Below are positions 1 to 64,000 of a stretch of 64,000 nucleotides of DNA, one piece after another (the first letter of the stretch is position 1; the number at the start of each line of letters is the position of its first letter). This DNA is from Salinigranum marinum. GTDB lineage: Archaea; Halobacteriota; Halobacteria; Halobacteriales; Haloferacaceae. The position numbers were made by a program, and so were the translations under genes. Location: contig NZ_CP100461.1 in the NCBI RefSeq assembly GCF_024228675.1, forward strand, positions 1,798,001 through 1,862,000, in the 5' to 3' direction. The notes under the pieces were generated by a model. That model made no database searches. It was not told where the DNA came from and saw only the letters and a program-made list of their open reading frames with translations.

Positions 1-126
1 TACCGGGCACCCGCGACCCGCCGCACGTCGATCGTCAGACCACGTCTCGACGCGGGATGGATGCGTCCTCGAATAAGAAGGTCCGGGTCCGGATCCGAGG
101 GCGGGCACGACCCGGCGTTCGTCCGC

Positions 127-1155
127 TCAGTGCCCCCAGCGCTGTTTCCGCTCGGGATCAGCGTACCGCGCGTTCTCGATCCGCTCGAACTGGTCGGGGG
201 AAAGCGAGACGTCACAGGCACCGACGTTCTCGTCGAGCTGGTCGGTCGTCCGCGCGCCGACGATGGGGATACAGGTGAACGCCTCCTGCTCCATGAGCCA
301 ACGGAGCGCGACCTGCGCGGGCGTGGCGTCGAGTTCGTCGGCCACCTGCCTGACGGCGTCGAGGACGTGCCAGCCGCGCTCGGAGAGGTAGTAGTCCGAG
401 AAGGACTCATAGATGGTCGCGCGGGAGCCGTCCGGCGCTTTTACCTGCTTGGGATCGTCCGGGTCGGCGCGTTCGTACTTCCCCGTCAGGAAGCCGCCCG
501 CGAGCGGCGAGTACGGGCACACCGCGAGGTCTTGATCGGCGCAGACGTCGAGGTAGTCGGCGACGTCGTCGCGGTACGCGGCGTGGAACAGCGGCTGGGT
601 CACCTCGAACCGCTCCCAGTCGTGCAGTGTGCTCTCGCCGAGCGCCTTCATCAGCTGCCAGCCCGCCATCGTCGACGCGCCGAGGTAGTTCACCTTCCCC
701 TCCTCGACGAGGCGCGTCAGCGTCGAGAGCGTCTCCTCGATCGGTGTCTCGTCGTCCCAGCGGTGGATGTAGTAGACGTCGAGGTAGTCGGTGCCGAGGC
801 GGTCGAGCGTTCCCTCGATCTGCCGGCGGATGTGAGTCCGGGAGAGCCCCGATCCGTTGGGGCTCGACTCGTCGAAGCCGAAGTACACCTTCGAGGCGAG
901 GACGTACTGGTCGCGGTCGTGGTCGGCGAGCCAGTCGCCGATCCACTCCTCGCTCGTGCCGTTGGGGTCGCCGTAGACGTTCGCGGTGTCGATGAACGTC
1001 CCCCCGTGATCGGCGAAGGCGTCGAGGAGGTCGTGCGCTTGGTCCTTCTTCGTCTCGACGACGCCGCCCGTCTCGCGCCCGAACCGCCAGGTCCCGAAGC
1101 AGAGTTCCGACACCCGTGTCCCGGTCGAGCCGAGTCGGCGGTAGTCCATGCTCAT
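127..1155 (-). CDS. Aldo/keto reductase (NADPH-dependent oxidoreductase)
   Basis: 342-residue member of the aldo/keto reductase superfamily, TIM-barrel enzymes that reduce carbonyls with NAD(P)H. The catalytic tetrad is visible: Asp56 in FIDTANVYG, Tyr61 in the same stretch, Lys89 in LASKVYFGF and His131 in VYYIHRWD. The C-terminal GARTTDQLDENV stretch matches the cofactor-phosphate loop of the family. Start: the open frame extends much further upstream, but the ATG at 1155 begins the standard MDYRRLGSTG opening (a second ATG lies two codons later). A TTTTATCC box at about 1182-1189 lies about 30 nt upstream, fitting a leaderless transcript. Divergent from the Gfo/Idh/MocA gene at 1288. The substrate cannot be inferred. 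Confidence 0.93.
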   Translation of the reverse strand: MSMDYRRLGSTGTRVSELCFGTWRFGRETGGVVETKKDQAHDLLDAFADHGGTFIDTANVYGDPNGTSEEWIGDWLADHDRDQYVLASKVYFGFDESSPNGSGLSRTHIRRQIEGTLDRLGTDYLDVYYIHRWDDETPIEETLSTLTRLVEEGKVNYLGASTMAGWQLMKALGESTLHDWERFEVTQPLFHAAYRDDVADYLDVCADQDLAVCPYSPLAGGFLTGKYERADPDDPKQVKAPDGSRATIYESFSDYYLSERGWHVLDAVRQVADELDATPAQVALRWLMEQEAFTCIPIVGARTTDQLDENVGACDVSLSPDQFERIENARYADPERKQRWGH

Positions 1156-1287
1156 GATCGTCCGCGTCGTTCGCGGACGGAGGATAAAACCGTCGGGGTC
1201 GCGGCCGACGCGGCCGACACACGCCGGAGCGGCGGCGTGTCTGCCCCGATCCGCGGACTTATCCGGCTCCCTCCCGCCACCACCGAC
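1156..1287. promoter_or_regulatory. Divergent promoter region, AKR / Gfo-Idh-MocA
   Basis: 132-nt intergenic region between two divergent oxidoreductase genes. On the minus strand TTTTATCC (about 1182-1189) sits about 30 nt before the AKR start. On the plus strand GACTTATCC (about 1256-1264) sits about 27 nt before the ATG at 1288. Both distances fit haloarchaeal TATA boxes of leaderless mRNAs. No clear operator was seen. Confidence 0.5.
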
Positions 1288-2334
1288 ATGCTCAACGTCG
1301 CCTGTATCGGCCTCGGCGACCTCGGCCGGCTCGAAGCGTCGGTGCTCGACTCGCTCGACGACGTCCACCTCGTCGGCGGTGCCGACCCCGCCCCCGGCGC
1401 CCGGAACCAGTTCGAGCACGAACTCGGCCGCCCCGCCTACGAGAGCGTCGACGACCTGCTCGGGGGCGAGTCCGTCGACCTCGTCGCGATCGTCACGCCG
1501 CACACGCTCCACTACGACCAGGCCCGGGAGTGTCTCTCGCGCGACGTCCACGTCCACCTCGAGAAGCCGATGGTGACTGAGCTCGCCCACGCCGACGACC
1601 TCATCGAACGTGCGGACGCCCACGACCTCGTGCTCGCGGTCGGCTACCAGCGGCATTTCGACCCCCGCTTCCGCGAGATCAGACGGCTCGTCGACTCGGG
1701 GCGCATCGGCCGGCCGCACATGGCCGTCGGCCACCTCGAACAGGAGTGGATCCGCTGGACGCAACACCAGTGGCGGTCGAATCCCGAGCTCTCGGGCGGC
1801 GGCCAGCTGTACGACTCCGGCTCGCACCTGCTCGACGTGCTCCTGTGGACGCTCCGTGCCGACCCCGTCTCCGTCACCGCGACCGTCGACCGCCGGACGC
1901 ACGACGTCGACGTCAACAGCGCGCTCACCGTCTCGCTCGAACGCCGTGACGCCGAGGGCGTGGCGGGGGACCGTGGACGGGAGACGGCAGATCCCGACCG
2001 GCTCACGGCGAGCGTCGGCGTCTCCGGCGCGGGGAGTTCGATCCCCGATCCCGGCGAATCGCTCCGGATCTGGGGGACCGACGGCACCGTCTCGTTCGAC
2101 GGCGAGACCGTCACCGTCTGCGAGGCGGGCGTGACGTACGAGACGACCCCCTCCGTGCCCGACTTCGAGGAACTCACGCGTCGCAAGCTGGGCAACGTCG
2201 TCGACGCCATCACCGAAGGGGCCGACTTAGAGATACCCGCCGCGGACGGCCGGCGAGTCGTCGCGCTGACCGAGGCGGCGTACGAGGCCGCCGAACGCGG
2301 CGAGCGGGTGGCGGTCTCGGGGCTGGACGGCTGA
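1288..2334 (+). CDS. Gfo/Idh/MocA family oxidoreductase
   Basis: 348 residues. The N-terminal Rossmann fold has a glycine motif at residues 8-13 (GLGDLG) and the family's EKPM motif (here HLEKPMVTELAHAD, about residues 92-105), whose Lys is the usual catalytic/cofactor residue. The C-terminal alpha/beta substrate domain begins near residue 125. These enzymes oxidise or reduce sugars, inositols or their derivatives with NAD(P). The ATG at 1288 was chosen because it starts the Rossmann strand; the frame is open far upstream but that stretch does not look like protein. It may act in the same sugar or polyol pathway as the divergent aldo/keto reductase, but this is inference. Confidence 0.92.
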   Translation: MLNVACIGLGDLGRLEASVLDSLDDVHLVGGADPAPGARNQFEHELGRPAYESVDDLLGGESVDLVAIVTPHTLHYDQARECLSRDVHVHLEKPMVTELAHADDLIERADAHDLVLAVGYQRHFDPRFREIRRLVDSGRIGRPHMAVGHLEQEWIRWTQHQWRSNPELSGGGQLYDSGSHLLDVLLWTLRADPVSVTATVDRRTHDVDVNSALTVSLERRDAEGVAGDRGRETADPDRLTASVGVSGAGSSIPDPGESLRIWGTDGTVSFDGETVTVCEAGVTYETTPSVPDFEELTRRKLGNVVDAITEGADLEIPAADGRRVVALTEAAYEAAERGERVAVSGLDG

Positions 2335-2514
2335 GTCGAACGGGGCCAGGGCGTGTCACGGAGTCGGTGATCAGGGTCGAGTTCGGACGACCCGGTTCAG
2401 ACGACGCGTCCGGGACGTGTGGCTGTCACTCGGAACCGGGAGACGAACCCTCGGCCCGGAGCGCAGTGGGTTGCAGCGAACGAGTACAGCCGCCAGGGCG
2501 GTAGTGTACCTCAC

Positions 2515-2527
2515 ACCTCCCCAGCCG
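2515..2527 (-). repeat. Dispersed intergenic repeat, copy A (CGGCTGGGGAGGT core)
   Basis: On the minus strand this reads CGGCTGGGGAGGTGTGAGG. The same core recurs, always between genes, at 2744-2772, 10000-10040 and 19509-19540. Copies B-D are preceded by GCGAGTGA or ACGAGTGA. Function unknown. Confidence 0.5.
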
Positions 2528-2743
2528 GGTTGCTCGCGGACGGAGCCGCGAGCAGGCCCCTCGCGCGAGTCGCTCACTCGCTCCACTCGTTCGCTCCCGC
2601 GCGCCGGTCACCCGTGGTGCGGCGGCGCGTGACGTCGCGCCACTCGTGTGCGTTCCCGTGAGCCACTCGAACGGGAACCAGCGAGACCGACGCCCTCGCC
2701 GGGCGACGTGCGCGAGAGGGACGAGGTCACGGACGACCGAAGG

Positions 2744-2772
2744 GAGCGAGTGACCGAATCGGCTGGGGCGGT
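2744..2772 (+). repeat. Dispersed intergenic repeat, copy B
   Basis: GCGAGTGACCGAATCGGCTG begins at 2746 and runs on through GGGCGGT. It matches copy D (19509-19540) at nearly every position of the first 22 nt and lies in the same kind of intergenic context. Confidence 0.5.
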
Positions 2773-2977
2773 CTTACTGCCCTGCCGACCGTCTCGGTCG
2801 CCTTCCTCCCCGGACTGCACGCGTCGCCGTCCATGGTCACGTCGAGTAGTCCGTTCGCGACGCGTCTCCGACGATTACCCTCGCTAGATTGACATTAATC
2901 CCCGTGACGAGCGGAGACATCACCCGGCACGAACCGAAAACCGAACCCTTACTTCCGGACCGGCGTCAGCGTACGGT

Positions 2978-3967
2978 ATGGACGAGGTACTCGTCGCCGA
3001 CGCGGTTCGGAAGTCGTACGGCGACGTTCGGGCGCTCCGGGGCGTCTCGCTCTCGGTCGGGGCGGGCGAGGTGTTCGGCCTCATCGGGCCGAACGGGGCG
3101 GGCAAGACGACGCTCGTCCGGGCACTCACCGGGACCACGGGCGTGGAGGGAACCGTCCGCGTACTCGGGACCGCACCCGGCGACGTCGACGCCAACCGGC
3201 TTGGACTGCTCCCGCAGTCGTTCTCGCCGGCCGCACGGCTCACGCCGCGGGAACTCCTCTCGTACTACGCCGGGCTCTACGACACGGCGCGGGATCCGGA
3301 GGTCGTCCTCGACGAGGTGGGCCTCAACGACGCGGCCGACACTTGGTACGAGAAGCTGTCGGGCGGCCAGAAGCGCCGGACCTGCGTCGGTGCCGCGCTG
3401 GTGAACGACCCCGACGTGCTCTTTCTCGACGAGCCGACGACGGGGATCGACCCCGCCGGCCGGCGCGCGGTGTGGCGGCTCGTCGACGACCTCGCCGACG
3501 GCGGCACCACCGTCTTCCTCACGAGCCACTCGATGGCCGAGATCGAACGGCTGGCCGACCGCGTCGGGCTCCTGCGCGACGGCGAACTCGTCGCAACCGG
3601 CTCCCCGACCGAACTCGTCGCCGAACACGGCGGCGAGAGCACGCTCACGATCGACACCGCGGCGCCCGCGGCGGCGCGCACCGCGCTCGAACCGGCGTAC
3701 GCCGTCGATCGATCGACCGACGGCGTCGTCGTGGGCGGGGTCGCGCCGCGCGAGATTGGCGACGTGGCGTCGGTGCTCGACGACGCCGGCGTCGTCTACG
3801 GCTCGCTGGCGTGGTCGGAGCCGTCGCTCGAAGACGTCTACCTGTCGCTCACCGGCGAGTCGTTCGGGCCGCGCGCCGAGAGCGACCAGTCGACCACGAC
3901 CGGCCGAGCGGAGGCCGCCGACGGGGGCGATCCGCTCGCCGTCGACGCGGGAGGGCAGTCGCCATGA
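2978..3967 (+). CDS. ABC transporter ATP-binding protein (ABC-2 type exporter)
   Basis: 329-residue ATPase that powers an ABC-2 type exporter (drug, lipid or polysaccharide classes). Walker A GPNGAGKTT is at residues 37-45, the Q-loop is in LLPQSFSP (about 77-84), the signature LSGGQ is at 127-131, and Walker B VLFLDEPTTG is at 147-156, with the switch His in FLTSHSMAE. The C-terminal 100 residues form the extra domain common in DrrA/CcmA-like ATPases. The stop overlaps the permease start (ATGA at 3964-3967), so the two genes are translationally coupled. Substrate unknown. Confidence 0.95.
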   Translation: MDEVLVADAVRKSYGDVRALRGVSLSVGAGEVFGLIGPNGAGKTTLVRALTGTTGVEGTVRVLGTAPGDVDANRLGLLPQSFSPAARLTPRELLSYYAGLYDTARDPEVVLDEVGLNDAADTWYEKLSGGQKRRTCVGAALVNDPDVLFLDEPTTGIDPAGRRAVWRLVDDLADGGTTVFLTSHSMAEIERLADRVGLLRDGELVATGSPTELVAEHGGESTLTIDTAAPAAARTALEPAYAVDRSTDGVVVGGVAPREIGDVASVLDDAGVVYGSLAWSEPSLEDVYLSLTGESFGPRAESDQSTTTGRAEAADGGDPLAVDAGGQSP

Positions 3968-4719
3968 GCCGGCGCGACCGCGTCACCGCGGAGTTCACGG
4001 CCGCGTGGGACTCGTTTCTCCGCCGCCGGACCGCCGTCTTCTTCACCTTCTTTTTCCCCGTCATCATCGTCCTCATCTTCGGCGTGCTGGTCCAGACCCA
4101 GCCGACCGGCGGCGGACTGTTCGCGGAGCCCCCGGGCTACTATGTCCCGGGCTACCTCGCCGTCGTCGTGCTGTTCACCCCGCTGTCGCGCGTGGGGTCG
4201 ACCGTCGCGCGTCACCGCGAAGGCAACCGCTTCCAGAAACTCGCGACGACGCCGCTGTCGCGCACGGAGTGGCTCCTCGCGCACACGCTCGTCAACGCGG
4301 TCGTCATCGGCCTCGCGGCGCTCTTGCTCCTCGTGCTCGTCGTCGCCGTGACGGGGGCGGGCGTGCCGCTCGCCCCGGCGACGCTCGCGCTCGTCCCGTT
4401 CGTCGTGCTCGGCGTGGCGCTCTTCTGTGGACTGGGGGCGCTCATCGGCCGCCTCGCGGGCTCGCAGGACGGCGTCATCGCCGCGAGCAACGCCGTCGCG
4501 CTCCCCTTGCTGTTCCTCTCGGAGACGTTCGTCACGCCGGAGTTGCTCCCGGCGTGGTTCCGTCCGGTGACCGCGCTGTCGCCGCTGACGTACTTCGCCC
4601 GCGGCGTGCGGGCGCTCACCTTCTCGGGTGGCGACTGGACACTCCCCCTCGCGGTGCTCGCGGCGCTCGCGACAGTCGTCTTCGTCGTGGGCGCGGCGGC
4701 GGTGCCCTGGACCGAGTGA
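3964..4719 (+). CDS. ABC-2 type transporter permease
   Basis: 251-residue integral membrane protein. A short cytoplasmic N-terminus (RRDRVTAEFTAAWDSFLRRR) precedes about six hydrophobic segments; an extracellular loop follows the first segment (FFTFFFPVIIVLIFGVL). The pattern is typical of ABC-2 permeases partnering DrrA-like ATPases. The ATG at 3964 is used because it overlaps the ATPase stop codon; the frame is open upstream inside the ATPase gene. Two such subunits plus two ATPases would form the exporter. Confidence 0.92.
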   Translation: MSRRDRVTAEFTAAWDSFLRRRTAVFFTFFFPVIIVLIFGVLVQTQPTGGGLFAEPPGYYVPGYLAVVVLFTPLSRVGSTVARHREGNRFQKLATTPLSRTEWLLAHTLVNAVVIGLAALLLLVLVVAVTGAGVPLAPATLALVPFVVLGVALFCGLGALIGRLAGSQDGVIAASNAVALPLLFLSETFVTPELLPAWFRPVTALSPLTYFARGVRALTFSGGDWTLPLAVLAALATVVFVVGAAAVPWTE

Positions 4720-4761
4720 GTACAACAGAGATCGAACCGCGGGAGTCGCGGGCGTCGGGCG

Positions 4762-6120
4762 CTACCCGCCCGTCTCGGTCGTCTCGCCCTCGGAGACCTC
4801 CATCCCCAGCCACGAGAGTGTGAGCTGTTCGGGCCACTGATCCTTCTCGGTCCGGTCGGTGTGTGGCTCCGGCGAGACACTCGTCGCGAGAACGAACTCG
4901 CCCACCTGGAGCACGTTCGCGTAGAGGTTCGCCCCGTCGTAGTCGTAGTACACCCGCCGCCACTCGCGGCCGGCCAGCGTCGTCGTCCCGTCGTCGCCGA
5001 GGGTGGTCTCCATGAGCGTGTTCAGCGCCGACACCGCGCGCTCTTCGCTCTCGAACCGCTGGAGGAAGATCGGTCGGCCACCGAACTGCGCCTCCTTCGA
5101 CTGATCGGTCACGAGTTTGTTCGCCATCACGTACGCGTAGTCCTCGCGCCCGTCGCGGGCGACGACCGCGTCGAAGACGTTGGTGTACTCGGGTTCGTAG
5201 TCGGCGAGGCGTTCGCGCCACGCCTTCGTGTCCTTCATCATGTCGACCGCACCCTGCGAGAACGTGTACACCAGGCCGTCGGGCCGCTCGTTCGTGTGGT
5301 CGTTGATGTCGTGGTTCGCGCCGTACTGGTGGGCGTGGTCGAAGATGGTCTGCCCGGTCGGGAACGTGTGGGCGTGTGGGCGGGCGACGTCGTCGCTCCG
5401 GTCGCTGTACTCGTCGGAGAACGTCTGCGTCGTGAAGTTGTCCCCCGGCGGGTAGCTCACGCCGAAGATTGCCTGTCCTTCCGAACTCGACTGCAAGAGC
5501 CCGTGCAGCGGCTCCTCGATGGGGTGTGCCGACAGGTGTTGTTCGATGTACGCGTCCGCGGTGATCCGGTTGTAGAACACCGACAGCCGACCCAGTGCGT
5601 CCTGACTGGCCTGGGTGTCGTCCCGCTCGACGGCCGCGGCGAAGTCCCGGACGAACGTGTTCTCGCCGTTGCGCAGGCGTCGTTCGAGCTCGAAGTGCGG
5701 TGCCAGTTCCTCGCGGACGTAGGTCGCGAGGCTTGTGGTTTTCGCCCGGAGTTCGGAAACGTCGGCCGCCGCGAGCGTGTTTCGCTCCCTGAGCTCCGCG
5801 ACCGTCTCCTGGACGGGTTTGACCTGGAGCAAGTACTGCCGCCTCGCTCGCTCGTACTCGGAACCGAACCAGCTGATCTCGTCCATCACGGCCCGGGTGC
5901 GGTCGAGGAACGCCCGGTTCTGTGGCGGCTCCGGCGTCGCGGTCGCGGTCGCGGTCGCCGTCTGCTCGCTGTTCGAGCCGTCGGTGCCGCCGTCGTCGCT
6001 GTTCTCTCCGGTCGAACTGTCGCCCCCCGAGCCGCCACCGACCAGTCCGGTACACCCGGCGAGCGCCGGGAGCGTGAGCGACGACGTCACCGCGAGCAGC
6101 CGTCGTCGAGTGTGGTCCAT
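4762..6120 (-). CDS. Tat-exported lipoprotein, haloarchaeal hypothetical
   Basis: 452 residues. The N-terminus carries a twin-arginine signal (HTRRRLLAVTSSLTLPALAG) ending in a lipobox with Cys23, so the protein is probably exported folded and lipid-anchored on the outer face of the cell membrane. A Gly/Ser/Thr/Asp-rich linker (about residues 28-65) precedes a mostly helical acidic domain with two long charged helices (about 70-150) and a mixed C-terminal half with the motif GRPIFLQRF. No catalytic motif is recognised. It is convergent with the exporter operon, 42 nt away. I do not recognise a specific family. Confidence 0.85.
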   Translation of the reverse strand: MDHTRRRLLAVTSSLTLPALAGCTGLVGGGSGGDSSTGENSDDGGTDGSNSEQTATATATATPEPPQNRAFLDRTRAVMDEISWFGSEYERARRQYLLQVKPVQETVAELRERNTLAAADVSELRAKTTSLATYVREELAPHFELERRLRNGENTFVRDFAAAVERDDTQASQDALGRLSVFYNRITADAYIEQHLSAHPIEEPLHGLLQSSSEGQAIFGVSYPPGDNFTTQTFSDEYSDRSDDVARPHAHTFPTGQTIFDHAHQYGANHDINDHTNERPDGLVYTFSQGAVDMMKDTKAWRERLADYEPEYTNVFDAVVARDGREDYAYVMANKLVTDQSKEAQFGGRPIFLQRFESEERAVSALNTLMETTLGDDGTTTLAGREWRRVYYDYDGANLYANVLQVGEFVLATSVSPEPHTDRTEKDQWPEQLTLSWLGMEVSEGETTETGG

Positions 6121-6295
6121 ACGGGCATGCGAGTGGCCGACGGCTTGAGCGTTCGTGTCGAGGTATCAGTGTTGATTCTCGGAGGGGCGTTCGTCGGACC
6201 CCTCGGACGGTGATCGGTTCCGACGGTTGGTCGGGTCGACCCGAACTGGCACCCGTCGGGAGAAGAATTAACCGACGTTCGTTGGAGTACTCCCC
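6121..6295. promoter_or_regulatory. Intergenic region with TATA-like box
   Basis: Upstream of the lipoprotein (minus) and of a candidate small gene (plus). The plus-strand box GAATTAACC (6265-6273) lies about 27 nt before position 6296, where a small membrane-protein frame begins with ACG. Confidence 0.35.
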
Positions 6296-6472
6296 ACGAA
6301 CGTCCGACGAAACCTCTACGTAGCTTCGCTCGTCGACGCGTCGTTGTCGTATATTTTCAACGTCCTCGCGTTTACGGGCACGTTCGATGTGTTCCGCTGG
6401 TTCGTGTTTGCCGTCGTCTTTCTCGGGTTCACGTACGGGTTCGAGAAGGTCGTCGGCTGGCAGACTGGATAG
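6296..6472 (+). CDS. Candidate 58-residue membrane protein with ACG in the start position
   Basis: An open frame reads NVRRNLYVASLVDASLSYIF, then a soluble stretch, then RWFVFAVVFLGFTYGFEK and a stop at 6470-6472. Two hydrophobic segments with basic residues at the ends give a plausible small double-pass membrane protein. There is no ATG or GTG at the beginning. The natural start would be the ACG at 6296-6298, exactly where a leaderless transcript from the TATA-like box at 6265-6273 should begin. The frame is closed by an in-frame TAA shortly upstream. Either ACG is used, or an original ATG has mutated and the gene is dead. No family is recognised. Confidence 0.4.
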   Translation, partial: TNVRRNLYVASLVDASLSYIFNVLAFTGTFDVFRWFVFAVVFLGFTYGFEKVVGWQTG

Positions 6473-6639
6473 AGGACGTATCGACCGCTCGTAACCGTGA
6501 GTCGCGTCGTGGTTTCGTCAACTGGTTCCCTGACGCTCTTTATCCCGCCCATGCTCTCCGCTCGGTTCGTGATTCCTCGCACGTTCTGAGACCCTCGGCA
6601 GAGCCATTCCCGGGAGTCGTGACCCGCGACGACCCGCGA

Positions 6640-7689
6640 TCAGTGCACCGTGACGCGCCCGTTGGGGTCGGGGCGTTCGCCCAGCACGACCGAGAGTGTC
6701 CGGGGCCGGCCGTCGCGGATCACGTCGATGTCGATCGGTTCACGCGGCCGCGTCTCGGTGATGAGATACCGCATGAGCTCCTCGTGCGACCGGAGCTCCC
6801 GGCCGTTGATCCCCACGATGACGTCGCCGCCCGTGGGGACACGCTGGCCGCGGACGGTCCGCGCCCCGGTCGACCGCCGGAGACGATCACCCGCCGCGGG
6901 GCCGGTGGCGACGTCGACGACGAGCACCCCCCGAGCTTCGTCGAGGCCGTTCACCGTCGCGACGGTGGGAGTGACGTCGAGCGTCCGGGTGCGCAGGTAC
7001 GAGTGACCGTAGCGGCCCTCGGCGACGAGCGACGGAACGACCCGCGTGACGATGGCGGGCGAAACTGCGAAGCCGATGTTGTCGCCCTGACGGGCCCTGT
7101 TGACCCCGACGACCTCGTAGGTGGGTTCGTCGTCCGCCATTGCGAGCGCGACGAGCGGGCCGCCGGAGTTCCCCGGGTTGATCGGCGCGTCCGTCTGGAC
7201 GACGTCCGGAATAGCGAACCCGCCCGAGGTCGGCATCGATCGGTTCGCCCCGCTGACGATCCCCGCGGAGATGGAGCCGTCGAGCCCCAGCGGGTTGCCC
7301 AGCGCCGCCACCGGCCGACCCGGCGTGGGGTTCTCCGTGGCGACGGGCAACGGCCGGGCCGTCTCGGGCGCGTCGGGGATGCGCATTACGGCCAGGTCGG
7401 TGTACGCGTCGCGCCCGACGATGCGGCCGGTCCGCCACTGGCTGTCGGCGAAGCGGATCTCGACGTCAGTGTCGCCCCTGACGACGTGTTCGTTCGTCAC
7501 GACGTAGCGCACGGCGTGTTCGTCCGCGTCGGTGTCCGCGTCCCCGACACCGAGCGACTCCACCGCGGCCGCGTCGTAGACGAACCCGGAACCCGCGCCC
7601 ATCGCGGGCCCGCGGCGTCCGACGTAGATCGACACCACCGAGGGGATGGTGTCACGGTACAACCGTTCGTAATCGATCGCGGCGTACAT
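6640..7689 (-). CDS. HtrA/DegP-like trypsin-type serine protease with PDZ domain
   Basis: 349 residues. Trypsin-like domain with a complete catalytic triad: His68 in VVTNEHVV, Asp98 in AYTDLAVM and Ser175 in NPGNSGGPL. A C-terminal PDZ domain (about 245-340) includes GDVIVGINGREL, the usual PDZ core. HtrA proteases degrade or refold damaged proteins. No signal peptide or membrane segment is visible from the start at 7689 (MYAAIDYERL), so it appears cytoplasmic, unlike bacterial DegP. Longer starts would add Arg/His-rich sequence that does not look like protein. Confidence 0.92.
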   Translation of the reverse strand: MYAAIDYERLYRDTIPSVVSIYVGRRGPAMGAGSGFVYDAAAVESLGVGDADTDADEHAVRYVVTNEHVVRGDTDVEIRFADSQWRTGRIVGRDAYTDLAVMRIPDAPETARPLPVATENPTPGRPVAALGNPLGLDGSISAGIVSGANRSMPTSGGFAIPDVVQTDAPINPGNSGGPLVALAMADDEPTYEVVGVNRARQGDNIGFAVSPAIVTRVVPSLVAEGRYGHSYLRTRTLDVTPTVATVNGLDEARGVLVVDVATGPAAGDRLRRSTGARTVRGQRVPTGGDVIVGINGRELRSHEELMRYLITETRPREPIDIDVIRDGRPRTLSVVLGERPDPNGRVTVH

Positions 7690-7855
7690 GTGGCACGTGT
7701 GCGTCCCCGGACCGCGCTGTCGAGGGTCGACAGCCGGTCGACTGTGACGCTTACCTCGGGTAAGTGCCGAGCCGATATGACGCTGTCGTGCGGTACCACA
7801 CTTTTCCGTCGGGGAGGGTCGCCGATGCGCACGCACGCGCGTCGAACCGGCCGGG

Positions 7856-7863
7856 TTTTAATA
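7856..7863 (+). promoter_or_regulatory. TATA-like box of the KDPG aldolase gene
   Basis: TTTTAATA in a GC-rich surround, about 27 nt before the ATG at 7887, the spacing expected for a leaderless haloarchaeal transcript. Confidence 0.5.
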
Positions 7864-7886
7864 CCGCGTCGGGCGGAGCCACGAGC

Positions 7887-8540
7887 ATGAGCCTCCCGAA
7901 ACACGGCGTGATGCAGCGACTCACGGACAGCGGAACCGTCGCGGTGATGCGCGGTGCCGACGCCGACACGCTGATGAAGACCGTCGAGGCCCTCCGCGAG
8001 GGCGGCGTCACGGCCGTCGAAATCACGGCCGACAACGCCGACGCGCTGTCGATGATCGACACGGTCACTGGAAGCTTCGACGACGAGGTGGTCGTCGGCG
8101 CGGGAACCATCCTCGACGCGTCAACGGCGCTTGACACCATCCGCGCGGGTGCGGAGTTCGTCGTCGGACCGACGGTCGAACCCGACGTGATCGACGCCTG
8201 CAACCGCTACGGGACGCTCGTCGCGCCGGGGGCGTTCACGCCGACGGAGGCGCTCTCGGCGTACGAGGCCGGCGCGGACTTCGTGAAGATCTTCCCCGCC
8301 TCCTCCGGCGGCCCGGGCCACCTCAGCGGGATCAAGGGCCCGCTCCCGCAGATCCCGCTCATGCCCACCGGGGGCGTCGACGCCGACAACGTGGGCGCGT
8401 TCATCCGCGCGGGCGCGGAAGTCGTCGGGGCCGGAAGCGCGCTCGTCCCCGGCGACGCGGTCGCCGCGGGCGAGTTCGAGACGGTCACGGAGAACGCTCG
8501 CGCCTTCTCGGCGGCCGTCGCCGAGGCGCGCTCGGAGTGA
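7887..8540 (+). CDS. 2-dehydro-3-deoxyphosphogluconate (KDPG) aldolase
   Basis: 217-residue class I aldolase of the KDPG/KHG family. It cleaves 2-keto-3-deoxy-6-phosphogluconate to pyruvate and glyceraldehyde 3-phosphate, the last step of the semi-phosphorylative Entner-Doudoroff route used by haloarchaea. The general-base Glu45 (VTAVEITADN) and Schiff-base Lys134 (DFVKIFPASSGG) are present, as is the phosphate-binding MPTGGVD segment. The start at 7887 is supported by the upstream TATA box and family length. It is convergent with the carbonic anhydrase gene, 6 nt away. Confidence 0.95.
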   Translation: MSLPKHGVMQRLTDSGTVAVMRGADADTLMKTVEALREGGVTAVEITADNADALSMIDTVTGSFDDEVVVGAGTILDASTALDTIRAGAEFVVGPTVEPDVIDACNRYGTLVAPGAFTPTEALSAYEAGADFVKIFPASSGGPGHLSGIKGPLPQIPLMPTGGVDADNVGAFIRAGAEVVGAGSALVPGDAVAAGEFETVTENARAFSAAVAEARSE

Positions 8541-8546
8541 GTCGAG

Positions 8547-9248
8547 TTACAGCAGCGACCGGACGGCGTCGCGGTTGTCGGTCGAGACGGCGTCCGCGGG
8601 GTCGCCGTCGCCCGCCGCGACCAGGTAGGTCCGGCCGTCGCGGTCCCCGTACCGGTGGTGGAAGTCGTAGACGAAGCCATACACCGACGCGTCGGTCCGC
8701 GAGGCGACGAACTCGACCTGCTCGCCGACGTTGTGCTCGACGAGTCGGTCGACGACCGCGTCCGTCGGCCCGTCGAGATCGACCGGCGCGCGCTCGATAC
8801 ACGCGACGAGCGACCCGAGATCCTGGCGGACGCCCGGCGGGAGGTCCGCGATGTCGGTCTCGCCCTGGACGACGTCGTAGGCGGCCGTGATGGCCCCACA
8901 GCCGGTGTGCCCGACGATCGCGACGAGCCCCGTATCGGTGAACGTCACCGGATAGGCGACGCCGCCGTCGAGGACGCGCTCGCCGTCGACGGTGGTCGTC
9001 GCGCGGTTGCCGATGTTGGCGACGGTGAACAGCGTCCCCGGCTCCGAAACGTCCCACATCCCCTCCTGTGAGACGCGCGAGTCCGAACAGCAGACAGAGA
9101 CCGCGGGCGGATGCTGGGCGTCGCGGACGGCGTCGAAGGCCGCCGCATCGGCCCGGGCGACGTGGCGAGCGTTGCCGGCGAGCAGTTCGGCGAGCGTTTC
9201 GTCCGGGGTGTCGGTCTCGTCGAGCGTGTCGGTTTCGTCCAGTGACAT
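8547..9248 (-). CDS. Beta-class carbonic anhydrase
   Basis: 233 residues; interconverts CO2 and bicarbonate using zinc. Family motifs are visible: Cys54 with the Asp-Arg dyad in CSDSR (54-58), and His114 and Cys117 in VGHTGCGA. The N-terminus is very acidic and repetitive (DETDTLDETDTPDETL), typical of haloadaptation. The start at 9248 was chosen over in-frame starts further upstream, whose predicted extension is Arg/Pro-rich. The downstream neighbour is convergent KDPG aldolase. Confidence 0.93.
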   Translation of the reverse strand: MSLDETDTLDETDTPDETLAELLAGNARHVARADAAAFDAVRDAQHPPAVSVCCSDSRVSQEGMWDVSEPGTLFTVANIGNRATTTVDGERVLDGGVAYPVTFTDTGLVAIVGHTGCGAITAAYDVVQGETDIADLPPGVRQDLGSLVACIERAPVDLDGPTDAVVDRLVEHNVGEQVEFVASRTDASVYGFVYDFHHRYGDRDGRTYLVAAGDGDPADAVSTDNRDAVRSLL

Positions 9249-9515
9249 GGCTGCGCCAACGAGGGCCGGGTGCAAAGCACCTCGGAAACGTCCGACGGCA
9301 CCGCCGGTCGGTCCACCGCGCCCGACGCCACACAACACAACCGTTATATCCATCATTTCCGTACATTCTTTCGGAGGGACACGACGTGTCACACGCTCCC
9401 TCCCATTCCCCCACGGAGACGGACCGGTCGCCGACTGGTTCCAACCACGGAGAACTCCGGTGAGTGTCAACGAACGCCCGAGAAACCTCTCCGCGCTACG
9501 ACTCCGCGACTGAAC
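9249..9515. other. Intergenic region, no clear gene
   Basis: Contains an AT-rich patch with a TTATAT box (9344-9349). A GTG-initiated 25-residue frame (9386-9463, MSHAPSHSPTETDRSPTGSN...) follows about 37 nt later. This could be a leaderless mini-gene or the remnant of a truncated gene, but nothing further supports it. Confidence 0.4.
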
Positions 9516-9638
9516 TGCGCCGGCCGGGATTCGAACCGAGCCGAGACGTTCCTGCTCGCTCCGCTGTGCGGACTGCGACTCGTCGGGTTCAGCATCCCTA
9601 CGTGGCGCGTTCGCTCGTCACGTCCGTTCCTCGCAGAG
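9516..9638 (-). repeat. Tandem repeat unit 1: tRNA-Gly 3'-end copy plus about 100 nt
   Basis: The first 24 nt (9516-9539) are identical to the 24 nt that open unit 2 at 9639, and 22 of these match the tRNA-Gly 3' end (9763-9784: discriminator base, acceptor 3' strand, T-arm). The rest of the unit is a diverged relative of unit 2 and shares a GGGTTC element about 68 nt in. The copies lie downstream of the tRNA, as expected for att-site remnants of elements that integrate into tRNA 3' ends. Confidence 0.7.
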
Positions 9639-9762
9639 TGCGCCGGCCGGGATTCGAACCGAAACCGGACGGTCGCCCTCGCTTCGCTCGGGCGCTGCGA
9701 CCGGTAGGGTTCGAATCGCCATCGGTGCGCAGACACGTCTCTCACTGTCGTTCGAGACGGCA
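9639..9762 (-). repeat. Tandem repeat unit 2: tRNA-Gly 3'-end copy plus about 100 nt
   Basis: Opens with the same 24 nt as unit 1 and abuts the tRNA 3' end directly. An internal GGGTTCGAATC resembles another T-loop in the opposite orientation. The spacing from unit 1 to unit 2 is 123 nt, and from unit 2 to the tRNA 124 nt. Confidence 0.7.
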
Positions 9763-9833
9763 TGCGCCGGCCGGGATTCGAACCCGGGCCATGAGCTTGG
9801 AAGGCTCAGGTCCTACCACTAGACCACCGGCGC
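9763..9833 (-). tRNA. tRNA-Gly (anticodon TCC)
   Basis: 71-nt cloverleaf on the minus strand. The acceptor stem GCGCCGG pairs with CCGGCGC, with discriminator A at 9763. The D-arm region is GGTCTAGTGGTAGGACC; the anticodon stem TGAGC/GCTCA encloses loop CTTCCAA with anticodon TCC. The T-arm is CCGGGTTCGAATCCCGG. No intron is seen and CCA is not encoded. A TTATTCC box about 65 nt upstream on the minus strand may be its promoter. Confidence 0.97.
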
Positions 9834-10188
9834 GCTCGCTCACTTCGTTCGCTCGCGCGCCGAAGTGGAGCGTTCACCCTCCCGTACCCAACCCCGGAAT
9901 AAGGGTGTTACGTTACTCGTCGGTGCGGTGGTGCGCGGCCTCGCGGCTCCCGTGCCGCGAGGTCATCGCGCGAGGGATGAGCGACCGACCGAGCAGCGCG
10001 AGTGAGAGCGCGACTCGGCTGGGGAGGCCCGTGGTGCCCACACCCTGGCGACCGGTTTCCGGTTTCCGTACCCCACGTGTTCGCTCGGTAGAACGGTGCC
10101 ATCAGCGTCCTTCGAGTGAAGCGTCTCTGCATCAGAGCAACGAAAACCGGACGGCGAAATCACCGAGACCGACTTCGACCCGCCCGCT
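9834..10188. other. Intergenic region upstream of tRNA-Gly
   Basis: No gene is supported. Contains a low-complexity GCTCGCTCACTTCGTTCGCT stretch next to the tRNA, a minus-strand TATA-like CTTATTCC (about 9897-9904), and copy C of the dispersed CGGCTGGGGAGG repeat. Confidence 0.5.
10000..10040 (+). repeat. Dispersed intergenic repeat, copy C
   Basis: GCGAGTGAGAGCGCGACTCG then GCTGGGGAGGCCCGTGG. Same core and same upstream GCGAGTGA as copies B and D. Confidence 0.5.
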
Positions 10189-11205
10189 CTAATCGCCGCC
10201 GTGGGCGCGCGCCGTCTCGCGCAACTCGTCGGAGATGCTGGGGACGGCCTCGCCGTCGACCGGGCCCTCGCTCTCGATCTCGTCGAGCGACTTGGGGAAC
10301 TCCCGGAGGGCCATGTGGATGGCGATCCCGGCCTTCGCGCCCATCCCCATCGCCACCGGTATCTGGTTGTGTCCGGGGACGATGTCGCCTACGGCGTAGA
10401 CGCCGTCGACCGACGTGCGGCCGTGATCGTCCACGTCGACCGTGCCGTCGTCGTTCAGTTCGACGCCGAACTGCTCGGCGAGGCCGGTGTTGTAGTTCGA
10501 GCCGTACATCGCGAAACCGCCCCGGTACTCGCGGACCGATCCGTCCTCGAACTCGAAGCTCTCCAGCCAGCCGTCGTCGTCCTTCGTGAGCCCGACGACC
10601 TCCTCCTCGACGATGTCGACCGGGTGTGCACGAACCAGACGGTCGGTCTCGTCACTCCACGTTGGCTCGTCGCCCCGGAGGAGGACGTCCACCTCGTCGG
10701 TGAAGTTGAGCATGATCATCGCCACGTACGCCGCCGAGTCCGAGTGGCCCATCACGTACACCGACTCGTCGACGAACATGTACGCGTCGCAGTGCAGACA
10801 GTAGTGGAGCCCGCGACCGGTTCGGGGCAGGGGCGGCTCCGGGCGCTCGTCGTTGAACCCGGTCGCGAGCACGACCTGCTCGGCGACGTACTCGCCGTCG
10901 TTGCCGGCGAGACGGAACCGCCCGTCGTCCGTGTGGGAGACCTCGGTGACGAAGTCACGGACGAGGTCGGTACCGTACTCCTCCAGCTGGTCGCGGGCGG
11001 TCTGGAGGAACTCGTTTCCGGACACCGATTCGGGAACGCCGATCACGTTGTGCGTGTCGAGCATCATCGCGGCGCGACCCCCACCGCGATCGATCAGCGC
11101 GGTGTCGTGTCCCAGTCGCGTGGTGTACAGCGCCGACGTCAGCCCCGCGGGGCCGCCGCCGATCACTACGACCTCGAACTCCCTGAGGGTAGACGAATCA
11201 GCCAT
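10189..11205 (-). CDS. Thioredoxin-reductase-like NAD(P)/FAD-dependent oxidoreductase
   Basis: 338-residue two-dinucleotide-fold flavoprotein. The FAD-binding GGGPAG lies at residues 16-21, a CxxC pair (Cys136/Cys139 in HYCLHCDA) sits where the redox-active disulfide of thioredoxin reductases is found, and the C-terminal FAD motif is VDGVYAVGDIVPG. The CxxC is CLHC rather than the usual CATC, and the NAD(P)-binding segment (VYVMGHSDSAA) lacks a canonical GxGxxA, so the electron donor and partner may differ from classical TrxB. The start at 11205 (MADSSTL) begins just before the Rossmann strand. Confidence 0.9.
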   Translation of the reverse strand: MADSSTLREFEVVVIGGGPAGLTSALYTTRLGHDTALIDRGGGRAAMMLDTHNVIGVPESVSGNEFLQTARDQLEEYGTDLVRDFVTEVSHTDDGRFRLAGNDGEYVAEQVVLATGFNDERPEPPLPRTGRGLHYCLHCDAYMFVDESVYVMGHSDSAAYVAMIMLNFTDEVDVLLRGDEPTWSDETDRLVRAHPVDIVEEEVVGLTKDDDGWLESFEFEDGSVREYRGGFAMYGSNYNTGLAEQFGVELNDDGTVDVDDHGRTSVDGVYAVGDIVPGHNQIPVAMGMGAKAGIAIHMALREFPKSLDEIESEGPVDGEAVPSISDELRETARAHGGD

Positions 11206-11355
11206 CGTCTGGAGATAGGACTGCGTGGGCTTAAACGTCGGACGTTCGTGCGCCGATCCGGACCAGCCGACACACGTTGACAACCCTCACGGACTCGGCG
11301 TCCTCGTGCCGCCGCCCCGACGCCCCGACGATGGCGACTCGACACCGACCGTCGC

Positions 11356-12009
11356 TCAGTCCGTCGCTACCGCGGACCCCACCACAGCGTAGCAGTTCCC
11401 GCTGGAGACGAACGTCTCGGCGACCGAGAGGGCGCTCGCGTCGAGGTCGGCGCGGAACTCCGCCGGCGCGTAGATGTGGTAAAAACGGGGGACGCGCTCG
11501 CCGCCGGGGAGCGTCCAGTCGACGTGCGTGTCGAACCCCTCGTCCGCGTCGCCGTGCTCGTCCGCGAAGCGGTCGTGGACCGTCGCCCAGGCGCTCACGA
11601 GCGCCCGGCCGCCGGGGGCGAGCACGCGCGCGAGTTCGTCGAGGCTCCCGAGGCGACGCGACCGGGGACGGAGGTGGTGGAGCGTCGCGACGTACACGGC
11701 CAAGTCGAACCGGTCGGGACGGAGGGGCAGCGCCGCGGCGTCGCCCTGGACGAGTCCGACGTCGAACCCCCGCTCCGTGGCACGGCTCCGCGCCTCCCCG
11801 AGGAGGCCGCGGCTGAGGTCGAACCCCACGACTGTTTCGGCCCGGCCGGCGAGCAGTTCCGTGTGGCGACCGTTGCCACAGCCGAGGTCGAGCGCCCGTC
11901 GGCCGCCTCGTCCGTCGAGGAACGTCTCGACCTCGGGCCAGGCGTACTCCCGCGTGGCGGAAAAATGGGCGGCGATGCGGTCGTACGTCTCACCGGGGCC
12001 GTCGGCCAT
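11356..12009 (-). CDS. Class I SAM-dependent methyltransferase
   Basis: 217 residues. Motif I is ALDLGCGNGRHTELL (about 39-53), the acidic loop VGFDLSRGLL (about 62-71) and motif IV LAVYVATLHHL. The overall shape and the C-terminal SSGNCYAVVG resemble the Trm9/ALKBH8 wobble-uridine methyltransferase group, so tRNA modification is one possibility; a small-molecule substrate is equally possible. A single gene, 150 nt from the flavoprotein start. Confidence 0.88.
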   Translation of the reverse strand: MADGPGETYDRIAAHFSATREYAWPEVETFLDGRGGRRALDLGCGNGRHTELLAGRAETVVGFDLSRGLLGEARSRATERGFDVGLVQGDAAALPLRPDRFDLAVYVATLHHLRPRSRRLGSLDELARVLAPGGRALVSAWATVHDRFADEHGDADEGFDTHVDWTLPGGERVPRFYHIYAPAEFRADLDASALSVAETFVSSGNCYAVVGSAVATD

Positions 12010-12153
12010 ACCCGAGGGTCGGCGCGAGGGTACAAAAGGGGGCGGAACGCCGTGGACTCCAAGGCCGGTGCCGATGTCGGTGCCGGTGCCGGCGTCGGCC
12101 CGCGGGGCGGGGGGCAGCGTGAACCGGCCGCCGTGGCGAGGGCGGCCGTCGGC

Positions 12154-14283
12154 TCATAGGAACGTAAAGAGGGCGTAGGCGACAGCGAGGAGGACCAGCG
12201 CGTGTTTCAGGCCGTCGTAGACGCTGCCCTCGCCGAGCTGCCCCGCAACGAGTCCCGAGCACACCGCCTGGACGACCGAGATGTGGAAGAAGATGAGCCG
12301 GTAGCCCTCGGTCTGGACGTCGCGCAGTCCGGCGAAGATCCCGACCGAGATGGTGTCACTGTCGAGCACCGACGCGCTGGCCGCCTCCTCGATCGCGGGG
12401 ATGAACGAGACGGTGAGCGCGACGATGATCCCGAGGAAGACGAAAAACGAGAGGTAGATGACGAGCAGGTAGGTGATCATCTCCTGGCGGCGCTCGCGGC
12501 GGAGGCGGCGCGCGCTCTGCGTCTCGTTGGCCGCGATCCGGAGCACCGGCGAGATGTCGCCACTGACCCGCATCGCGTTGGTGATGAGCGTCATCGAGCG
12601 GTTCAGCGACGGCGCGGGCGTCCGGCTGGCCATCCGCCGCAACGCCGTCGACACGTCCGCCCCCCAGGAGATGTCCCGGGAGACGTTCTGCAGTTCGTCG
12701 CCGAGGTAGCCGAGGTCGGTCCCCGCGACCCGGTGGATGCTCTCGATCGCCGTCAGCCCGGCCTCGTTGACGCTCGCCATCCGGTCGAGGAAGTCCGGGG
12801 TCGCGTTCTCGAAGTCGCGGTACCGCCGCTTGCGCAGCTCGTACACCAGCGAGACCGGGACGAGCACGAAAACGGCGACCTCGATGAGCGGTTCGTCGAC
12901 CGCCGCGACGAGCGCGGTCAGATCCGGCGTCGACGCGGAGCCGAGCGTCGCCGCGGCGCCCGAGGGCGAGAGCGCGTCGAAGCCGACGCGCCAGAGGACC
13001 CAGAGCCCCGCCAGCGGGAGGGTGAAGTAGACCGTCGCCGTCGGTCGGTTGAGGAGCTGCTGGAACGGCTCCGACAGCCACCGGCGGACGGGTTCGAGCC
13101 GGTCGTACGCGTCGAGGCGGGTGAGCGCCGTTCGGGCCCGGGCAGAGGTCCCGCCGTCGGAGGCGATCGAGACGCCGGTCGACGCGAGCCGGCGGTCGGG
13201 AACGCGGTCGGTCGAGACGTCGAGGCTGCTCTTCCAGCCGGGGCCGCGGAGTCCCTGGGTGATGCTGTCGATGTAGACGACGAACGCGAGCGTCGCGAGC
13301 GGGATGCCCAGATACGTAATGAACTGGATGAGCGGGAGGGTGTCGCTGATGACGAGGCCGATGATGACGAGCACGGTGATGAAAAACAGCGGGCCGGCGA
13401 CGAGGACGGTGACGTAGATCTCGGCGAACGCGGCCAGGAGGTCGAGGTACTTCTCCTGTTGTGCTTCGACCTCCTCCTGGTAGCGTTCGTACTGCATGTG
13501 GAGGAACGACGAGAGGCTCCGACCGCTGGAGAGGACGCTGGAGAGGTTCTCGGCGAACTCCTCGAGCGCCTCGCTCGGCGAGCGGTCACCGGCGGCCTGG
13601 AGCGCGGAGACGACGTCGGTCCCGAACGTGTCCATCTCGCGGACGGCGACGGCCAACTCCGTCGCGGCCTCGCCGTACACGTGCTGGTTGTCGGCGAGCG
13701 TCTCCAGCACCATCGGGAACGGCATCCCCGAGCGCGACAGCGCGTAGACGAACGCGACCGTCCGCGGCAGCGACGCGTCGATCCGGTTCCGTCTCGTCTG
13801 TGCCACCTGGTCGAGGTAGAGCCACCGCGCCCAGTACGTGGCCCCGGCGAGGGCCGCCCCGACGGGGACGCCCGCGCCGGCGGCGAACAGGAGGAGCCGA
13901 CCGTACTCGATCGACGGACGCACGGAACCGCTGACGACGTCGAGCGCCGGCGGGAGGGACACACCGATGGCCGACGAGTTCACCGAGAGGACGACGAGCG
14001 CCCCGGCGACCACGTAGATCCCGACGGTCGAGCCGACGAGGCCGACGACCAGCGCGACGAACGCCGTGCGCGCGGCGTACTGGCGGTGGGTCCCGTCGAC
14101 GTGGGCGGCCTGCATCCGTTCGAGTTCCGCCGTGTGGCGGGGCGTGTCGCGGGAGACGTAGTCGCCGAAGAGCCACAGCGCGGCCGCCGACACCAACCGA
14201 TCGACGGTCGAGCTAACGGGCGCGAGGGCGACGAGGAGACCGAGGCCGACGGCCGCCACGAGCGGGAGATAGACGAGGACCAC
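12154..14283 (-). CDS. Type IV pilus membrane platform protein (PilC/TadC, T2SS F family)
   Basis: 709-residue polytopic membrane protein with two T2SSF-type repeats: a four-helix cytoplasmic region with LSRSGMPFPMVLE (about 185-330) and a second with VNEAGLTAIESIHRVAGTDL (about 520-620), each followed by paired hydrophobic segments. This is the inner-membrane platform around which archaeal type IV pili are assembled. It follows the ATPase gene by 6 nt on the same strand, so the two form a motor operon. No pilin or prepilin peptidase gene lies nearby, so pilins must be encoded elsewhere. Confidence 0.9.
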   Translation of the reverse strand: MVLVYLPLVAAVGLGLLVALAPVSSTVDRLVSAAALWLFGDYVSRDTPRHTAELERMQAAHVDGTHRQYAARTAFVALVVGLVGSTVGIYVVAGALVVLSVNSSAIGVSLPPALDVVSGSVRPSIEYGRLLLFAAGAGVPVGAALAGATYWARWLYLDQVAQTRRNRIDASLPRTVAFVYALSRSGMPFPMVLETLADNQHVYGEAATELAVAVREMDTFGTDVVSALQAAGDRSPSEALEEFAENLSSVLSSGRSLSSFLHMQYERYQEEVEAQQEKYLDLLAAFAEIYVTVLVAGPLFFITVLVIIGLVISDTLPLIQFITYLGIPLATLAFVVYIDSITQGLRGPGWKSSLDVSTDRVPDRRLASTGVSIASDGGTSARARTALTRLDAYDRLEPVRRWLSEPFQQLLNRPTATVYFTLPLAGLWVLWRVGFDALSPSGAAATLGSASTPDLTALVAAVDEPLIEVAVFVLVPVSLVYELRKRRYRDFENATPDFLDRMASVNEAGLTAIESIHRVAGTDLGYLGDELQNVSRDISWGADVSTALRRMASRTPAPSLNRSMTLITNAMRVSGDISPVLRIAANETQSARRLRRERRQEMITYLLVIYLSFFVFLGIIVALTVSFIPAIEEAASASVLDSDTISVGIFAGLRDVQTEGYRLIFFHISVVQAVCSGLVAGQLGEGSVYDGLKHALVLLAVAYALFTFL

Positions 14284-14289
14284 GCCGGT

Positions 14290-15912
14290 TCACCGGCCCT
14301 CGGCCTCGTCGATGCGGTCGATGATCTCGTCGGGGTGGGCGTAGTACTCGTTGACGAGTGCGGTGAACTTGCGGTAGTCGGTGACCCCGCGGTCGGAGAG
14401 AAAGCGGAGGAACCGCTCACGCTCTCTGAGTTCCTGGCGGGCCCGCGCCTGTGTCCATCCGCGGTCCTTGCGGATCTCGGTGAGGAGCGTGCTGTCGTGA
14501 CGCTCGAACCGGTCGGCCTCGGTGTTCCACGAGAAGGCGTTCGCGTAGTCGAGTTCGCCCGTCCGCTGGTCGATCTCGCCGATCTCGCCGATCGCCTTCG
14601 ACCGGCGGACGCGCTCGTCTTCGAGGCGGGTGAGCGTCTGGACGAGGAGAAGGTCGAGCGACTGGATCATCGGCCGCGGGACGTTGATCGGTTCGTTCTC
14701 CAGCCTGTTGATCACCGTCTCGACGCTGTCGGCGTGCATCGTCGAGAACGTCGTGTGGCCCGTGTTCATCGCCTGAAACAGCGTGACGGCCTCTTCTCCT
14801 CTCACTTCGCCGACGATGATGTACTCCGGTCTATGTCTGAGTGCCGACCGGAGGAGGTCGTACATGTCGATGTCGGTCCCCTCGTTGAGTCGCTGTCGCG
14901 TCACGGAGGAGAGCCAGTTGTCGTGGTACAGCGAGAGTTCGCGGGTGTCTTCGATCGACAGCACCTTCGCCCGCGGGGGGATGAACATCGAGACGGCGTT
15001 CATCGACGTGGTCTTGCCCGACGCGGTCCCGCCGGCGAAGATGAGCGACTTGTTGTGTTCGATGCAGAGCCAGAGGTACGCCATCTGCTCCACCGAGAAG
15101 GTCCCGTAGTCGATGAGGTCGATGGGCGTAAAGGGCTCGTCGGCGTACATTCGGAGGGTGAACGCGGAGCCGCGGGGCGTGACCTCTTCGCCCAACACGA
15201 GTTCAGCGCGCGACCCGTTCGGGAGCGTCGTCCCGATGACGGGGTCGCCGATGCTGATGTGACGGCCCGACCGCTGGGCCATGCGGACGACGTAGTGGTC
15301 GAGTTCCTCCCGGTCGAAGACGACGTTCGTCTCGATGTCGGAGTATGTGTCGTGGTAGACGAAGACGGGGAGGTCGTAGCCGTCACAGGAGATGTCCTCG
15401 ATGTGAGGGTCCCGCATGAGCGGGTCGACCCGACCGTACCCCCGAAAGTCGCGGAACAGGTAATAGACCATCGCGTGAAACGTCGCGACGTCGACGGCGA
15501 CGCCGTACTGGCCGATCAGGTCGGAGAGTTCGGCCCGGAGCGTCGACTCGCCGGTCGGATCGTCGTCGTCGCCGTACAACAGTGGGTTGCGGATGTCCCG
15601 GCGGACGCGGTCGAGCAGCGTCGCGGTGAACTCGTCGACGTCCGGTTCGACGACGTGATACTGGTGCTCGGACGCCTCGCGGTCGTAGGTGACGACCACG
15701 TACGCGTACGGCGCGTTGACCCAGTACCGGTCGACCTCGCGGTGACCCGGCGGGTGGTCGAACGAGGCGAGCGGCCCGTCGGTCGCCGGACGGAACGGCT
15801 GGGTCTCGTAGTCGGTTCCCCGGAGCAGTTCGACGAACTGCTCGATCCGGTCACGGAGCCCCGCCCGCGGGGCCGTCCGTGCGGCCTCCCCCTCGGTCGT
15901 CTGTCCGGACAT
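14290..15912 (-). CDS. Type II/IV secretion system ATPase (PilB-type pilus assembly)
   Basis: 540-residue hexameric ATPase that powers pilin polymerisation. An N-terminal domain (1-160) precedes the ATPase core: Walker A GGTASGKTT (about 294-302), an Asp box with VLSIEDTREL, a Walker B region IIVGEVRGEEA, and a His box with AMNTGHTTFSTMHADS. The start is the ATG at 15912; a TTG three codons upstream is less likely. Operon with the PilC-like gene downstream. In haloarchaea, PilB-PilC pairs drive surface adhesion pili. Confidence 0.92.
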   Translation of the reverse strand: MSGQTTEGEAARTAPRAGLRDRIEQFVELLRGTDYETQPFRPATDGPLASFDHPPGHREVDRYWVNAPYAYVVVTYDREASEHQYHVVEPDVDEFTATLLDRVRRDIRNPLLYGDDDDPTGESTLRAELSDLIGQYGVAVDVATFHAMVYYLFRDFRGYGRVDPLMRDPHIEDISCDGYDLPVFVYHDTYSDIETNVVFDREELDHYVVRMAQRSGRHISIGDPVIGTTLPNGSRAELVLGEEVTPRGSAFTLRMYADEPFTPIDLIDYGTFSVEQMAYLWLCIEHNKSLIFAGGTASGKTTSMNAVSMFIPPRAKVLSIEDTRELSLYHDNWLSSVTRQRLNEGTDIDMYDLLRSALRHRPEYIIVGEVRGEEAVTLFQAMNTGHTTFSTMHADSVETVINRLENEPINVPRPMIQSLDLLLVQTLTRLEDERVRRSKAIGEIGEIDQRTGELDYANAFSWNTEADRFERHDSTLLTEIRKDRGWTQARARQELRERERFLRFLSDRGVTDYRKFTALVNEYYAHPDEIIDRIDEAEGR

Positions 15913-16008
15913 TCGTACCAATCGTCAGAGCGTCCGCCGCGTCGGTACATAAGTCCGGCCCAGCGGGTATCAGAGGTGATACTCGATCGGCAGTCGATCC
16001 ATCGACGG

Positions 16009-16512
16009 TCAGTCCGTCCGATCGATCGTGAGGAGCACGCCCGCGAAGACGAGGAGGAACACGACGCCGATGGGAAGAGGGACGCCCGGGAAGCCGCGGG
16101 TGGTGAGGAGGTACGTCGCGGCGGCGAGGACGGCCCCCGAGAGGCCGAGGAGCGCACCGATCAGGCGGACGGGGTCGACGGGGAGCGCCTCGACCCGCGC
16201 TTCGGCGAGGTAGTACGCGATCGAGAGGAGGAACACGACGCCGAAGACGCCGGCACCGACCGCCCACGCCTGGTAGGCGACCGCGATGGAGTTGCCGGCC
16301 TGAAACGAGACGGCCGAAAGCGGATCGGAGACGGCGACGCCCTCGGCGAAGGGGACACCGTAGGTGTACCGCACCTGGACGAAGACGAACCGGACGAACA
16401 GGACGCTTCCGCCCGCCACCGAGGAGAGCATCACGTTCCAGGGGATGAACGCCGACAGCCACGCCGACAGGACGGCGAGTTCCCCGGCGTACTCCGAGCG
16501 GACCCAGACCAT
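16009..16512 (-). CDS. Conserved haloarchaeal membrane protein
   Basis: 167 residues with about five hydrophobic segments (AVLSAWLSAFIPWNVML near 14-30, then near 37-47, 75-100, 117-138 and 145-162) and a short DRTD tail. The start at 16512 (MVWVRSEYAG) was preferred over an upstream ATG at 16578, whose extension is Arg-rich. The gene lies about 100 nt upstream of the pilus motor operon on the same strand, but nothing ties it to pili. No enzymatic motif. Confidence 0.82.
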   Translation of the reverse strand: MVWVRSEYAGELAVLSAWLSAFIPWNVMLSSVAGGSVLFVRFVFVQVRYTYGVPFAEGVAVSDPLSAVSFQAGNSIAVAYQAWAVGAGVFGVVFLLSIAYYLAEARVEALPVDPVRLIGALLGLSGAVLAAATYLLTTRGFPGVPLPIGVVFLLVFAGVLLTIDRTD

Positions 16513-16598
16513 ACCTCGTAGCCACCTCCGGGGCGAAAAAAGCTGTCGGCGTCGGGCGTTACGTTCATACGGGGGCATACCCTAGCCCCATCCGTCGA

Positions 16599-17072
16599 AT
16601 GAGGCGCGACTACTTCACGTTGGACGTCCACGACGTCGACTGGGTCGACGCGGGGGAACAGCCCCACAAACCACTGGTGCGTATCGACTTCCATGGCCCG
16701 AAAGAACTGCTCACAGAGCGCCTCACGGGCGGTGATGGTGACCTCCTCTCGGCGTCGGAGACCGACGTGGCGTTCCGCCTCGTCGATCCGCTCGACACCG
16801 ACGCCGCCGCCGGCGTCGTCGGGGTCACGAACCGAGTGACCGGCGACTTCGTCCTCGAACTCAACGAGGCGGCCGATGACGTCTTCCGGTTCATCCGGGC
16901 GGCCCGCGAGTACGGCCGGACGGCCGACGCCGACGACGGTCGGTACCGGGTGGAGATCTCGCTCGACGGCGACGACCTCGTCGTCTACGAGAAACAGACG
17001 TTCCTCGTCTACGACGCCGAGGGGAACCTCCTCCGGTCGGAGAGTCTCATCCCCTCCGGCGTCGAACTGTAG
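16599..17072 (+). CDS. Haloarchaeal conserved protein (DUF5793-like)
   Basis: 157-residue soluble acidic protein beginning MRRDYFTLDV, with alternating beta-strand-like stretches (PLVRIDFHGP, DFVLELNEAADDVFRFIRAA, YRVEISLDGDDLVVYEKQTFLVYD). It resembles the DUF5793 family of haloarchaea, which has no known function. Divergent from the membrane protein gene with 86 nt between them. Confidence 0.82.
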   Translation: MRRDYFTLDVHDVDWVDAGEQPHKPLVRIDFHGPKELLTERLTGGDGDLLSASETDVAFRLVDPLDTDAAAGVVGVTNRVTGDFVLELNEAADDVFRFIRAAREYGRTADADDGRYRVEISLDGDDLVVYEKQTFLVYDAEGNLLRSESLIPSGVEL

Positions 17073-17202
17073 CCGTCGCTGTCCCCCGTCGCGGGCCGTC
17101 GTCGCCTCACGGTTCGGCTCGTCCACGGCGCCGTCGCCTCCAGGCCCGTCCCCGCCGACGGAGCGCCGTCTCCTCGCCTCAGCCGTTTCGAAACCGCGTC
17201 GA

Positions 17203-17210
17203 TTTAACAG
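17203..17210 (+). promoter_or_regulatory. TATA-like box before the UDG-like gene
   Basis: GATTTAAC in GC-rich DNA, about 27 nt before the GTG at 17232. It supports the GTG start over the internal ATG at 17271. Confidence 0.45.
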
Positions 17211-17231
17211 CCGTCGGTCCTACCCTGGGGC

Positions 17232-17861
17232 GTGAGAAACGTCACGGATCGAACGAGCAACCCGTTCGGAATGGAGCCGTCGTGCGAGCGGTTCGTCCCC
17301 GGCTACGGCGACGCCAACGCGCACTTCCACGTCGTCGGTGACCACCCGGGCGTCCACGGGGGTATCGACACCGGCGTCCCTTTCACCAACGACGCTGGGC
17401 ACCGACTCCAGGCCGCGCTCGAAGCCGCGGGCCTCCTCGAAACGACGGGCGACGAACCGCGCGTCGACCAGACGTACCTCTCGTACCTCCACATGTGCGT
17501 GCCGGACGGCGAGGAGCCGGACGAGCGGTCGTACACGGAGATGGAGCGGTACCTCGACGCCGAACTCCGGGCGATCGCCGCACACGTCTTGCTCCCGGTC
17601 GGGGCCCGGGCGACGGCGCACGTCCTGCGGAACTACACCGCCCGATCTGTGACGTCGCCGCTGGATATGGCGGCGTTACACGGAACCGAACTCCGCGGCT
17701 CGGGCTTTCTCGTCGTCCCCGTTCGCGACCCCGCCGAGTGGGATGACGAGGACCACGACCGTCTCGTCGCCGGGCTCCAGGAACTCCAGCGGACCGACTA
17801 CCGACGCGAGGTCGATCTCGGGCGCTTCATCGCCGGCGATCAGCCGTACCACGTCCGGTGA
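17232..17861 (+). CDS. Uracil-DNA glycosylase superfamily protein
   Basis: 209 residues. The N-terminal FHVVGDHPGVHGG segment occupies the position of the UDG active-site loop, and HVLLPVGARATAHVLRN matches the conserved central strand and loop of the superfamily; SPLDMAALHGTEL is near the second motif. UDGs excise uracil from deaminated DNA. Only three cysteines are scattered through the protein, so the 4Fe-4S cluster of family 4/5 enzymes is not obvious. The start is GTG, because the conserved NVTDRTSNPFGM N-terminus lies before the first ATG at 17271. Confidence 0.8.
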   Translation: MRNVTDRTSNPFGMEPSCERFVPGYGDANAHFHVVGDHPGVHGGIDTGVPFTNDAGHRLQAALEAAGLLETTGDEPRVDQTYLSYLHMCVPDGEEPDERSYTEMERYLDAELRAIAAHVLLPVGARATAHVLRNYTARSVTSPLDMAALHGTELRGSGFLVVPVRDPAEWDDEDHDRLVAGLQELQRTDYRREVDLGRFIAGDQPYHVR

Positions 17862-18347
17862 CGGCGACGATGGGGGTGACAGCGACCGTCGGCTGAGACG
17901 GGCACGGGAGACGGGGGGCGAGCGGGCGGACCGTGAGCCGACCACTGGGACACGACAGAGTCGGAAGTCAAGCCGCGTCCGCCGACGCCGTTTTACCCGG
18001 ACGTTCGTGAGGTATTCGATTTTGGTTTGCCAGTATCCAATAATATGGCAAGCAATAACACGATGTTCTAGTACGTGGCGGATCGAGTGGTCGTAATTGG
18101 CGGTAACACTACCTTTTTTAATACATCCACGTAACAAACTCCTGGCGCGCGTGGTATCGACTCCGCCGGGCGCGTCAGGCACCTGCAGGACTGGTGCTCC
18201 TTGCAGTGGCTTGGTCAGTCCGGGGCCCGCCATCGTTGCGGTCCCCGTTTGCCTCTCCGTCCACAGCGACGGCTCACGCCCGCGAGTCGGCTCCGGCGGC
18301 TCCCGAGCGGTGAAAAGCCTCATTACGACGCCACGGAGACGAGGAGC
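17862..18347. other. 486-nt intergenic region with an AT-rich island
   Basis: No gene is supported. Positions about 18005-18150 are strikingly AT-rich for this genome, with TTTTTTAATACA (about 18114-18125) and a CCAATAATATGG segment (about 18036-18047). The sequence on either side is normal GC-rich DNA. A promoter for the MBL gene may lie nearer its start (GTGAAAAGCC, about 18310-18319). Confidence 0.5.
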
Positions 18348-19379
18348 ATGGCTACGGATCCGAACGCGAACCCGAACGAGGGGTGTCGGGACCTCACCGT
18401 GCGCCGTATCCAACTCGGAAACACGGTGTTCGAGGGACGAAACGCCGTCTACGTCCTCGGCGGGACGGACGGAGGGCTGGGACTCGTCGACGCCGGCGTC
18501 GCCACCCGCGACACGCGCGACGAACTCGCGGCGGGACTGGCGGAGTTCGGGTACGAACTCGCGGACGTGGACGAGGTCGTTCTCACGCACTGGCACGCCG
18601 ACCACGCCGGACTCGCGGGGGAGATACAGGCCGAAAGCGGCGCGACGGTCCGGGTCCACGACGCCGACGCCGAACTCGTCTCCGGCGACCCGACAGCGTG
18701 GGATCGCTACCACGACATCGAGACACGCCGGTTCGAGGAGTGGCGGATCCCCGCTGGGCCCCGGGCGGAGCTGCGCTCGTTCCTCGACGCGCACGCGGAC
18801 GTCCAGGGCGACGCGGTCGACGTGACCCCGTTTTCCGACGGTGAAAGCCTGCGGATCGGGGGGTACGACCTCGACATCGTCCACTTGCCGGGCCACGCCG
18901 CCGGGCTCTGCGGGTTCGACTTCGACGCCGCGAAGGGTCGCGAGGCGTTCGTCGGGGACGCGATCCTCCCGAAGTACACGCCGAACGTCGGCGGCGCGGA
19001 TCTCCGGGTCGACTCGCCGCTCCAGCAGTACGTCGAGAGCCTCGGACGCGTCGTCGACGCCGGGTGGACCCGCGCGTGGCCCGGTCACCGGGACCCGATC
19101 GACACACCAGTCGAGCGGGCCCGAACGATCCTCGACCACCACAGGGAACGGACCGGCCGGGTCGTCGACGTGCTCTCGACACACGGCCCCTGTGACGTCT
19201 GGACCGTCTCCGCGCACCTGTTCGGGGAACTCGAACGCATCCACATCCTCCACGGTCCCGGCGAGGCCTGGGCGCACCTCGATCACCTGCACGAAGCCGG
19301 GGTGGTCGACCGCGACGGCCACGCGTACGCGCTGATCGACGAGGACGTGGACGTCGGATCGCTGTTTCCGGAGATTTGA
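18348..19379 (+). CDS. MBL-fold metallo-hydrolase
   Basis: 343 residues. The metal-binding HxHxDH signature is complete (His81, His83, Asp85, His86 in LTHWHADHAGL), followed by VHLPGHAAG and FVGDAILP for the remaining ligands, and GHRDPI near the C-terminal part of the fold. A 70-residue C-terminal extension (from about 270) is winged-helix-like, as in the LACTB2 group. Such enzymes hydrolyse thioesters, phosphodiesters or lactones. The start at 18348 (MATDPNANPN) was chosen because upstream in-frame sequence is Arg-rich and non-conserved in character. Confidence 0.9.
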   Translation: MATDPNANPNEGCRDLTVRRIQLGNTVFEGRNAVYVLGGTDGGLGLVDAGVATRDTRDELAAGLAEFGYELADVDEVVLTHWHADHAGLAGEIQAESGATVRVHDADAELVSGDPTAWDRYHDIETRRFEEWRIPAGPRAELRSFLDAHADVQGDAVDVTPFSDGESLRIGGYDLDIVHLPGHAAGLCGFDFDAAKGREAFVGDAILPKYTPNVGGADLRVDSPLQQYVESLGRVVDAGWTRAWPGHRDPIDTPVERARTILDHHRERTGRVVDVLSTHGPCDVWTVSAHLFGELERIHILHGPGEAWAHLDHLHEAGVVDRDGHAYALIDEDVDVGSLFPEI

Positions 19380-19508
19380 GTCGGTCGGCGTTCGAGCGAT
19401 CCTGCGTGCCGGTCACCGGGAGCACAGCTCGAAGCTACGCCTCGACCGACCTGCGGTGGCGCGGCCGGCCCGACTCCGGCCGGGCCGACGCGCGAGGGCT
19501 GACTGAAC

Positions 19509-19540
19509 GAGTGACGGAATCGGCTGGGGAGGGCCTGGCA
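19509..19540 (+). repeat. Dispersed intergenic repeat, copy D
   Basis: ACGAGTGACGGAATCGGCTG followed by GGGAGGGCCTGG, within the 291-nt gap between the MBL gene and rpoL. Close match to copy B at 2744-2772. Confidence 0.5.
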
Positions 19541-19670
19541 TATCGCCGCCGTGGCGACCGTGATCGTTCCGTCCGCGACTCATCACTCCGACGAACGCTC
19601 TCGCGCGCCACGAACGACGCCCACCGGCTGGACACGAAACGTTGAAACACGTCACCGGGGAAGGAGAGGT

Positions 19671-19955
19671 ATGGAACTGCGGGTCATCGACAAGACCGAC
19701 GAGCAACTCCGCATCGAGGTCGCGGGAGAGGACCACACGTTCATGAACGTCCTCAAGGGGAGCCTGCTGGAGACGCCCGGCGTCGCGGCGGCGACGTACG
19801 ACGTCAACCCCGAACAGTCCGGCGGACAGACCGAACCGATCCTGACGCTGAAGACCGAACCCGGCGTCGACCCCCTCGACGCGCTCGCCGACGCCGCGGG
19901 ACGGGTACAGGACACCACGAACGCGTTCCGCCAGGCGTTCGAGGCGGCCCACTGA
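19671..19955 (+). CDS. rpoL: DNA-directed RNA polymerase subunit L (Rpo11)
   Basis: 94 residues, the normal size for archaeal RpoL, which dimerises with RpoD to form the assembly platform of RNA polymerase (the equivalent of bacterial alpha N-terminal domains). The hallmark [20 protein letters not shown] is at residues 22-41. A purine-rich AAGGAGAGGT just before the ATG at 19671 could be a Shine-Dalgarno element. Convergent with hisF, 21 nt apart. Confidence 0.96.
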
Positions 19956-19976
19956 ACGGGGCTTTTCGCGCGCGGC

Positions 19977-20795
19977 TCAGCCTTCGAGCCGCACCGGAAC
20001 CCCGCGCTCGTCGAGGTACTCCTTGACGTCGCGGACGGTGTATTCGTCGAAGTGGAAGATCGACGCCGCGAGCGCCGCGTCGGCGTTCGCCTCCGTGAAC
20101 ACCTCGTAGGCGTGCTCCGGGCCGCCACAACCCGAGGAGGCGATCACCGGCGTCGAGACCGCGTCGCAGACCGCCTTCGTCAGCGGGATGTCGTAGCCGT
20201 CCTTCGTGCCGTCGGTGTCGATGCTGTTGACGAACAGTTCGCCCGCCCCGCGTGACTCGGCTTCGGTGGCCCACTCGACCACGTCGACATCGGTTCCCTC
20301 GCGCCCGCCCTTGACCGTGCACTCGAACCAGCACGACTCGCCGTCGACCTGCTCGTAGTACTCGCCCTCGTCGTCGTAGCGCCGGCGCGCGTCGACGGAG
20401 ATGACGATACACTGCGAACCGAACGCGCGTGCCCCCTCGTCGATAATCTCGGGGCGCTGGAGCGCCGCGGTGTTGATCGAGACCTTGTCCGCGCCCGCCC
20501 GAAGCGTCTCTTTGATGTCCTCCTTCGTGCGGATGCCACCGCCGACCGTGAGAGGAATGAACACCTCGTCGGCGACGCGCGAGACCGTGTCGAGCATCGT
20601 CTCGCGGCCCTCCGCGCTCGCGGTGATGTCGAGGAAGACGAACTCGTCTGCGCCGGCTTCGTTGTACCGTTTGGCCATCTCGACGGGGTCACCGGTGTAT
20701 TTGAGATCCTCGAAGTTGACGCCGGTGTAGACTGCCGCGTTGCCCTCGTCGTCGAGGTCGACGTCGATACAGGGGATGATTCGCTTCGTGAGCAT
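19977..20795 (-). CDS. hisF: Imidazole glycerol phosphate synthase subunit HisF
   Basis: 272-residue TIM-barrel cyclase subunit that makes imidazole glycerol phosphate and AICAR in histidine biosynthesis, using ammonia supplied by HisH. It begins [13 protein letters not shown] with catalytic Asp11. The phosphate-binding motifs LTVGGGIRT and [12 protein letters not shown] are intact, as is the catalytic-Asp strand [11 protein letters not shown]. No other his gene lies in the window. Confidence 0.97.
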
Positions 20796-21027
20796 TCGCT
20801 ATCGGCTCCTTCGCGGGTGTCGGGTTTGACCGTTTCGTCTGCGACAGTCGCCGCACGCTCGTTGGGAGCTCACGGGATGCTCGCCGGTGAATCCGGGATC
20901 CTCGGCCCCTCACCTCGACGTCAGGAGTGGCCTGTTCGCGAGAGAAACAGTCGGCCAAACAGTCATGTAGGTGGACCGTGACGTAGAGGCAGAAGTGTGC
21001 TGATCGTTCACACGACCTGTTGACCCG

Positions 21028-21513
21028 ATGGGCCGGATGGAACGAGAGGAGACAGACAATGCCGAAAGAGGAACCGGATCGGACCAGTTGACGGGCGTGA
21101 CCCGACGGCGACTGCTGCGGGCGACGGCGAGCGCGGGCGTCACCGCATCGCTCGCGGGGTGTGGCGGCGTCACACGGCAGACGTTCACCGCCGTTCCCGC
21201 CGGGCTCACTCCCGGAGGAATAGAGCAGTTCGACTACCCGAGCGCCGACCACGAAGAGCTCTCGGAGACTCGACGCCGGAGCGTCGCCGGCGAGGAAATC
21301 GAGATAACCGCCGAGAGCCACCTCGTCGCCTACGGCGTCGCCGACGAGCGGGCGGCCGACGCGGAGGGAGAGTCGCCCGCCCTCTCGACCCGCTGGAGGG
21401 CGTCGAGACGACGTACGAATCCGCGCTCAACCGCCCGCCGAAACCCGTCCTCGTCGACCTCGTGGGGCGGACCGTCGAGCGACTACGGACGCTCGGAGAG
21501 CAGTCCGGCTGAT
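21028..21513 (+). pseudogene. Decayed Tat lipoprotein gene (DUF6517-like)
   Basis: Frame 1 from 21028 encodes a Tat signal with lipobox (TRRRLLRATASAGVTASLAG, then Cys), then TFTAVPAGLTPGG and a charged stretch as far as about 21385. After that it turns Arg/Ser-rich. From about 21380 the protein-like reading continues one frame over (PLDPLEGVETTYESALNRPP, ...VERLRTLGEQSG) to a stop at 21510-21512. The gene therefore has a frameshift and, judging from the short middle, probably an internal deletion. N-terminal features resemble haloarchaeal DUF6517 lipoproteins, an inference from memory. Confidence 0.6.
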
Positions 21514-21605
21514 GCGTCCGGGCTGGGGGTCAAGGATGCGTCGGCGCCGAAGCGCCCGCTAAAGTCGATGAAAACGCGTATCCGTTCGCTCACGAATCCA
21601 CGGAC

Positions 21606-23027
21606 GTGCGACCCCGTCGTCTGGCCGCCGCCCTGGCCGCCTTCCTCGCCACCGCGGGAGTCATCGAGGAGCGGCGGCTCCACGAGACGACCGACCTAGC
21701 GTGGCCCCGGATCCTGACCGGCTTTGCGATCATGTCGAAACGGACGGTCGACCTCGCCATCGTCGGCATCGCGATCGGGCCGACCGCCGTCGCCGGACTC
21801 ACGCTGGCGAACGCGTACTGGACGGTCGGGAAGTTCGTCTTCGTCGGCCTCGCCGGGGGGACCATCGCGCTCGTCTCACAGAACTACGGCGGGGACGACG
21901 TCGGCCGCGCCTCCCGGACCGTCGAGGCGAGCCTGTTGCTCGCCGGGATCGTCGCGCTGCCGCTCGTCGGGCTGTTAGTCGTCGGGTCGCGGCCGCTCGT
22001 CGGATTCGTCGGGAGCGACGCGACGACGCTCGGCTACGGAGCGACCTACCTGGCGATCGTCGCCCCGGGGCTGTTCTTCGAGTCGCTGAACCTCGTCGCC
22101 TCGCGGACGTACGCCGGCGTCGGGGACACGCTGACGCCGATGGCGCTGCGCACGACCGGCGCGTTGCTGAACGTAGTGTTGAGCGGCGGCCTCGTCCTCG
22201 GGGCGGGGTACGGCGTCGCCGGCGCGGCGATCGGGACCACGCTGTCGACCGTCTTCGTGGCCGTCGCGTTCGCGTGGGGGCTGTCCGGGCGGTCGTACGG
22301 TGGCCGCGGGGCGAGCCCCGTCCCCGTCACGTTCGCTCGGCTCCCGGACCGGGACCTGTGCCGGCAGCTCGTGACCGTCTCGGCACCGCTCGTCGCCCGG
22401 CGCGTCGCACAGACCGCCGCCGTCTTCCCGCTGTTGGCGATCGCGGCCACCTTCGGCCCGCTCGTGGTCGCGGCGGTCGGCGTCGCGCGACAGGTCCGTG
22501 CGCTCCTCGACAGCTTCGGCTGGGGCTTCTCGATCGCCACCTCGACGCTCGTCGGCCAGTCGCTCGGCCGGGGTGAGGAGGCGACGGCGGCCGCCTACGG
22601 CTGGGAGATCACCAAGCTCTCCGTGGTGGTCTACGTGTCGACGGCGGCCGTCGTCGCGGTGTTCGCCCGCCCGGTCGCCGCCGTCTTCGTCGGGAGCGAG
22701 GGGCTCTCGGTTGCGACTTCGTTCGTCCGTGTCGCCGTCGTCAGCGCGGTCCCGCTGGGCGTCGACGGCACCGTCACCGGCACGCTCCGCGGAGCCGGCG
22801 ATACGAACGTCCCGCTCGTCGCCACGCTGGCCGGGCTCTACCTCGTCGCGCTCCCCGTCGCGTGGCTCGGTAGCGTCACGGCGCTCGGGGTCGCCGGCTT
22901 GCTGCTCGCGCTCGTCGCGGAGACGCTCGTTCCGATGGTCGTCAACGTCGCCCGGTTCCGCGCCGGCACCTGGAAGGCGATCAGCCGGACGTATCGTCCG
23001 CAGCGCGCCGAACCGGAGCCGGAGTGA
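21606..23027 (+). CDS. MATE family efflux transporter
   Basis: 473 residues with about twelve hydrophobic segments in two homologous halves, typical of MATE Na+/H+-driven multidrug or toxin exporters. Recognisable parts are TDLAWPRILTGFAIMSKRTVDL at the first helix, VGLAGGTIALVSQNYGGDD at the first loop, and the second-half equivalent with ATSTLVGQSLGRGEE. The start taken is GTG at 21606; the first about 30 residues form an extra amphipathic helix. It lies 92 nt downstream of the decayed lipoprotein gene. Confidence 0.92.
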   Translation: MRPRRLAAALAAFLATAGVIEERRLHETTDLAWPRILTGFAIMSKRTVDLAIVGIAIGPTAVAGLTLANAYWTVGKFVFVGLAGGTIALVSQNYGGDDVGRASRTVEASLLLAGIVALPLVGLLVVGSRPLVGFVGSDATTLGYGATYLAIVAPGLFFESLNLVASRTYAGVGDTLTPMALRTTGALLNVVLSGGLVLGAGYGVAGAAIGTTLSTVFVAVAFAWGLSGRSYGGRGASPVPVTFARLPDRDLCRQLVTVSAPLVARRVAQTAAVFPLLAIAATFGPLVVAAVGVARQVRALLDSFGWGFSIATSTLVGQSLGRGEEATAAAYGWEITKLSVVVYVSTAAVVAVFARPVAAVFVGSEGLSVATSFVRVAVVSAVPLGVDGTVTGTLRGAGDTNVPLVATLAGLYLVALPVAWLGSVTALGVAGLLLALVAETLVPMVVNVARFRAGTWKAISRTYRPQRAEPEPE

Positions 23028-23094
23028 GCGACGGGGCCAACGGCGCGGTACCGTGCCGCGACGGTCCGGGGGTGATCGCCGGTCGAAAGGCGGG

Positions 23095-24870
23095 CTACGC
23101 CAGCCGGTACACCCGCGCCTCCCACGGCCGAAGCGTCTCCCGTTCGACCACTGTCGAGTCGACGTCGTAGTTCGAGACGAGCAGTTCGTCGGCCGCGCCG
23201 GCGACCGCCGCGGGCGGCTCGAACGTCGTCTCCTCGCTCGCGACGTTCACCACCGTCAGCGTCCGCTCGGCAGTCTCCCCCGCGTCGTGCGTGAGGGTCC
23301 GCGTGAACACCCACAGCCGCTCGTGGTCAGCCAGGAGCAGATCGTACGAGCCGTAGACGAGCACGTCTTCGCGACCCCGGAGGTCGATGAGGTCGCGGTA
23401 GTAGTGCCACACCGACTCTCGATCGCTCCGCTCGGCCTCGACGTTGATCTCGTCGTGGTTAGGGTTGACCGGGAGCCACGGCTCCCCGTCTGTGAAGCCC
23501 GCGTTCTCTGTCGAATCCCACTGCATCGGCGTTCGCGCGTTGTCGCGCGAGCGGTACCGGACGAGTTCGAGGACGTCGTCGTCGCTGGCGAAGCGCCCCT
23601 CGCGTTCGAGTTCGGCGACGTTGTGGAGCGTGTCGACGTCCCGGACCTCGTCGATCGAGTCGAACGGGTAGTTCGTCATCCCGAGCTCCTCGCCCTGATA
23701 GAGGTACGGTGTGCCCTGGAGGGTGTAGAGAACCGTCGCGAGCGCCGTCGCCGACTCCCGCCTGTACTCGCCGTCGTCGCCGAACCGCGACACCAGCCGG
23801 GGCTCGTCGTGGTTGTTCAGATACAGCGAGTTCCACCCCTCGCCGTCCAGCCTCGTCTGCCAGCGGCTGATAGTCGCTTTCAGTTCGCGGACGCTCCAGT
23901 CGCCGCGCGACCACCGCCCGCCCTCGGGGCCGAAGTCGAGCCGCATGTGGTCGAAGTTGAACGCCATGCTCATCCCGTCGCCGTCGGGGCCGAGGAACTC
24001 CGTCGCTTCGTCGACGCTCAACTCGACCATCTCGCCGACGGTCATGGCGTCGTCGGGGACCGCCCGGTCGTGCATCTCGCGGACGTACTCGTGGACCCGC
24101 GGCCCGTTGACGAACTGATCCGCGCCGCGGACGATGGCGTCGTCGTCCGCGCCGTCGGGCAGCCCCTCGGGTTTGGAGATGAGGTTGACGACGTCCATCC
24201 GGAAGCCGTCGATCCCCTTCTCGAACCACCACTCCATCAGCTCGAATATCTCCTCGCGGACCGCAGGGCTGTCCCAGTCGAGGTCCGGCTGGCGCTCGTC
24301 GAAGATGTGGAGATACCACTCGCCGCGGTCGTCATCGTACGTCCACGCCGGCCCACCGAAGAACGACTCCCAGTCGTTCGGGGGACGCTCGCGGGCGTCG
24401 CGCGGGAGGCCGTAGTCGGCGGGGTCGTACAGCCCGGCCTCGTACTCGGCCTCCGAAACGGCTTCTCCCTCGCGCCAGAAGTAAAAGTCCTCGAACGCGG
24501 GGTCGCCCGCCCGCGACTTCACGAACCACTCGTGTGCGTCGGAGGTGTGGTTGACCACGAGATCCATGACGAGCCTGATGCCGCGGGCGTGGAGTTCCTC
24601 GACCAGCGTCTCCCAGTCGGCCATCGAGCCGAACGTGTCGAGGATCGCCCGGTAGTCGGCGACGTCGTAGCCGTTGTCGACGTTCGGCGACTCGTACACC
24701 GGACAGAGCCAGACGACGTCGATCCCCAGATCGTCGAGGTACTCGACCTTCTCGACGATCCCGGGGATGTCGCCGACCCCGTCGCCGTCGGTGTCGTTGA
24801 AGCTCCGCGGGTAGATCTGGTAGACGACGGCCTCCTTCCACCACGCGCGTTCGTGCTCGGGGACGGTCAT
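23095..24870 (-). CDS. GH13 alpha-glucosidase, copy A
   Basis: 591 residues. GH13 alpha-glucosidase/oligo-1,6-glucosidase type: WWKEAVVYQIYPRSFNDTDG at the start of the barrel, VMDLVVNHTS, nucleophile Asp226 in GFRMDVVN, acid/base Glu280 in MTVGEM, and the transition-state Asp in NNHDEPR. The C-terminal beta domain ends RPWEARVYRLA. It hydrolyses alpha-glucosidic bonds of malto- or isomalto-oligosaccharides and is probably cytoplasmic, since there is no signal peptide. The start at 24870 begins MTVPEHERAWWKEAV. A paralogue of the next gene upstream (copy B) with the same orientation and 106 nt between them. Confidence 0.95.
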   Translation of the reverse strand: MTVPEHERAWWKEAVVYQIYPRSFNDTDGDGVGDIPGIVEKVEYLDDLGIDVVWLCPVYESPNVDNGYDVADYRAILDTFGSMADWETLVEELHARGIRLVMDLVVNHTSDAHEWFVKSRAGDPAFEDFYFWREGEAVSEAEYEAGLYDPADYGLPRDARERPPNDWESFFGGPAWTYDDDRGEWYLHIFDERQPDLDWDSPAVREEIFELMEWWFEKGIDGFRMDVVNLISKPEGLPDGADDDAIVRGADQFVNGPRVHEYVREMHDRAVPDDAMTVGEMVELSVDEATEFLGPDGDGMSMAFNFDHMRLDFGPEGGRWSRGDWSVRELKATISRWQTRLDGEGWNSLYLNNHDEPRLVSRFGDDGEYRRESATALATVLYTLQGTPYLYQGEELGMTNYPFDSIDEVRDVDTLHNVAELEREGRFASDDDVLELVRYRSRDNARTPMQWDSTENAGFTDGEPWLPVNPNHDEINVEAERSDRESVWHYYRDLIDLRGREDVLVYGSYDLLLADHERLWVFTRTLTHDAGETAERTLTVVNVASEETTFEPPAAVAGAADELLVSNYDVDSTVVERETLRPWEARVYRLA

Positions 24871-24976
24871 CGTCGGAACTCCCCCGCCGGCGCTCTTTTG
24901 TCCGTCGGTCCGGGCGCGCGGGACGTGGGTCGGGTGCCGGGTGGCGACCCCGACCCGGAGACGAACCGCGACGCCG

Positions 24977-26743
24977 TCAGTTCGCGCCGTCGTAGTAGAC
25001 CCGCGCCTCCCACGGCCGGAGGTGGAGATCACCGGCCGCGAGTTCGCGTACGGAGTCGGCGTCGCCCCAGTCGCCGTAGTTGCCGAGCAGCAGCGTCGCG
25101 TCGTCGCTCCCGACGCCGTCCGGCAGGCCGACGGCGACCGCGGCGTCGGAGAAGTTCAGCGCGACGAGCAGTCGCTCCTCGCCCGCGTCCGTCGCGAGCG
25201 TCCGGGTGTACGCCCAGACGGTGTCGTCGTCGGGGAACAACGGCTCGTAGTCGCCGTAGACCACGACGTCGTGCTCCCCGCGCAGGGAGATGAGGTCGCG
25301 GTAGTAGTGCCACACCGACTCTCGATCGCTCCGCTCGGCCTCGACGTTGATCTCGTCGTGGTTGGGGTTGACGCCGATCCACGGCTCCCCGTCTGTGAAG
25401 CCCGCGTTCTCGGTCGAATCCCACTGCATCGGCGTCCGCGCGTTGTCGCGGCTGTTGGCACGGACCGCCTCCTTGACCGCGTCGAACGATTCGATCTCGC
25501 CCTCGTCGAGCGCCTCCCGGAGCGGGTTGAGCGTGTCCACGTCGCGGAACTCGTCGAGGGAGTCGAACGGGTAGTTCGTCATGCCCAGTTCCTCGCCCTG
25601 GTAGATGTAAGGCGTCCCGCGGAGCGTGTGGAGCAGCGTCGCCAGCACCGTCGCCGACTCCCGCCTGTACTCGCCGTCGTCGCCGAACCGCGACACCAGC
25701 CGGGGCTGGTCGTGGTTGTTCAGATACAGCGAGTTCCACCCCTCGTCGCCCAGCCCACGGTCCCAGCGGTTGAACACGGCTTTGAGATCCGAGAGCGCCC
25801 AGTCGCGCCGTTCCCAGATGGCGTCGCCTCGATCGAGCAGCATGTGCTCGAAGTGAAACAGCATCGAGAGGCCGTCCTCGTCGGGGTCGAGATACCGGCG
25901 GGCGTCTTCCATCCGCATCTCCGGGCCGAGCATCTCGCCCACGGTGAGGAGGTCGGGGTCGAGGACGCGCTCGTTCATCTCCGAGAGGAACTCGTGGATC
26001 CGCGGCCCGTTCGTCGGCCCCGTCATCGCCCCACGGAACGGATCGTCGGGGTCGTTCGGGAGCCCCTCGGGCTTGGAGACGAGGTTGATGACGTCCATCC
26101 GGAAGCCGTCGATCCCCTTCTCGAACCACCACTCCATCATGTCGAACACCTCGTCGCGGACGCGAGGGTTCTCCCAGTTGAGATCCGGCTGTTTGCGGTC
26201 GAACAGGTGGAGATACCACTCGCCGCGGTCGTCGTCGTACGCCCACGCCGGCCCGCCGAAGTACGACCGCCAGGCGTTCGGCGGGGCCTCCCCTTCGGGC
26301 CCCTCCGTCGCGCTCCAGTCGACGGCGTCGGCGTTTCGCCCCTCGCGCCACCAGTAGAAGTCCTCGTAGTCGGGATCGCCCGCCCGCGACTTCACGAACC
26401 ACTCGTGTTCGTCGGAGGTGTGGTTGACCACGAGGTCCATGACGAGTCTGATGTCGCGGTCGTGCAGTCCCGCCAGTAGGTCCTCCCAGTCGGCCATCGT
26501 CCCGAACTCGTCCATGATCGCCCGGTAGTCGGCGATGTCGTAGCCGTTGTCCGCGTTCGGCGACTCGTACACCGGGTTGAGCCAGACGACATCGACCCCC
26601 AGGTCGTCGAGGTAGTCCAGTTTCTCGACGATCCCGGGAATGTCACCGATCCCGTCGCCGTCGGTGTCGTTGAACGACCGCGGGTAGACCTGGTAGACGA
26701 CGGCCTCCTTCCACCATCGCCGTTCGATGTCGCGCTCGGTCAT
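24977..26743 (-). CDS. GH13 alpha-glucosidase, copy B
   Basis: 588 residues, colinear with copy A. Nucleophile Asp217 (GFRMDVIN), acid/base Glu270 (LTVGEM) and Asp345 (NNHDQPRLVSRFG) are all present. The B-domain region (about 136-160) and the segment after the (beta/alpha)8 core differ most from copy A, so substrate preference may differ. Some nucleotide stretches are identical to copy A (about 70 nt at 25284-25355 against 23394-23465), suggesting gene conversion or recent exchange. It is the first gene of the pair and may be co-transcribed with copy A. Confidence 0.95.
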   Translation of the reverse strand: MTERDIERRWWKEAVVYQVYPRSFNDTDGDGIGDIPGIVEKLDYLDDLGVDVVWLNPVYESPNADNGYDIADYRAIMDEFGTMADWEDLLAGLHDRDIRLVMDLVVNHTSDEHEWFVKSRAGDPDYEDFYWWREGRNADAVDWSATEGPEGEAPPNAWRSYFGGPAWAYDDDRGEWYLHLFDRKQPDLNWENPRVRDEVFDMMEWWFEKGIDGFRMDVINLVSKPEGLPNDPDDPFRGAMTGPTNGPRIHEFLSEMNERVLDPDLLTVGEMLGPEMRMEDARRYLDPDEDGLSMLFHFEHMLLDRGDAIWERRDWALSDLKAVFNRWDRGLGDEGWNSLYLNNHDQPRLVSRFGDDGEYRRESATVLATLLHTLRGTPYIYQGEELGMTNYPFDSLDEFRDVDTLNPLREALDEGEIESFDAVKEAVRANSRDNARTPMQWDSTENAGFTDGEPWIGVNPNHDEINVEAERSDRESVWHYYRDLISLRGEHDVVVYGDYEPLFPDDDTVWAYTRTLATDAGEERLLVALNFSDAAVAVGLPDGVGSDDATLLLGNYGDWGDADSVRELAAGDLHLRPWEARVYYDGAN

Positions 26744-26786
26744 CGTCCAGAGGCGCGAGCGGAGACGGTTTGGTTCCGTCGGTTCG

Positions 26787-26954
26787 TCAGCTCTCGGTGC
26801 CGTCGTTCGACGTCGAGCCGACCGCGACTTCGTGTGTCCAGCCGGCGTTCAGGCGGGGAAACAGCCGGTCCCGGTCGCGATGCTCGTCAGGGGTGACGCG
26901 GGGGCCGGGCCGGAGTCGTCGCTCGCCGCCTCCGGGACGGTGCCGAGCAGTCAT
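26787..26954 (-). CDS. Possible small hypothetical protein (55 residues)
   Basis: A frame from ATG at 26954 ends in TGA at 26787. The C-terminal 36 codons (VTPDEHRDRDRLFPRLNAGW...) have a GC-rich third position and use codons like the neighbouring genes; the N-terminal 19 are Arg/Gly-rich and less protein-like. No family is recognised. It could also be the tail of a decayed gene or chance. Confidence 0.25.
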   Translation of the reverse strand: MTARHRPGGGERRLRPGPRVTPDEHRDRDRLFPRLNAGWTHEVAVGSTSNDGTES

Positions 26955-27011
26955 CGACCGCGCCCGTCGGATTCCCCGCCGTTTTTGTACTCTCACTCGT
27001 ATCGGACCCGT

Positions 27012-27182
27012 ATGGACGACCACCACGCGGGCGACCACGACCACGGCGACCACCAGGGTTCCGAGGGCGGACGCGTCACCTCACCGATGCAGAACTTCTC
27101 GACGGCGCAGGTCGGCGTCGGCCTCGCGGTCCTCGCCGTCGGCCTCCTCGTCACGTTCGGCGTGCCGCTGCTCGCGGCGTAA
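27012..27182 (+). CDS. Small haloarchaeal membrane protein, His/Asp-rich N-terminus
   Basis: 56 residues: an acidic, histidine-rich head (MDDHHAGDHDHGDHQGSEGG), then SPMQNFSTAQVGVG and one hydrophobic segment (VGLAVLAVGLLVTFGVPLL) ending AA. It looks like a widespread family of short single-span haloarchaeal proteins with the conserved SPMQxF-to-membrane junction. The head could bind divalent metal, but this is inference. The TTTTTGTACT stretch about 30 nt upstream (26981-26990) may be its promoter. Confidence 0.75.
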   Translation: MDDHHAGDHDHGDHQGSEGGRVTSPMQNFSTAQVGVGLAVLAVGLLVTFGVPLLAA

Positions 27183-27278
27183 CCGGCACCGTCACACGAG
27201 TCGATCACCTGTCGGACGTCACCACCGGGAGTCGCCGGGGCGGTCGGCGAAGCCCCAGGAGAGAGACGACACCCCGTC

Positions 27279-28703
27279 TCAGAGATCGATCGGGTCCGTT
27301 TTCAGGAACTCCCTGAGGAGGACCGTCGCGTACGCCCCCCGGGGGAGCGCGAACTCGAACGTCGCGCCCTCGTCGTCGACGGTCGCGTCCAGTCGCGTCC
27401 GCACGAGGATCGCCCGCCGCGTCCCCGAGGAGTCGAACGCGCCGGGCAGTTCGAACGCGTCGGGCGAGAGATCGAGCTCCGCGAGCACCTCGCGTTCGAT
27501 CTCACCAGGTTCGCCGTCGGCGAGTTCGGTTCCGGTCCCGACGAGCGGAGCGGTGACGAACGCCCGTCCGCGCGCGCAGTGCTTCCCGACGATGTCGACG
27601 CGGCGGCCGGTGACGCGCTGTTCGCGGTCGGTGTCGGGGACGGCGAACGGTTCGTCGAGCGATCGATCGGCGAAACAGACCACGTCGCCCTCGACCGGCT
27701 CCGAGAGCGGCAGTCCCCGCCGGAGCCGCTCGCTCACGATCCGGTTGAACGCGTACGACTGGGCGGCGTTGACGAACAGGCGCTGGAGGTTCGACGGCAC
27801 GGCTTCGAGCGCGTCCCGGAACCGGCCGTCCTCGTCCGCGTCGCCTCCCTCGGCGTCGCCGGCTCGCGCGTCGGCGAGTCGGTGGAGCATCGATCGCTCG
27901 TACCGCAGGTAGCCCGGCATCGCGTCGAGCGCCCGCTGCCAGTCGGGATCGGCCGTCGCGGCCTCCTCGTCGACGACCGCACGCGCCGCCTGCGTCTCCG
28001 GCGGTTCGGTGTCGGCGGGGTCGCCACAGTAGGCACGAACGGCCTCGCGCCACTCGCCGCGGACGACGTGGAGACCGACGCGGTGGGTGACGGGGCGGCG
28101 CGAACCGAACCGCTGGTGGCCGAAGTAGTTGGGAACGCCGACGAGAGTCCCCCGCTCGTCGGCGGTCGTGTCGGTCGCGGTCCTGTCGTCCGTGGCCGCC
28201 ACCAAACGGAGTTCCTCAGTGACGCGATCGACGCGTCCGCGCGCCTCGTCCGCGTCGACCGCGAGGTCGGAGACGCGAACGACGAACGCGTTGCCCGCGA
28301 GGTCGCCGAACCGCAGGGCGCGCCCGAGACGCCCGACGGCCTCGATCTCGGCGCCGTCGATCCCGGGGAGTGCGGCGGCGTCGACCCCCCGGAGCGAGAA
28401 CAGCTGTGTCGTCACGGCGTGTTTGTCCTTCGTGCCGGCCCACGAGACACGCTCGCGGCTCATCCCGAACGCGTCGGAGATCCGGGCGGCGAAGTCGTTC
28501 GTGTCCCACCCGTGGAGGGTCGCCCGGATCAGCAGATGCGCGTAGTCGCCGGGGTCGGCGTCGACGGGCGCGGGATCGACGGTCTCGACCTCCCGGACGC
28601 GGAACTCCTCGGGCCGGGTTCGAAGACGGCCGCCGATCCCGTCCCCGTCGCTCGCGTAGTACGCCATCCCGACTGTCCGCTCCCGGAGGTGTGCCTCGCG
28701 CAT
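27279..28703 (-). CDS. truD: tRNA pseudouridine(13) synthase TruD
   Basis: 474 residues. TruD isomerises U13 in tRNA to pseudouridine. The catalytic Asp93 lies in the family signature [14 protein letters not shown], and [10 protein letters not shown] and [10 protein letters not shown] are further hallmarks. It is longer than bacterial TruD because of the archaeal insertion (about 190-330). Transcribed just after pth2 (4 nt gap), making a small translation-related operon. Confidence 0.96.
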
Positions 28704-28707
28704 CGGT

Positions 28708-29046
28708 TCAGTACAGCGAGAGATCGCCGGTCACGCGGTCGACCTCGTCGTCCGCGGCGGGGCCGACGGCCACGGCGGTCACGGTGCCCGGGTCGAGCTG
28801 GGTGTGGCCGGCGTCGCGGATCACCGCGTTGGGGAGTCCGAGGCGCTCGGCCTCCGACGCGACGTCGAACACCGCCTGCTCGCCCGACAGCTTGAGCACG
28901 ACCTTCTTCTGGCCCGACCCTTTCCACTCCGTGCGCGCCGACGTCGAGGCGTCCTCGTACGCCGACAGCGACGCGTGGGCGACCTGGGCGGCGAGCTTTC
29001 CGCGTCCCATTCCGATGTCCGTCCGGGCGGCGATGGCCTGTTTCAT
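28708..29046 (-). CDS. pth2: Peptidyl-tRNA hydrolase, archaeal type (Pth2)
   Basis: 112 residues, typical Pth2 length. It releases tRNA from peptidyl-tRNA that drops off the ribosome. The hallmarks are [14 protein letters not shown] near the N-terminus, [11 protein letters not shown], and [19 protein letters not shown] near the C-terminus. First gene of an operon with truD. Confidence 0.97.
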
Positions 29047-29200
29047 ACGCTCCCTCGTCGGGCCGGGGTGAAGTCTCCTGCTATCCGGGCGATGCCGGCG
29101 AGGCGATCACTCAATCTTCAAGACGCCCGACCGTGTACCCCGGCCGTGAGACGATGCGTTCCGACAACGGGAGTCGTGAGACGGTGAGTTCCACCACGAG

Positions 29201-30037
29201 GTGGCGCGCGTGGTAGCCGACAGCTTCACCGCGCTGTTCGGGTCCGATCCGATCGTGCACGGGCTCGTCGGCGGCCTCGTCATCGCCTCGCTCAACCTCC
29301 TCGGCGCGATGCTGGTGTTCGTCTGGCGGGACCCCTCCGAGCGAGCGATGGACGGCGCGCTGGGCTTCGCCGCGGGCGTGATGCTCGCGGCGAGTTTCAC
29401 CAGCCTGATCATCCCCGGCATCGAGACGTACTCGAACGGTAACCCCGTCCCCGTCCTGGTCGGCGTCGCCCTCGGCGCGGCCTTTCTTGACCGGTCGGAC
29501 GTGCTCGTGCCGCACGCGCACTACCTGCTCTCGGGGCGACGGCGAACCGACGCCGCGAACCCCGGAAGCGACCTCCCCGTCGACGACGACCGGCTCGCCG
29601 GCGTCGTGCTGTTCATCCTGGCGATCACGCTCCACAACATGCCCGAAGGGCTCGCGGTCGGCGTGGGGTTCGGCAGCGGCGACCTCGCGACGGCGATTCC
29701 GCTGATGCTCGCGATCGGCATTCAGAACATCCCCGAGGGGTTCGCGGTCTCCGTCGCGGCGATCAACGCCGGCCTCGACAGGCGGTTTTACGCCGTGTTC
29801 GCGGGAGTTCGCTCGGGCGTCGTCGAGATCCCCCTAGCCGTGCTCGGCGCGTACGCCGTCCAGACCGTCTCGGCGCTCCTCCCGTACGCGATGGGATTTG
29901 CCGCCGGGGCGATGCTGTTCGTCATCATGGACGAGATCGTCCCGGAGACGCATATAAAGGGCCACGAGCGCGTCGCGACCATCGGGACGATCCTCGGCGC
30001 GATCGTGATGCTGTATCTCGACATCTCGCTCGGATGA
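29201..30037 (+). CDS. ZIP family metal transporter
   Basis: 278 residues with eight hydrophobic segments. The metal-binding signature in TM4 ([15 protein letters not shown], with His, Asn, Pro, Glu) and in TM5 ([10 protein letters not shown]) is characteristic of ZIP zinc/iron permeases of the GufA-like branch. The loop between TM3 and TM4 contains [12 protein letters not shown]. The start is GTG at 29201 or a second in-frame GTG at 29210; no ATG is available. Divergent from pth2. Confidence 0.92.
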
Positions 30038-30137
30038 TCGGAGTCGGAGTCGTGGGTCGAAGCGACGTGAGCTGGACGTCTCGCCACTGCCGGCACGGAG
30101 ACTAAAGACTAAAGCCGCCCGCGGAGTGCCTCCCTGT

Positions 30138-30779
30138 ATGATTCTGTCGGACACGGACCTCCTCGCACGGTTGCGCGGCGGCGATCTCGTCGTCGAACCG
30201 CTCGACGATCCCGACCTGCAGGTCCAGCCCGCGAGCATCGACGTCCGACTCGGCCGGGAGTTCCTCGAGTTCCAGCGCGCGAACATCCCCTGTATCCACC
30301 CCAACAGCGAGGCCGAGGTCGACGAGTACGTCTCCGAGACGATCGTCGACGAGGGCAACGAGTTCATCCTCCACCCCGGCGACTTCGTTCTCGGGACGAC
30401 GAAAGAACGGGTCGAGGTGCCGCCCGACCTCGTCGCGCAGGTCGAGGGGCGCTCGTCGCTCGGGCGGTTGGCCGTGGTAGTTCACGCCACTGCCGGATTT
30501 ATTGATCCTGGATTCAGAGGGAAAATAACCCTCGAACTCTCGAACCTCGGGACGGCCCCCGTGGCGCTCACGCCCGGGATGCGCATCTCCCAGCTCGTCT
30601 TCACCGAGATGAAGAGCCCGGCGACGCGGCCGTACGGCACCGAGCGGGGGTCGAAGTACCAGGACCAGACCGGGCCACAGGCGTCACGGATCGGGGGCGA
30701 CGACGAGTTCCACGGGCGTCAGGGCGGCCCTTCGCGCGACCGCGACACCGTCGACGAGGAGGCGGACACCGGCCGATGA
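30138..30779 (+). CDS. dcd: dCTP deaminase
   Basis: 213 residues. Converts dCTP to dUTP for thymidylate synthesis (some archaeal members also hydrolyse dUTP to dUMP). Family motifs are [12 protein letters not shown] near residue 30, [12 protein letters not shown], and [20 protein letters not shown] with the catalytic Glu. The start is ATG at 30138 (MILSDTDLL); a GTG four codons upstream is less likely. The last 20 residues are highly charged and appear to be an added tail. Its stop overlaps the next start (ATGA at 30776-30779), implying translational coupling with the ThiR-like regulator. Confidence 0.96.
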
Positions 30780-31681
30780 AGTTCATCGAGGAGGTCGTCG
30801 TCGAGGAGTTCCTCCCGACGTTCCGTTCGATGCTCGCCGAGGACCTGCGTGAGAGAGGCCTGACCCAGAGCGAGGTGGCCTCGGCGCTGGGCATCAGCCA
30901 GAGCGCCGTCTCGAAGTACGCCCACGGCGACGTGGCGCGCAACGAGCGGATCGCCGCCGACGAGCGCGTCCACGACCTGGTCGAACGCGTCGGCGCGGGG
31001 CTGGCTAGCGGGGACATGACCCGGGTGCAGGCGCTCGTCGAGAGCGAGGTGCTCGTCCGTCGGCTGGAGGCCGGCGACCTCCTCGCGGACCTCCACGAGG
31101 CGGCGATGCCGGAGCTCGCGGCGGTCGACCACGCCCGGATCCACGACCCCGACAGCGCCGTTCGGGCGACAGAGCGGGTCCGTTCGTCGGTCCGGAGGGG
31201 AGTCCGCAGTCTCACCAACGCCTCGGGCTTCTCGTCGCTGATCCCCAACGTCGGCGCGAACCTGGTCGAGTGTCTCCCCGAGGCGACGACCATCGACGAC
31301 GTCGCCGCCGTCCCCGGTCGCATCTTCGACGTGAAGGGGCGAGCGACGGTTCCGGGCGACCCCGAGTTCGGCGTGAGCGAGTACGTCGCGTCGGTCCTCC
31401 TGGCCGCGCGCGAGCACGCGCCAGCGCGAGCCGCGGTGAACGTCCGGTACGAGCCGGGGCTCGTCGACGACCTCCGCGCGGCCGGCCATGCCTGCGTCGA
31501 GTTCGCTCCCGAGGACGACGGCGAGATCGGCGGCGTCCACGCCGCGCTCGACGGCCTCGACGAGGAGCTCTCGGGAGTGTTCGTCCTCTACCAGACCGGC
31601 GGGTACGGCATCGAACCGATCACGTACGTCCTCGGCCCGGACGCCCCCACGGTGGCCGAGACCGTCCGGACGCTCCTGTGA
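30776..31681 (+). CDS. HTH regulator with ThiN-like domain (ThiR type)
   Basis: 301 residues. An N-terminal helix-turn-helix (about residues 28-50, [20 protein letters not shown]) is joined by a helical linker to a C-terminal ThiN-like domain (about 125-300), with the conserved [13 protein letters not shown] and [14 protein letters not shown] segments. Standalone ThiN is a thiamine-phosphate synthase; HTH-ThiN fusions are thiamine-responsive repressors (ThiR) in archaea. Which function applies here depends on whether catalytic residues remain. Overlaps dcd by 4 nt. Confidence 0.85.
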
Positions 31682-31703
31682 CCATGACCGACGACACGTC
31701 CCC

Positions 31704-32459
31704 GTGACCGTGACCGACCGCACCACCCGTGAGCGAGCCCTGACCGACGGCGGCGTCGCCACGACGCAGGCGTTTTACACCCGGTGGGCCCGGCTGTACG
31801 ACGCCGTCGCGCGGCGGACGCCGGGCGTCGGCGGGCTCCGCGAACGCGCGGCCGACCGCCTCGCGCCCGAAGCGGGCGACGTGGTCGTCGATATGGGCTG
31901 TGGCACCGGCGCGAACCTGCCGTACTTCCGCACGCGGGTCGGCACCACGGGACGGGTGCTCGGCGTCGACTTCACGCCTGGCGTCCTCGGCATCGCGCGC
32001 GACCGCCTCGCCGACCTCGACGGCGTCGGCGTCGTCCGCGGCGACGCCACCCGCCCGCCCGTCCGCGAGGCCGACGCCGTGTTCGCCTCGTTCGTCTCGG
32101 GCATGCTCGCGGAGCCCGCACACGCGGTGCGGACGTGGGCCGACATCGTCGGACCGGGCGGGCGGCTCGGCCTCCTCGATCTCGCGCGGAGCACCCGGCC
32201 CGTCGGTCGTCCGCTCAACGACCTCTTCGGGCTGGTCGTCCGTGGCACCTCGCCGCCGGGGACGCGCTCGCGACTCGACGAGGCCCCCGCGGCAGTGCTC
32301 GATCGACGGGTCGTCGCCGCCCACCGCGCGCTCTTCGAGCTCTGTGAGGAGGTCGAACACGAGACGCACGCGCTGGGCTACGCGCGGTTGAGCGTCGGCA
32401 CCGTCGCCGACACCGACCCCGCGTCCGACACGGACCACGCCGATGTGCGGCGACCGTGA
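31704..32459 (+). CDS. Class I SAM-dependent methyltransferase
   Basis: 251 residues. Motif I VVVDMGCGTGANLPYF (about 54-69), acidic loop VLGVDFTPGVLGIA, motif II/III region VVRGDATRPPV, and motif IV ADAVFASFVSGML. It resembles UbiE/Menaquinone-type methyltransferases but lacks their diagnostic tail, so the substrate is open. The start is GTG at 31704 (or the next in-frame GTG at 31710). A 7-codon ATG frame (31684-31707) begins right after the previous stop, and its own stop overlaps this GTG, so reinitiation is plausible. Same direction as dcd-thiR. Confidence 0.85.
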   Translation: MTVTDRTTRERALTDGGVATTQAFYTRWARLYDAVARRTPGVGGLRERAADRLAPEAGDVVVDMGCGTGANLPYFRTRVGTTGRVLGVDFTPGVLGIARDRLADLDGVGVVRGDATRPPVREADAVFASFVSGMLAEPAHAVRTWADIVGPGGRLGLLDLARSTRPVGRPLNDLFGLVVRGTSPPGTRSRLDEAPAAVLDRRVVAAHRALFELCEEVEHETHALGYARLSVGTVADTDPASDTDHADVRRP

Positions 32460-32543
32460 CGCCACACCGATGAGTTCGCTGACGTGATTTTCGTGGCCGT
32501 CGACCGCGCAACCGGCCGGTTTTCGCCGACGGACAGGTGCTGG

Positions 32544-32551
32544 TTTTTTAA
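32544..32551 (+). promoter_or_regulatory. TATA-like box of the E2 gene
   Basis: TTTTTTAA, about 30 nt before the ATG at 32578, the clearest TATA-like box in this part of the window. Confidence 0.55.
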
Positions 32552-32577
32552 TCGGCTCCGTCGTGTGTACGTCCGCC

Positions 32578-34188
32578 ATGGGCTACGTTGTGAAAATGCC
32601 GAAGCTGGGAATGGACATGGATCAGGGCACCATCGTCGAGTGGCTTGTCGACGAGGGCGACGAGGTGGAGTCGGGTCAGGTTGTCGCCGAGATCGAGTCG
32701 GAGAAGACGACCGGTGAGATTAAAGTCCGCGAGGACGGCGTGCTCCGGGCGATCCTCCTCGACACGGGCGACAGCGTCGAGCCGGGCGGCGACGTCGCGG
32801 TCGTCGGCGGCCCTGACGAGGACATCTCCGATCTCGTCTCCGGCGCGGGCGGCGAAGCGACCGCCGAACCGGAGGCCGCCGCCGAGGCGTCCGCGGACGA
32901 CAACTCGTCACCCGCGGAGGCGAGTCTCGACGGCCCCTCGGCGGTCTCCGAAAGCGGGTCGGGCGGAGGTGCGAGCGCCGAGTCGGTGAAAGCGACACCG
33001 CGAGCCAAGAAACGCGCCGAGGAACTCGACGTCGACCTGACGACCGTCGAGGGGACAGGGCCGCAAGGATCCGTCTCCGAGGAGGACGTCGAGGCCGCCG
33101 CGGAAGGCGGCGAGGGCGCGGCCGCGGGGTCGGTGAAAGCGACGCCGCGAGCCAAGAAACGCGCCGAGGAACTCGGCGTCGACCTCGCGGGCGTCAAGGG
33201 GACTGGACCGCAGGGTGCGGTTTCGGAGGAGGACGTCGAGGCCGCCGCGGAGACCGCTGCCGAACCCGCCGCTGAACCCGACGCGGAGTCGGCAGCCGAG
33301 ACCGGCGGGGAAGGCCGGGTCTTCGCCCCGCCGCGGGTCCGGCGTCTCGCCCGGGAACTGGGCGTCGACCTCGAAACCGTCGAGGGGTCGGGGCCGAGCG
33401 GTGCCATCACGGAGGCGGACGTCCGTGCGGTCGGGAACGGCGAGGCTGCCGACGCGGAGGCGGCGACGGAGACGGCTGACGACACCGGCACGCGGGACGA
33501 GGAGCGCCCCCTGAGCGGGATGCGCCGCACCATCGCCAACCGTCTCGGGCAGAGCGACCGCGAAGCGGTCCACGTCACGGAACACCGCGGGGCCGACGCC
33601 GAGGAGATGCTGGCCGCGGCCGACGCCGCGAACGACGCCCTCGGGGTGAAAGTGAGCGTCAACGACGTCCTCCTGCTCGCGCTCTCGGCGGCGCTCGACG
33701 AGCACCCGGCGTTCAACGCCACGTTCGAAGAGGACGTCCACCGACTCCACCGGACGCAGGACATCTGTCTCGCCATCGACATCGACGAGGGGCTCATCGC
33801 CCCCGTCGTGCGGAACGTGGGCGAACTCTCCCTGGTCGAACTCGCCGAGAAGCGCCGCGCCATGACGGAAAAAGCGCTCTCCGGGGACTACACGATGGAG
33901 GACCTCTCGGGCGGGACGTTCACCGTCTCGAACCTCGGCGTCCTGGGCGTGGAGTCGTTCGATCCGGTCATCAACCCGCCGCAGGTGGCGATCCTCGGCG
34001 TGAACACGATCAAGAAGGAGGTGGTGCCAGTCGGGGACGACGAGGTCGGCGTCCGCAAGCGTATCTCCTTCGACCTCTCGTTCGACCACCGGATCGTCGA
34101 CGGGGCGGACGCGGCGCGGTTCCTGAACTCGCTCGTGGAACACGTCGAAAACCCCTGGCCGCTCGTCATCGGCGCGAACGGGCGCTGA
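32578..34188 (+). CDS. 2-oxoacid/acetoin dehydrogenase E2 (dihydrolipoamide acyltransferase) with three subunit-binding domains
   Basis: 536 residues. Lipoyl domain 1-78 with lipoyl Lys43 (ESEKTTGE); acidic Ala/Glu linkers; three peripheral subunit-binding-type modules at about 137-174, 186-223 and 247-284; acyltransferase core from about 305 with His504 and Asp508 of HRIVDG. Modules 1 and 2 share ATPRAKKRAEEL and GTGPQG and differ at only a few positions; module 3 (PPRVRRLARELGVDLETVEG) is diverged. Most E2 chains carry one such module. It transfers the acyl group from E1 to CoA. The E1 genes lie convergent at 35.8-37.8 kb. The start at 32578 is fixed by the lipoyl domain opening and the TATA box. 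Confidence 0.94.
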   Translation: MGYVVKMPKLGMDMDQGTIVEWLVDEGDEVESGQVVAEIESEKTTGEIKVREDGVLRAILLDTGDSVEPGGDVAVVGGPDEDISDLVSGAGGEATAEPEAAAEASADDNSSPAEASLDGPSAVSESGSGGGASAESVKATPRAKKRAEELDVDLTTVEGTGPQGSVSEEDVEAAAEGGEGAAAGSVKATPRAKKRAEELGVDLAGVKGTGPQGAVSEEDVEAAAETAAEPAAEPDAESAAETGGEGRVFAPPRVRRLARELGVDLETVEGSGPSGAITEADVRAVGNGEAADAEAATETADDTGTRDEERPLSGMRRTIANRLGQSDREAVHVTEHRGADAEEMLAAADAANDALGVKVSVNDVLLLALSAALDEHPAFNATFEEDVHRLHRTQDICLAIDIDEGLIAPVVRNVGELSLVELAEKRRAMTEKALSGDYTMEDLSGGTFTVSNLGVLGVESFDPVINPPQVAILGVNTIKKEVVPVGDDEVGVRKRISFDLSFDHRIVDGADAARFLNSLVEHVENPWPLVIGANGR

Positions 34189-34197
34189 GTCGCTGCG

Positions 34198-34704
34198 CTA
34201 CTCGGGGTACGTCCGGTCCGGATCGGGCATCGCCTCGAGGTTCGTCGCCGTCTCGAAGGTCACGCCGTTCAGCTGTTCTTGGGTGTCGAAGTACCAGTAC
34301 GGCGTCTCGCCGTAGACGCCGCTCTGGAGGACGGGCATGCCGGCGTCCTCGAACGTCTCGACGACGGCCTCGGTGTCGTCGAACGCGAAGCAGGCGACGT
34401 GGTGGAGTCCCTCGCCGTGTTCGTCGAGGTGTTCGGTGTAGATACTCGGTCCCTCCAGCGGTTCGATGAGTTCGATCATCGTGTCGCCGGCGAACGTCAG
34501 CGCGAGGATCATCGAGTAGTCGTGCGGCTCCCCTCTGTACGTCGTGTCGGTCAGCGTCGGCGGCTCGAACCGGTAGACGTCCCACGGCCCGAGGCCGAGG
34601 AGCCCGCCGAAGCGGTCCATGCCGTCGTCGATATCCCTGACGACGAATGCGATCTGGGTAATCTCGGGGATCTCGATACCGAGGTCTGGAACTGTCGGAT
34701 CCAT
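34198..34704 (-). CDS. VOC (glyoxalase/methylmalonyl-CoA epimerase-like) family protein
   Basis: 168 residues with two beta-alpha-beta-beta-beta modules: ITQIAFVVRDIDDGMDRFGG opens the first and GLHHVACFAFDDTEAVVETF the second, as in methylmalonyl-CoA epimerase and other vicinal-oxygen-chelate enzymes. Metal ligand candidates are the His in the second module and the Glu in MIELIEP. Last gene of the minus-strand run acoA-acoB-acoX-VOC, 82 nt after acoX, so it may handle a product or substrate isomer of the dehydrogenase. Convergent with E2, 9 nt apart. Confidence 0.88.
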   Translation of the reverse strand: MDPTVPDLGIEIPEITQIAFVVRDIDDGMDRFGGLLGLGPWDVYRFEPPTLTDTTYRGEPHDYSMILALTFAGDTMIELIEPLEGPSIYTEHLDEHGEGLHHVACFAFDDTEAVVETFEDAGMPVLQSGVYGETPYWYFDTQEQLNGVTFETATNLEAMPDPDRTYPE

Positions 34705-34786
34705 ACCCGTCGTTCGCCGTCGAGGGGGATATACTTCTACGCAAACATAACGGTAATTCAGGAACGTGTGACGGTCGGCGGCGAGC

Positions 34787-35785
34787 TCAGTGCCGCCGGA
34801 AGTAGCCGTCTCGCGCGGCGTGTTCGTACACCGCGTCGATGTCGACCACCCACGGCCCGTCCGCGATGGGCCGCACGTCGATGACGGCCTCCCTGACCTC
34901 GAGTTCGCGCTCGCCGTCGACCGAGACGACGCCGCGCGGGAGTTCGAACGTCATCGGCTGGTCGTCGTCCAGTCGTTCCCACTCCCGGACGCCGAGGCGT
35001 TCGACGACGCCGGGGACGGTGATCGCGTCGACCTGTTCCGGACAGTCCTCGGCCGCGCCGAGTCGGTAGCCGATCCCGCCCGACCGGTCGGGCGGGTGGA
35101 CCGCGAGGCCGCCCGCGATGCCCGACAGGCCGATCTCGGTCGGGAAGGCCCGCGAGACGACGCCGCCGACGATCTTCTCGGCGTCGAGGATCGCGCGGGT
35201 CCCGATGAACTTGTGATCGAGCAGTCCGAGCGTCGCCAGTCCACGGACGCTGCGTTCGCCGTTCGCCGTGTCCGCGACCGCCTCGACCATCCCGTGTCGG
35301 TACGTCGTCTCCGACCGCGGGACCGCCCCCGTCGCCACCAGGCCGGCGGCACCGCCGGCGACGGTTCCGTCGACGGCGTTGGGGAACACGTTGTTCGTCC
35401 CGGTCGAGACGCTTACCAGCGGTACGTCACCCGAGGTGTGGGCGACATCTCTGTTCGTTCCGTCTCCGCCGAGGACGACGATCGCGTCCGCCTCGTCGGC
35501 GAATATCTCCGCTGCTCGCCTCGAGTCCTGGCCGTCGCCGCCGACGGTCATGTCGAGCAGGCTGATGTCGAGTTCGTCGGGGCCGCGGCTGACGAGTTTC
35601 TGGCCGAGGCTCCCGCGGTCGGGCATGACCAGCACCTCGATGTCGTCCGCGAGCGTCAGCCCAGAGAGGACGCACTCGGCGGTCCGACGTTTCTCGTAGT
35701 CGTCGCTGACGCTCGCACCGCCGGTGAGGCGGCGGATGTCGCGGCCCGCAGCGGGATTGACGACCAGACCGACTGTCGCGCCCAC
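34787..35785 (-). CDS. acoX: AcoX-like NAD kinase-fold protein
   Basis: 332 residues. N-terminal VGLVVNPAAGRD and the ATP-binding VLGGDGTNRDVAHTSGDVPL place it in the ATP-NAD kinase/AcoX family. AcoX is encoded in acetoin-dehydrogenase operons; its exact reaction is unsettled. The residues VSTGTNNVFP correspond to the NAD-kinase substrate loop. The gene begins at the base next to the E1beta stop codon, so it is tightly coupled to the E1 genes. This neighbour is the main reason to consider acetoin as the substrate of the complex. Confidence 0.9.
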   Translation of the reverse strand: MGATVGLVVNPAAGRDIRRLTGGASVSDDYEKRRTAECVLSGLTLADDIEVLVMPDRGSLGQKLVSRGPDELDISLLDMTVGGDGQDSRRAAEIFADEADAIVVLGGDGTNRDVAHTSGDVPLVSVSTGTNNVFPNAVDGTVAGGAAGLVATGAVPRSETTYRHGMVEAVADTANGERSVRGLATLGLLDHKFIGTRAILDAEKIVGGVVSRAFPTEIGLSGIAGGLAVHPPDRSGGIGYRLGAAEDCPEQVDAITVPGVVERLGVREWERLDDDQPMTFELPRGVVSVDGERELEVREAVIDVRPIADGPWVVDIDAVYEHAARDGYFRRH

Positions 35786-36796
35786 TCAGACCACGCGGTC
35801 GATGGCCGCGCGGACGTCCTCGGCGTGCGGGAGGATCTCCTCTTCGAGCGCGGGACTGAACGGGATGTGCGTGTCCGCGACGCCGACGCGCTGGATGGGC
35901 GCGTCGAGGCTGAAGAAGCCCTCCTCCTGGACGCGCGCGACGACCTCTGCGTGGGTCCCGTACGAGAGCGGGCTCTCGTCGGCGACGACGAGGCGGCCCG
36001 TCTTCTCGACGCTCTTCAGGAGCGTATCGGTGTCCATCGGGTACAGCGACATGAGGTCGATCACTTCGACGCTCGTCTCGCCCGCCAGTTCCTCGGCGAG
36101 GTCGAGCGACTCACCGACCATCCGCTGCGTGGCGACGACGGTCACGTCATCGCCCTCGCGCTCGACGCTCGCGGTGCCGAGTGGGATGGTGTACTCCTCG
36201 CTGACCGGGACTTCGCCCTCGTTCTCGTAGATCTGCTTGTTCTCGAAGATGATGACCGGGTCGTCCGAGCGGATCGCGGACTTGGTCAGGCCCTTCGCCG
36301 CGTGGGCCGTCCCGGGCGCGACAGCCATGATGCCCGGGAGATGCGCGAACCAGGTATGGATCGTTCCCGAATGCTGGCTGGCCGCACCCATGCCGCCACC
36401 CTCGGTGGTCCGGATGGTGACCGGCATCTCGGTCTTCCCGCCGAACATGTAGCGGTTCTTCGCCATCTGGTTGAGGATCTGCTCGGAGCAGACACCCATG
36501 AAGTCCGAGAACATGATCTCCACGACGGGGCGGGTGCCGGTCGCGGCCGCACCGACGGCCGCGCCGGTGAACCCGGCCTCGCTGATGGGTGTGTCTCGCA
36601 CCCGCGTCTCGCCGAACTGTTCGACGAGGTCGCCCGTCACGCCGAGGACGCCGCCGAACGTGCCGACGTCTTCGCCCATGACGTAGACGTCCTCGTCGCG
36701 TTCCAGCTCTTCGCGAAGCGCCTGCCGGATCGCCTCACGGACGGTCATCGTCTCGGTGTCTGAGAAGCCCTCGCCGCTTGCGGTGTCTGTGCTCAT
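35786..36796 (-). CDS. acoB: 2-oxoacid/acetoin dehydrogenase E1 beta subunit
   Basis: 336 residues, transketolase-like pyrimidine-binding plus C-terminal domain. MTVREAIRQALREELERDED and VYVMGEDVGTFGGVLGVT are typical, with the TPP-activating Glu in GEDV. It forms an alpha2beta2 E1 with the upstream gene, which overlaps it by one base (TAATG at 36794-36798). The symbol is by context with acoX; branched-chain 2-oxoacids or pyruvate are alternative substrates. Confidence 0.93.
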   Translation of the reverse strand: MSTDTASGEGFSDTETMTVREAIRQALREELERDEDVYVMGEDVGTFGGVLGVTGDLVEQFGETRVRDTPISEAGFTGAAVGAAATGTRPVVEIMFSDFMGVCSEQILNQMAKNRYMFGGKTEMPVTIRTTEGGGMGAASQHSGTIHTWFAHLPGIMAVAPGTAHAAKGLTKSAIRSDDPVIIFENKQIYENEGEVPVSEEYTIPLGTASVEREGDDVTVVATQRMVGESLDLAEELAGETSVEVIDLMSLYPMDTDTLLKSVEKTGRLVVADESPLSYGTHAEVVARVQEEGFFSLDAPIQRVGVADTHIPFSPALEEEILPHAEDVRAAIDRVV

Positions 36797-37827
36797 TATC
36801 GCTCACCTCCGTCGGCGCGCATCCGCGCCGCAAAGTCGTTGATCTCGGGGACGTTCGCGTTGAACATGTCCTCGTACGCCTCCGACGGGTCGGGGTAGTC
36901 CGCTGCCTTCGCCCGCTCGGCGTGGTCTTCGATCTCGGCCTCGATCTCGTCGCGCATCTCCTCGAACTCGTCTTGGGTGACGGCACCCGCCTCCACCAGG
37001 CGGTTCTTGAACGTCTCGATGGCGTCGCGGTCCTTCCAGAGATCGATGTCCTCCTCCGTTCGGTAGGGCTGGTGGTCGCCCTCGAAGTGTCCCTCGTACC
37101 GATACGTGTCGGCCTCGATGAACGTCGGTCCCTCGCCGTTTGCCGCGCGCTCGCGGGCCTCCTTCACGGCTTCGTACACCGCAGTGACGTCCATCCCGTC
37201 CACGGTGAAGCCGGGGATGTCGTACGCCTCGGCCGTCGCCGACAGATGCTCGACGTTGTGCTGGTCCTCCATCGCCGTCGCCTCGCCGAAGTGGTTGTTC
37301 TCGACGACGAACACGGCGGGGAGATCCCACGTCGCCGCGAGGTTGATCCCCTCGTGGACCTGCCCCTGGGCGACGGCACCGTCACCGAAGAACGCCAGCG
37401 CGACCTTGTCCTCGCCCTTGTACTGGGCGGTCAGTGCCGCACCGGTCGCCAGCGGTGGACCGGCCCCGACGATGCCGTTCGCGCCGAGCATCCCTGCGTC
37501 CACGTCGGCGATGTGCATCGACCCACCCTTGCCGTTGCAGTAGCCGTCTCGCTTGCCGTAGAGCTCGGCCATCATCTTGTACGTGTCGAGCCCTTTCGCG
37601 ATACAGTGACCGTGCCCACGGTGGGTGCTGGTGATGTAGTCTTGCTCTTCCAGCGCGGAGATCGCCCCGACCCCCACTGCTTCCTCGCCGATGTACAGGT
37701 GAACGAACCCTGGGAGTTCGCCGTCGGCGAACAGTTCTCCAGCCTTCGTGTCAAAAGCCCTGATAGTCAACATTCGGCGGAGGATCTCCCGCTGTCCGTC
37801 CTCCGTCTCGATGTCTATGGATACCAT
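36796..37827 (-). CDS. acoA: 2-oxoacid/acetoin dehydrogenase E1 alpha subunit
   Basis: 343 residues. The thiamine-diphosphate motif runs from Gly148-Asp-Gly150 (FFGDGAVAQGQVHEG) to Asn177-Asn178 (VVENNHF). THRGHGHCIAKG and GKGGSMHIAD are family hallmarks. The start at 37827 (MVSIDIETED) was chosen for length; a very AT-rich promoter region lies upstream. First gene of acoA-acoB-acoX-VOC. Together with the E2 at 32.6 kb this makes the decarboxylating part of the complex; no E3 (lipoamide dehydrogenase) gene is present in the window. Confidence 0.93.
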   Translation of the reverse strand: MVSIDIETEDGQREILRRMLTIRAFDTKAGELFADGELPGFVHLYIGEEAVGVGAISALEEQDYITSTHRGHGHCIAKGLDTYKMMAELYGKRDGYCNGKGGSMHIADVDAGMLGANGIVGAGPPLATGAALTAQYKGEDKVALAFFGDGAVAQGQVHEGINLAATWDLPAVFVVENNHFGEATAMEDQHNVEHLSATAEAYDIPGFTVDGMDVTAVYEAVKEARERAANGEGPTFIEADTYRYEGHFEGDHQPYRTEEDIDLWKDRDAIETFKNRLVEAGAVTQDEFEEMRDEIEAEIEDHAERAKAADYPDPSEAYEDMFNANVPEINDFAARMRADGGER

Positions 37828-38045
37828 GCATCCGTAGGGACTCTTCCGACCCTCATAATAGTTCGTACAAATAATAGATATCTGTAAGTAATTGAGGTGT
37901 ATTAATGCCTGACTGCGCGTTACTACCAGATTATACATCCGACTTATTATTCCGGGCGTACACGAGCGAGCAACGCTTTTCGGTCGCCGTCCCGTTCGAT
38001 CGCGTATGCAGACCACTTCTGCGGTGAGACGATGGCGGTGAGACG
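37828..38045. promoter_or_regulatory. AT-rich divergent control region of acoA and the GST gene
   Basis: The first 130 nt are unusually AT-rich, with CTCATAATAG (about 37852-37861), ACAAATAATAGATATCTGTA (37867-37886) and GTGTATTAATG (about 37896-37906). Minus-strand TATTATGAGG is a plausible acoA TATA box. A second box, CTTATTATTCC (about 37941-37951), could serve the plus strand. AGATATCT (about 37876-37883) is a palindrome and a possible operator half. Confidence 0.4.
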
Positions 38046-38048
38046 ATG
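38021..38048 (+). repeat. Perfect 14-bp tandem duplication of a ribosome-binding/start site
   Basis: GCGGTGAGACGATG occurs twice in direct succession (38021-38034, 38035-38048). Each copy has a GGTGAG Shine-Dalgarno-like element and an ATG. The second ATG starts the GST gene. The first opens a 5-codon frame whose TGA overlaps the second ATG. Confidence 0.8.
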
Positions 38049-39074
38049 AACATGCTCGTCGACGGCGAGTGGCGCGTCGACGCGTACGAATCGACGACCG
38101 ACGACGGCGAGTTCGACCGTCAAGAAACCGCTTTCCGGGGGTGGGTCGGCGGCGACGGCGTTCGCGAGGGTGCCAACCCGGACCCCGACTCCGCGTTCTC
38201 CGTGGAGCCCGGCCGGTACCACCTGTACATCTGTCGGGCCTGCCCGTGGGCACACCGCGCGGCGATGACCCGGGCGCTGAAAGGTCTCGAAGACGTGGTG
38301 TCGCTCTCGCTCGTCGAGCCCGTCCGGATCGACGACGGCTGGGAGTTCTCCGAGGAGTACCCCGATCCGCTCTTCGACGAACCGTACCTCCGCGACATCT
38401 ACACCCGCGCCGACCCCGAGTTCACCGGACGCGTGACGGTGCCCGTCCTCTGGGACAAACAAGAAGAGACGATCGTCAACAACGAGTCCCGCGAGATCAT
38501 GCGGATGCTGAACGTCGCGTTCGACGACCTGGCGGAGCGGGACGTCGACCTCTGGCCCGGAGAACATCGACAGGAGGTCGAACGGCTCATCGACGAAATC
38601 TACGAGCCGATCAACAACGGCGTCTACCGCGCGGGGTTCGCCGGCTCGCAGGCGGCGTACGACCGCGCCGTGAACGAACTGTTCGACGCCCTCGACGAGT
38701 ACGAGGAGCTCCTCGGCGACCAGCGGTATCTCGCCGGCGACGTCCTCACCGAGGCCGACGTGGCCATGTTCGTGACGCTGGTCCGGTTCGACCACGTCTA
38801 CCACACCCACTTCAAATGCAACCGCCGGGCGATCCACGAGTACCCGAACCTCTGGAACTACACGAAGGAGCTCTCCCAACTGCCGGGGGTGGCGGAGACG
38901 GTGAACGTGCAACACATCGTCGAGCACTACTACCGGAGCCACGGCGACGTGAACCCCTCGCGACTCGTGCCGACCGGGCCGGAGATCGACTTCACCGAGC
39001 CACACGACCGCGCTCGCCTCCCCGGCGGCCCGCCCGCCGATCTCGCGGACGCGGCCGCACCCGCGGACGACTGA
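38046..39074 (+). CDS. Xi-class glutathione S-transferase (glutathionyl-hydroquinone reductase-like)
   Basis: 342 residues. A thioredoxin-fold domain with the Xi-class CPWA motif (Cys66 in ICRACPWAHRAAM) is followed by an all-helical domain. ETIVNNESREIMRML and FVTLVRFDHVYHTHFKCN are diagnostic of glutathionyl-hydroquinone reductases, which strip thiol adducts from quinones. Haloarchaea generally use gamma-glutamylcysteine instead of glutathione, so the physiological thiol may differ. A second Cys (Cys63) makes a CxxC with Cys66. The start ATG at 38046 follows a duplicated ribosome-binding sequence. Confidence 0.93.
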   Translation: MNMLVDGEWRVDAYESTTDDGEFDRQETAFRGWVGGDGVREGANPDPDSAFSVEPGRYHLYICRACPWAHRAAMTRALKGLEDVVSLSLVEPVRIDDGWEFSEEYPDPLFDEPYLRDIYTRADPEFTGRVTVPVLWDKQEETIVNNESREIMRMLNVAFDDLAERDVDLWPGEHRQEVERLIDEIYEPINNGVYRAGFAGSQAAYDRAVNELFDALDEYEELLGDQRYLAGDVLTEADVAMFVTLVRFDHVYHTHFKCNRRAIHEYPNLWNYTKELSQLPGVAETVNVQHIVEHYYRSHGDVNPSRLVPTGPEIDFTEPHDRARLPGGPPADLADAAAPADD

Positions 39075-39200
39075 GCGGTCAAAAGCGAGGCCGAAGGGCG
39101 GTCCGATTCTACCGGAGAGCGGTCGAGGCCACGGGCCGTCGGCGCGGTGCGGACGGCGTTGCCAGCACGGCGCGGCAGCCACACCGGAGCGGCCGATCGA

Positions 39201-41321
39201 TCAGTCCAGTTCGCGGACCAGCACGTCCCGGAGCTCGCGGATCGCGTCGTGGTCGTACGTCACCGTCTCGCCGCCGCAGTCGAGCGTCAGCGTCCCGTCC
39301 GTGGTCGCCTCGCCGACCGCGGAGACCGCGGCGACGCCCTCGAACCGCGCGCGAACGGCTGCCGGGTCGATCGTCTCGACGACCGCGCGGCCGGGCGTCT
39401 CGTCGAACAGCGTTTCGATGGAATCGACGGCCGCAGTGACGCCCGCGTCGGGACCGACCATCTCGGCGAGCGTCACCGCGAGCCCGCCGTGGCTCACGTC
39501 GTGGACCGCCAGCGTCGACTCCGCGCTCGCGACCGCCGCGAGCGCGTCGACGACCGCCGCGGGCTCGTCGGGGAGTGCGGGGAACCGGTCGGTCCCGCCC
39601 TGCCGTGCGAGGTACTCCGAGCCGCCGAGCGCGTTCCCCGGGTCACCGACGACGAGAAGCGTCCCCTCGCCTGCGACCGAGGCCGGCGGTGCGGCGACGG
39701 TGTCCGAGATGCCGACCATCGCGAGCGTCGGCGTCGGCGGGATCGGTCCCGTCGCGGAGTCGTTGTACAGCGAGACGTTCCCGCCGACGACCGGAACCGA
39801 CAGCGTCCGACACATGTCCGCGAGGCCGTCGACGACGCCCGTGAACCCGCCGTACACGTCGGGCTTCTCGGGGTTGCCGCCGTTGAGGCAGTCGACCGCG
39901 GCGAGCGGGCGCGCACCCTTCGCCGCGAGGTTCGTCGCGTTCTCCAGCGCGACGGCGCGCGCGCCCTCGTACGGCGCGGCGCTCGTCCAGTTCGGGTCCG
40001 CACCCGCCGAGAGCGCGAGCCCCTTGCCGATCTCCCTGATCGCCAGCAGGGCCGCGTCGTCGCCCGGCCGAACGGCCGTGCGGTTGCCGACCTCGTGGTC
40101 GTACTGGCGGTACACCCACCGTTTCGACGCCGTGTTCGGGCTGCCGACGACGGCCTCGACCGCCGCGGCCAGTTCCGCGTCGGGCAGGGACGGCTCGGGC
40201 GCCGCCGGCGCGACCGACTCGAGGTCGTTCATCGGCGCGCCGTCGGCCAGGAACTCGGCGGGCACGTCGACGACCCGATCGCCTTCGAAGGTACAGACGT
40301 AGTTGCCCTCCGTGACCTCGCCGATGACCGAACAGCCGAGGTCGTATCTGGTCGCCAGTTCGCGGACGCGCTCGACGTCGTCGGGGGCGACCTCGTAACA
40401 CATCCGCTCCTGAGACTCGGCGAGGAGGATCTCGAGGGCGTTCATGTTCGGCTCGCGCTGGTGGACCCGGTCGAGTTCGATCCGCGCGCCGAAGCCGCCC
40501 TTGGCGATCAGTTCCGAGGAGGCACCGCCGAGCCCCGCCGCCCCGAGGTCGCGCGCGGCGCGGACGAGACCCTCGTCGACGAGCGCCTCGTTGCACTCGA
40601 CGAGGAGCTTCTCCGCGTAGGGGTCGCCGACCTGCACGGCCGGGCGGTCCTCGGTTTCGGCGTCCTCGCTGAGGTCCTCGCTGGCGAAGGAGGCACCGCC
40701 GAGGCCGTCTCTCCCCGTCGCGTTGCCGACGAGGACGAGCTTGTTTCCGACGGACTGGGCCTCGGCGGTGACGAGACGCTCGGGCGAGAGCAGGCCGACG
40801 CAGGCGACGTTGACCAGGGGGTTGCCCTCGTAGTCGGGGTGGAAACAGACGCTCCCGCCCACCGTTGGAACACCGATACAGTTGCCGTAGTGGCTGATGC
40901 CGTCGACCACCCCTTCGAGGAGGTACCGCGAGTGGTCGTGGTCGAAGTCGCCGAAGTACAGCGAGTCGGTGAGCGCGATCGGGTACGCGCCCATCGACAG
41001 CGTGTCGCGGACGATGCCGCCGACGCCCGTCGCGGCACCGTCGAACGGGTCGACGTACGAGGGATGGTTGTGGCTCTCGATGCCCAGTGTGATGTACAGG
41101 TCGTCGGCGTCGTCGGTGGGGAGTGCGACGACGGCGGCGTCGTCGCCGGGGCCGACGACCACCTGCTCGCCCTCGCTCTCGAACGCCGAGAGCAAGGGCC
41201 GAGAGGAGCGGTACGCGCAGTGTTCGCTCCAGAGGTTCTCGAAGAGAGCGGCCTCGGCCGCCGTGGGGGCGCGGCCGAGTTCCCGCTCGACAATCGCGCG
41301 GTCCGAATCGCGGAGGCTCAT
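39201..41321 (-). CDS. purL: Phosphoribosylformylglycinamidine synthase subunit PurL
   Basis: 706 residues, the normal size for the small-form PurL used with PurS and PurQ. It catalyses ATP-dependent amidation of FGAR to FGAM, the fourth step of purine synthesis. [19 protein letters not shown] (active-site His), [30 protein letters not shown] and [16 protein letters not shown] are all intact. A CATTAATG box about 27 nt upstream on the minus strand suggests a leaderless transcript. purS and purQ are not in the window. Confidence 0.97.
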
Positions 41322-41428
41322 TCACTTCCCTGTCGATCCCGTCCCCATTAATGCGTTTCTGTACGCACGTTCGTGGATACTCTCGGCCGTCGCCGGCCCT
41401 CTCGCGATCCACGCACGGGCGGGATCGA

Positions 41429-41436
41429 GCTATATA
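41429..41436 (+). promoter_or_regulatory. TATA box of the DehI-family gene
   Basis: GCTATATA in GC-rich DNA, about 27 nt before the ATG at 41459. Confidence 0.5.
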
Positions 41437-41458
41437 CCACGGGGCCGTGGCGGGGGAC

Positions 41459-42337
41459 ATGCGCTTCGACACCAGCGCCCAGCTGTCCGCGGCCGACGCG
41501 ACGGGGTGGCGACGGGGCCTCTACGACGACATCCAGGCCACGTTCCGCGCGCCGGTCGTCAACTGGATCTTCCGGACGCTCGCGGCGAACGACACCGAGC
41601 TCACCCGATATCTCTGGGGGCAGCTCAAGCCCGTCTTCGAGACGCGGGCGTGCGGTGAGGCGTGTGCCGCCTACCGCGACGCGGTGCTGGAGCCGTTCAC
41701 CGACGACCGGCCCCGGTACCGCGCCACCGACCTCGGCTGTGCCCCGTGGGCCTGGCGCGAACTCCGCGGCCAGCTCCGGACGTTCGACACCGTCGCCCCG
41801 CGGCTGGCGCTCGCGTTCGAGCTGCTCTACCGCTCGCTCCACGACGAGCCGGTCGGGACGGAGCCGCGGACGGACGCCGCCGCGACCGCGCCGCTCCCGG
41901 ACGGGTTCGACGGCGACCGCGGGCTGGAGCCGACGATGGCGGCGTTCGACGACCCGCCCGCGGCGGTCGCGGAGACGGTCGCGGCGGTGCAGGCGTTCCA
42001 CGGCTTCGACGAGGGGCTCCCGTCGGTCTACCGCTGTCTGGTCCAGTGGCCGACGGCGTTCACCCGGCTGTGGGACGACGTCGAACCGCTCGTGCGGTCG
42101 GGGGCGTTCGAGACGGCGTGTGCGGACGCTCGCGCGGTCGCCGTCGAGTTCGCCGAGTCGACGCCGTACGCGCCGGGCGTGACGCCCGCGGCGCTCGCGG
42201 CGGCGGGGTTCGACGGGGAGACGATCACGGCCGTCCGGGCGCTGTTCGACGAGTTCGCACGGGGGCCGGTCGAGACGGTGCTGCCGGCCGTGCCGCTGTT
42301 CGCGGCGAGCGTCGGCGCGGGCCTCAGGAAATCGTAG
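41459..42337 (+). CDS. DehI-family halocarboxylic acid dehalogenase-like protein
   Basis: 292 residues, mostly helical. The arrangement RAPVVNWIFRTLAANDTELTRYLWGQLKPVFET followed by a second repeat with VAAVQAFHGF, LVQWPTAFTRLWDDV matches the DehI family, whose bacterial members remove halogen from D- and L-2-haloacids. Haloarchaeal relatives are annotated from homology only; a native role outside dehalogenation is possible. The start at 41459 follows a TATA box. Its 3' end overlaps the convergent regulator gene by 14 nt. Confidence 0.8.
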   Translation: MRFDTSAQLSAADATGWRRGLYDDIQATFRAPVVNWIFRTLAANDTELTRYLWGQLKPVFETRACGEACAAYRDAVLEPFTDDRPRYRATDLGCAPWAWRELRGQLRTFDTVAPRLALAFELLYRSLHDEPVGTEPRTDAAATAPLPDGFDGDRGLEPTMAAFDDPPAAVAETVAAVQAFHGFDEGLPSVYRCLVQWPTAFTRLWDDVEPLVRSGAFETACADARAVAVEFAESTPYAPGVTPAALAAAGFDGETITAVRALFDEFARGPVETVLPAVPLFAASVGAGLRKS

Positions 42338-42971
42338 CGTCGGCGAACGCCGCGGTGGGCTCGTCGCGGATGCCGAGCGCGTCCGAGAGGAGCGTCTGTT
42401 CGGCCTTGCGGAGGTGTTCGTGGAGCGTCGCCCGAGAGATCCCGAGCTCGGCGGCCAGTTCCTCGCTTTTTACCTCGCGAGGCCACTCGTAGTAGCCCGC
42501 CTGGAGCGCGTGCATGACGACCGTGCGCTGGCGCTCGGTGAGTTCCCCCTGTCGGTCGCCCATCTTCTCGAGGCGGCCGAGCGACACCGTCCCGATCTCA
42601 CGCATGTCGCTGACGATCCGCTTGAAGTCCTCCCGCCGGAAGAAGAGGACGTGGTAAATCCGCTGGCTCCCGGCGACCGTGTTCTGCCGGCGCAACGTGC
42701 CGTGGTTCTTGTAGATGGCCGAGTACGCCCCACAGGAGGGCTTCGTCACCAGCAGGTTGTCGTCGTCGAGGCGGGCGACCTCCCTGACGTGGTCGGCGGC
42801 GGCGAGGCGGTCGTAGAACTCGTCGGCGTGGTCGCCGGCCCGCATGACGAACGTGACGAGGTCGTTCTGCACCTCCTCGACCTCGATGACGACCGAGTCG
42901 TCGGTACCGTCCAGCAGCTCGTTGAGGATACAGTCCGTCCGCTGCTTGAAGTATAAGGTCGCCTGAAACAT
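42324..42971 (-). CDS. Bat-type helix-turn-helix transcriptional regulator (HTH-10)
   Basis: 215 residues. An N-terminal sensory-type domain (1-155, starting MFQATLYFKQRTDCIL) precedes a C-terminal HTH-10 domain: LTERQRTVVMHALQAGYYEW and then SEELAAELGISRATLHEHLR. This is the arrangement of the large bacterio-opsin-activator (Bat)-like family of haloarchaeal regulators. An ATG at 42971 with a TATAAG-type AT stretch nearby fits as start. It ends inside the 3' end of the DehI gene and lies 152 nt downstream of the zinc-ribbon gene on the same strand, so it might control either neighbour. Confidence 0.9.
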   Translation of the reverse strand: MFQATLYFKQRTDCILNELLDGTDDSVVIEVEEVQNDLVTFVMRAGDHADEFYDRLAAADHVREVARLDDDNLLVTKPSCGAYSAIYKNHGTLRRQNTVAGSQRIYHVLFFRREDFKRIVSDMREIGTVSLGRLEKMGDRQGELTERQRTVVMHALQAGYYEWPREVKSEELAAELGISRATLHEHLRKAEQTLLSDALGIRDEPTAAFADATIS

Positions 42972-43123
42972 CTCTCCCCTCTCTGTGACGCGAGTCGCGC
43001 GCCAGTATGATAAACGTTTCACATGTACAGCGCTCGACTGTGCTGTTCGAAGGGGGACGATCACCCGGCGGGGTCGACCGCGACCCCCCGCGTGTCGGCG
43101 ACGCCAGGGGCATCAGTCGGCCG

Positions 43124-43783
43124 TCACTCGGCCGACTCGACCGTCACCGAGCGGACCGTGAGCCGGTCGTCGACGACGACCCGACAGCGGTCGCCCGCAC
43201 GGCGTGCGTCGACCCGGACCCGGAGTGGATCGCGTGACGTGACGGCCGCGCGGTCGGGTGCGACGGCGAACGGGACGGTCCACGGGCGGCGGTCGCGGAG
43301 ATCGGCCCCGCGGTCGTGCCAGAACGAGACGACCGCCGGATGTGAGAGGAGCGTCGCGCCGACCGAGGGGAAGTAGACGCCGCCGCAGTCGCGACAGAGG
43401 AAGGTCGCGACCGGCTGGCCGCGCGTCCCGTCGTCGACCGGGGAGACGGCGGCGTCGGCGCGCCCCGAACACCACGGACAGACGCCGGCGACGAGGCTCC
43501 GAACGTGGGCCCGAAAGCGGATCGATCCCGCCGTCAGCAACGCCTCCCGCGAGCGGCCGGCGACGCCGTGTTGCGGCACGTGGATCATCATCGTGCGCAG
43601 GGCACAGGCCACGCAGTCGACGTAGAGGACCTGATCGGCCGTGTACCGCGCCTCGACGCGACCGCCGCAGCGGGGACAGCGCTCGTCGCCGTCGAGGAGA
43701 CACCGAACACCTGGCTCGGGACGTGGACCTACCGGCCCGAGTTCGGCGAGCGGATCGACGCGGTCATCGCCGACGACTTTCAC
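43124..43783 (-). CDS. Zinc-ribbon protein (DUF7351-like domain) lacking its N-terminal HTH
   Basis: 219 residues with four CxxC pairs (Cys36/39, 57/60, 102/105, 130/133) that would form two zinc ribbons, then HPAVVSFWHDRGADLRDRRP and a C-terminal beta region. This is the pattern of the C-terminal domain of haloarchaeal ArsR-like regulators (DUF7351), but the winged helix that normally precedes it is absent: only about 35 residues precede the first Cys. The start is GTG at 43783, overlapping the TGA of the preceding hydrolase gene by 4 nt, so it is translationally coupled to the catabolic cluster. It could be a ligand-sensing or protein-binding partner rather than a DNA-binding protein. Confidence 0.75.
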   Translation of the reverse strand: MKVVGDDRVDPLAELGPVGPRPEPGVRCLLDGDERCPRCGGRVEARYTADQVLYVDCVACALRTMMIHVPQHGVAGRSREALLTAGSIRFRAHVRSLVAGVCPWCSGRADAAVSPVDDGTRGQPVATFLCRDCGGVYFPSVGATLLSHPAVVSFWHDRGADLRDRRPWTVPFAVAPDRAAVTSRDPLRVRVDARRAGDRCRVVVDDRLTVRSVTVESAE

Positions 43784-44430
43784 TCCCGGTCGAGTTCCGC
43801 GAGCACGGCGTCGAGCGGCCGAACGTCGCCGTACTTCGCGTCGATGTCGAAGAGGTTCGCCCGGTGAGGGCCCTCGGCGCGGTCGCCGACCGCGTCCTCG
43901 GGGACGACGACGCGGTAGCCGTGCTGCATGCCGTCGACCGCGGTCGCGCGGATACAGCCGCTCGTCGTCACGCCCGCGAGCACGAGCGTGTCCACCCCAT
44001 CGGTGACCAGTTCCGTCGAGAGGTCGGTCCCGAAGAAGGCGCTCGCGTACTTCTTCAGCAACACCCGTTCGTCGCCGACGGGCGCGACGCGGTCGTCGAC
44101 GTCGACCGCCGCGGTTCCCAGTCGGAGTTCGCGCAGCGCCGGTACTTTCTCGATGAACACGCCCGCGTCGCCGTACGACTCCTCGTAGGCGACGGTGGTG
44201 AAGTACCGCGGGAGGTCGTGTTCGCGGAACGCGTCGAGGAGGTCGGCGGTGGCGTCCAGCACGGCGGAGACGTCCGAGCCGAGGTCGGTCTCCGGGTCGG
44301 TGAAGGCGTTGATGAGGTCGATGACCACGAGCGCGGGGCGGTCGCCGAAGCCGACGTCGCTGCCGAACTCGTGGTCGGCGTAGTAGCGGGCGACTGCGTC
44401 GCCGTGGGCGGTGGCCGTGTCGTCTGTCAT
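43780..44430 (-). CDS. Cysteine hydrolase, isochorismatase family (N-carbamoylsarcosine amidase-like)
   Basis: 216 residues. The family catalytic triad is visible: Asp38 (VVIDLINAFTD), Lys126 or Lys127 (LLKKYASAFFGTDL) and Cys159 (AGVTTSGCIRATA), with the usual cis-peptide region VTTSG. Family members hydrolyse amides such as N-carbamoylsarcosine, nicotinamide and ureidoacrylate. The N-terminal 25-residue lead (YYADHEFGSDVGFGDRPAL) and the neighbouring HyuA/HyuB make N-carbamoyl-amino-acid hydrolysis the best guess. It lies 37 nt downstream of hyuB and overlaps the zinc-ribbon gene. Confidence 0.9.
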   Translation of the reverse strand: MTDDTATAHGDAVARYYADHEFGSDVGFGDRPALVVIDLINAFTDPETDLGSDVSAVLDATADLLDAFREHDLPRYFTTVAYEESYGDAGVFIEKVPALRELRLGTAAVDVDDRVAPVGDERVLLKKYASAFFGTDLSTELVTDGVDTLVLAGVTTSGCIRATAVDGMQHGYRVVVPEDAVGDRAEGPHRANLFDIDAKYGDVRPLDAVLAELDRE

Positions 44431-44467
44431 GGGTTGAGATGAACGTAGGTCGCTGGCTACTGATGGA

Positions 44468-46354
44468 TCAGCTGGTGTACCGCGCGTCGAACTCCCGGCG
44501 CTCTTCTTCGATCTGGGCGGCGAGTTCGGCCTCGCTCGGGAGCGGCCCGAAGTCGAACTCCGGGAGTTCGCCGCGCTCGGCGCGGCGCTCCTCGCGCAGG
44601 GCCGCGGTGGCGTCAGCGTCGAGGTCGCCCTCGTCGAGGACGACGCCGTAGTCGTCGCGGGCGCTCTCGGCGGAGATCAGTCCCCGGCGCACCTCGGTGG
44701 CGACCGTCTGGGGGTCGCGTTCGAGCGGGTCGCCGAGCCCGCCGCCGCCGGCCGTCTCGAAGACGAGTTTGTCGCCCGGCGAGACGGGGACGTTCTCGAC
44801 CTTCGAGGGAAGCGCCTCGCGCGTGCCGTCCGTCCGCACCAGCTCCTTCCGTGAGGGTTGGGCGTGCGCGCCGCCGTCGACACCGTAGGGGTAAGTGAGT
44901 GCGCGGTCGTCCTGGAAGGTGATCGCCCCCTCGGCCTCGAACGTGTACACCTTCCGGACGCCGTGGCCGCCGCGGAACCGGCCCGCGCCGCCGGTGTCCG
45001 TTCGCGTTGAGTACTCGTCGATCGTGAGCGGGTAGTACGCCTCCAGGTACTCCGTCGGGACGGTCTTGAACAGCGGCCACCACGAGTGGCCGTCGAGCCC
45101 GTCGCCGCCGGGCCGGGCGGGGATGCCGCCGTAGAGGATTTCGAGGAGTTGGAAGTCGTTCCCGTCGGCGTCGGTGCCCGCGTACACCAGGTTGGGGCTC
45201 GTCCCGTAGGAACCCGCGACGGAGAACTGTTCGCCCAGGGCTTTCGAGAACACCTCCTGCAAGAGGTCGAACTGGCGGGCCATCAGCGTCAGTCGGTTCC
45301 CCAGGGCGGCGGGGAACTCCGGTTTCAGGACCGTTCCGGAGGGGATAGTGACGTGGATCCGGTCGTAGAAGCCGTCGTTGAACGTCAGCTGCGGATCGAA
45401 CGCCATGATGAGGAACACCCCCGTGAACATCTTGAACATGTTCTCGTTCAGGAGGAAGTTCACCGTGCCTGGCACCTGCTCGTCCGTCCCGGTCCAGTCG
45501 ACGTGGATGTCGTCGCCCTCGCGGCGCATCTCCATGTGGAGCTTGATCGGGCCGTTGCCCTGGCCGTCGTCGTCGGCGTAGTCCTCGAAGACGAACGTCT
45601 CGCCCTCGGGCAGGAGGTCGCGGATGAGCTGGGTGACGCCGTCGCGGGTGCGGTCGAGGATGGCGTCACACGCGAGGAGATACGTCTCCTTGCCGAACCG
45701 CTCACAGAGCTCTTTGATGCGCGTCTCCGCGGCCTTCGTCCCGGCGGCGAGCGCCTTGATGTCCGCCTCTGCGTGGTCGGGGAGTCTAGTGTTGTGTTTG
45801 AACGTCTCCAGCAGTTCGGCGTCGAACTCGCCACGCTTGTACAGCTTGGTGGGTGGGAGGCGGATGCCCTCCTCGAAGACGGTGTTGGCGTTGATCGGGA
45901 TCGACCCCGGCGTCTTCCCGCCGACGTCCATCAGGTTGCCCCACTGGCTCGAGAAGCCGACGAGGTCGCCCTCGAAGAAGACGGGGCGGAGGAGCATCAT
46001 GTCCGGCAGGTGTGAGACCGCCCCCTCGCACATGTACGGGTCGTTCGTGGCGATCACGTCCCCCTCCTCCAGCTCGTCCCACCCGAACGGGGAGTTGGCG
46101 ATGATGTCGTCGATGGCGGAGCCGAACTGCCCCATGACCATCCGCCCCTTGCGGTCGGCGATCATCGGGAACTGGTCGGACTGCTCGCGGATGACCGGCG
46201 AGATGGCCGTCGTCTCGACGACGCGATCCATCTCGTAGCGGGTGTTCGCGAGCGTGGACTCGACGATGTCGAGCGTCGTCTGATCGATTCGCTCGTGGGC
46301 ACCCACGAAGTCCGGTTCGGCTTCGGTTTCGGTCTCGGTCTCGGGTTCACTCAT
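44468..46354 (-). CDS. hyuB: Hydantoinase B / 5-oxoprolinase family beta subunit
   Basis: 628 residues. Typical HyuB landmarks are SEPxxDFVGAHERIDQTTLDIVESTL at the N-terminus, VIREQSDQFPMIADRKGRMV, DVIATNDPYMCEGAVSHLPDM and GGHGVRKVYTFEAEG near the C-terminus. With HyuA it forms an ATP-dependent cyclic-amide hydrolase (N-methylhydantoinase, 5-oxoprolinase) or a carboxylase (acetone or acetophenone carboxylases). Its start overlaps the hyuA stop by 4 nt (46351-46354). The C-terminal 100 residues are strongly acidic. Confidence 0.94.
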   Translation of the reverse strand: MSEPETETETEAEPDFVGAHERIDQTTLDIVESTLANTRYEMDRVVETTAISPVIREQSDQFPMIADRKGRMVMGQFGSAIDDIIANSPFGWDELEEGDVIATNDPYMCEGAVSHLPDMMLLRPVFFEGDLVGFSSQWGNLMDVGGKTPGSIPINANTVFEEGIRLPPTKLYKRGEFDAELLETFKHNTRLPDHAEADIKALAAGTKAAETRIKELCERFGKETYLLACDAILDRTRDGVTQLIRDLLPEGETFVFEDYADDDGQGNGPIKLHMEMRREGDDIHVDWTGTDEQVPGTVNFLLNENMFKMFTGVFLIMAFDPQLTFNDGFYDRIHVTIPSGTVLKPEFPAALGNRLTLMARQFDLLQEVFSKALGEQFSVAGSYGTSPNLVYAGTDADGNDFQLLEILYGGIPARPGGDGLDGHSWWPLFKTVPTEYLEAYYPLTIDEYSTRTDTGGAGRFRGGHGVRKVYTFEAEGAITFQDDRALTYPYGVDGGAHAQPSRKELVRTDGTREALPSKVENVPVSPGDKLVFETAGGGGLGDPLERDPQTVATEVRRGLISAESARDDYGVVLDEGDLDADATAALREERRAERGELPEFDFGPLPSEAELAAQIEEERREFDARYTS

Positions 46355-48414
46355 TGGGTGTCACCTCGGGTGATCTCGATGCAGCCGAACCGATCGATCT
46401 CGGCCACGTGGTCCGGCTGGACGACCACGGTGGCGTCGTCCTCGATGACGACCGCCGGGCCCGCGAGACGGTTGCCCGGCCGCAGTTCCTCGCGGTCGTA
46501 AACGGGCGTCTCGTGGAACCCGTCGCCGAAGTAGACCGACTCGGTGGCCAGGTGCGCCGCCGAGGGGTCTTCGCCCCCGAGTTCTTCGGCGGCGAGTTCG
46601 ACCCCCTGGACCGTCCCCTTCCCGATGACGCGGAGGTTCGCGATCTCGAGGGGCGCGTCGAGCGAGAAGCCGAACTGCCGGTCGTGTCTGTCCTCGAAGT
46701 CGCCCTTGATCTCCGCGAGCCCCCTCTCGCCCGTCAGCGCGTCGCGTTCGACGGGGATGGACATCTGGATGTCCTGGCGGTAGTAGCGGCAGTCGGCGTA
46801 GTAGTCGAACGTGTGATCCGCGGGGTCGACCCCCTCGTCGCGGAGCCACGCCGCGGCCTCCTCGCGGAGTCCGTCGTACGCGGCGGCGACGTCGCCGCCG
46901 GAGACGTCGGTCTCGGTCTCGAGGAACGTCTCGGTGAACTCGTTCTGGACGTCGCTCGTGAGGAAGCCGAACGCCGACATCACGCCCGGACCCGGCGGGA
47001 TGAGCAACGGATAGGAGCCGATGAGATCCGCGAGCGCGTTGGCGTGCATCGGTCCGGCACCGCCGAAGGCGACGAGACCGAACTCGCGGGGGTCGTAGCC
47101 GCGTTCGACGCTCACCACCCGGAGCGCGCTGTACATGTTCTCGTTGACGAGGTCGACGACGGCCTGGGCGGCCGCCTCGACGCTTGACCCACGGTCGGCG
47201 GCGACGCGTTCCATCGCGGACCGGGCGGCGTCGCGGTCGAGTTCGAGATCACCGCCGAGCTTCACCGCCTCGGGAATGCGCCCGAGGACGACGTTCGCGT
47301 CCGTCACGGTCGGCTGGTCGCCGCCTCTGCCGTACGACGCGGGCCCTGGGTCGGCCCCCGCCGAGTTGGGACCGACGACGAGCGAGCCGTTGATCTGGAC
47401 GCGGGCGATCGAGCCCCCACCCGCCCCGACCGTGTTGATGTCGACCGACCGTGCCTTGAACTCGCGGTAGCCCACCTTCGTCTCTCGCGACGTCGATGGC
47501 GAGCCGCCTTCGACCAGCGACACGTCGGTCGAGGTGCCACCCATGTCTAAGGTGAGGACGTCCGGGATGCCTTTCTTCTCCGCCAGGGTCGCCGCGCCCA
47601 CCACGCCGCCCGAGGGCCCCGACAGCGCGAGTTCGACGGGTCGCCGTTTCGCCGAGGCCGACGACATCAGCCCCCCGTCCGAGCGGACGAGGTTCATGCT
47701 CCCGTGAAAGCCCTCGGCGGCGAGTCGATCGTCCAGCGTGTCGAGATAGCGAATGACCGTCGGGCGGGCGTAGTCGTTGATCACCGTCGTCAGCGTGCGC
47801 TCGTACTCGCCGTACTCGGGGACGATCTCCGAAGAGATCGAGACGGGGAGGTCGGGGTATGCGTCGGCGACGACCTCCCGGACCCGTCGTTCGAGAGCAG
47901 GGTTCAGATACGAGTTCAACAGCGCCACGGTGAGCGCCTCGACGCCGTTGTCGACGAGTTCGTCCACCGCGGCTTCGACCTCGGCCTCGTCGATTCCTTC
48001 CGTGCGTTCGCCCGAGGGGGAGGCGACCCGGCCCGAGATCCCGCGGGTGTCGACCAGATCCGCCAGCGGCGCGGGTTTCTCCATCGCCATCCAGCCGTAC
48101 AGCGGGCCGGGCGTCCACGCCCGGGCGAGGTGCAGGACGTGTTCATGCCCGTTCGTCACGAGCAGCCCCACGTCCGCACCCGTCTCCTCCAACAGCATGT
48201 TCGTCACGACGGTCGTCCCGTGGAAGACGAGATCGAGATCCCCGACGGCGGTGTCCGCCTTCTCCGTCGCCCGCGTCACACCTGTTACGACCCCCTCAGA
48301 CTGGTTCTCCGGCGTGGAGAGCACCTTCGAGATCGTGAGTTCGCCGGATTCCTCGTCGAAGACGATGACGTCGGTGAACGTTCCCCCGACGTCAACACCG
48401 AGATTATGTGTCAC
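46351..48414 (-). CDS. hyuA: Hydantoinase A / 5-oxoprolinase family alpha subunit
   Basis: 687 residues with ASKHA-type ATP-binding elements: GVDVGGTFTDVIVFD near the N-terminus and TLDMGGTSTDVSLVEGG near residue 290, plus GAGGGSIARV. It phosphorylates the ring or the carboxyl donor, after which HyuB completes ring opening or carboxylation. The start is the GTG at 48414 (MTHNLGVDVGG); an upstream GTG at 48429 would add five residues. Overlaps hyuB by 4 nt; 87 nt separate it from the upstream synthase gene. Confidence 0.94.
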   Translation of the reverse strand: MTHNLGVDVGGTFTDVIVFDEESGELTISKVLSTPENQSEGVVTGVTRATEKADTAVGDLDLVFHGTTVVTNMLLEETGADVGLLVTNGHEHVLHLARAWTPGPLYGWMAMEKPAPLADLVDTRGISGRVASPSGERTEGIDEAEVEAAVDELVDNGVEALTVALLNSYLNPALERRVREVVADAYPDLPVSISSEIVPEYGEYERTLTTVINDYARPTVIRYLDTLDDRLAAEGFHGSMNLVRSDGGLMSSASAKRRPVELALSGPSGGVVGAATLAEKKGIPDVLTLDMGGTSTDVSLVEGGSPSTSRETKVGYREFKARSVDINTVGAGGGSIARVQINGSLVVGPNSAGADPGPASYGRGGDQPTVTDANVVLGRIPEAVKLGGDLELDRDAARSAMERVAADRGSSVEAAAQAVVDLVNENMYSALRVVSVERGYDPREFGLVAFGGAGPMHANALADLIGSYPLLIPPGPGVMSAFGFLTSDVQNEFTETFLETETDVSGGDVAAAYDGLREEAAAWLRDEGVDPADHTFDYYADCRYYRQDIQMSIPVERDALTGERGLAEIKGDFEDRHDRQFGFSLDAPLEIANLRVIGKGTVQGVELAAEELGGEDPSAAHLATESVYFGDGFHETPVYDREELRPGNRLAGPAVVIEDDATVVVQPDHVAEIDRFGCIEITRGDTQ

Positions 48415-48501
48415 CTGTAAACACTCCACGCGTTACTGGAGGGGCGGGGGGCCTAACTGTTGCCCTCCCCCTGTTGGCCGGGCACGCGCCGAACGGGCGG
48501 C

Positions 48502-49584
48502 TCAGACCTCGTCCGCGAGCGACACCGCGTCGTCGAGTTCCATCGGCCCCTCGTCGGCGAGTCGGGCGACGAGTCGCTCGACGCGCTCGTCCGTAACCTC
48601 CGCCCCCGCCCGGTCGAGGAGTCGGCGGGCACCGCCGCGGCCGGTCTCGGGACCGAACACGAGGGTTCGGGACCCGCCGAAGCGCGTCGGATCGTACGGC
48701 TCCATCGAACTCGGCGCTTCGAGCATGGCGGCGACGTGGATGCCCGACTCGTGTTCGTGGACTTCCTCGCCCAGCACCGCCTTCCGCGGGTCGACCGACT
48801 CGCCGAGCGTCGAGAGCACGTCCCGGCAGGCCGGAACCAGTTCCTCGACCGCGAGTCCGAACCCCTCGTCGTAGTCGAGCACGCCCGCGACGACGAGTTC
48901 CTCCAGCGCCGTGTTGCCCGCGCGTTCGCCCAGTGAGGCGACCGACACGTCCGCCTTCCCCACCCCGAGTTCGTAAGCGACGAGCGCGTTCGCGGTCGCA
49001 CAGCCGAGGTCGTCGTGGAGGTGGACGCCGGTACGACCGAGGTCGACCGACTCGCCGACCGATTCGAGGAACGCCCGGACCGACCGCGGCGTGGCGTTGC
49101 CGACCGTGTCGGCGAAGCTCACGAACGCGCAGTCGTCGAACGCCGCGACCGCGTCGACGACGACCTCCGGTGGGGTGCGGAACGCGTCGACGAGCGTCAG
49201 AAACGGCGTCGCGCCGCCCTCGCGGACCCGATCGACGGCCGCGCGCATCGCCTCCAGCATCTCCGCGCGTGACTTCCCGACGGTGTGCGCCAAGTGGAGC
49301 TCAGAGAGCGGGCCGAACACCTCGACGACGTCCGCGCCCGCGTCGAGCGAGGCGTCGACGTCCCTCGGGACGGCCCGGGCGATCGAGACGATGTCCGCGT
49401 CGCAGACGCTCGCCGCCCGGTCGATGGCGGCGGCGTCGGGGTCGCCCGTGACGGCGAAGCCGGCCTGCACGTAGTCGAGGCCGAGGCGATCGAGCGCGCT
49501 CGCGGCCGTGACCCGGTCGTCCACGCCGTACGATCGCCCCGGCATCTGCCCGCCCTCGCGGACGGTGACGTCCTGCAGGCGCAT
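48502..49584 (-). CDS. LeuA/homocitrate-synthase-like pyruvate carboxyltransferase family enzyme
   Basis: 360-residue DRE-TIM enzyme. The N-terminal signature reads LQDVTVREGGQMPG (in place of the usual DTTLRDGEQ), and the metal-binding HxH is in TGVHLHDDLGCATANA. The C-terminal part contains HESGIHVAAML, the catalytic His segment of homocitrate/isopropylmalate synthases. These enzymes condense acetyl-CoA with a 2-oxoacid; lyases of the same fold do the reverse. The gene starts at the base next to the CoA-transferase stop, so both are coupled. Its substrate and direction are unknown. The altered signature argues for a function other than leucine synthesis. Confidence 0.85.
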   Translation of the reverse strand: MRLQDVTVREGGQMPGRSYGVDDRVTAASALDRLGLDYVQAGFAVTGDPDAAAIDRAASVCDADIVSIARAVPRDVDASLDAGADVVEVFGPLSELHLAHTVGKSRAEMLEAMRAAVDRVREGGATPFLTLVDAFRTPPEVVVDAVAAFDDCAFVSFADTVGNATPRSVRAFLESVGESVDLGRTGVHLHDDLGCATANALVAYELGVGKADVSVASLGERAGNTALEELVVAGVLDYDEGFGLAVEELVPACRDVLSTLGESVDPRKAVLGEEVHEHESGIHVAAMLEAPSSMEPYDPTRFGGSRTLVFGPETGRGGARRLLDRAGAEVTDERVERLVARLADEGPMELDDAVSLADEV

Positions 49585-50796
49585 TCAGATGATCTCCCCG
49601 GCTTCGAGTTCGGCGATCTCCTCCGCGTCGAGGCCGAGTTCGGTGTACACCTCGACGTTGTGTTCGCCGTGGGGCGGGCCCGCGTGGGTCACCTCGCCGG
49701 GCGTCCGCGAGAACTTCGGAACCACCCCGTGGGTCCGGAACGGCCCGACCTCGTCGTCGTCGACGCTGACGACGTTGTCGCGGGCGGCGTACTGCTCGTC
49801 CGCGAAAACGTCGCGCATGTCGTAGACGGGCCCGAGGATGCCGCCCTCGGCCTCGATCGTCTCGATCACCTCCTCGGTGGGGTGTTCGCGCGTCCACGCC
49901 TCGATCTCGGCGTCGAGCGCGTCGGCGTTCTCGACCCGTTTCTCGTTGGTGGCGAACTCGTCGCGCTCGAGCAGGTCCTCGCGATCGATCGCCCGCGCCA
50001 CGCGCTCCCAGATGCGCTGGTTCGACGCCGACAGCGTGATGTAGCCGTCGGCGGTCTCGTAGACGTTCCGCGGCGCGGCGTTGGGATGCTGGTTCCCGCG
50101 GCGCTCGCGCACCGACCCGTCCTGGTCGAACGCCTCGACGTCGCCGACGAACAGCCGGAAGAGCGGTTCGTACAGCGACACATCGATCACCTGGCCCTCG
50201 CCGCTGCCGCCGCGGCCGACGTCGCGCTCGAAGATCGCCATGAGCGTCGCCTGAACGGCGAACTGCGCAGCCGTGAGGTCCGCGAGCGAGATCGGCGGCA
50301 GGAGGGGTTCGCGGTCGGCGAAGCCGTTGGCGTGCGCCCACCCCGAGATCCCCTCGGCGACGGTCCCGAAGCCGGGCTTTTCCGAGCGCGGCCCGGTCTG
50401 GCCGTAGCCCGAGATGCGGAGCATGATCACCGACTCGTTCACGGCTTTGAGGTCCTCGTAGCCCAGCCCCCACCGCTCCATCGTGCCGGGGCGGAAGTTC
50501 TCGAAGACGACGTCGGCGTCCGCGACGAGATCGAGCGCGAGATCTCGCCCCTCGTCGGTCGAGAGGTTCAGCGTCACACAGCGTTTGTTCCGGGCGATCG
50601 CCTTCCACCACAGCGAGACGCCCGCCTCGAACGGCGGCCACTCGCGGAGGGGATCGGGGTGCTCGGGGTGTTCGGCGAAGACGACGTCCGCGCCGAAGTC
50701 GGCGAGCATGAGCGTCGCAAAGCCGCCACTGATCATGCCGGAGAAGTCGACGACTCGGAGGCCGTCGAGCGGCCCAGGGCGTGAGAGCGCGGTCAT
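49585..50796 (-). CDS. Class III CoA-transferase (CaiB/BaiF family)
   Basis: 403 residues. GLRVVDFSGMISGGFATLML, the FRPGTMERWGLGYEDL motif and ISGYGQTGPRSEKPGF are standard. The catalytic Asp is present as Asp173 in PPISLADLTAAQF. Such enzymes move CoA between carboxylic acids through an aspartyl-CoA thioester. The ATG at 50796 is preferred over an upstream TTG because GGAGGAT, a strong Shine-Dalgarno element, precedes it by 2 nt. A TTTTAG box (about 50857-50862, minus strand) may be the promoter of the whole minus-strand cluster down to 43.1 kb. Confidence 0.93.
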   Translation of the reverse strand: MTALSRPGPLDGLRVVDFSGMISGGFATLMLADFGADVVFAEHPEHPDPLREWPPFEAGVSLWWKAIARNKRCVTLNLSTDEGRDLALDLVADADVVFENFRPGTMERWGLGYEDLKAVNESVIMLRISGYGQTGPRSEKPGFGTVAEGISGWAHANGFADREPLLPPISLADLTAAQFAVQATLMAIFERDVGRGGSGEGQVIDVSLYEPLFRLFVGDVEAFDQDGSVRERRGNQHPNAAPRNVYETADGYITLSASNQRIWERVARAIDREDLLERDEFATNEKRVENADALDAEIEAWTREHPTEEVIETIEAEGGILGPVYDMRDVFADEQYAARDNVVSVDDDEVGPFRTHGVVPKFSRTPGEVTHAGPPHGEHNVEVYTELGLDAEEIAELEAGEII

Positions 50797-50993
50797 CGAT
50801 CCTCCGGCGTCGAGAGGCAACTGACGGGCATTGGGCCACGTACGACGATCCGGCTAAAACGGTTTGCCCCTCCGAGCGTAGGTCGTTTATCAGTGTGCCA
50901 CGCGCCGTCGGCGGCGACGGTGGACGCTCGAGTTGGACTCCCGACGGCGAATTTCGACACGCATTTATCGAGCGCCCGAATCACCCACGAGTA

Positions 50994-51197
50994 ATGGAAG
51001 AGTCACGCATCTGGGGTACGCTCGGGATCCTGCTCGCCCTCGCGGGCTTGGTCGTGATCGCGCTGGACCACGAGTTCCTCACGGCGCTCGGCGAGGGACA
51101 CGTCGGTGAACCGATCGTCGTCTACGTCGTCGGCGTCGCCGCGGTCACCGTCGTGACGCTCCTCGTCATCGGGCCGAGCATGGTCGCCGGCGAGTGA
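50994..51197 (+). CDS. Small membrane protein, two spans
   Basis: 67 residues: MEESRIWG, hydrophobic segment TLGILLALAGLVVIAL, a polar loop DHEFLTALGEGHVGE, and a second segment PIVVYVVGVAAVTVVTLLVIG. A TTTAT box about 27 nt upstream (50964-50968) supports this ATG; longer in-frame starts lie in the divergent promoter. No family recognised. Followed by the PHP gene on the same strand, 45 nt apart. Confidence 0.75.
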   Translation: MEESRIWGTLGILLALAGLVVIALDHEFLTALGEGHVGEPIVVYVVGVAAVTVVTLLVIGPSMVAGE

Positions 51198-51242
51198 GGC
51201 GGGACCGAGGCGCTTTTCTACTGACCCGCGCAAAATACGGCC

Positions 51243-51926
51243 GTGTTATCGGTCGAGTTGCACGCACACTCGGCGCTCTCGTACGACGGGCGTGACCCCG
51301 TCGAGGACCTCCTCGAACGGGCACGGTCGGCCGACCTCGACGCGCTCGCGGTCACCGACCACGACGAGATCGACGCCAGCCTCGAAGCCGCGTCGATCGC
51401 CGCCGACTACGACCTCGTCGGCATCCCCGGTATGGAGATCTCCTCGGCCGCGGGCCACGTCCTCGCGCTCGGCGTCGAGGAACTCGTTCCCGCGGGCCTC
51501 CCGTTCGACGAGACGCTCGACCGGATCCGCGAGGGCGGCGGCGTCGCGATCGTTCCCCATCCGTTCCACAGCTCTCGCCACGGCGTCGCTCGACACGTCT
51601 CACCCGCGCAACTGGCCAGCGCCGACGCCATCGAGGTGTACAACTCGCGGCTGTTGACCGGCCTCGCCAACCGCAAAGCCGAGAAGTTCGCCGCCCGACA
51701 CGACCTCCCGACGACCGCCGGGAGCGACGCGCACATCGCCGAGATGGTCGGACGCGCCGTCACCGCGGTCGGCACCGACGATCGCACGCCGGAAGCGATC
51801 CTCGACGCCGTCTGCGAGGGGCGGACGAGTGTCGTCGGCCGGCGAACGCCGTGGCGCGTCTCGGTCCGACAGGCGCTGTCGGGCGTCCCGCGCCGGGTGA
51901 AACACACCGTCCTCGACGCCTTGTGA
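51243..51926 (+). CDS. PHP-domain phosphoesterase
   Basis: 227 residues. PHP metal-binding motifs: VELHAHSALSYDG (motif I, two His), AVTDHDEID (motif II), and HPFHSSRHGVARH plus GSDAHIAEMVG (motifs III and IV). Related proteins hydrolyse phosphomonoesters or nucleotide 3',5'-bisphosphates. The start is GTG at 51243 (VLSVELHAH), since no ATG precedes motif I. It is 5 nt ahead of the asparagine-synthetase-like gene, so the two form an operon. Confidence 0.9.
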   Translation: MLSVELHAHSALSYDGRDPVEDLLERARSADLDALAVTDHDEIDASLEAASIAADYDLVGIPGMEISSAAGHVLALGVEELVPAGLPFDETLDRIREGGGVAIVPHPFHSSRHGVARHVSPAQLASADAIEVYNSRLLTGLANRKAEKFAARHDLPTTAGSDAHIAEMVGRAVTAVGTDDRTPEAILDAVCEGRTSVVGRRTPWRVSVRQALSGVPRRVKHTVLDAL

Positions 51927-51931
51927 CGCCG

Positions 51932-53086
51932 ATGGCCCGTGACGTTCTCCGCGGTGCCGCGCCGGCCGTCGTCCGGGCGGCGCTCGCGGACCGCGATCCC
52001 TTCCCCGGCACCGGCGGGTTCGCCGGCGCGCTCGACACCGGGGCGGCCGTTTCGGCCGACGACGGAGGGACCGGCGAGGGCGCGGCCGGGGGGCGCGGCG
52101 GGCGCGTCGTCCGCGACGTCCTCGGGCGACAGCCCGTCTTCGTCGACGGCCATCGCTGGAGCTTCGAACCCGGTCGACTCGACGAGCCACGACCCGTGGG
52201 AGCGGGCCGCGTCGTCGACCTCGATTCGGGCGACGATGCGCGGGTGTGGACGCTTCCCGACCACCCGCCGGAGTCCGACCGCGAGCGGGCGATCGAAGCG
52301 GTCCGGACGGCCGTGCTGGAGAGTGTCCGCGGCGTCAACGACGAGGGCCTCGCGGTCGCGTTCTCCGGTGGCGTCGACTCCGCGCTCGTCGCCAGCGGCG
52401 TCGACGCCCCCTGTTACGTCGCCGGCTTTCCCGACTCACACGACGTCGCCGCCGCCCGGGAGGCCGCCGCGGCGATGGACCGCGACCTCCGAGTCGTCGA
52501 ACTCACCCACGACGACCTCCGCGACGCCGTGCCGCGGGTCGTCGCCGCGACGGGCCGGACGAACCCCATGGACGTGGGGATCGCGCTCCCGCTCGTCCTC
52601 GTCGCCGAGCGCGCCCGCGCGGACGGCTTCTCGCGGCTGGCCGTGGGCCAGGGCGCGGACGAACTGTTCGGCGGCTACGCCAAGGTCGTCTCCCCCGCCG
52701 AGGACCACCGCGTCGACGCCGACACCGTCAGGGGTGCCCGCCGGGAGACCGTCGAAACGTTACCCCGGCAGTTGGAACGGGACGTCCTCGCGCTCCGCGC
52801 GGCGGGCGTCGAACCCGTCGCACCCCTCTTGGACGACCGCGTGGTCCGGGCGGCGCTCCCGCTCCCCGGCGACCTGCTGGCGACCGACGAGGAGCGGAAG
52901 GTCGCGCTCAGGCGTGCCGCCGAGGGGGTCGTCCCCGCGTCGGTCGCCGCTTCGAAAAAGAAAGCCGTCCAGTACGGGAGCCTCGTCTCCCGCGAACTCG
53001 ACCGGCTGGCGCGACAGGCGGGTTACAAACGCCGGCTGGACGACCACGTCGGCCAGTACGTGCGGTCGCTCGTCGACGAGACCTGA
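51932..53086 (+). CDS. Asparagine-synthetase-like enzyme with a reduced N-terminal domain
   Basis: 384 residues, far shorter than AsnB (about 500-600). The synthetase domain is intact: PP-loop SGGVDS (145-150) for AMP formation, GQGADELFGGYAK, and the C-terminal region with SKKKAVQYGS. The first about 115 residues keep a fragment of the glutaminase fold (VVRDVLGRQPVFVDG, like RDPLGxxPLYY of AsnB) but no N-terminal Cys nucleophile, so glutamine cannot be the nitrogen donor through the usual route; ammonia or another nucleophile is likely. The operon partner is the PHP phosphoesterase. Confidence 0.85.
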   Translation: MARDVLRGAAPAVVRAALADRDPFPGTGGFAGALDTGAAVSADDGGTGEGAAGGRGGRVVRDVLGRQPVFVDGHRWSFEPGRLDEPRPVGAGRVVDLDSGDDARVWTLPDHPPESDRERAIEAVRTAVLESVRGVNDEGLAVAFSGGVDSALVASGVDAPCYVAGFPDSHDVAAAREAAAAMDRDLRVVELTHDDLRDAVPRVVAATGRTNPMDVGIALPLVLVAERARADGFSRLAVGQGADELFGGYAKVVSPAEDHRVDADTVRGARRETVETLPRQLERDVLALRAAGVEPVAPLLDDRVVRAALPLPGDLLATDEERKVALRRAAEGVVPASVAASKKKAVQYGSLVSRELDRLARQAGYKRRLDDHVGQYVRSLVDET

Positions 53087-53106
53087 CGGGTCGGTCGCGG
53101 ACCGGT

Positions 53107-53607
53107 TCAGCGGTCGGGGCCGTCGTGATCGTGACCGTGACCGTCGTGGTGGTCGTAACCGTGGCCACCGCCGTGGACGGACCTGATCTCGTCGTCCGAG
53201 TCGCCGACGACCGCCAGTTGCACCTGCTGGATGCCACGGAGCGACTGGATGCGGCGCACGAGGTCGCGGATGTCGGCCGCCGGCCCGTCGACGACGAGCG
53301 TCTCCAGACACCGGTCCGCCGAGAGGTGGACGTGCTGGGTCGAGACGATCGTCTCGTGGAGTTCGTGCTGGAGAGCCAGGAGGGCGTCCGTCACGCCCGC
53401 GACATCGTGGTCGTACAGGATGACGACCGAGCCCTGATGGCGACCGTCGAGGTCGTCGCGCCACCGGTACGAGGAGACGAACCCGCGGAGGGCGTCCCGG
53501 ATCGCCTCCGAACGGCTGTCGTAGTCGGCGTCTGCGACAACGTCGTCGACCTCCGCGAGCAGGGTGGTCGGGACGGTGAGACTCACACGGTCGAGGCGCT
53601 CGGCCAT
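53107..53607 (-). CDS. nikR: Nickel-responsive regulator NikR with His-rich tail
   Basis: 166 residues. An N-terminal ribbon-helix-helix (RVSLTVPTTLLAEVDDVV, 7-24) is followed by an ACT-like domain with the four Ni ligands conserved: His81, His92, His94 and Cys100 (STQHVHLSADRC). After the normal end of the family an added tail of about 20 residues is histidine/Asp-rich (HGYDHHDGHGHDHD). NikR represses nickel uptake genes. It is divergent from cbiM of the ECF transporter. The start taken is ATG at 53607; a GTG at 53670 would add 21 residues and would sit closer to the likely TATA box. Confidence 0.94.
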   Translation of the reverse strand: MAERLDRVSLTVPTTLLAEVDDVVADADYDSRSEAIRDALRGFVSSYRWRDDLDGRHQGSVVILYDHDVAGVTDALLALQHELHETIVSTQHVHLSADRCLETLVVDGPAADIRDLVRRIQSLRGIQQVQLAVVGDSDDEIRSVHGGGHGYDHHDGHGHDHDGPDR

Positions 53608-53816
53608 GCCTCCCGGTCCCGCCTCCGGCGCGATGAAGCTTTCTCTCCGCCGACCCACGGGCGTCGTCACGATCGAGCGTGTATGAGTGACCGAACAACC
53701 GGTTCTCGACCGGATAAAAGCGCTTTCGTTGTCAATTCTCGGAGAACAGAACCGATATTACGAACCGAGTAGAAAGTATTATCCGCGCCGGGCAAAACGT
53801 TCCGGTCGAACCCCAC
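53608..53816. promoter_or_regulatory. nikR / cbiM control region with candidate NikR operators
   Basis: The minus-strand TATA-like CTTTTATCC (53713-53721) could serve nikR. The plus-strand AGAAAGTATTAT (53771-53782), about 40 nt before the ATG at 53817, could serve cbiM. Between or beside them are inverted repeats CCGGT-TCTCG-ACCGG (about 53699-53713) and TTCTC-G-GAGAA (about 53736-53746), and a direct repeat GAACCGA-N6-GAACCGA (about 53749-53768). These are candidate NikR sites; none has the E. coli GTATGA consensus in both halves. Confidence 0.4.
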
Positions 53817-54473
53817 ATGCACATTCCTGACGGCTTTCTCGACCCGTGGGTGCTCGCCGGCTGTTTCCTGCTGGCGGCGGCCGCGGTCGGGGTCTCCTCG
53901 TGGAAACTGCGCGGCGGCCTCGACGGGGCGCGCGTCCCGCTTCTCGGCGTCGTTGCCGCCGGCATCTTCGCCGCACAGATGCTCAACTGGCCGATCCCCG
54001 GCGGCACGAGCGCGCACTTCGTCGGCGGCGCGTTCGCCGCTATTCTCCTCGGTCCGTATCTCGGCTGTCTGGCGATGGCGTCGGTCGTCGTCGTCCAGGC
54101 GTTCGTCTTCGGTGACGGGGGCGTCCTCGCGCTCGGCGCGAACCTGCTGAACATGGCCGTCATCGACGTGTTTGTCGGCTACGTGTTGTTCCGCGCGCTC
54201 GTCGGCGTCGACGAGACCCTCGCCGCGTTCGTCGCCGGCTGGGGTGCGATCACCGTCTCGGCGGCCGCGGTCGGCCTTCAGGCGGGCCTCTCGTCGACGT
54301 TCGCGTACGACCTCGGGACGACCCTCACCGTCATGACCGCGGGACACGCCGTTCTCGGCCTCGTCGAGGGAGCGATCACCGTCCTCGTCGTGCGCTACCT
54401 CGTGCAGGTCCGACCAGACCTCGTGCTCGGGCTCGGCCGTGCCCGCGCGACCCCCGAGGAGGTGGCGGCGTGA
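53817..54473 (+). CDS. cbiM: Nickel/cobalt ECF transporter, substrate-binding membrane subunit CbiM/NikM
   Basis: 218 residues, about seven hydrophobic segments. The absolute hallmark MHIPDGFL at the N-terminus supplies the metal ligands (Met1, His2), and WPIPGGTSAHFVGG supplies a further His. It forms the S-component of an energy-coupling-factor transporter for Ni2+ or Co2+. With NikR encoded next door, nickel is the likelier cargo. First gene of cbiMNQO; its end overlaps the next start by 4 nt. Confidence 0.95.
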   Translation: MHIPDGFLDPWVLAGCFLLAAAAVGVSSWKLRGGLDGARVPLLGVVAAGIFAAQMLNWPIPGGTSAHFVGGAFAAILLGPYLGCLAMASVVVVQAFVFGDGGVLALGANLLNMAVIDVFVGYVLFRALVGVDETLAAFVAGWGAITVSAAAVGLQAGLSSTFAYDLGTTLTVMTAGHAVLGLVEGAITVLVVRYLVQVRPDLVLGLGRARATPEEVAA

Positions 54474-54784
54474 GCGCCTCGGCCGTGACCCGCCCGTGGC
54501 TCCGCCGCTCGCTCGTCGCCGTCGGTGTGCTGGTGTTGCTCGCGCCGGTGTTCGCGCTGGCCGCCGGCGCGGTCGGCTACGCCGAACCGCTGGAGAACGT
54601 CGCCGAGGCGACCGGCGCGGTCGAACACGAGCGGACGCTCCTCGGAAGCCCCCTCCCCGACTACTCCGTCCCGGGCACCGGAACGGTCGTCGGCACGCTC
54701 GTCTCGGGGGTCGTCGGCACGGCGATCACCCTCGGCGTCGCGCTCGGCGTCGGCCGGCTACTCGACCGCAACCCCGACCCGTGA
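54470..54784 (+). CDS. CbiN/NikN-like PDGLE-domain subunit of the Ni/Co transporter
   Basis: 104 residues: a signal-anchor-like segment (SLVAVGVLVLLAPVFALAAG), an extracytoplasmic part with PLENVAEATG and GSPLPDYSVPG, and a second hydrophobic segment near the C-terminus. This PDGLE-type subunit partners CbiM/NikM in archaea and many bacteria. The GTG start at 54470 overlaps the cbiM stop (GTGA), so translation is coupled. Confidence 0.9.
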   Translation: MSASAVTRPWLRRSLVAVGVLVLLAPVFALAAGAVGYAEPLENVAEATGAVEHERTLLGSPLPDYSVPGTGTVVGTLVSGVVGTAITLGVALGVGRLLDRNPDP

Positions 54785-54788
54785 GGCG

Positions 54789-55586
54789 ATGACGGCCCTC
54801 CTCCACGTCTCGACCGATCTCGTCGGTGTGGTCCGCGCGGCGCTCGAAACCGAGGAGACGGCGGCGGTCGACGGCTTCGTCCAGCGACTCCACCCCGCCG
54901 TCCGGCTCCTCGGCGTCGTCGCGCTCCTCGTCGCGGCCGCGCTCTCGGCGGATCTGGTCGTCCTCGTCGGCCTGCTGGCTCTCGCGGTCGCCCTCGCGGT
55001 CGCGTCGCGGGTGCCGCTCCGATCGTTCCTCGCGCGGACGCTCGCCGTCGCGGCGCTCTCGGGTGTCGTCGTCCTCCCCCAGCTCATCCTCTACCCGGGG
55101 CCGACGGCAGCGACACTCTGGGGCGTCGAGATCACCCACACGGGGCTCGCGTACGTCGCCGTCTTCGAGACCCGCGTGACCGCGAGCGTCGCCCTCGTGA
55201 CGCTCCTCACGTTGACGACGCCGTTCGGGACGCTCGTGGCGACGCTCCGGCGGCTCGGCGCGCCGACGACGCCGACGACGCTCCTCGCGCTCACCTACCG
55301 CTACCTGTTCGTGAGCTTCGCCGAGCTCCACCGGGCGCTGCTTGCGCGGGAGAGCCGACGGCTCCGCCCGCGCGGGATCGCCGCCGAGTGGCGCGAACTC
55401 GGGGCGCTCTCGGGGAGCTTTCTCCTGCGGACGATCGAACGCGGCGAGCGCGTCGAGCGAGCGATGCGGGCCCGGGGGGGTGCGCGACCGGCGACGCCGT
55501 ACCGTCGGCCGCGGCCGCTCGGCGTGCGCGACGGCCTGTTCACCCTGACGGCGCTCGGCACGCTCGCGCTGGTGGTGTTGTCGTGA
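54789..55586 (+). CDS. cbiQ: ECF transporter T-component CbiQ
   Basis: 265 residues with six hydrophobic segments. The C-terminal cytoplasmic region carries the coupling-helix motif with ALLARESRRLRPRG (about 190-203) and GERVERAMRARGG (about 227-239), which contact the ATPase. It couples ATP hydrolysis by CbiO to metal uptake by CbiM. It starts 4 nt after the NikN-like gene, and its stop overlaps the cbiO GTG start. Confidence 0.93.
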   Translation: MTALLHVSTDLVGVVRAALETEETAAVDGFVQRLHPAVRLLGVVALLVAAALSADLVVLVGLLALAVALAVASRVPLRSFLARTLAVAALSGVVVLPQLILYPGPTAATLWGVEITHTGLAYVAVFETRVTASVALVTLLTLTTPFGTLVATLRRLGAPTTPTTLLALTYRYLFVSFAELHRALLARESRRLRPRGIAAEWRELGALSGSFLLRTIERGERVERAMRARGGARPATPYRRPRPLGVRDGLFTLTALGTLALVVLS

Positions 55587-56401
55587 CCGCGCCGGTCCTC
55601 CGTGCGCGCGACCTCCGGTACGCGTACCCCGACGGGACCGTCGCGCTCGACGGCGTCGACCTCACCGTCGCGTCGGGCGAGCGCGTGGCGATCACTGGCC
55701 CGAACGGGTCGGGGAAGAGCACGCTCCTGCAGGCGCTCGGCGGCCTCGTCGAACCCGCGGATGGACGGGTCGAGTACTTCGGCGAGACGACGAACGCCGA
55801 GGCGGTCCGCGAGCGACTCGGCGTCCTTCTGCAAGAGCCCGACGACTACCTGTTCAACACGACGGTGAGAGCGGACGTCGAGTACGGCCCCGCCCAACTC
55901 GGCGTGCCGCGCGAGGAGGCCGACGACCGCGTGGCGGCTCTCGCCGACGCGCTCGATCTCGGCGACCTGCTCGACAAGCCACCGCACCGCCTGAGCGGCG
56001 GCGAAAAGAAGCGCGCCGCACTGGCGAGCGTCCTCGCGTTCGAACCGGACGTGCTCCTCCTCGACGAGCCCGTGAGCGCCGTCGACGCGCCACGGACGGC
56101 CGACGTGCTCGACCTGCTCGACCGGCGCTGTCGAGCGGGAGCGACCCTCGTGACCGTCACGCCCGACGTCGAACTGCTCCCCCGGGTGGCCGACCGGATC
56201 GTCGTCGTCGGCCCCACGGGAACCATCGTCGCCGACGGTCCCGTCTCGGACGTGTTGACCGACGCCGAGACGCTGGCGACCGCGGGGCTCGAACCGCCCA
56301 CGGTCGTCCGCCTCTTCGAGACACTCGGCTGGGACGATCCGCCGGTCGACGTCGACGCGGCTGCCGAGCGACTCGCCGCTCGGGGTCTCGCGCGCCGCTG
56401 A
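55583..56401 (+). CDS. cbiO: ECF transporter ATPase CbiO
   Basis: 272 residues. Walker A GPNGSGKST (about 37-45), signature LSGGEKKRA (about 136-144), Walker B DVLLLDEPVSAVD (about 156-168); the switch His is replaced by Thr-Pro-Asp in LVTVTPDVEL, an unusual change at that site. Energises Ni/Co uptake. The start is GTG at 55583 (VTAPVLRARDL); no ATG fits. Only one ATPase gene is present, so a CbiO homodimer is expected. Confidence 0.94.
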   Translation: MTAPVLRARDLRYAYPDGTVALDGVDLTVASGERVAITGPNGSGKSTLLQALGGLVEPADGRVEYFGETTNAEAVRERLGVLLQEPDDYLFNTTVRADVEYGPAQLGVPREEADDRVAALADALDLGDLLDKPPHRLSGGEKKRAALASVLAFEPDVLLLDEPVSAVDAPRTADVLDLLDRRCRAGATLVTVTPDVELLPRVADRIVVVGPTGTIVADGPVSDVLTDAETLATAGLEPPTVVRLFETLGWDDPPVDVDAAAERLAARGLARR

Positions 56402-56434
56402 GCGCGGGCGAGGCGGCGAGCCGGGTACGGGTCG

Positions 56435-56902
56435 TCAGTCGGCGGCCGCCGTCTCGATCGCCTCGGTTCCCAGCGCGCACACGTCCTCGTCCACGTCGGC
56501 CGCGCGGAGCTCCGCAGCCGTGTACCAGTCCCACGCCGCGGCCGGTTCCTCGCCGTCGTCCGGCGCGATCGCACGGGAGTCGACCGTCGCGAAGTAGACG
56601 TGGTCGATGTGCTGGTGGCCGACGTGGTCGTCGAAGCGGTTCACGTCGGCGAGCATCAGGTGCCGGGGCCGCGGGACCGCCCGCGACGTCTCCGAGGCGA
56701 TCTCGCGGTGGTCGGTGAGAAGTGTCGGGTCGAGACCGGTCTCCTCGCGCGCCTCCCGGAGCGCGGTCTCGTGGGGGAGTTCGTCGCGGTCGACGTGGCC
56801 GCCGGGCGGCAGACGGATGCCGAGCCCCGGGTGTGCGTGGAGGGCGGTCGCCCCCTCGTTGACGACGTAGACGGTGGCGGTGAAGTGGCGTGTCGTCTCC
56901 AT
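56435..56902 (-). CDS. NUDIX hydrolase
   Basis: 155 residues. The Nudix box runs from Gly35 to Leu57 (GGHVDRDELPHETALREAREE, then TGL), with the catalytic REAREETG core intact. It hydrolyses nucleoside diphosphates linked to another moiety. The substrate cannot be told from sequence; a Pro-rich segment SRAVPRPRHLMLADVNRF follows the box. Convergent with cbiO, 33 nt apart. Confidence 0.93.
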   Translation of the reverse strand: METTRHFTATVYVVNEGATALHAHPGLGIRLPPGGHVDRDELPHETALREAREETGLDPTLLTDHREIASETSRAVPRPRHLMLADVNRFDDHVGHQHIDHVYFATVDSRAIAPDDGEEPAAAWDWYTAAELRAADVDEDVCALGTEAIETAAAD

Positions 56903-56965
56903 GGGCGGTGGTCCGGCGCGGCGGGCTTTTGCGTTCCGCTATGGCCGCGGTGCAGTCGGTGGGTC

Positions 56966-57129
56966 TCAGCCCCGCCGGATGCCGACCGCGACGAACAGCG
57001 CGAGCGCCGTCGTCACCATCCCGACGCCGATGGTGTCGTCGAGCGCCGCTCCTCGACGGTGGAGAGCAACGGCGACGCGAGCGTCCAGAGACCGACGAGG
57101 ACGAGGTGCCACGCGGCGTACGCGGTCAC
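56966..57129 (-). pseudogene. Frameshifted small membrane protein gene (SPW-repeat-like)
   Basis: From GTG at 57129 the minus strand reads VTAYAAWHLVLVGLWTLASPLLSTVEE and then loses sense. Near 57048 the sensible reading moves by one base to ALDDTIGVGMVTTALALFVA, then VGIRRG and a stop at 56966. The two hydrophobic halves joined make a protein of about 54 residues like the short SPW-type membrane proteins. The 164-nt span is not a multiple of three. Either a real frameshift or an assembly error. Confidence 0.55.
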
Positions 57130-57298
57130 GGGACCGGATTCGACGGGCGTGGTTCGGGAGTGTGCGACGCCGGGCAAAACCCTTCGGCTGGTCGGTCGAC
57201 GGCGGTCCGTGCCGCGGCGCCCCGGCCGGAGCGGACGGTCCGGAGAGCAGCCGTCGTGCACGACGAACGCTGTCGACGAGAGCGCGAGAACGGACCGA

Positions 57299-58288
57299 TC
57301 AGCCGAGCTGGACCTGCTCTTCGGCTTCGAGCAGTTCGTGGTAGCGGTTGCGGATCGTCACCTCAGAGATGTTCGCGACGTCGGAGACCTCCGACTGGGT
57401 GACCTTCTCATTCGTGAGGAGCGAGGCCGCGTACACCGCGGCGGCGGCGAGCCCCACCGGGGACTTGCCCGAGTGGACGCCCTGCTTCTTGGCGTTCTGG
57501 AGGAGTTGGCGGGCGCGGCGCTCGGACTCGTCGGAGAGGTCGAGGTCGCTGGCGAACCGCGGGACGTACTGCTCGGGGTCGGCGGGCTTGATCTCGAGTT
57601 TGAGCTCGCGGACGATGTAGCGGTACGTCCGGGCGATCTCGTCCTTCTCGACGCGAGAGACGGCGGCGGTCTCGTCGAGCGATCGGGGGGTGCCGGCCTG
57701 TCGGGCCGCAGCGTACAGCGAGGCGGTGGAGACGCCCTCGATCGAGCGGCCGGGGAGGAGATCCTCACCGAGCGCTCGGCGGTAGATCACCGACGCGGTC
57801 TCGCGGACGCTGTCCGGGAGTCCCAGCGCCGAGGCCATGCGGTCGATCTCGCCGAGCGCCTGCTTGAGGTTACGCTCTTTCGAGTCGCGCGTGCGGAAGC
57901 GCTCGTTCCAGGTGCGAAGTCGTTGCATCTTCTCGCGCTGCCTGGACGACAGGGAGTTGCCGTAGGCGTCCTTGTTCTGCCAGCCGATGTTCGTCGACAG
58001 CCCCTTGTCGTGCATCATGTTCGTCGTGGGCGCGCCGACACGGGACTTCTGGTCTTTCTCCTTCGAGTCGAACGCCCGCCACTCGGGGCCGTGGTCGATC
58101 TCGTCCTCTTCGACCACGAGGCCGCAGTGTTCGCAGACGGTCTCGCCGTGCTCCGTGTCGGTCGCGAGCGGGCCGTTGCACTCGGGGCAGTGGAGGGACT
58201 CCTCGGTGGACTCCGTCGATTCATCCTCGCTTTCGCGCGCGCGTGCGCGACTCCGGTTTCGGTCGTAGCTTCTCACGCTTTCGGTCAT
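57299..58288 (-). CDS. tfb: Transcription initiation factor IIB (TFB)
   Basis: 329 residues. Zinc ribbon Cys34/37 and Cys52/55 (HCPECNG, VCEHCG), B-finger with WRAFDSKEKDQKSRVGAP, then two cyclin folds (about 115-215 and 215-320). It recruits RNA polymerase to TBP-bound promoters. Haloarchaea encode several TFBs, so it may be one of a set. The first 30 residues are charged and repetitive (RARARESEDESTESTEE). A TTTAATAACG box (about 58346-58355 on the minus strand) lies about 60 nt upstream of the start. Confidence 0.96.
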   Translation of the reverse strand: MTESVRSYDRNRSRARARESEDESTESTEESLHCPECNGPLATDTEHGETVCEHCGLVVEEDEIDHGPEWRAFDSKEKDQKSRVGAPTTNMMHDKGLSTNIGWQNKDAYGNSLSSRQREKMQRLRTWNERFRTRDSKERNLKQALGEIDRMASALGLPDSVRETASVIYRRALGEDLLPGRSIEGVSTASLYAAARQAGTPRSLDETAAVSRVEKDEIARTYRYIVRELKLEIKPADPEQYVPRFASDLDLSDESERRARQLLQNAKKQGVHSGKSPVGLAAAAVYAASLLTNEKVTQSEVSDVANISEVTIRNRYHELLEAEEQVQLG

Positions 58289-58563
58289 TGGTTGGGGGAG
58301 AAGTGACTGCAGGGCAGCCGTTATCGGAATAAGAGTAGCACGTCCACGTTATTAAAGATAGGGTATTCGTATCCGTGGATCGGTGCTGAAAAATACCACA
58401 CGGTGCGGTTGAGACGGCCGGCAGACGACACGATTCGCCGTGCGCGTGAATTACGCTGGGTGAGCGGGGACGAATATATGAACGTTGCGCCGGCCGATCG
58501 CGGCCGCGAGCAGGTCGACGGGGCACCGAAACCCTTACTCCCGCGCTGTGGTTTCGATCAGGC
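58289..58563. promoter_or_regulatory. Divergent tfb / gatC promoter region
   Basis: 275 nt, AT-rich in its tfb-proximal third (GTTATTAAAGATAGGG, about 58346-58361). Plus-strand candidates are CGAATATATGAA (58471-58482) and AAACCCTTA (about 58528-58536), the latter about 30 nt before gatC. No operator is evident. Confidence 0.4.
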
Positions 58564-58842
58564 ATGAGCGATTCGCCCGTCGACAGCGAGGAGGTGCGTC
58601 ACGTCGCCGATCTGGCGCGTGTCGACCTGGCCGACGCGGAAGTCGAGGAGTTCGCCGCCCAGTTCGCCGACATCCTGTCGTACTTCGACACGCTGGACGA
58701 CGTTCCCGAGATCGAGGCCGACGAGGACCTCGTGAACGTGATGCGGCCCGACGAGGTCCGCGAGGGGCTCTCACAGGAGGAGGCGCTCCGCAACGCCGCG
58801 GAGACCGAGGCGGGCCAGTTCAAGGGGCCGCGGGTGTCGTGA
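58564..58842 (+). CDS. gatC: Asp/Glu-tRNA amidotransferase subunit GatC
   Basis: 92 residues, usual GatC length. VDSEEVRHVADLARVDLADAE and EEFAAQFADILSYFDTLDDV match the family. It stabilises GatA-GatB in converting Asp-tRNA(Asn) and/or Glu-tRNA(Gln) to the amidated forms. The start at 58564 follows a TATA-like box. The gatA start lies 1 nt after its stop. Confidence 0.95.
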   Translation: MSDSPVDSEEVRHVADLARVDLADAEVEEFAAQFADILSYFDTLDDVPEIEADEDLVNVMRPDEVREGLSQEEALRNAAETEAGQFKGPRVS

Positions 58843-58843
58843 G

Positions 58844-60115
58844 ATGGGCGAACTGAACGCGTTCATCACCGAAGCCGAGGTGGCCGGCGCCGACGACGGC
58901 CCCCTCGCCGGCTCGACGGTCGCCGTCAAGGACAACATCTCGACCGAGGGCGTCCGGACCACCTGCGGGTCGGCGATGCTTTCCGACTACGTTCCGCCGT
59001 ACGATGCGACGGTCGTGTCTCGACTGAAAGCGGCCGGCGCGACCATCGTCGGCAAGTCGAACATGGACGAGTTCGGCATGGGGACGACGACCGAGACGTC
59101 CGCGTTCGGCCCCACGCGCAACCCCGTCGACACCGACCGGGTCCCCGGCGGCTCCTCGGGCGGGTCGGCGGCGGCCGTCGCCGCCGGCGCGGTCGACCTC
59201 GCGCTCGGCTCCGACACCGGCGGGTCGATCCGGTGCCCCGCGGCGTTCTGCGGCGTCGTCGGCATCAAGCCGACGTACGGGCTGGTCTCCCGCTACGGGC
59301 TCGTCGCCTACGCCAACTCCCTCGAACAGATCGGGCCGATCGCCCCCACGGTGGAGGACGCCGCGGCGCTCCTCGACGTGCTCGCAGGCGCGGACGAACG
59401 CGACTCGACGACCGTCGACGAGGGCGACGACTCGGACTACGCCGCTGCCGCCGACGGCGACGTCGACGGGCTCACGCTTGGGATCCCCACCGAACTCGTC
59501 GAGGGGGCCGACGAGCGCGTCGTCGAGACGTTCTGGGAGTCGGTTTCGCGGCTCGAAGCACAGGGGGCGACGTACGAGGAGGTCTCGCTCGAATCCGTCG
59601 AGCACGCGCTGGCGGCGTACTACGTCATCGCCATGTCCGAGGCATCCTCGAACCTCGCGCGGTTCGACGGCGTCCGCTACGGGCTCTCGAGTGAAGCGGG
59701 CAACTGGAACGAGGCGTTCGCGGCGGTCCGCGACGAGGGGTTCGGAGCGGAGGTCAAACGCCGGATCCTCCTGGGGACGTACGCCCTCTCGGCCGGCTAC
59801 CACGACAAGTACTACAAGAAGGCCCAGGACGCCCGCGCGTGGGTCCGCCAGGACTTCGAGACCGTCTTCGAGTCGGTCGACCTCGTCGCCTCGCCGACGA
59901 TGCCGGTCCTCCCGCCCGAACTCGGCGAGAGCCTCGACGACCCGCTCCAACTGTACCTGATGGACGCCAACACCGTCCCGGTGAACCTGGCGAACCTCCC
60001 CGCGATCTCGGTGCCGGCGGGCGACGCCGACGGGCTCCCCGTCGGGTTACAGCTCGTGGCCCCGAAGTTCGACGAGGCGACGATGATCCGGGCGGCGAGC
60101 GCAGTCGAAGAGTGA
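58844..60115 (+). CDS. gatA: Asp/Glu-tRNA amidotransferase subunit GatA
   Basis: 423 residues, amidase-signature enzyme that frees ammonia from glutamine for tRNA-bound Asp/Glu. The Lys-Ser-Ser triad is present: Lys29 (VAVKDNI), Ser104 ([10 protein letters not shown]) and Ser128 (SDTGGSIR). [20 protein letters not shown] near the C-terminus is typical. The gatB gene is not in the window. Confidence 0.96.
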
Positions 60116-60136
60116 GCGGCGGCGGTCGACTCGGCG

Positions 60137-60601
60137 TCAGTCGCGGCCGGGGCGGACCTCGACGCCGTGAACCGACGTCGGAGCGAGCCGCCACCCCCGG
60201 ATTCCCTCGACATCCTCGGCGTCTTCGAACGCCGAGGAGAACCAGGGGTTCCGTTCGAGGAGGCCGACCAGCGTCTCCCAGTCGTCGCCGTGGGAGTCGA
60301 TCGATGCGACCGGACCGGTCACGGCGACGGACTGCCAGTCGAAGCGGGCCCTGACGGTCGTCACGAGGAGCCGTGCGGTCTTCCCGTCCGCGATGAACGT
60401 CGACTTACGGCTCGCTCCCCCGGTCCTGAGGAAGGAGAAGTAGACGTCTTGCCCGTCGTACCCGAACGAGATCGGGATGCTGTACGGTTCGTCGTCGTCG
60501 GCCAGTGCGAGCACGCCCCACCCGTTCGACTCCAAGAGGGCGTCGACGTCCGCGTCGTCCATGGGCGTGCCCGTCCACTGTCCGTACGGATCTCGTGCCA
60601 T
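60137..60601 (-). CDS. Pyridoxamine 5'-phosphate oxidase-fold (FMN-binding) protein
   Basis: 154 residues with the split-barrel flavin-binding pattern: GWGVLALADDDEPYSIPISF at about 27-46, DVYFSFLRTGGASRKSTFI and WQSVAVTGPVASI. Similar haloarchaeal proteins are annotated as PPOX-class flavoenzymes or nitroimidazole-resistance-like proteins; the specific function is unknown. Convergent with gatA. Confidence 0.85.
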   Translation of the reverse strand: MARDPYGQWTGTPMDDADVDALLESNGWGVLALADDDEPYSIPISFGYDGQDVYFSFLRTGGASRKSTFIADGKTARLLVTTVRARFDWQSVAVTGPVASIDSHGDDWETLVGLLERNPWFSSAFEDAEDVEGIRGWRLAPTSVHGVEVRPGRD

Positions 60602-60766
60602 GCGTAAACGTCACACACGCGACCGTTTCAACCCGGGTGTGCGCTCCCAGCCGCTGAGAACGACCCCGAACCGCGGAGCCCAGTGTCCGTCCTCGCGCGT
60701 GGGCGGACCGTCAGCGCCGTCGCTCCGGGTCGAACCCGACGGCAGGCGGTTCCGAAGGCGTCGCGC

Positions 60767-60943
60767 TCAGGCGGCCGCGGTGGCCACTGAGAGTGCGGCC
60801 GCTCGCACCAGATCGAGGGCACTCGTCGGCCGTCCCGCCTCCAGGAGCTCTCGCGCCCGGGCCGCGGTGTCGGCGTCGATCCAGCCCGCGTCGAACAGCG
60901 CGTCCACAAGGCCGTCTACCTCGGCGTGGATCCAGCGGTTCAT
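60767..60943 (-). CDS. Small hypothetical protein (58 residues)
   Basis: Frame from ATG at 60943 to TGA at 60767: MNRWIHAEVDGLVDALFDAG, WIDADTAARARELLEAGRPT, SALDLVRAAALSVATAAA. It is helical and acidic in its first half, with strongly coding-like codon use (GAC, GCC, CTC), and has a clean start and stop. No family recognised. It sits between the PPOX gene and the gene disrupted by the insertion element, all on the minus strand. Confidence 0.6.
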   Translation of the reverse strand: MNRWIHAEVDGLVDALFDAGWIDADTAARARELLEAGRPTSALDLVRAAALSVATAAA

Positions 60944-61107
60944 ACCTCAGATCGGTGCCGGGCACACCTCAACGGCGACCGTCGTTCTCCGTCGGTGAGA
61001 ATCGACGGCCCGACCGTGAGTATCTCCCGTAGCGGTGGCTGAGGGGGGAGTTGTCCAGCGATACCGGTGTGGCTCGCTCGCCGGCGGAATCGGACGGTGC
61101 CGGGCCG

Positions 61108-61236
61108 TCAGCGCGACGACTGCGTCGCCATCGACGCCTCCGCGTCACCGGCGTCGGACCGGCGGGCGTGCCAGAGAGCGAACGCGACGGCACCGAGCGT
61201 GTCGAGTGCGAGGTCGATCACCGTGTCGGTGGCGTA
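61108..61236 (-). pseudogene. 3' fragment of the membrane-protein gene split by the IS630 element
   Basis: Reads YATDTVIDLALDTLGAVAFA, then LWHARRSDAGDAEASMATQS and a stop at 61108. It continues, in frame and without loss, the 5' part at 62392-62711 when the element and one TA are removed (447 nt, 148 codons plus stop). It lacks its own start and is not expected to be made as part of the protein. Confidence 0.85.
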
Positions 61237-62391
61237 TAGTACTTAGCGTAACTTCTGAAGATAGCCGCCGAGATAATTGTCGATCCAAGAGGCCGCGAAA
61301 CTTAGCTGGGTCGTGAGCTTCTCGAAGAGCTCGGTGAGGAGAGCGCGGTATTCTGCCGCGCTCTCCACAATCAATGGTGACGCTTCCCATTTCAGACTCT
61401 TCCAGACCTGCTCGATCGGATTAAGATCCGGTGAGCCAACGGGGAGAAACACGAGGTCAATCCCAAGCTGATGAGCTCGTTTGCGTGTGTACTCGCACAC
61501 GTGTGAAGAGAAGTTATCCAAGACGAGCAGAATCCGCTGGCTCGGATTCTGCTCGCGGATCCCTTCGAGACACTCGCAGATTCGCTCTTTCTCCTGAGTA
61601 GTCGGGAACTGGAGTACACTCTCACCAGAGAGTGCATAGAACCCGACCGCTGGTGAAGTTAGACGAACCAGCGGTCGGGTAATGTGAGGGTCGTCGACGG
61701 TGTAGAGTCGCTGTGAGTTATCCCACGGTTGTGGATGCGATGTGTCGAGAAATCCAAGCACAGTTCCACCGTCCGTCCGGATCTCTTCGTCAACGACCCA
61801 GCCTTCCTCGTCGTCTCCGTCGCGTTTGTTGTGCGGCTCATCAGATCCCTCGTCGAACGCGTCGCCGACGCGTTCGTCGAGGATCTCTTCGGCATCCTCT
61901 GGCCGTGATGGACGCTTAGTCCGCGGAATTGCGTAGGAGAGGCCGAGCTTTTCGAGGAACGTAGTGAGGTGGCCTGGGTGAAACTCAACGTCGAACTCCT
62001 CGTTGATGAGGTGCTGTATCTCCTGTTTCTTCCACGGTTGGCCCTCACGGAGCAGTTCCAAGAGGCGTTCCTGTTGTTCTTCGCCGAGCTTCGGGGGCCT
62101 GCCGCCCCCGAAGTTCGGCATCAAAAGTCCGAGGCCACCCTTGTTCCATCGGCGGGCCCAACGTGTTCCTGTTGCGGAGGACCTGCCGACATCGTCGGCA
62201 GCGTCCTCCAAGGTCGCACCCTTGTACAACCGCTTGATGAAGATCAGCCGCTCAGTGAGTTTTTCATCTGTAGACTCCGTGAGGAGTCGATCGAGATCGT
62301 CCTCACTGAGGTGACGGACGATCTCTTTGCGGCGATCTCCAGACATACCTCAGACATCAGATTCCACCTTCATAACTTCCACTAGGCACTA
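61237..62391 (-). mobile_element. IS630-family insertion sequence, 1155 bp
   Basis: Bounded by imperfect terminal inverted repeats starting TAGTACTTAG (left, 61237) and TAGTGCCTAG (right end at 62391, read inward); 19 of the first 26 positions match. It is flanked by TA on both sides (61235-61236 and 62392-62393), the TA duplication typical of IS630/Tc1. A single transposase gene nearly fills it. Its base composition is visibly lower in GC than the flanking genes. Inserted in a membrane-protein gene. Confidence 0.93.
61243..62346 (-). CDS. IS630-family transposase (DDE)
   Basis: 367 residues. N-terminal HTH (about 25-70, with LYKGATLEDAADDVGRSSAT), a second HTH-like region (about 80-145), then the DDE catalytic domain: Asp186 (WVVDEEIRT), Asp277 (LVLDNFSSH) and Glu312 (LNPIEQVWKSLKW). 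The last two are separated by 34 residues, the D34E spacing of IS630. The frame is intact, so the element may still move. The stop codon lies inside the left terminal repeat. Confidence 0.95.
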   Translation of the reverse strand: MSGDRRKEIVRHLSEDDLDRLLTESTDEKLTERLIFIKRLYKGATLEDAADDVGRSSATGTRWARRWNKGGLGLLMPNFGGGRPPKLGEEQQERLLELLREGQPWKKQEIQHLINEEFDVEFHPGHLTTFLEKLGLSYAIPRTKRPSRPEDAEEILDERVGDAFDEGSDEPHNKRDGDDEEGWVVDEEIRTDGGTVLGFLDTSHPQPWDNSQRLYTVDDPHITRPLVRLTSPAVGFYALSGESVLQFPTTQEKERICECLEGIREQNPSQRILLVLDNFSSHVCEYTRKRAHQLGIDLVFLPVGSPDLNPIEQVWKSLKWEASPLIVESAAEYRALLTELFEKLTTQLSFAASWIDNYLGGYLQKLR

Positions 62392-62711
62392 TACGCCACC
62401 GTCCAGTCGACGTAGAAGTCCTTGAACAGGTACTCGTACACCTCGAAGCCCGCCCCGATGGCGAGGACGGCGAGCGGGAGCGCGACGAACTGGCGCGAGT
62501 CGAACGGCGTGACGCGGACGAGACAGAGCCAGGCGGCGACGCCGAAGCCCGACAGCGAGTGGGTGAGCAGATCCCACCACCAGACGCTGGTGTACACCTC
62601 GTACGCGAGGCCGCCGAAGTGAAGCGCACAGACGACGAGAGAGTACGCGACGAGGGCGGGCCAGACGATGCCGAGGGCGGGGGAGTCAGTGGCTGCGTAA
62701 CGTGACGACAT
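62392..62711 (-). pseudogene. 5' fragment of an interrupted membrane-protein gene (YjdF/DUF2238-like)
   Basis: ATG at 62711 reads MSSRYAATDSPALGIVWPAL with hydrophobic spans near residues 14-35 and 60-95. WWWDLLTHSLSGFGVAAWLC and FEVYEYLFKDFYVDW recall the His and Glu motifs of the YjdF/DUF2238 membrane family; the DTVIDLALDTLGA part lies beyond the insertion at 61.2 kb. Insertion of the IS truncates it after about 107 codons (ending VAYSA and a stop inside the IS end). Confidence 0.85.
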
Positions 62712-62894
62712 GGGTGGGGACCGTCCCGCGAGGGTGGGCGCGTGGAGGAGTGCGGGACTACGTCGTGGCGTCGACCTATCACGTTAAATCCTTTGTGAAC
62801 TTCGCCCGATCCGGCGAATCGGCCCCCGACCGCGTCGTCGACCGTGGCCGCCGGACGGCGTCGACCGTCGACGACCCACGCCCACGGCGGTCGG

Positions 62895-64000
62895 TCACCG
62901 CTGCCAGTACTCGGGGGTGAACAGCACGAGCACGGGGATGATCTCCAGGCGGCCGGCCCACATCAGGGCGATCATGAACAGCTTGCCGAGGTTCGAGAAG
63001 TCGATGTACGACCCCATCGGGCCGACGGTCCCGAAGCCCGGGCCGACGTTGCCGAGCGTCGACGCGGCGGCACTCATCGCCTCCAGCACCGACAGCTCTT
63101 GGCCGATGCGCGTCGCGTCGGCGAACAGCAGCGCCGTCGCCACGAAGAACAGCACGATGTAGAGGAGCGTGAAGGCGTAGATCCCGCGGATCGCCCGCTC
63201 GTCGATCGTCCGGCCGCCGAGACGAACGGGGCGGATCGCGTCGGGGTGGGCCGTCGTGAACAGCTCCCGCCGCACGGACTTCAGGATGACGTACCAGCGG
63301 ACGATCTTGACCGACCCGCCGGTCGACCCGGCGGAGCCGCCGATGAACATGGCGAACAGCAGGAGGTACTGGGCGGGTGCCGACCACGAGTTGAAGTCCA
63401 TGCTCGCGTAGCCCGTGGTGGTCACGATGGAGACGGCCTGGAACGCGGCGTGTCTGAGCGCCGGTTCGGCCCCGCCGACGATCGTGCCGCGGAACGCGTC
63501 GAGGTACGCCGCGTCGTACGTCTCGCCCGGCGGGACGCTCGTCACGAGCCCGCTCCCGGTGAACAGGAGCCCCGCCCCCAGCGCGGTGATGACCGCCAGC
63601 GTGCCGGCGTAAAAGCGGAACTCGGCGTCGCGGAACAGCCGGCCCGAGTCGCCCGTGAGGACGTGCCAAAACAGCGCAAAGTTGGTCCCGGCCGCGACCA
63701 TGAAGGGGATCACGAGCCACTGGACCGCCGCCGAGAACGCCTCGATGCTCCGCGCTTCGGGCGAGAACCCGCCAGTGGGCATCGTCGTGAGGCCGTGGGC
63801 GATGGCGTTGTACGCGCTCATGTTGGGCGCGAGCCCGCCGACGTGCAACGCGTAGAGGAGCCCGATCTCCAGGATCGTGAAGCCGAGGTACGCCCCCCAG
63901 AGCGCTCGGGCGGTCTCGGCAATCCGCGGCGTCAGCTTCTCGATGCCCGGGCCGGGGGCCTCGGCGTCCATGAGCTGTGCGCCGCCGACGGAGAGCTCCG
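62895..64000 (-). CDS. trkH: Trk-type potassium uptake protein TrkH (partial, 5' end beyond the window)
   Basis: The reading frame is open through position 64000, so the N-terminal part is missing. The visible 368 residues begin ELSVGGAQLMDAEAPG, a region just before the third and fourth MPM repeats of TrkH. GGSAGSTGGSVKIVRWY is highly conserved, and STLGNVGPGFGTVGP and VTTTGYASMDF are pore-loop segments. TrkH is the K+ channel-like subunit of a potassium uptake system gated by TrkA, essential for the high cytoplasmic K+ of haloarchaea. The C-terminus FTPEYWQR is normal. Confidence 0.95.
   Translation of the reverse strand, partial: ELSVGGAQLMDAEAPGPGIEKLTPRIAETARALWGAYLGFTILEIGLLYALHVGGLAPNMSAYNAIAHGLTTMPTGGFSPEARSIEAFSAAVQWLVIPFMVAAGTNFALFWHVLTGDSGRLFRDAEFRFYAGTLAVITALGAGLLFTGSGLVTSVPPGETYDAAYLDAFRGTIVGGAEPALRHAAFQAVSIVTTTGYASMDFNSWSAPAQYLLLFAMFIGGSAGSTGGSVKIVRWYVILKSVRRELFTTAHPDAIRPVRLGGRTIDERAIRGIYAFTLLYIVLFFVATALLFADATRIGQELSVLEAMSAAASTLGNVGPGFGTVGPMGSYIDFSNLGKLFMIALMWAGRLEIIPVLVLFTPEYWQR

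Follow-up and report, generated by a model that had tools for sequence, protein, structure and literature searches.

In N-methylhydantoin degradation, N-methylhydantoinase is followed by N-carbamoylsarcosine amidase, and the first two steps proposed for the gene cluster described here fall to the same families, whereas the conserved partners of the cluster are CoA-transferases, C-C lyases and hydratases. Nicotinate fermentation ends with a LeuCD-like dimethylmaleate hydratase (DmdAB) and then 2,3-dimethylmalate lyase, a member of the ICL/PEP-mutase family. LeuC/LeuD and ICL-type lyases likewise recur in relatives of the cluster, and the LeuD of locus L037 passes the LeuD/DmdB model. Here, however, the presumed ring opening by HyuAB and an isochorismatase-family amidohydrolase (ISO) lies upstream, no nicotinate enzymes were seen, and a CoA-transferase with a DRE-TIM or HMG-CoA-lyase-like (HMGL) enzyme often stands in for the lyase. 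Succinate-HMG CoA-transferase acting with HMG-CoA lyase resembles the cluster in its CoA-transferase family and, in bacterial loci, in an HMGL-subfamily lyase, although in haloarchaea an HCS/IPMS-like or ICL-type enzyme stands in the place of the lyase. Indoleacetate degradation employs the HyuAB-like IaaCE together with a CoA-transferase step. Finally, the ATP-dependent caprolactamase CapAB has the subunit architecture and ATP-site motifs of the cluster HyuAB (DxGGTFTD, D[MV]GGT and GxxPGP), but the paper on it describes no ISO, CoA-transferase or lyase partner (PMC8453981).

The cluster lies in a 64,000-nucleotide stretch of the Salinigranum marinum genome (hereafter the window). Rechecked ORF coordinates agree with an earlier note on this DNA, which described six co-directional minus-strand genes at 43124-50796 with an abutting junction at 49584/49585, 4-nt overlaps at 46351-46354 and 43780-43783, and an 87-nt gap at 48415-48501; Pfam backs all six family assignments (Table 1). 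An independent promoter and terminator in the gap, combined with occurrence of the CoA-transferase/synthase pair without hyuAB in relatives, would according to that note mark two unrelated operons; inspection of the gap sequence revealed no A/T run of 5 nt or more and inverted repeats of 6 nt only, none of them a terminator-like hairpin. Within 70 nt upstream of the starts, A/T runs of at least 5 nt occur solely before the CoA-transferase gene (TTTTA, -63) and a neighbouring regulator gene (TTTAT, about -40).

Table 1. Features of the cluster and its surroundings, in window coordinates
Feature	Position	Strand	Evidence and remarks
HTH_10 (bat-type) transcriptional regulator	42324..42971	-	PF04967
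DUF7351 zinc-ribbon-like protein, no HTH	43124..43783	-	PF24042; 4-nt overlap with ISO
ISO, isochorismatase-family amidohydrolase (N-carbamoylsarcosine amidase / maleamate amidase group)	43780..44430	-	PF00857
HyuB, metal-binding hydrolase subunit	44468..46354	-	PF02538
HyuA, ATP-binding subunit, hydantoinase/oxoprolinase family	46351..48414	-	PF05378/PF01968/PF19278; GTG start at 48414
Intergenic gap, 87 nt	48415..48501	-	No A/T run >=5, no terminator-like hairpin
DRE-TIM enzyme, homocitrate/isopropylmalate synthase type; proposed alkylmalyl-CoA lyase	48502..49584	-	PF00682 + PF22617
Class III (CaiB/BaiF) CoA-transferase	49585..50796	-	PF02515, 389 bits

HyuA and HyuB belong to the ATP-dependent hydantoinase/oxoprolinase family by their domains, all above the Pfam cut-off, and by the ATP-site motifs of HyuA (DVGGTFTD at residues 8-15, DMGGT at 290-294 and GADPGP at 353-358), which are invariant in our alignment (A1); their activity is a prediction. 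The NCBIfam equivalogs for CapAB are the best models for both subunits, yet the scores (502 bits for HyuA, 225 bits for HyuB) fall far below the cut-off of 1000, and N-methylhydantoinase is among the nearest solved relatives of both. The CapB metal ligands Asp41, His99 and Asp102 are kept in HyuB as D60, H115 and D118. Unlike CapB, the haloarchaeal proteins have Asn at the position of the metal ligand His124 (N141 in the window; 29/29 members tested), a position at which nearly all of the inspected bacterial members have His, L136 has Asn, and the solved N-methylhydantoinase has Gln. For ISO (121 bits to its Pfam model) the closest solved structure is N-carbamoylsarcosine amidohydrolase (26st, 194 bits). 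Asp, Lys and Cys are the catalytic residues of isochorismatase-family amidohydrolases, and the corresponding D (vvidl), K (llkkyas) and C (ttsgc) of ISO align with those of solved enzymes; the aligned motifs are common to the N-carbamoylsarcosine and maleamate amidase groups and the ISO sequence fits either substrate type. These solved relatives accord with the route from N-methylhydantoin by way of N-carbamoylsarcosine to sarcosine raised in the earlier note. On such a reading HyuAB and ISO would perform the two steps and the CoA-transferase and DRE-TIM genes would be a separate operon, adjacent by chance.

The CoA-transferase covers its Pfam profile in full (positions 1-366 of 366), and its nearest solved structures are 4ed9, a CaiB/BaiF family protein, and succinate-hydroxymethylglutarate CoA-transferase. 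In formyl-CoA transferase the nucleophile is Asp; the aligned position is Glu in the window enzyme (IDVSLYE) and 10uh, Asp in 4ed9 and YfdE, and Ser in SUGCT. The DRE-TIM enzyme, which joins an HMGL-like to a post-HMGL domain, carries the motifs DVTVREGGQ, HLHDD and GERAGN, the last present in 60/60 members of its family. Its VTVREGGQ signature had been taken as altered, a suggestion we reject since R-E stands at that place in 60/60 family members and the solved homocitrate synthase 6ktq reads REGEQ. Some of its orthologues go under the NCBI names 'citramalate synthase' and 'LeuA family protein', and these names, like membership of one family with the IPMS/HCS synthases, would suit a condensing citramalate/homocitrate-like synthase supplied with acyl-CoA by the CoA-transferase, in a biosynthetic or anaplerotic cluster. 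We regard this as highly improbable: the enzyme scores far under every synthase equivalog cut-off (241 bits vs 517 for IPMS, 239/485 for LEU1_arch and 211/463 for NifV), and its slot is taken elsewhere by cleaving families, namely HMG-CoA-lyase-like enzymes in bacteria that pass their cut-off and an ICL-type lyase at 13 haloarchaeal loci.

A comparison of 292 haloarchaeal genomes, with synteny read from genome stretches by a simple codon-usage ORF caller (poor at differing base composition, where tblastn was used), revealed the hyuA-hyuB-ISO module, with an ISO orthologue, in 29. The module is joined to CoA-transferase and DRE-TIM genes in 16 of the 29, the window included, and followed instead by an ICL/PEP-mutase-type lyase in 13; none of the 29 loci has both lyase types and none has neither. 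The order hyuA-hyuB-ISO-CoAT-DRE-HTH is unbroken at L044, L052, L055, L056, L058, L059 and L063, while the remaining DRE-type loci differ in order. The 13 ICL-type lyases are 312-319 aa long, all with the KRCGH lyase motif, and their nearest solved enzymes include 2,3-dimethylmalate lyase, oxaloacetate acetylhydrolase and methylisocitrate lyase; the score against the methylisocitrate lyase (PrpB) equivalog is 222 bits, below the cut-off of 354. In Natronomonas pharaonis, hyuAB, ISO and an ICL-type lyase carry the locus tags NP_RS13710, 13705, 13700 and 13695. The DRE orthologue family occurs in 57/292 genomes, with LeuA/CimA-like paralogues set apart at about 36% identity. ISO is present in 17 of the 32 genomes with DRE and an adjacent type-A CoA-transferase vs 12 of the other 260 (Fisher p 1e-11, a value that treats related genomes as if they were independent). 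The CoA-transferase/DRE pair is also found without hyuAB in many haloarchaea, beside transporters. This is the second of the two conditions that the earlier note set for two unrelated operons, and it is a point for the sarcosine route; however, linkage to hyuAB-ISO in 16 genomes and in several gene orders suggests a shared downstream module instead.

Bacterial loci of the same hyuAB subfamily (n=72) show a similar composition, with ISO in 52, CoA-transferase plus HMG-CoA-lyase-like genes in 49, LeuC in 12 and an ICL-type lyase in 10. NCBI annotation is consistent with this gene set in Geobacillus, Acidiphilium and Novosphingobium, whose HMG-CoA-lyase-like enzymes pass the NCBIfam HMGL cut-off of 246 (307, 269 and 305 bits, respectively). 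ISO, HMGL, ICL and LeuCD were all absent from the control loci of other HyuAB subfamilies (n=15), where a single weak CoA-transferase was the sole member of the set. On the HyuB tree the lyase type has to switch at least 11 times, suggesting that the different types share one job; neither option was recorded at 16 labelled loci of the scan, some of which are contig ends and one of which (L125) has an uncounted DRE gene. None of these bacterial partners (CoA-transferase, HMG-CoA-lyase or ICL-type lyase, LeuCD) has a role in forming sarcosine. Because the enzymes of the sarcosine route are not among the conserved partners, we reject it as the main reading and, given also the haloarchaeal linkage and the gap free of any promoter-like stretch, consider it unlikely.

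On balance, we favour a single catabolic pathway that would break down a cyclic imide-like compound or another kind of cyclic amide. This follows the sequence of ring opening, amide hydrolysis, CoA activation and retro-Claisen cleavage put forward in the earlier note, which gene-set conservation and lyase swapping support strongly, the individual reactions and their order being inferred. HyuAB would open the ring at the expense of ATP, and ISO would hydrolyse the resulting half-amide with release of ammonia, giving a substituted maleate or malate. If the ring had a double bond, a LeuCD-type hydratase may add water to the alkylmaleate. The operon of some relatives includes a gene of this type, and for the window cluster the hydratase would come from elsewhere in the genome: neither the cluster nor most bacterial loci contain a hydratase gene, and the nearest LeuC-like gene of the window genome (45% identical) lies about 0.55 Mb away. 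The class III CoA-transferase would then convert the 2-alkylmalate to its CoA thioester, which the DRE-TIM enzyme could cleave to a 2-oxo acid and an acyl-CoA, while in ICL-type relatives a direct lyase would cleave the alkylmalate without a CoA step. A single acid of this kind, a 2-alkylmalate, would fit both lyase types, although the two could act on different products. HMG was rejected as the common acid because the ICL-type lyase would be unable to cleave it.

Degradation of a hydantoin or lactam to an amino or other acid, with CoA activation leading to a reaction other than C-C cleavage, has a precedent in the ATP-dependent hydantoinase-like enzyme reported in indoleacetate metabolism (PMC8453981). 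We think this very unlikely for the cluster, as its recurrent partner belongs to families known or presumed to be C-C lyases and an indoleacetate route has no place for ISO or LeuCD. Recurrent bacterial neighbours (GntR/FCD and GntR/UTRA regulators, a TonB receptor, ABC and FAD enzymes) indicate no single substrate. Maleimides and hematinic acid have been reported in leaves and lake sediments (PMC7318184), and we offer, as a speculation with a small chance of being correct, a cross-domain route assimilating the alkylmaleimides of heme and chlorophyll oxidation (hematinic acid, methylethyl- and methylvinylmaleimide) via HyuAB, ISO, LeuCD and interchangeable CoA-dependent and CoA-independent lyases. 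With a maleimide substrate, the cluster would show how microbes complete the degradation of tetrapyrrole breakdown products.

The same six enzyme families are linked in haloarchaea and several bacterial phyla, with the cleaving enzyme exchanged repeatedly among three options, and this linkage and swapping constitute strong genomic evidence for a pathway via a defined alkylmalate-type intermediate, the lyase swap by itself narrowing the possible chemistry. Open-access papers, the scope of our search (most subscription journals lay outside it), yielded no description of the gene combination, and from sequence comparison it looks like a real, as yet undescribed breakdown pathway that recurs with interchangeable cleaving enzymes in many unrelated bacteria. 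Many annotations as 'hydantoinase', 'citramalate synthase' or 'HMG-CoA lyase' become testable members of one route.

The DUF7351 gene, counted as a pathway member in the earlier note, has a match at one related locus only (L050, 36%), and we dropped it as a conserved cluster gene. The HTH_10 gene, omitted from the cluster in that note, lies on the same strand as the six genes, and a related HTH gene is present at most DRE- and ICL-type haloarchaeal loci; its product is probably the cluster regulator, expressed from its own promoter, and would control the cluster.

Re-reading the window sequence bore out the six minus-strand ORFs, the junctions and the 87-nt gap described in the earlier note, and Pfam assigned these ORFs to a class III CoA-transferase (CoAT), an HMG-CoA-lyase-like (HMGL) plus HCS_D2 enzyme of the DRE-TIM type (DRE), HyuA, HyuB, an isochorismatase-family protein (ISO) and DUF7351. 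Among the upstream regions, only those of the CoA-transferase and of the neighbouring regulator contain A/T runs of at least five, a pattern that fits a single transcription unit from 50796 to 43124 with the regulator started separately. HyuA has the ATP-site motifs of caprolactamase (CapAB) and HyuB keeps three of its four metal ligands; the position of HyuB residue 141 in the window is Asn in 29/29 haloarchaeal HyuB tested, and a metal-ligand His in CapB and nearly all bacterial members inspected. The DRE signature had been thought altered; however, the R-E pair of DVTVREGGQ is common to all 60 family members and to homocitrate synthase 6ktq, and is thus no sign of a changed active site.

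Close ISO orthologues were found in 29 of 292 haloarchaeal genomes, which divide into 16 with CoAT-DRE and 13 with an isocitrate-lyase/PEP-mutase-type (ICL-type) lyase, with no overlap at the locus. In all 13 loci lacking CoAT-DRE, hyuA-hyuB-ISO is followed by a 312–319 aa ICL/PEP-mutase-family protein that carries the lyase motif KRCGH; the Natronomonas pharaonis copy is annotated as a member of this family. The closest solved relatives of the protein include 2,3-dimethylmalate lyase, oxaloacetate acetylhydrolase and methylisocitrate lyase, and it scores under the PrpB cut-off. One genome (G195) has hyuAB-ISO-ICL at one locus and CoAT-DRE-LeuCD at another. The window's regulator is 59–65% identical to regulators of ICL-type loci versus 38–55% to those of DRE-type loci, as though the lyase portion had been swapped.

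DRE orthologues (≥45% identity, with a clear drop to ~36–40% for LeuA/CimA-type paralogues) are present in 57/292 haloarchaeal genomes. The link of hyuAB-ISO to CoAT-DRE recurs elsewhere in haloarchaea: hyuA, hyuB and ISO, 71–84% identical, lie within 10 kb of DRE in 15 of 59 loci compared, besides the window, in the three arrangements tabulated and others. The CoAT-DRE pair, or DRE, has other partners in the remaining loci, and CoAT-DRE looks like a cleavage module fed by differing upstream modules. Since DRE is also found beside tricarboxylate or sugar-type ABC transporters with a distant CoA-transferase, the family probably serves several substrates. The ISO match of L036 and the HyuB match of L039 each contain one in-frame stop, possibly reflecting decay or sequencing errors.

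Features and gene arrangements (window positions unless contig C1 is given; L, compared loci; G, genomes, G000 being the window's own)
Feature	Position or loci	Remark
Cluster	43124-50796	minus strand
HTH_10 regulator	42324-42971	next gene downstream of cluster; Pfam
HyuB	44468-46354	
NikR-like, CbiM-like and further genes	53107-56401	
ISO match, L036	G238:C1:336877-337497	
Catabolic island	G000:C1:2376000-2410900	~2.38-2.41 Mb; L213, L214
hyuA-hyuB-ISO-CoAT-DRE-HTH	L044, L052, L055, L056, L058, L059, L063	
Divergent arrangement	L042, L046, L047	
CoAT-DRE-HTH-hyuA-hyuB-ISO	L036, L067	
TauT-type ABC transporter + LeuC/LeuD beside DRE	L037, L066	L037, Natronorubrum daqingense plasmid
Sugar-type ABC transporter + distant CoA-transferase beside DRE	L074, L075, L077-L093	
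Tripartite tricarboxylate transporter beside DRE	L048, L054, L062, L094	
ISO-hyuA-hyuB-CoAT-HMGL	Geobacillus plasmid record	leuC/leuD past an IS element
HMGL/CoAT-hyuA-hyuB-ISO	Acidiphilium plasmid record	
HMGL-hyuA-hyuB-CoAT-ISO	Novosphingobium plasmid record	
CoAT-hyuA-hyuB-ISO	Rubrobacter plasmid record	

Scanning a genome collection with a HyuA alignment yielded 72 bacterial loci, kept by HyuB identity alone (≥48%), which include ISO in 52, CoA-transferase plus HMGL in 49, an ICL-type lyase in 10 and LeuC in 12. None of 15 control loci from other HyuAB subfamilies had ISO, HMGL, ICL or LeuCD, and one had a weak CoA-transferase match (Fisher p ~1e-7 for ISO and 6e-7 for CoAT plus HMGL, the loci not being independent). 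On a quick HyuB tree with some long branches, the three lyase options require at least 11 changes. Three haloarchaeal loci (L109, L110, L111) combine another HyuAB subfamily (36–41%), a more distant ISO (46–51%) and adjoining ABC-transporter-like genes, possibly representing a related pathway.

Enzymes of the ISO type attack a terminal amide or ureido group, and the ring opened by HyuAB is thus probably an imide or cyclic ureide. ICL-type lyases require a 2-hydroxy acid bearing a beta-carboxylate, a CoA-transferase with an HMGL/HCS-type enzyme can cleave this acid as its CoA ester, and LeuCD enzymes hydrate alkylmaleates, so that the acid common to the lyase options would most simply be a 2-alkylmalate. 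The proposed route would lead from an imide via HyuAB ring opening and amide hydrolysis to 2-alkylmalate. A hydantoin substrate fits less well, as its end product would be an amino acid, leaving the lyases and LeuCD without explanation. Alkylmaleimides are attractive candidate substrates because they are natural oxidation products of chlorophyll and heme, occurring in leaves and lake sediments (PMC7318184); no tetrapyrrole-specific gene was found among the genes of the clusters compared.

A catabolic island in the window's own genome, its genes partly named by eye from sequence, contains a LeuC/LeuD pair, three ICL/PEP-mutase-family genes, MmgE/PrpD-like genes, a CoA-transferase, and MFS and tricarboxylate-transporter-like genes, and might supply a hydratase. 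Within the window, a NikR-like gene with CbiM-like and further genes on the opposite strand, named by eye, suggests a nickel/cobalt uptake operon.
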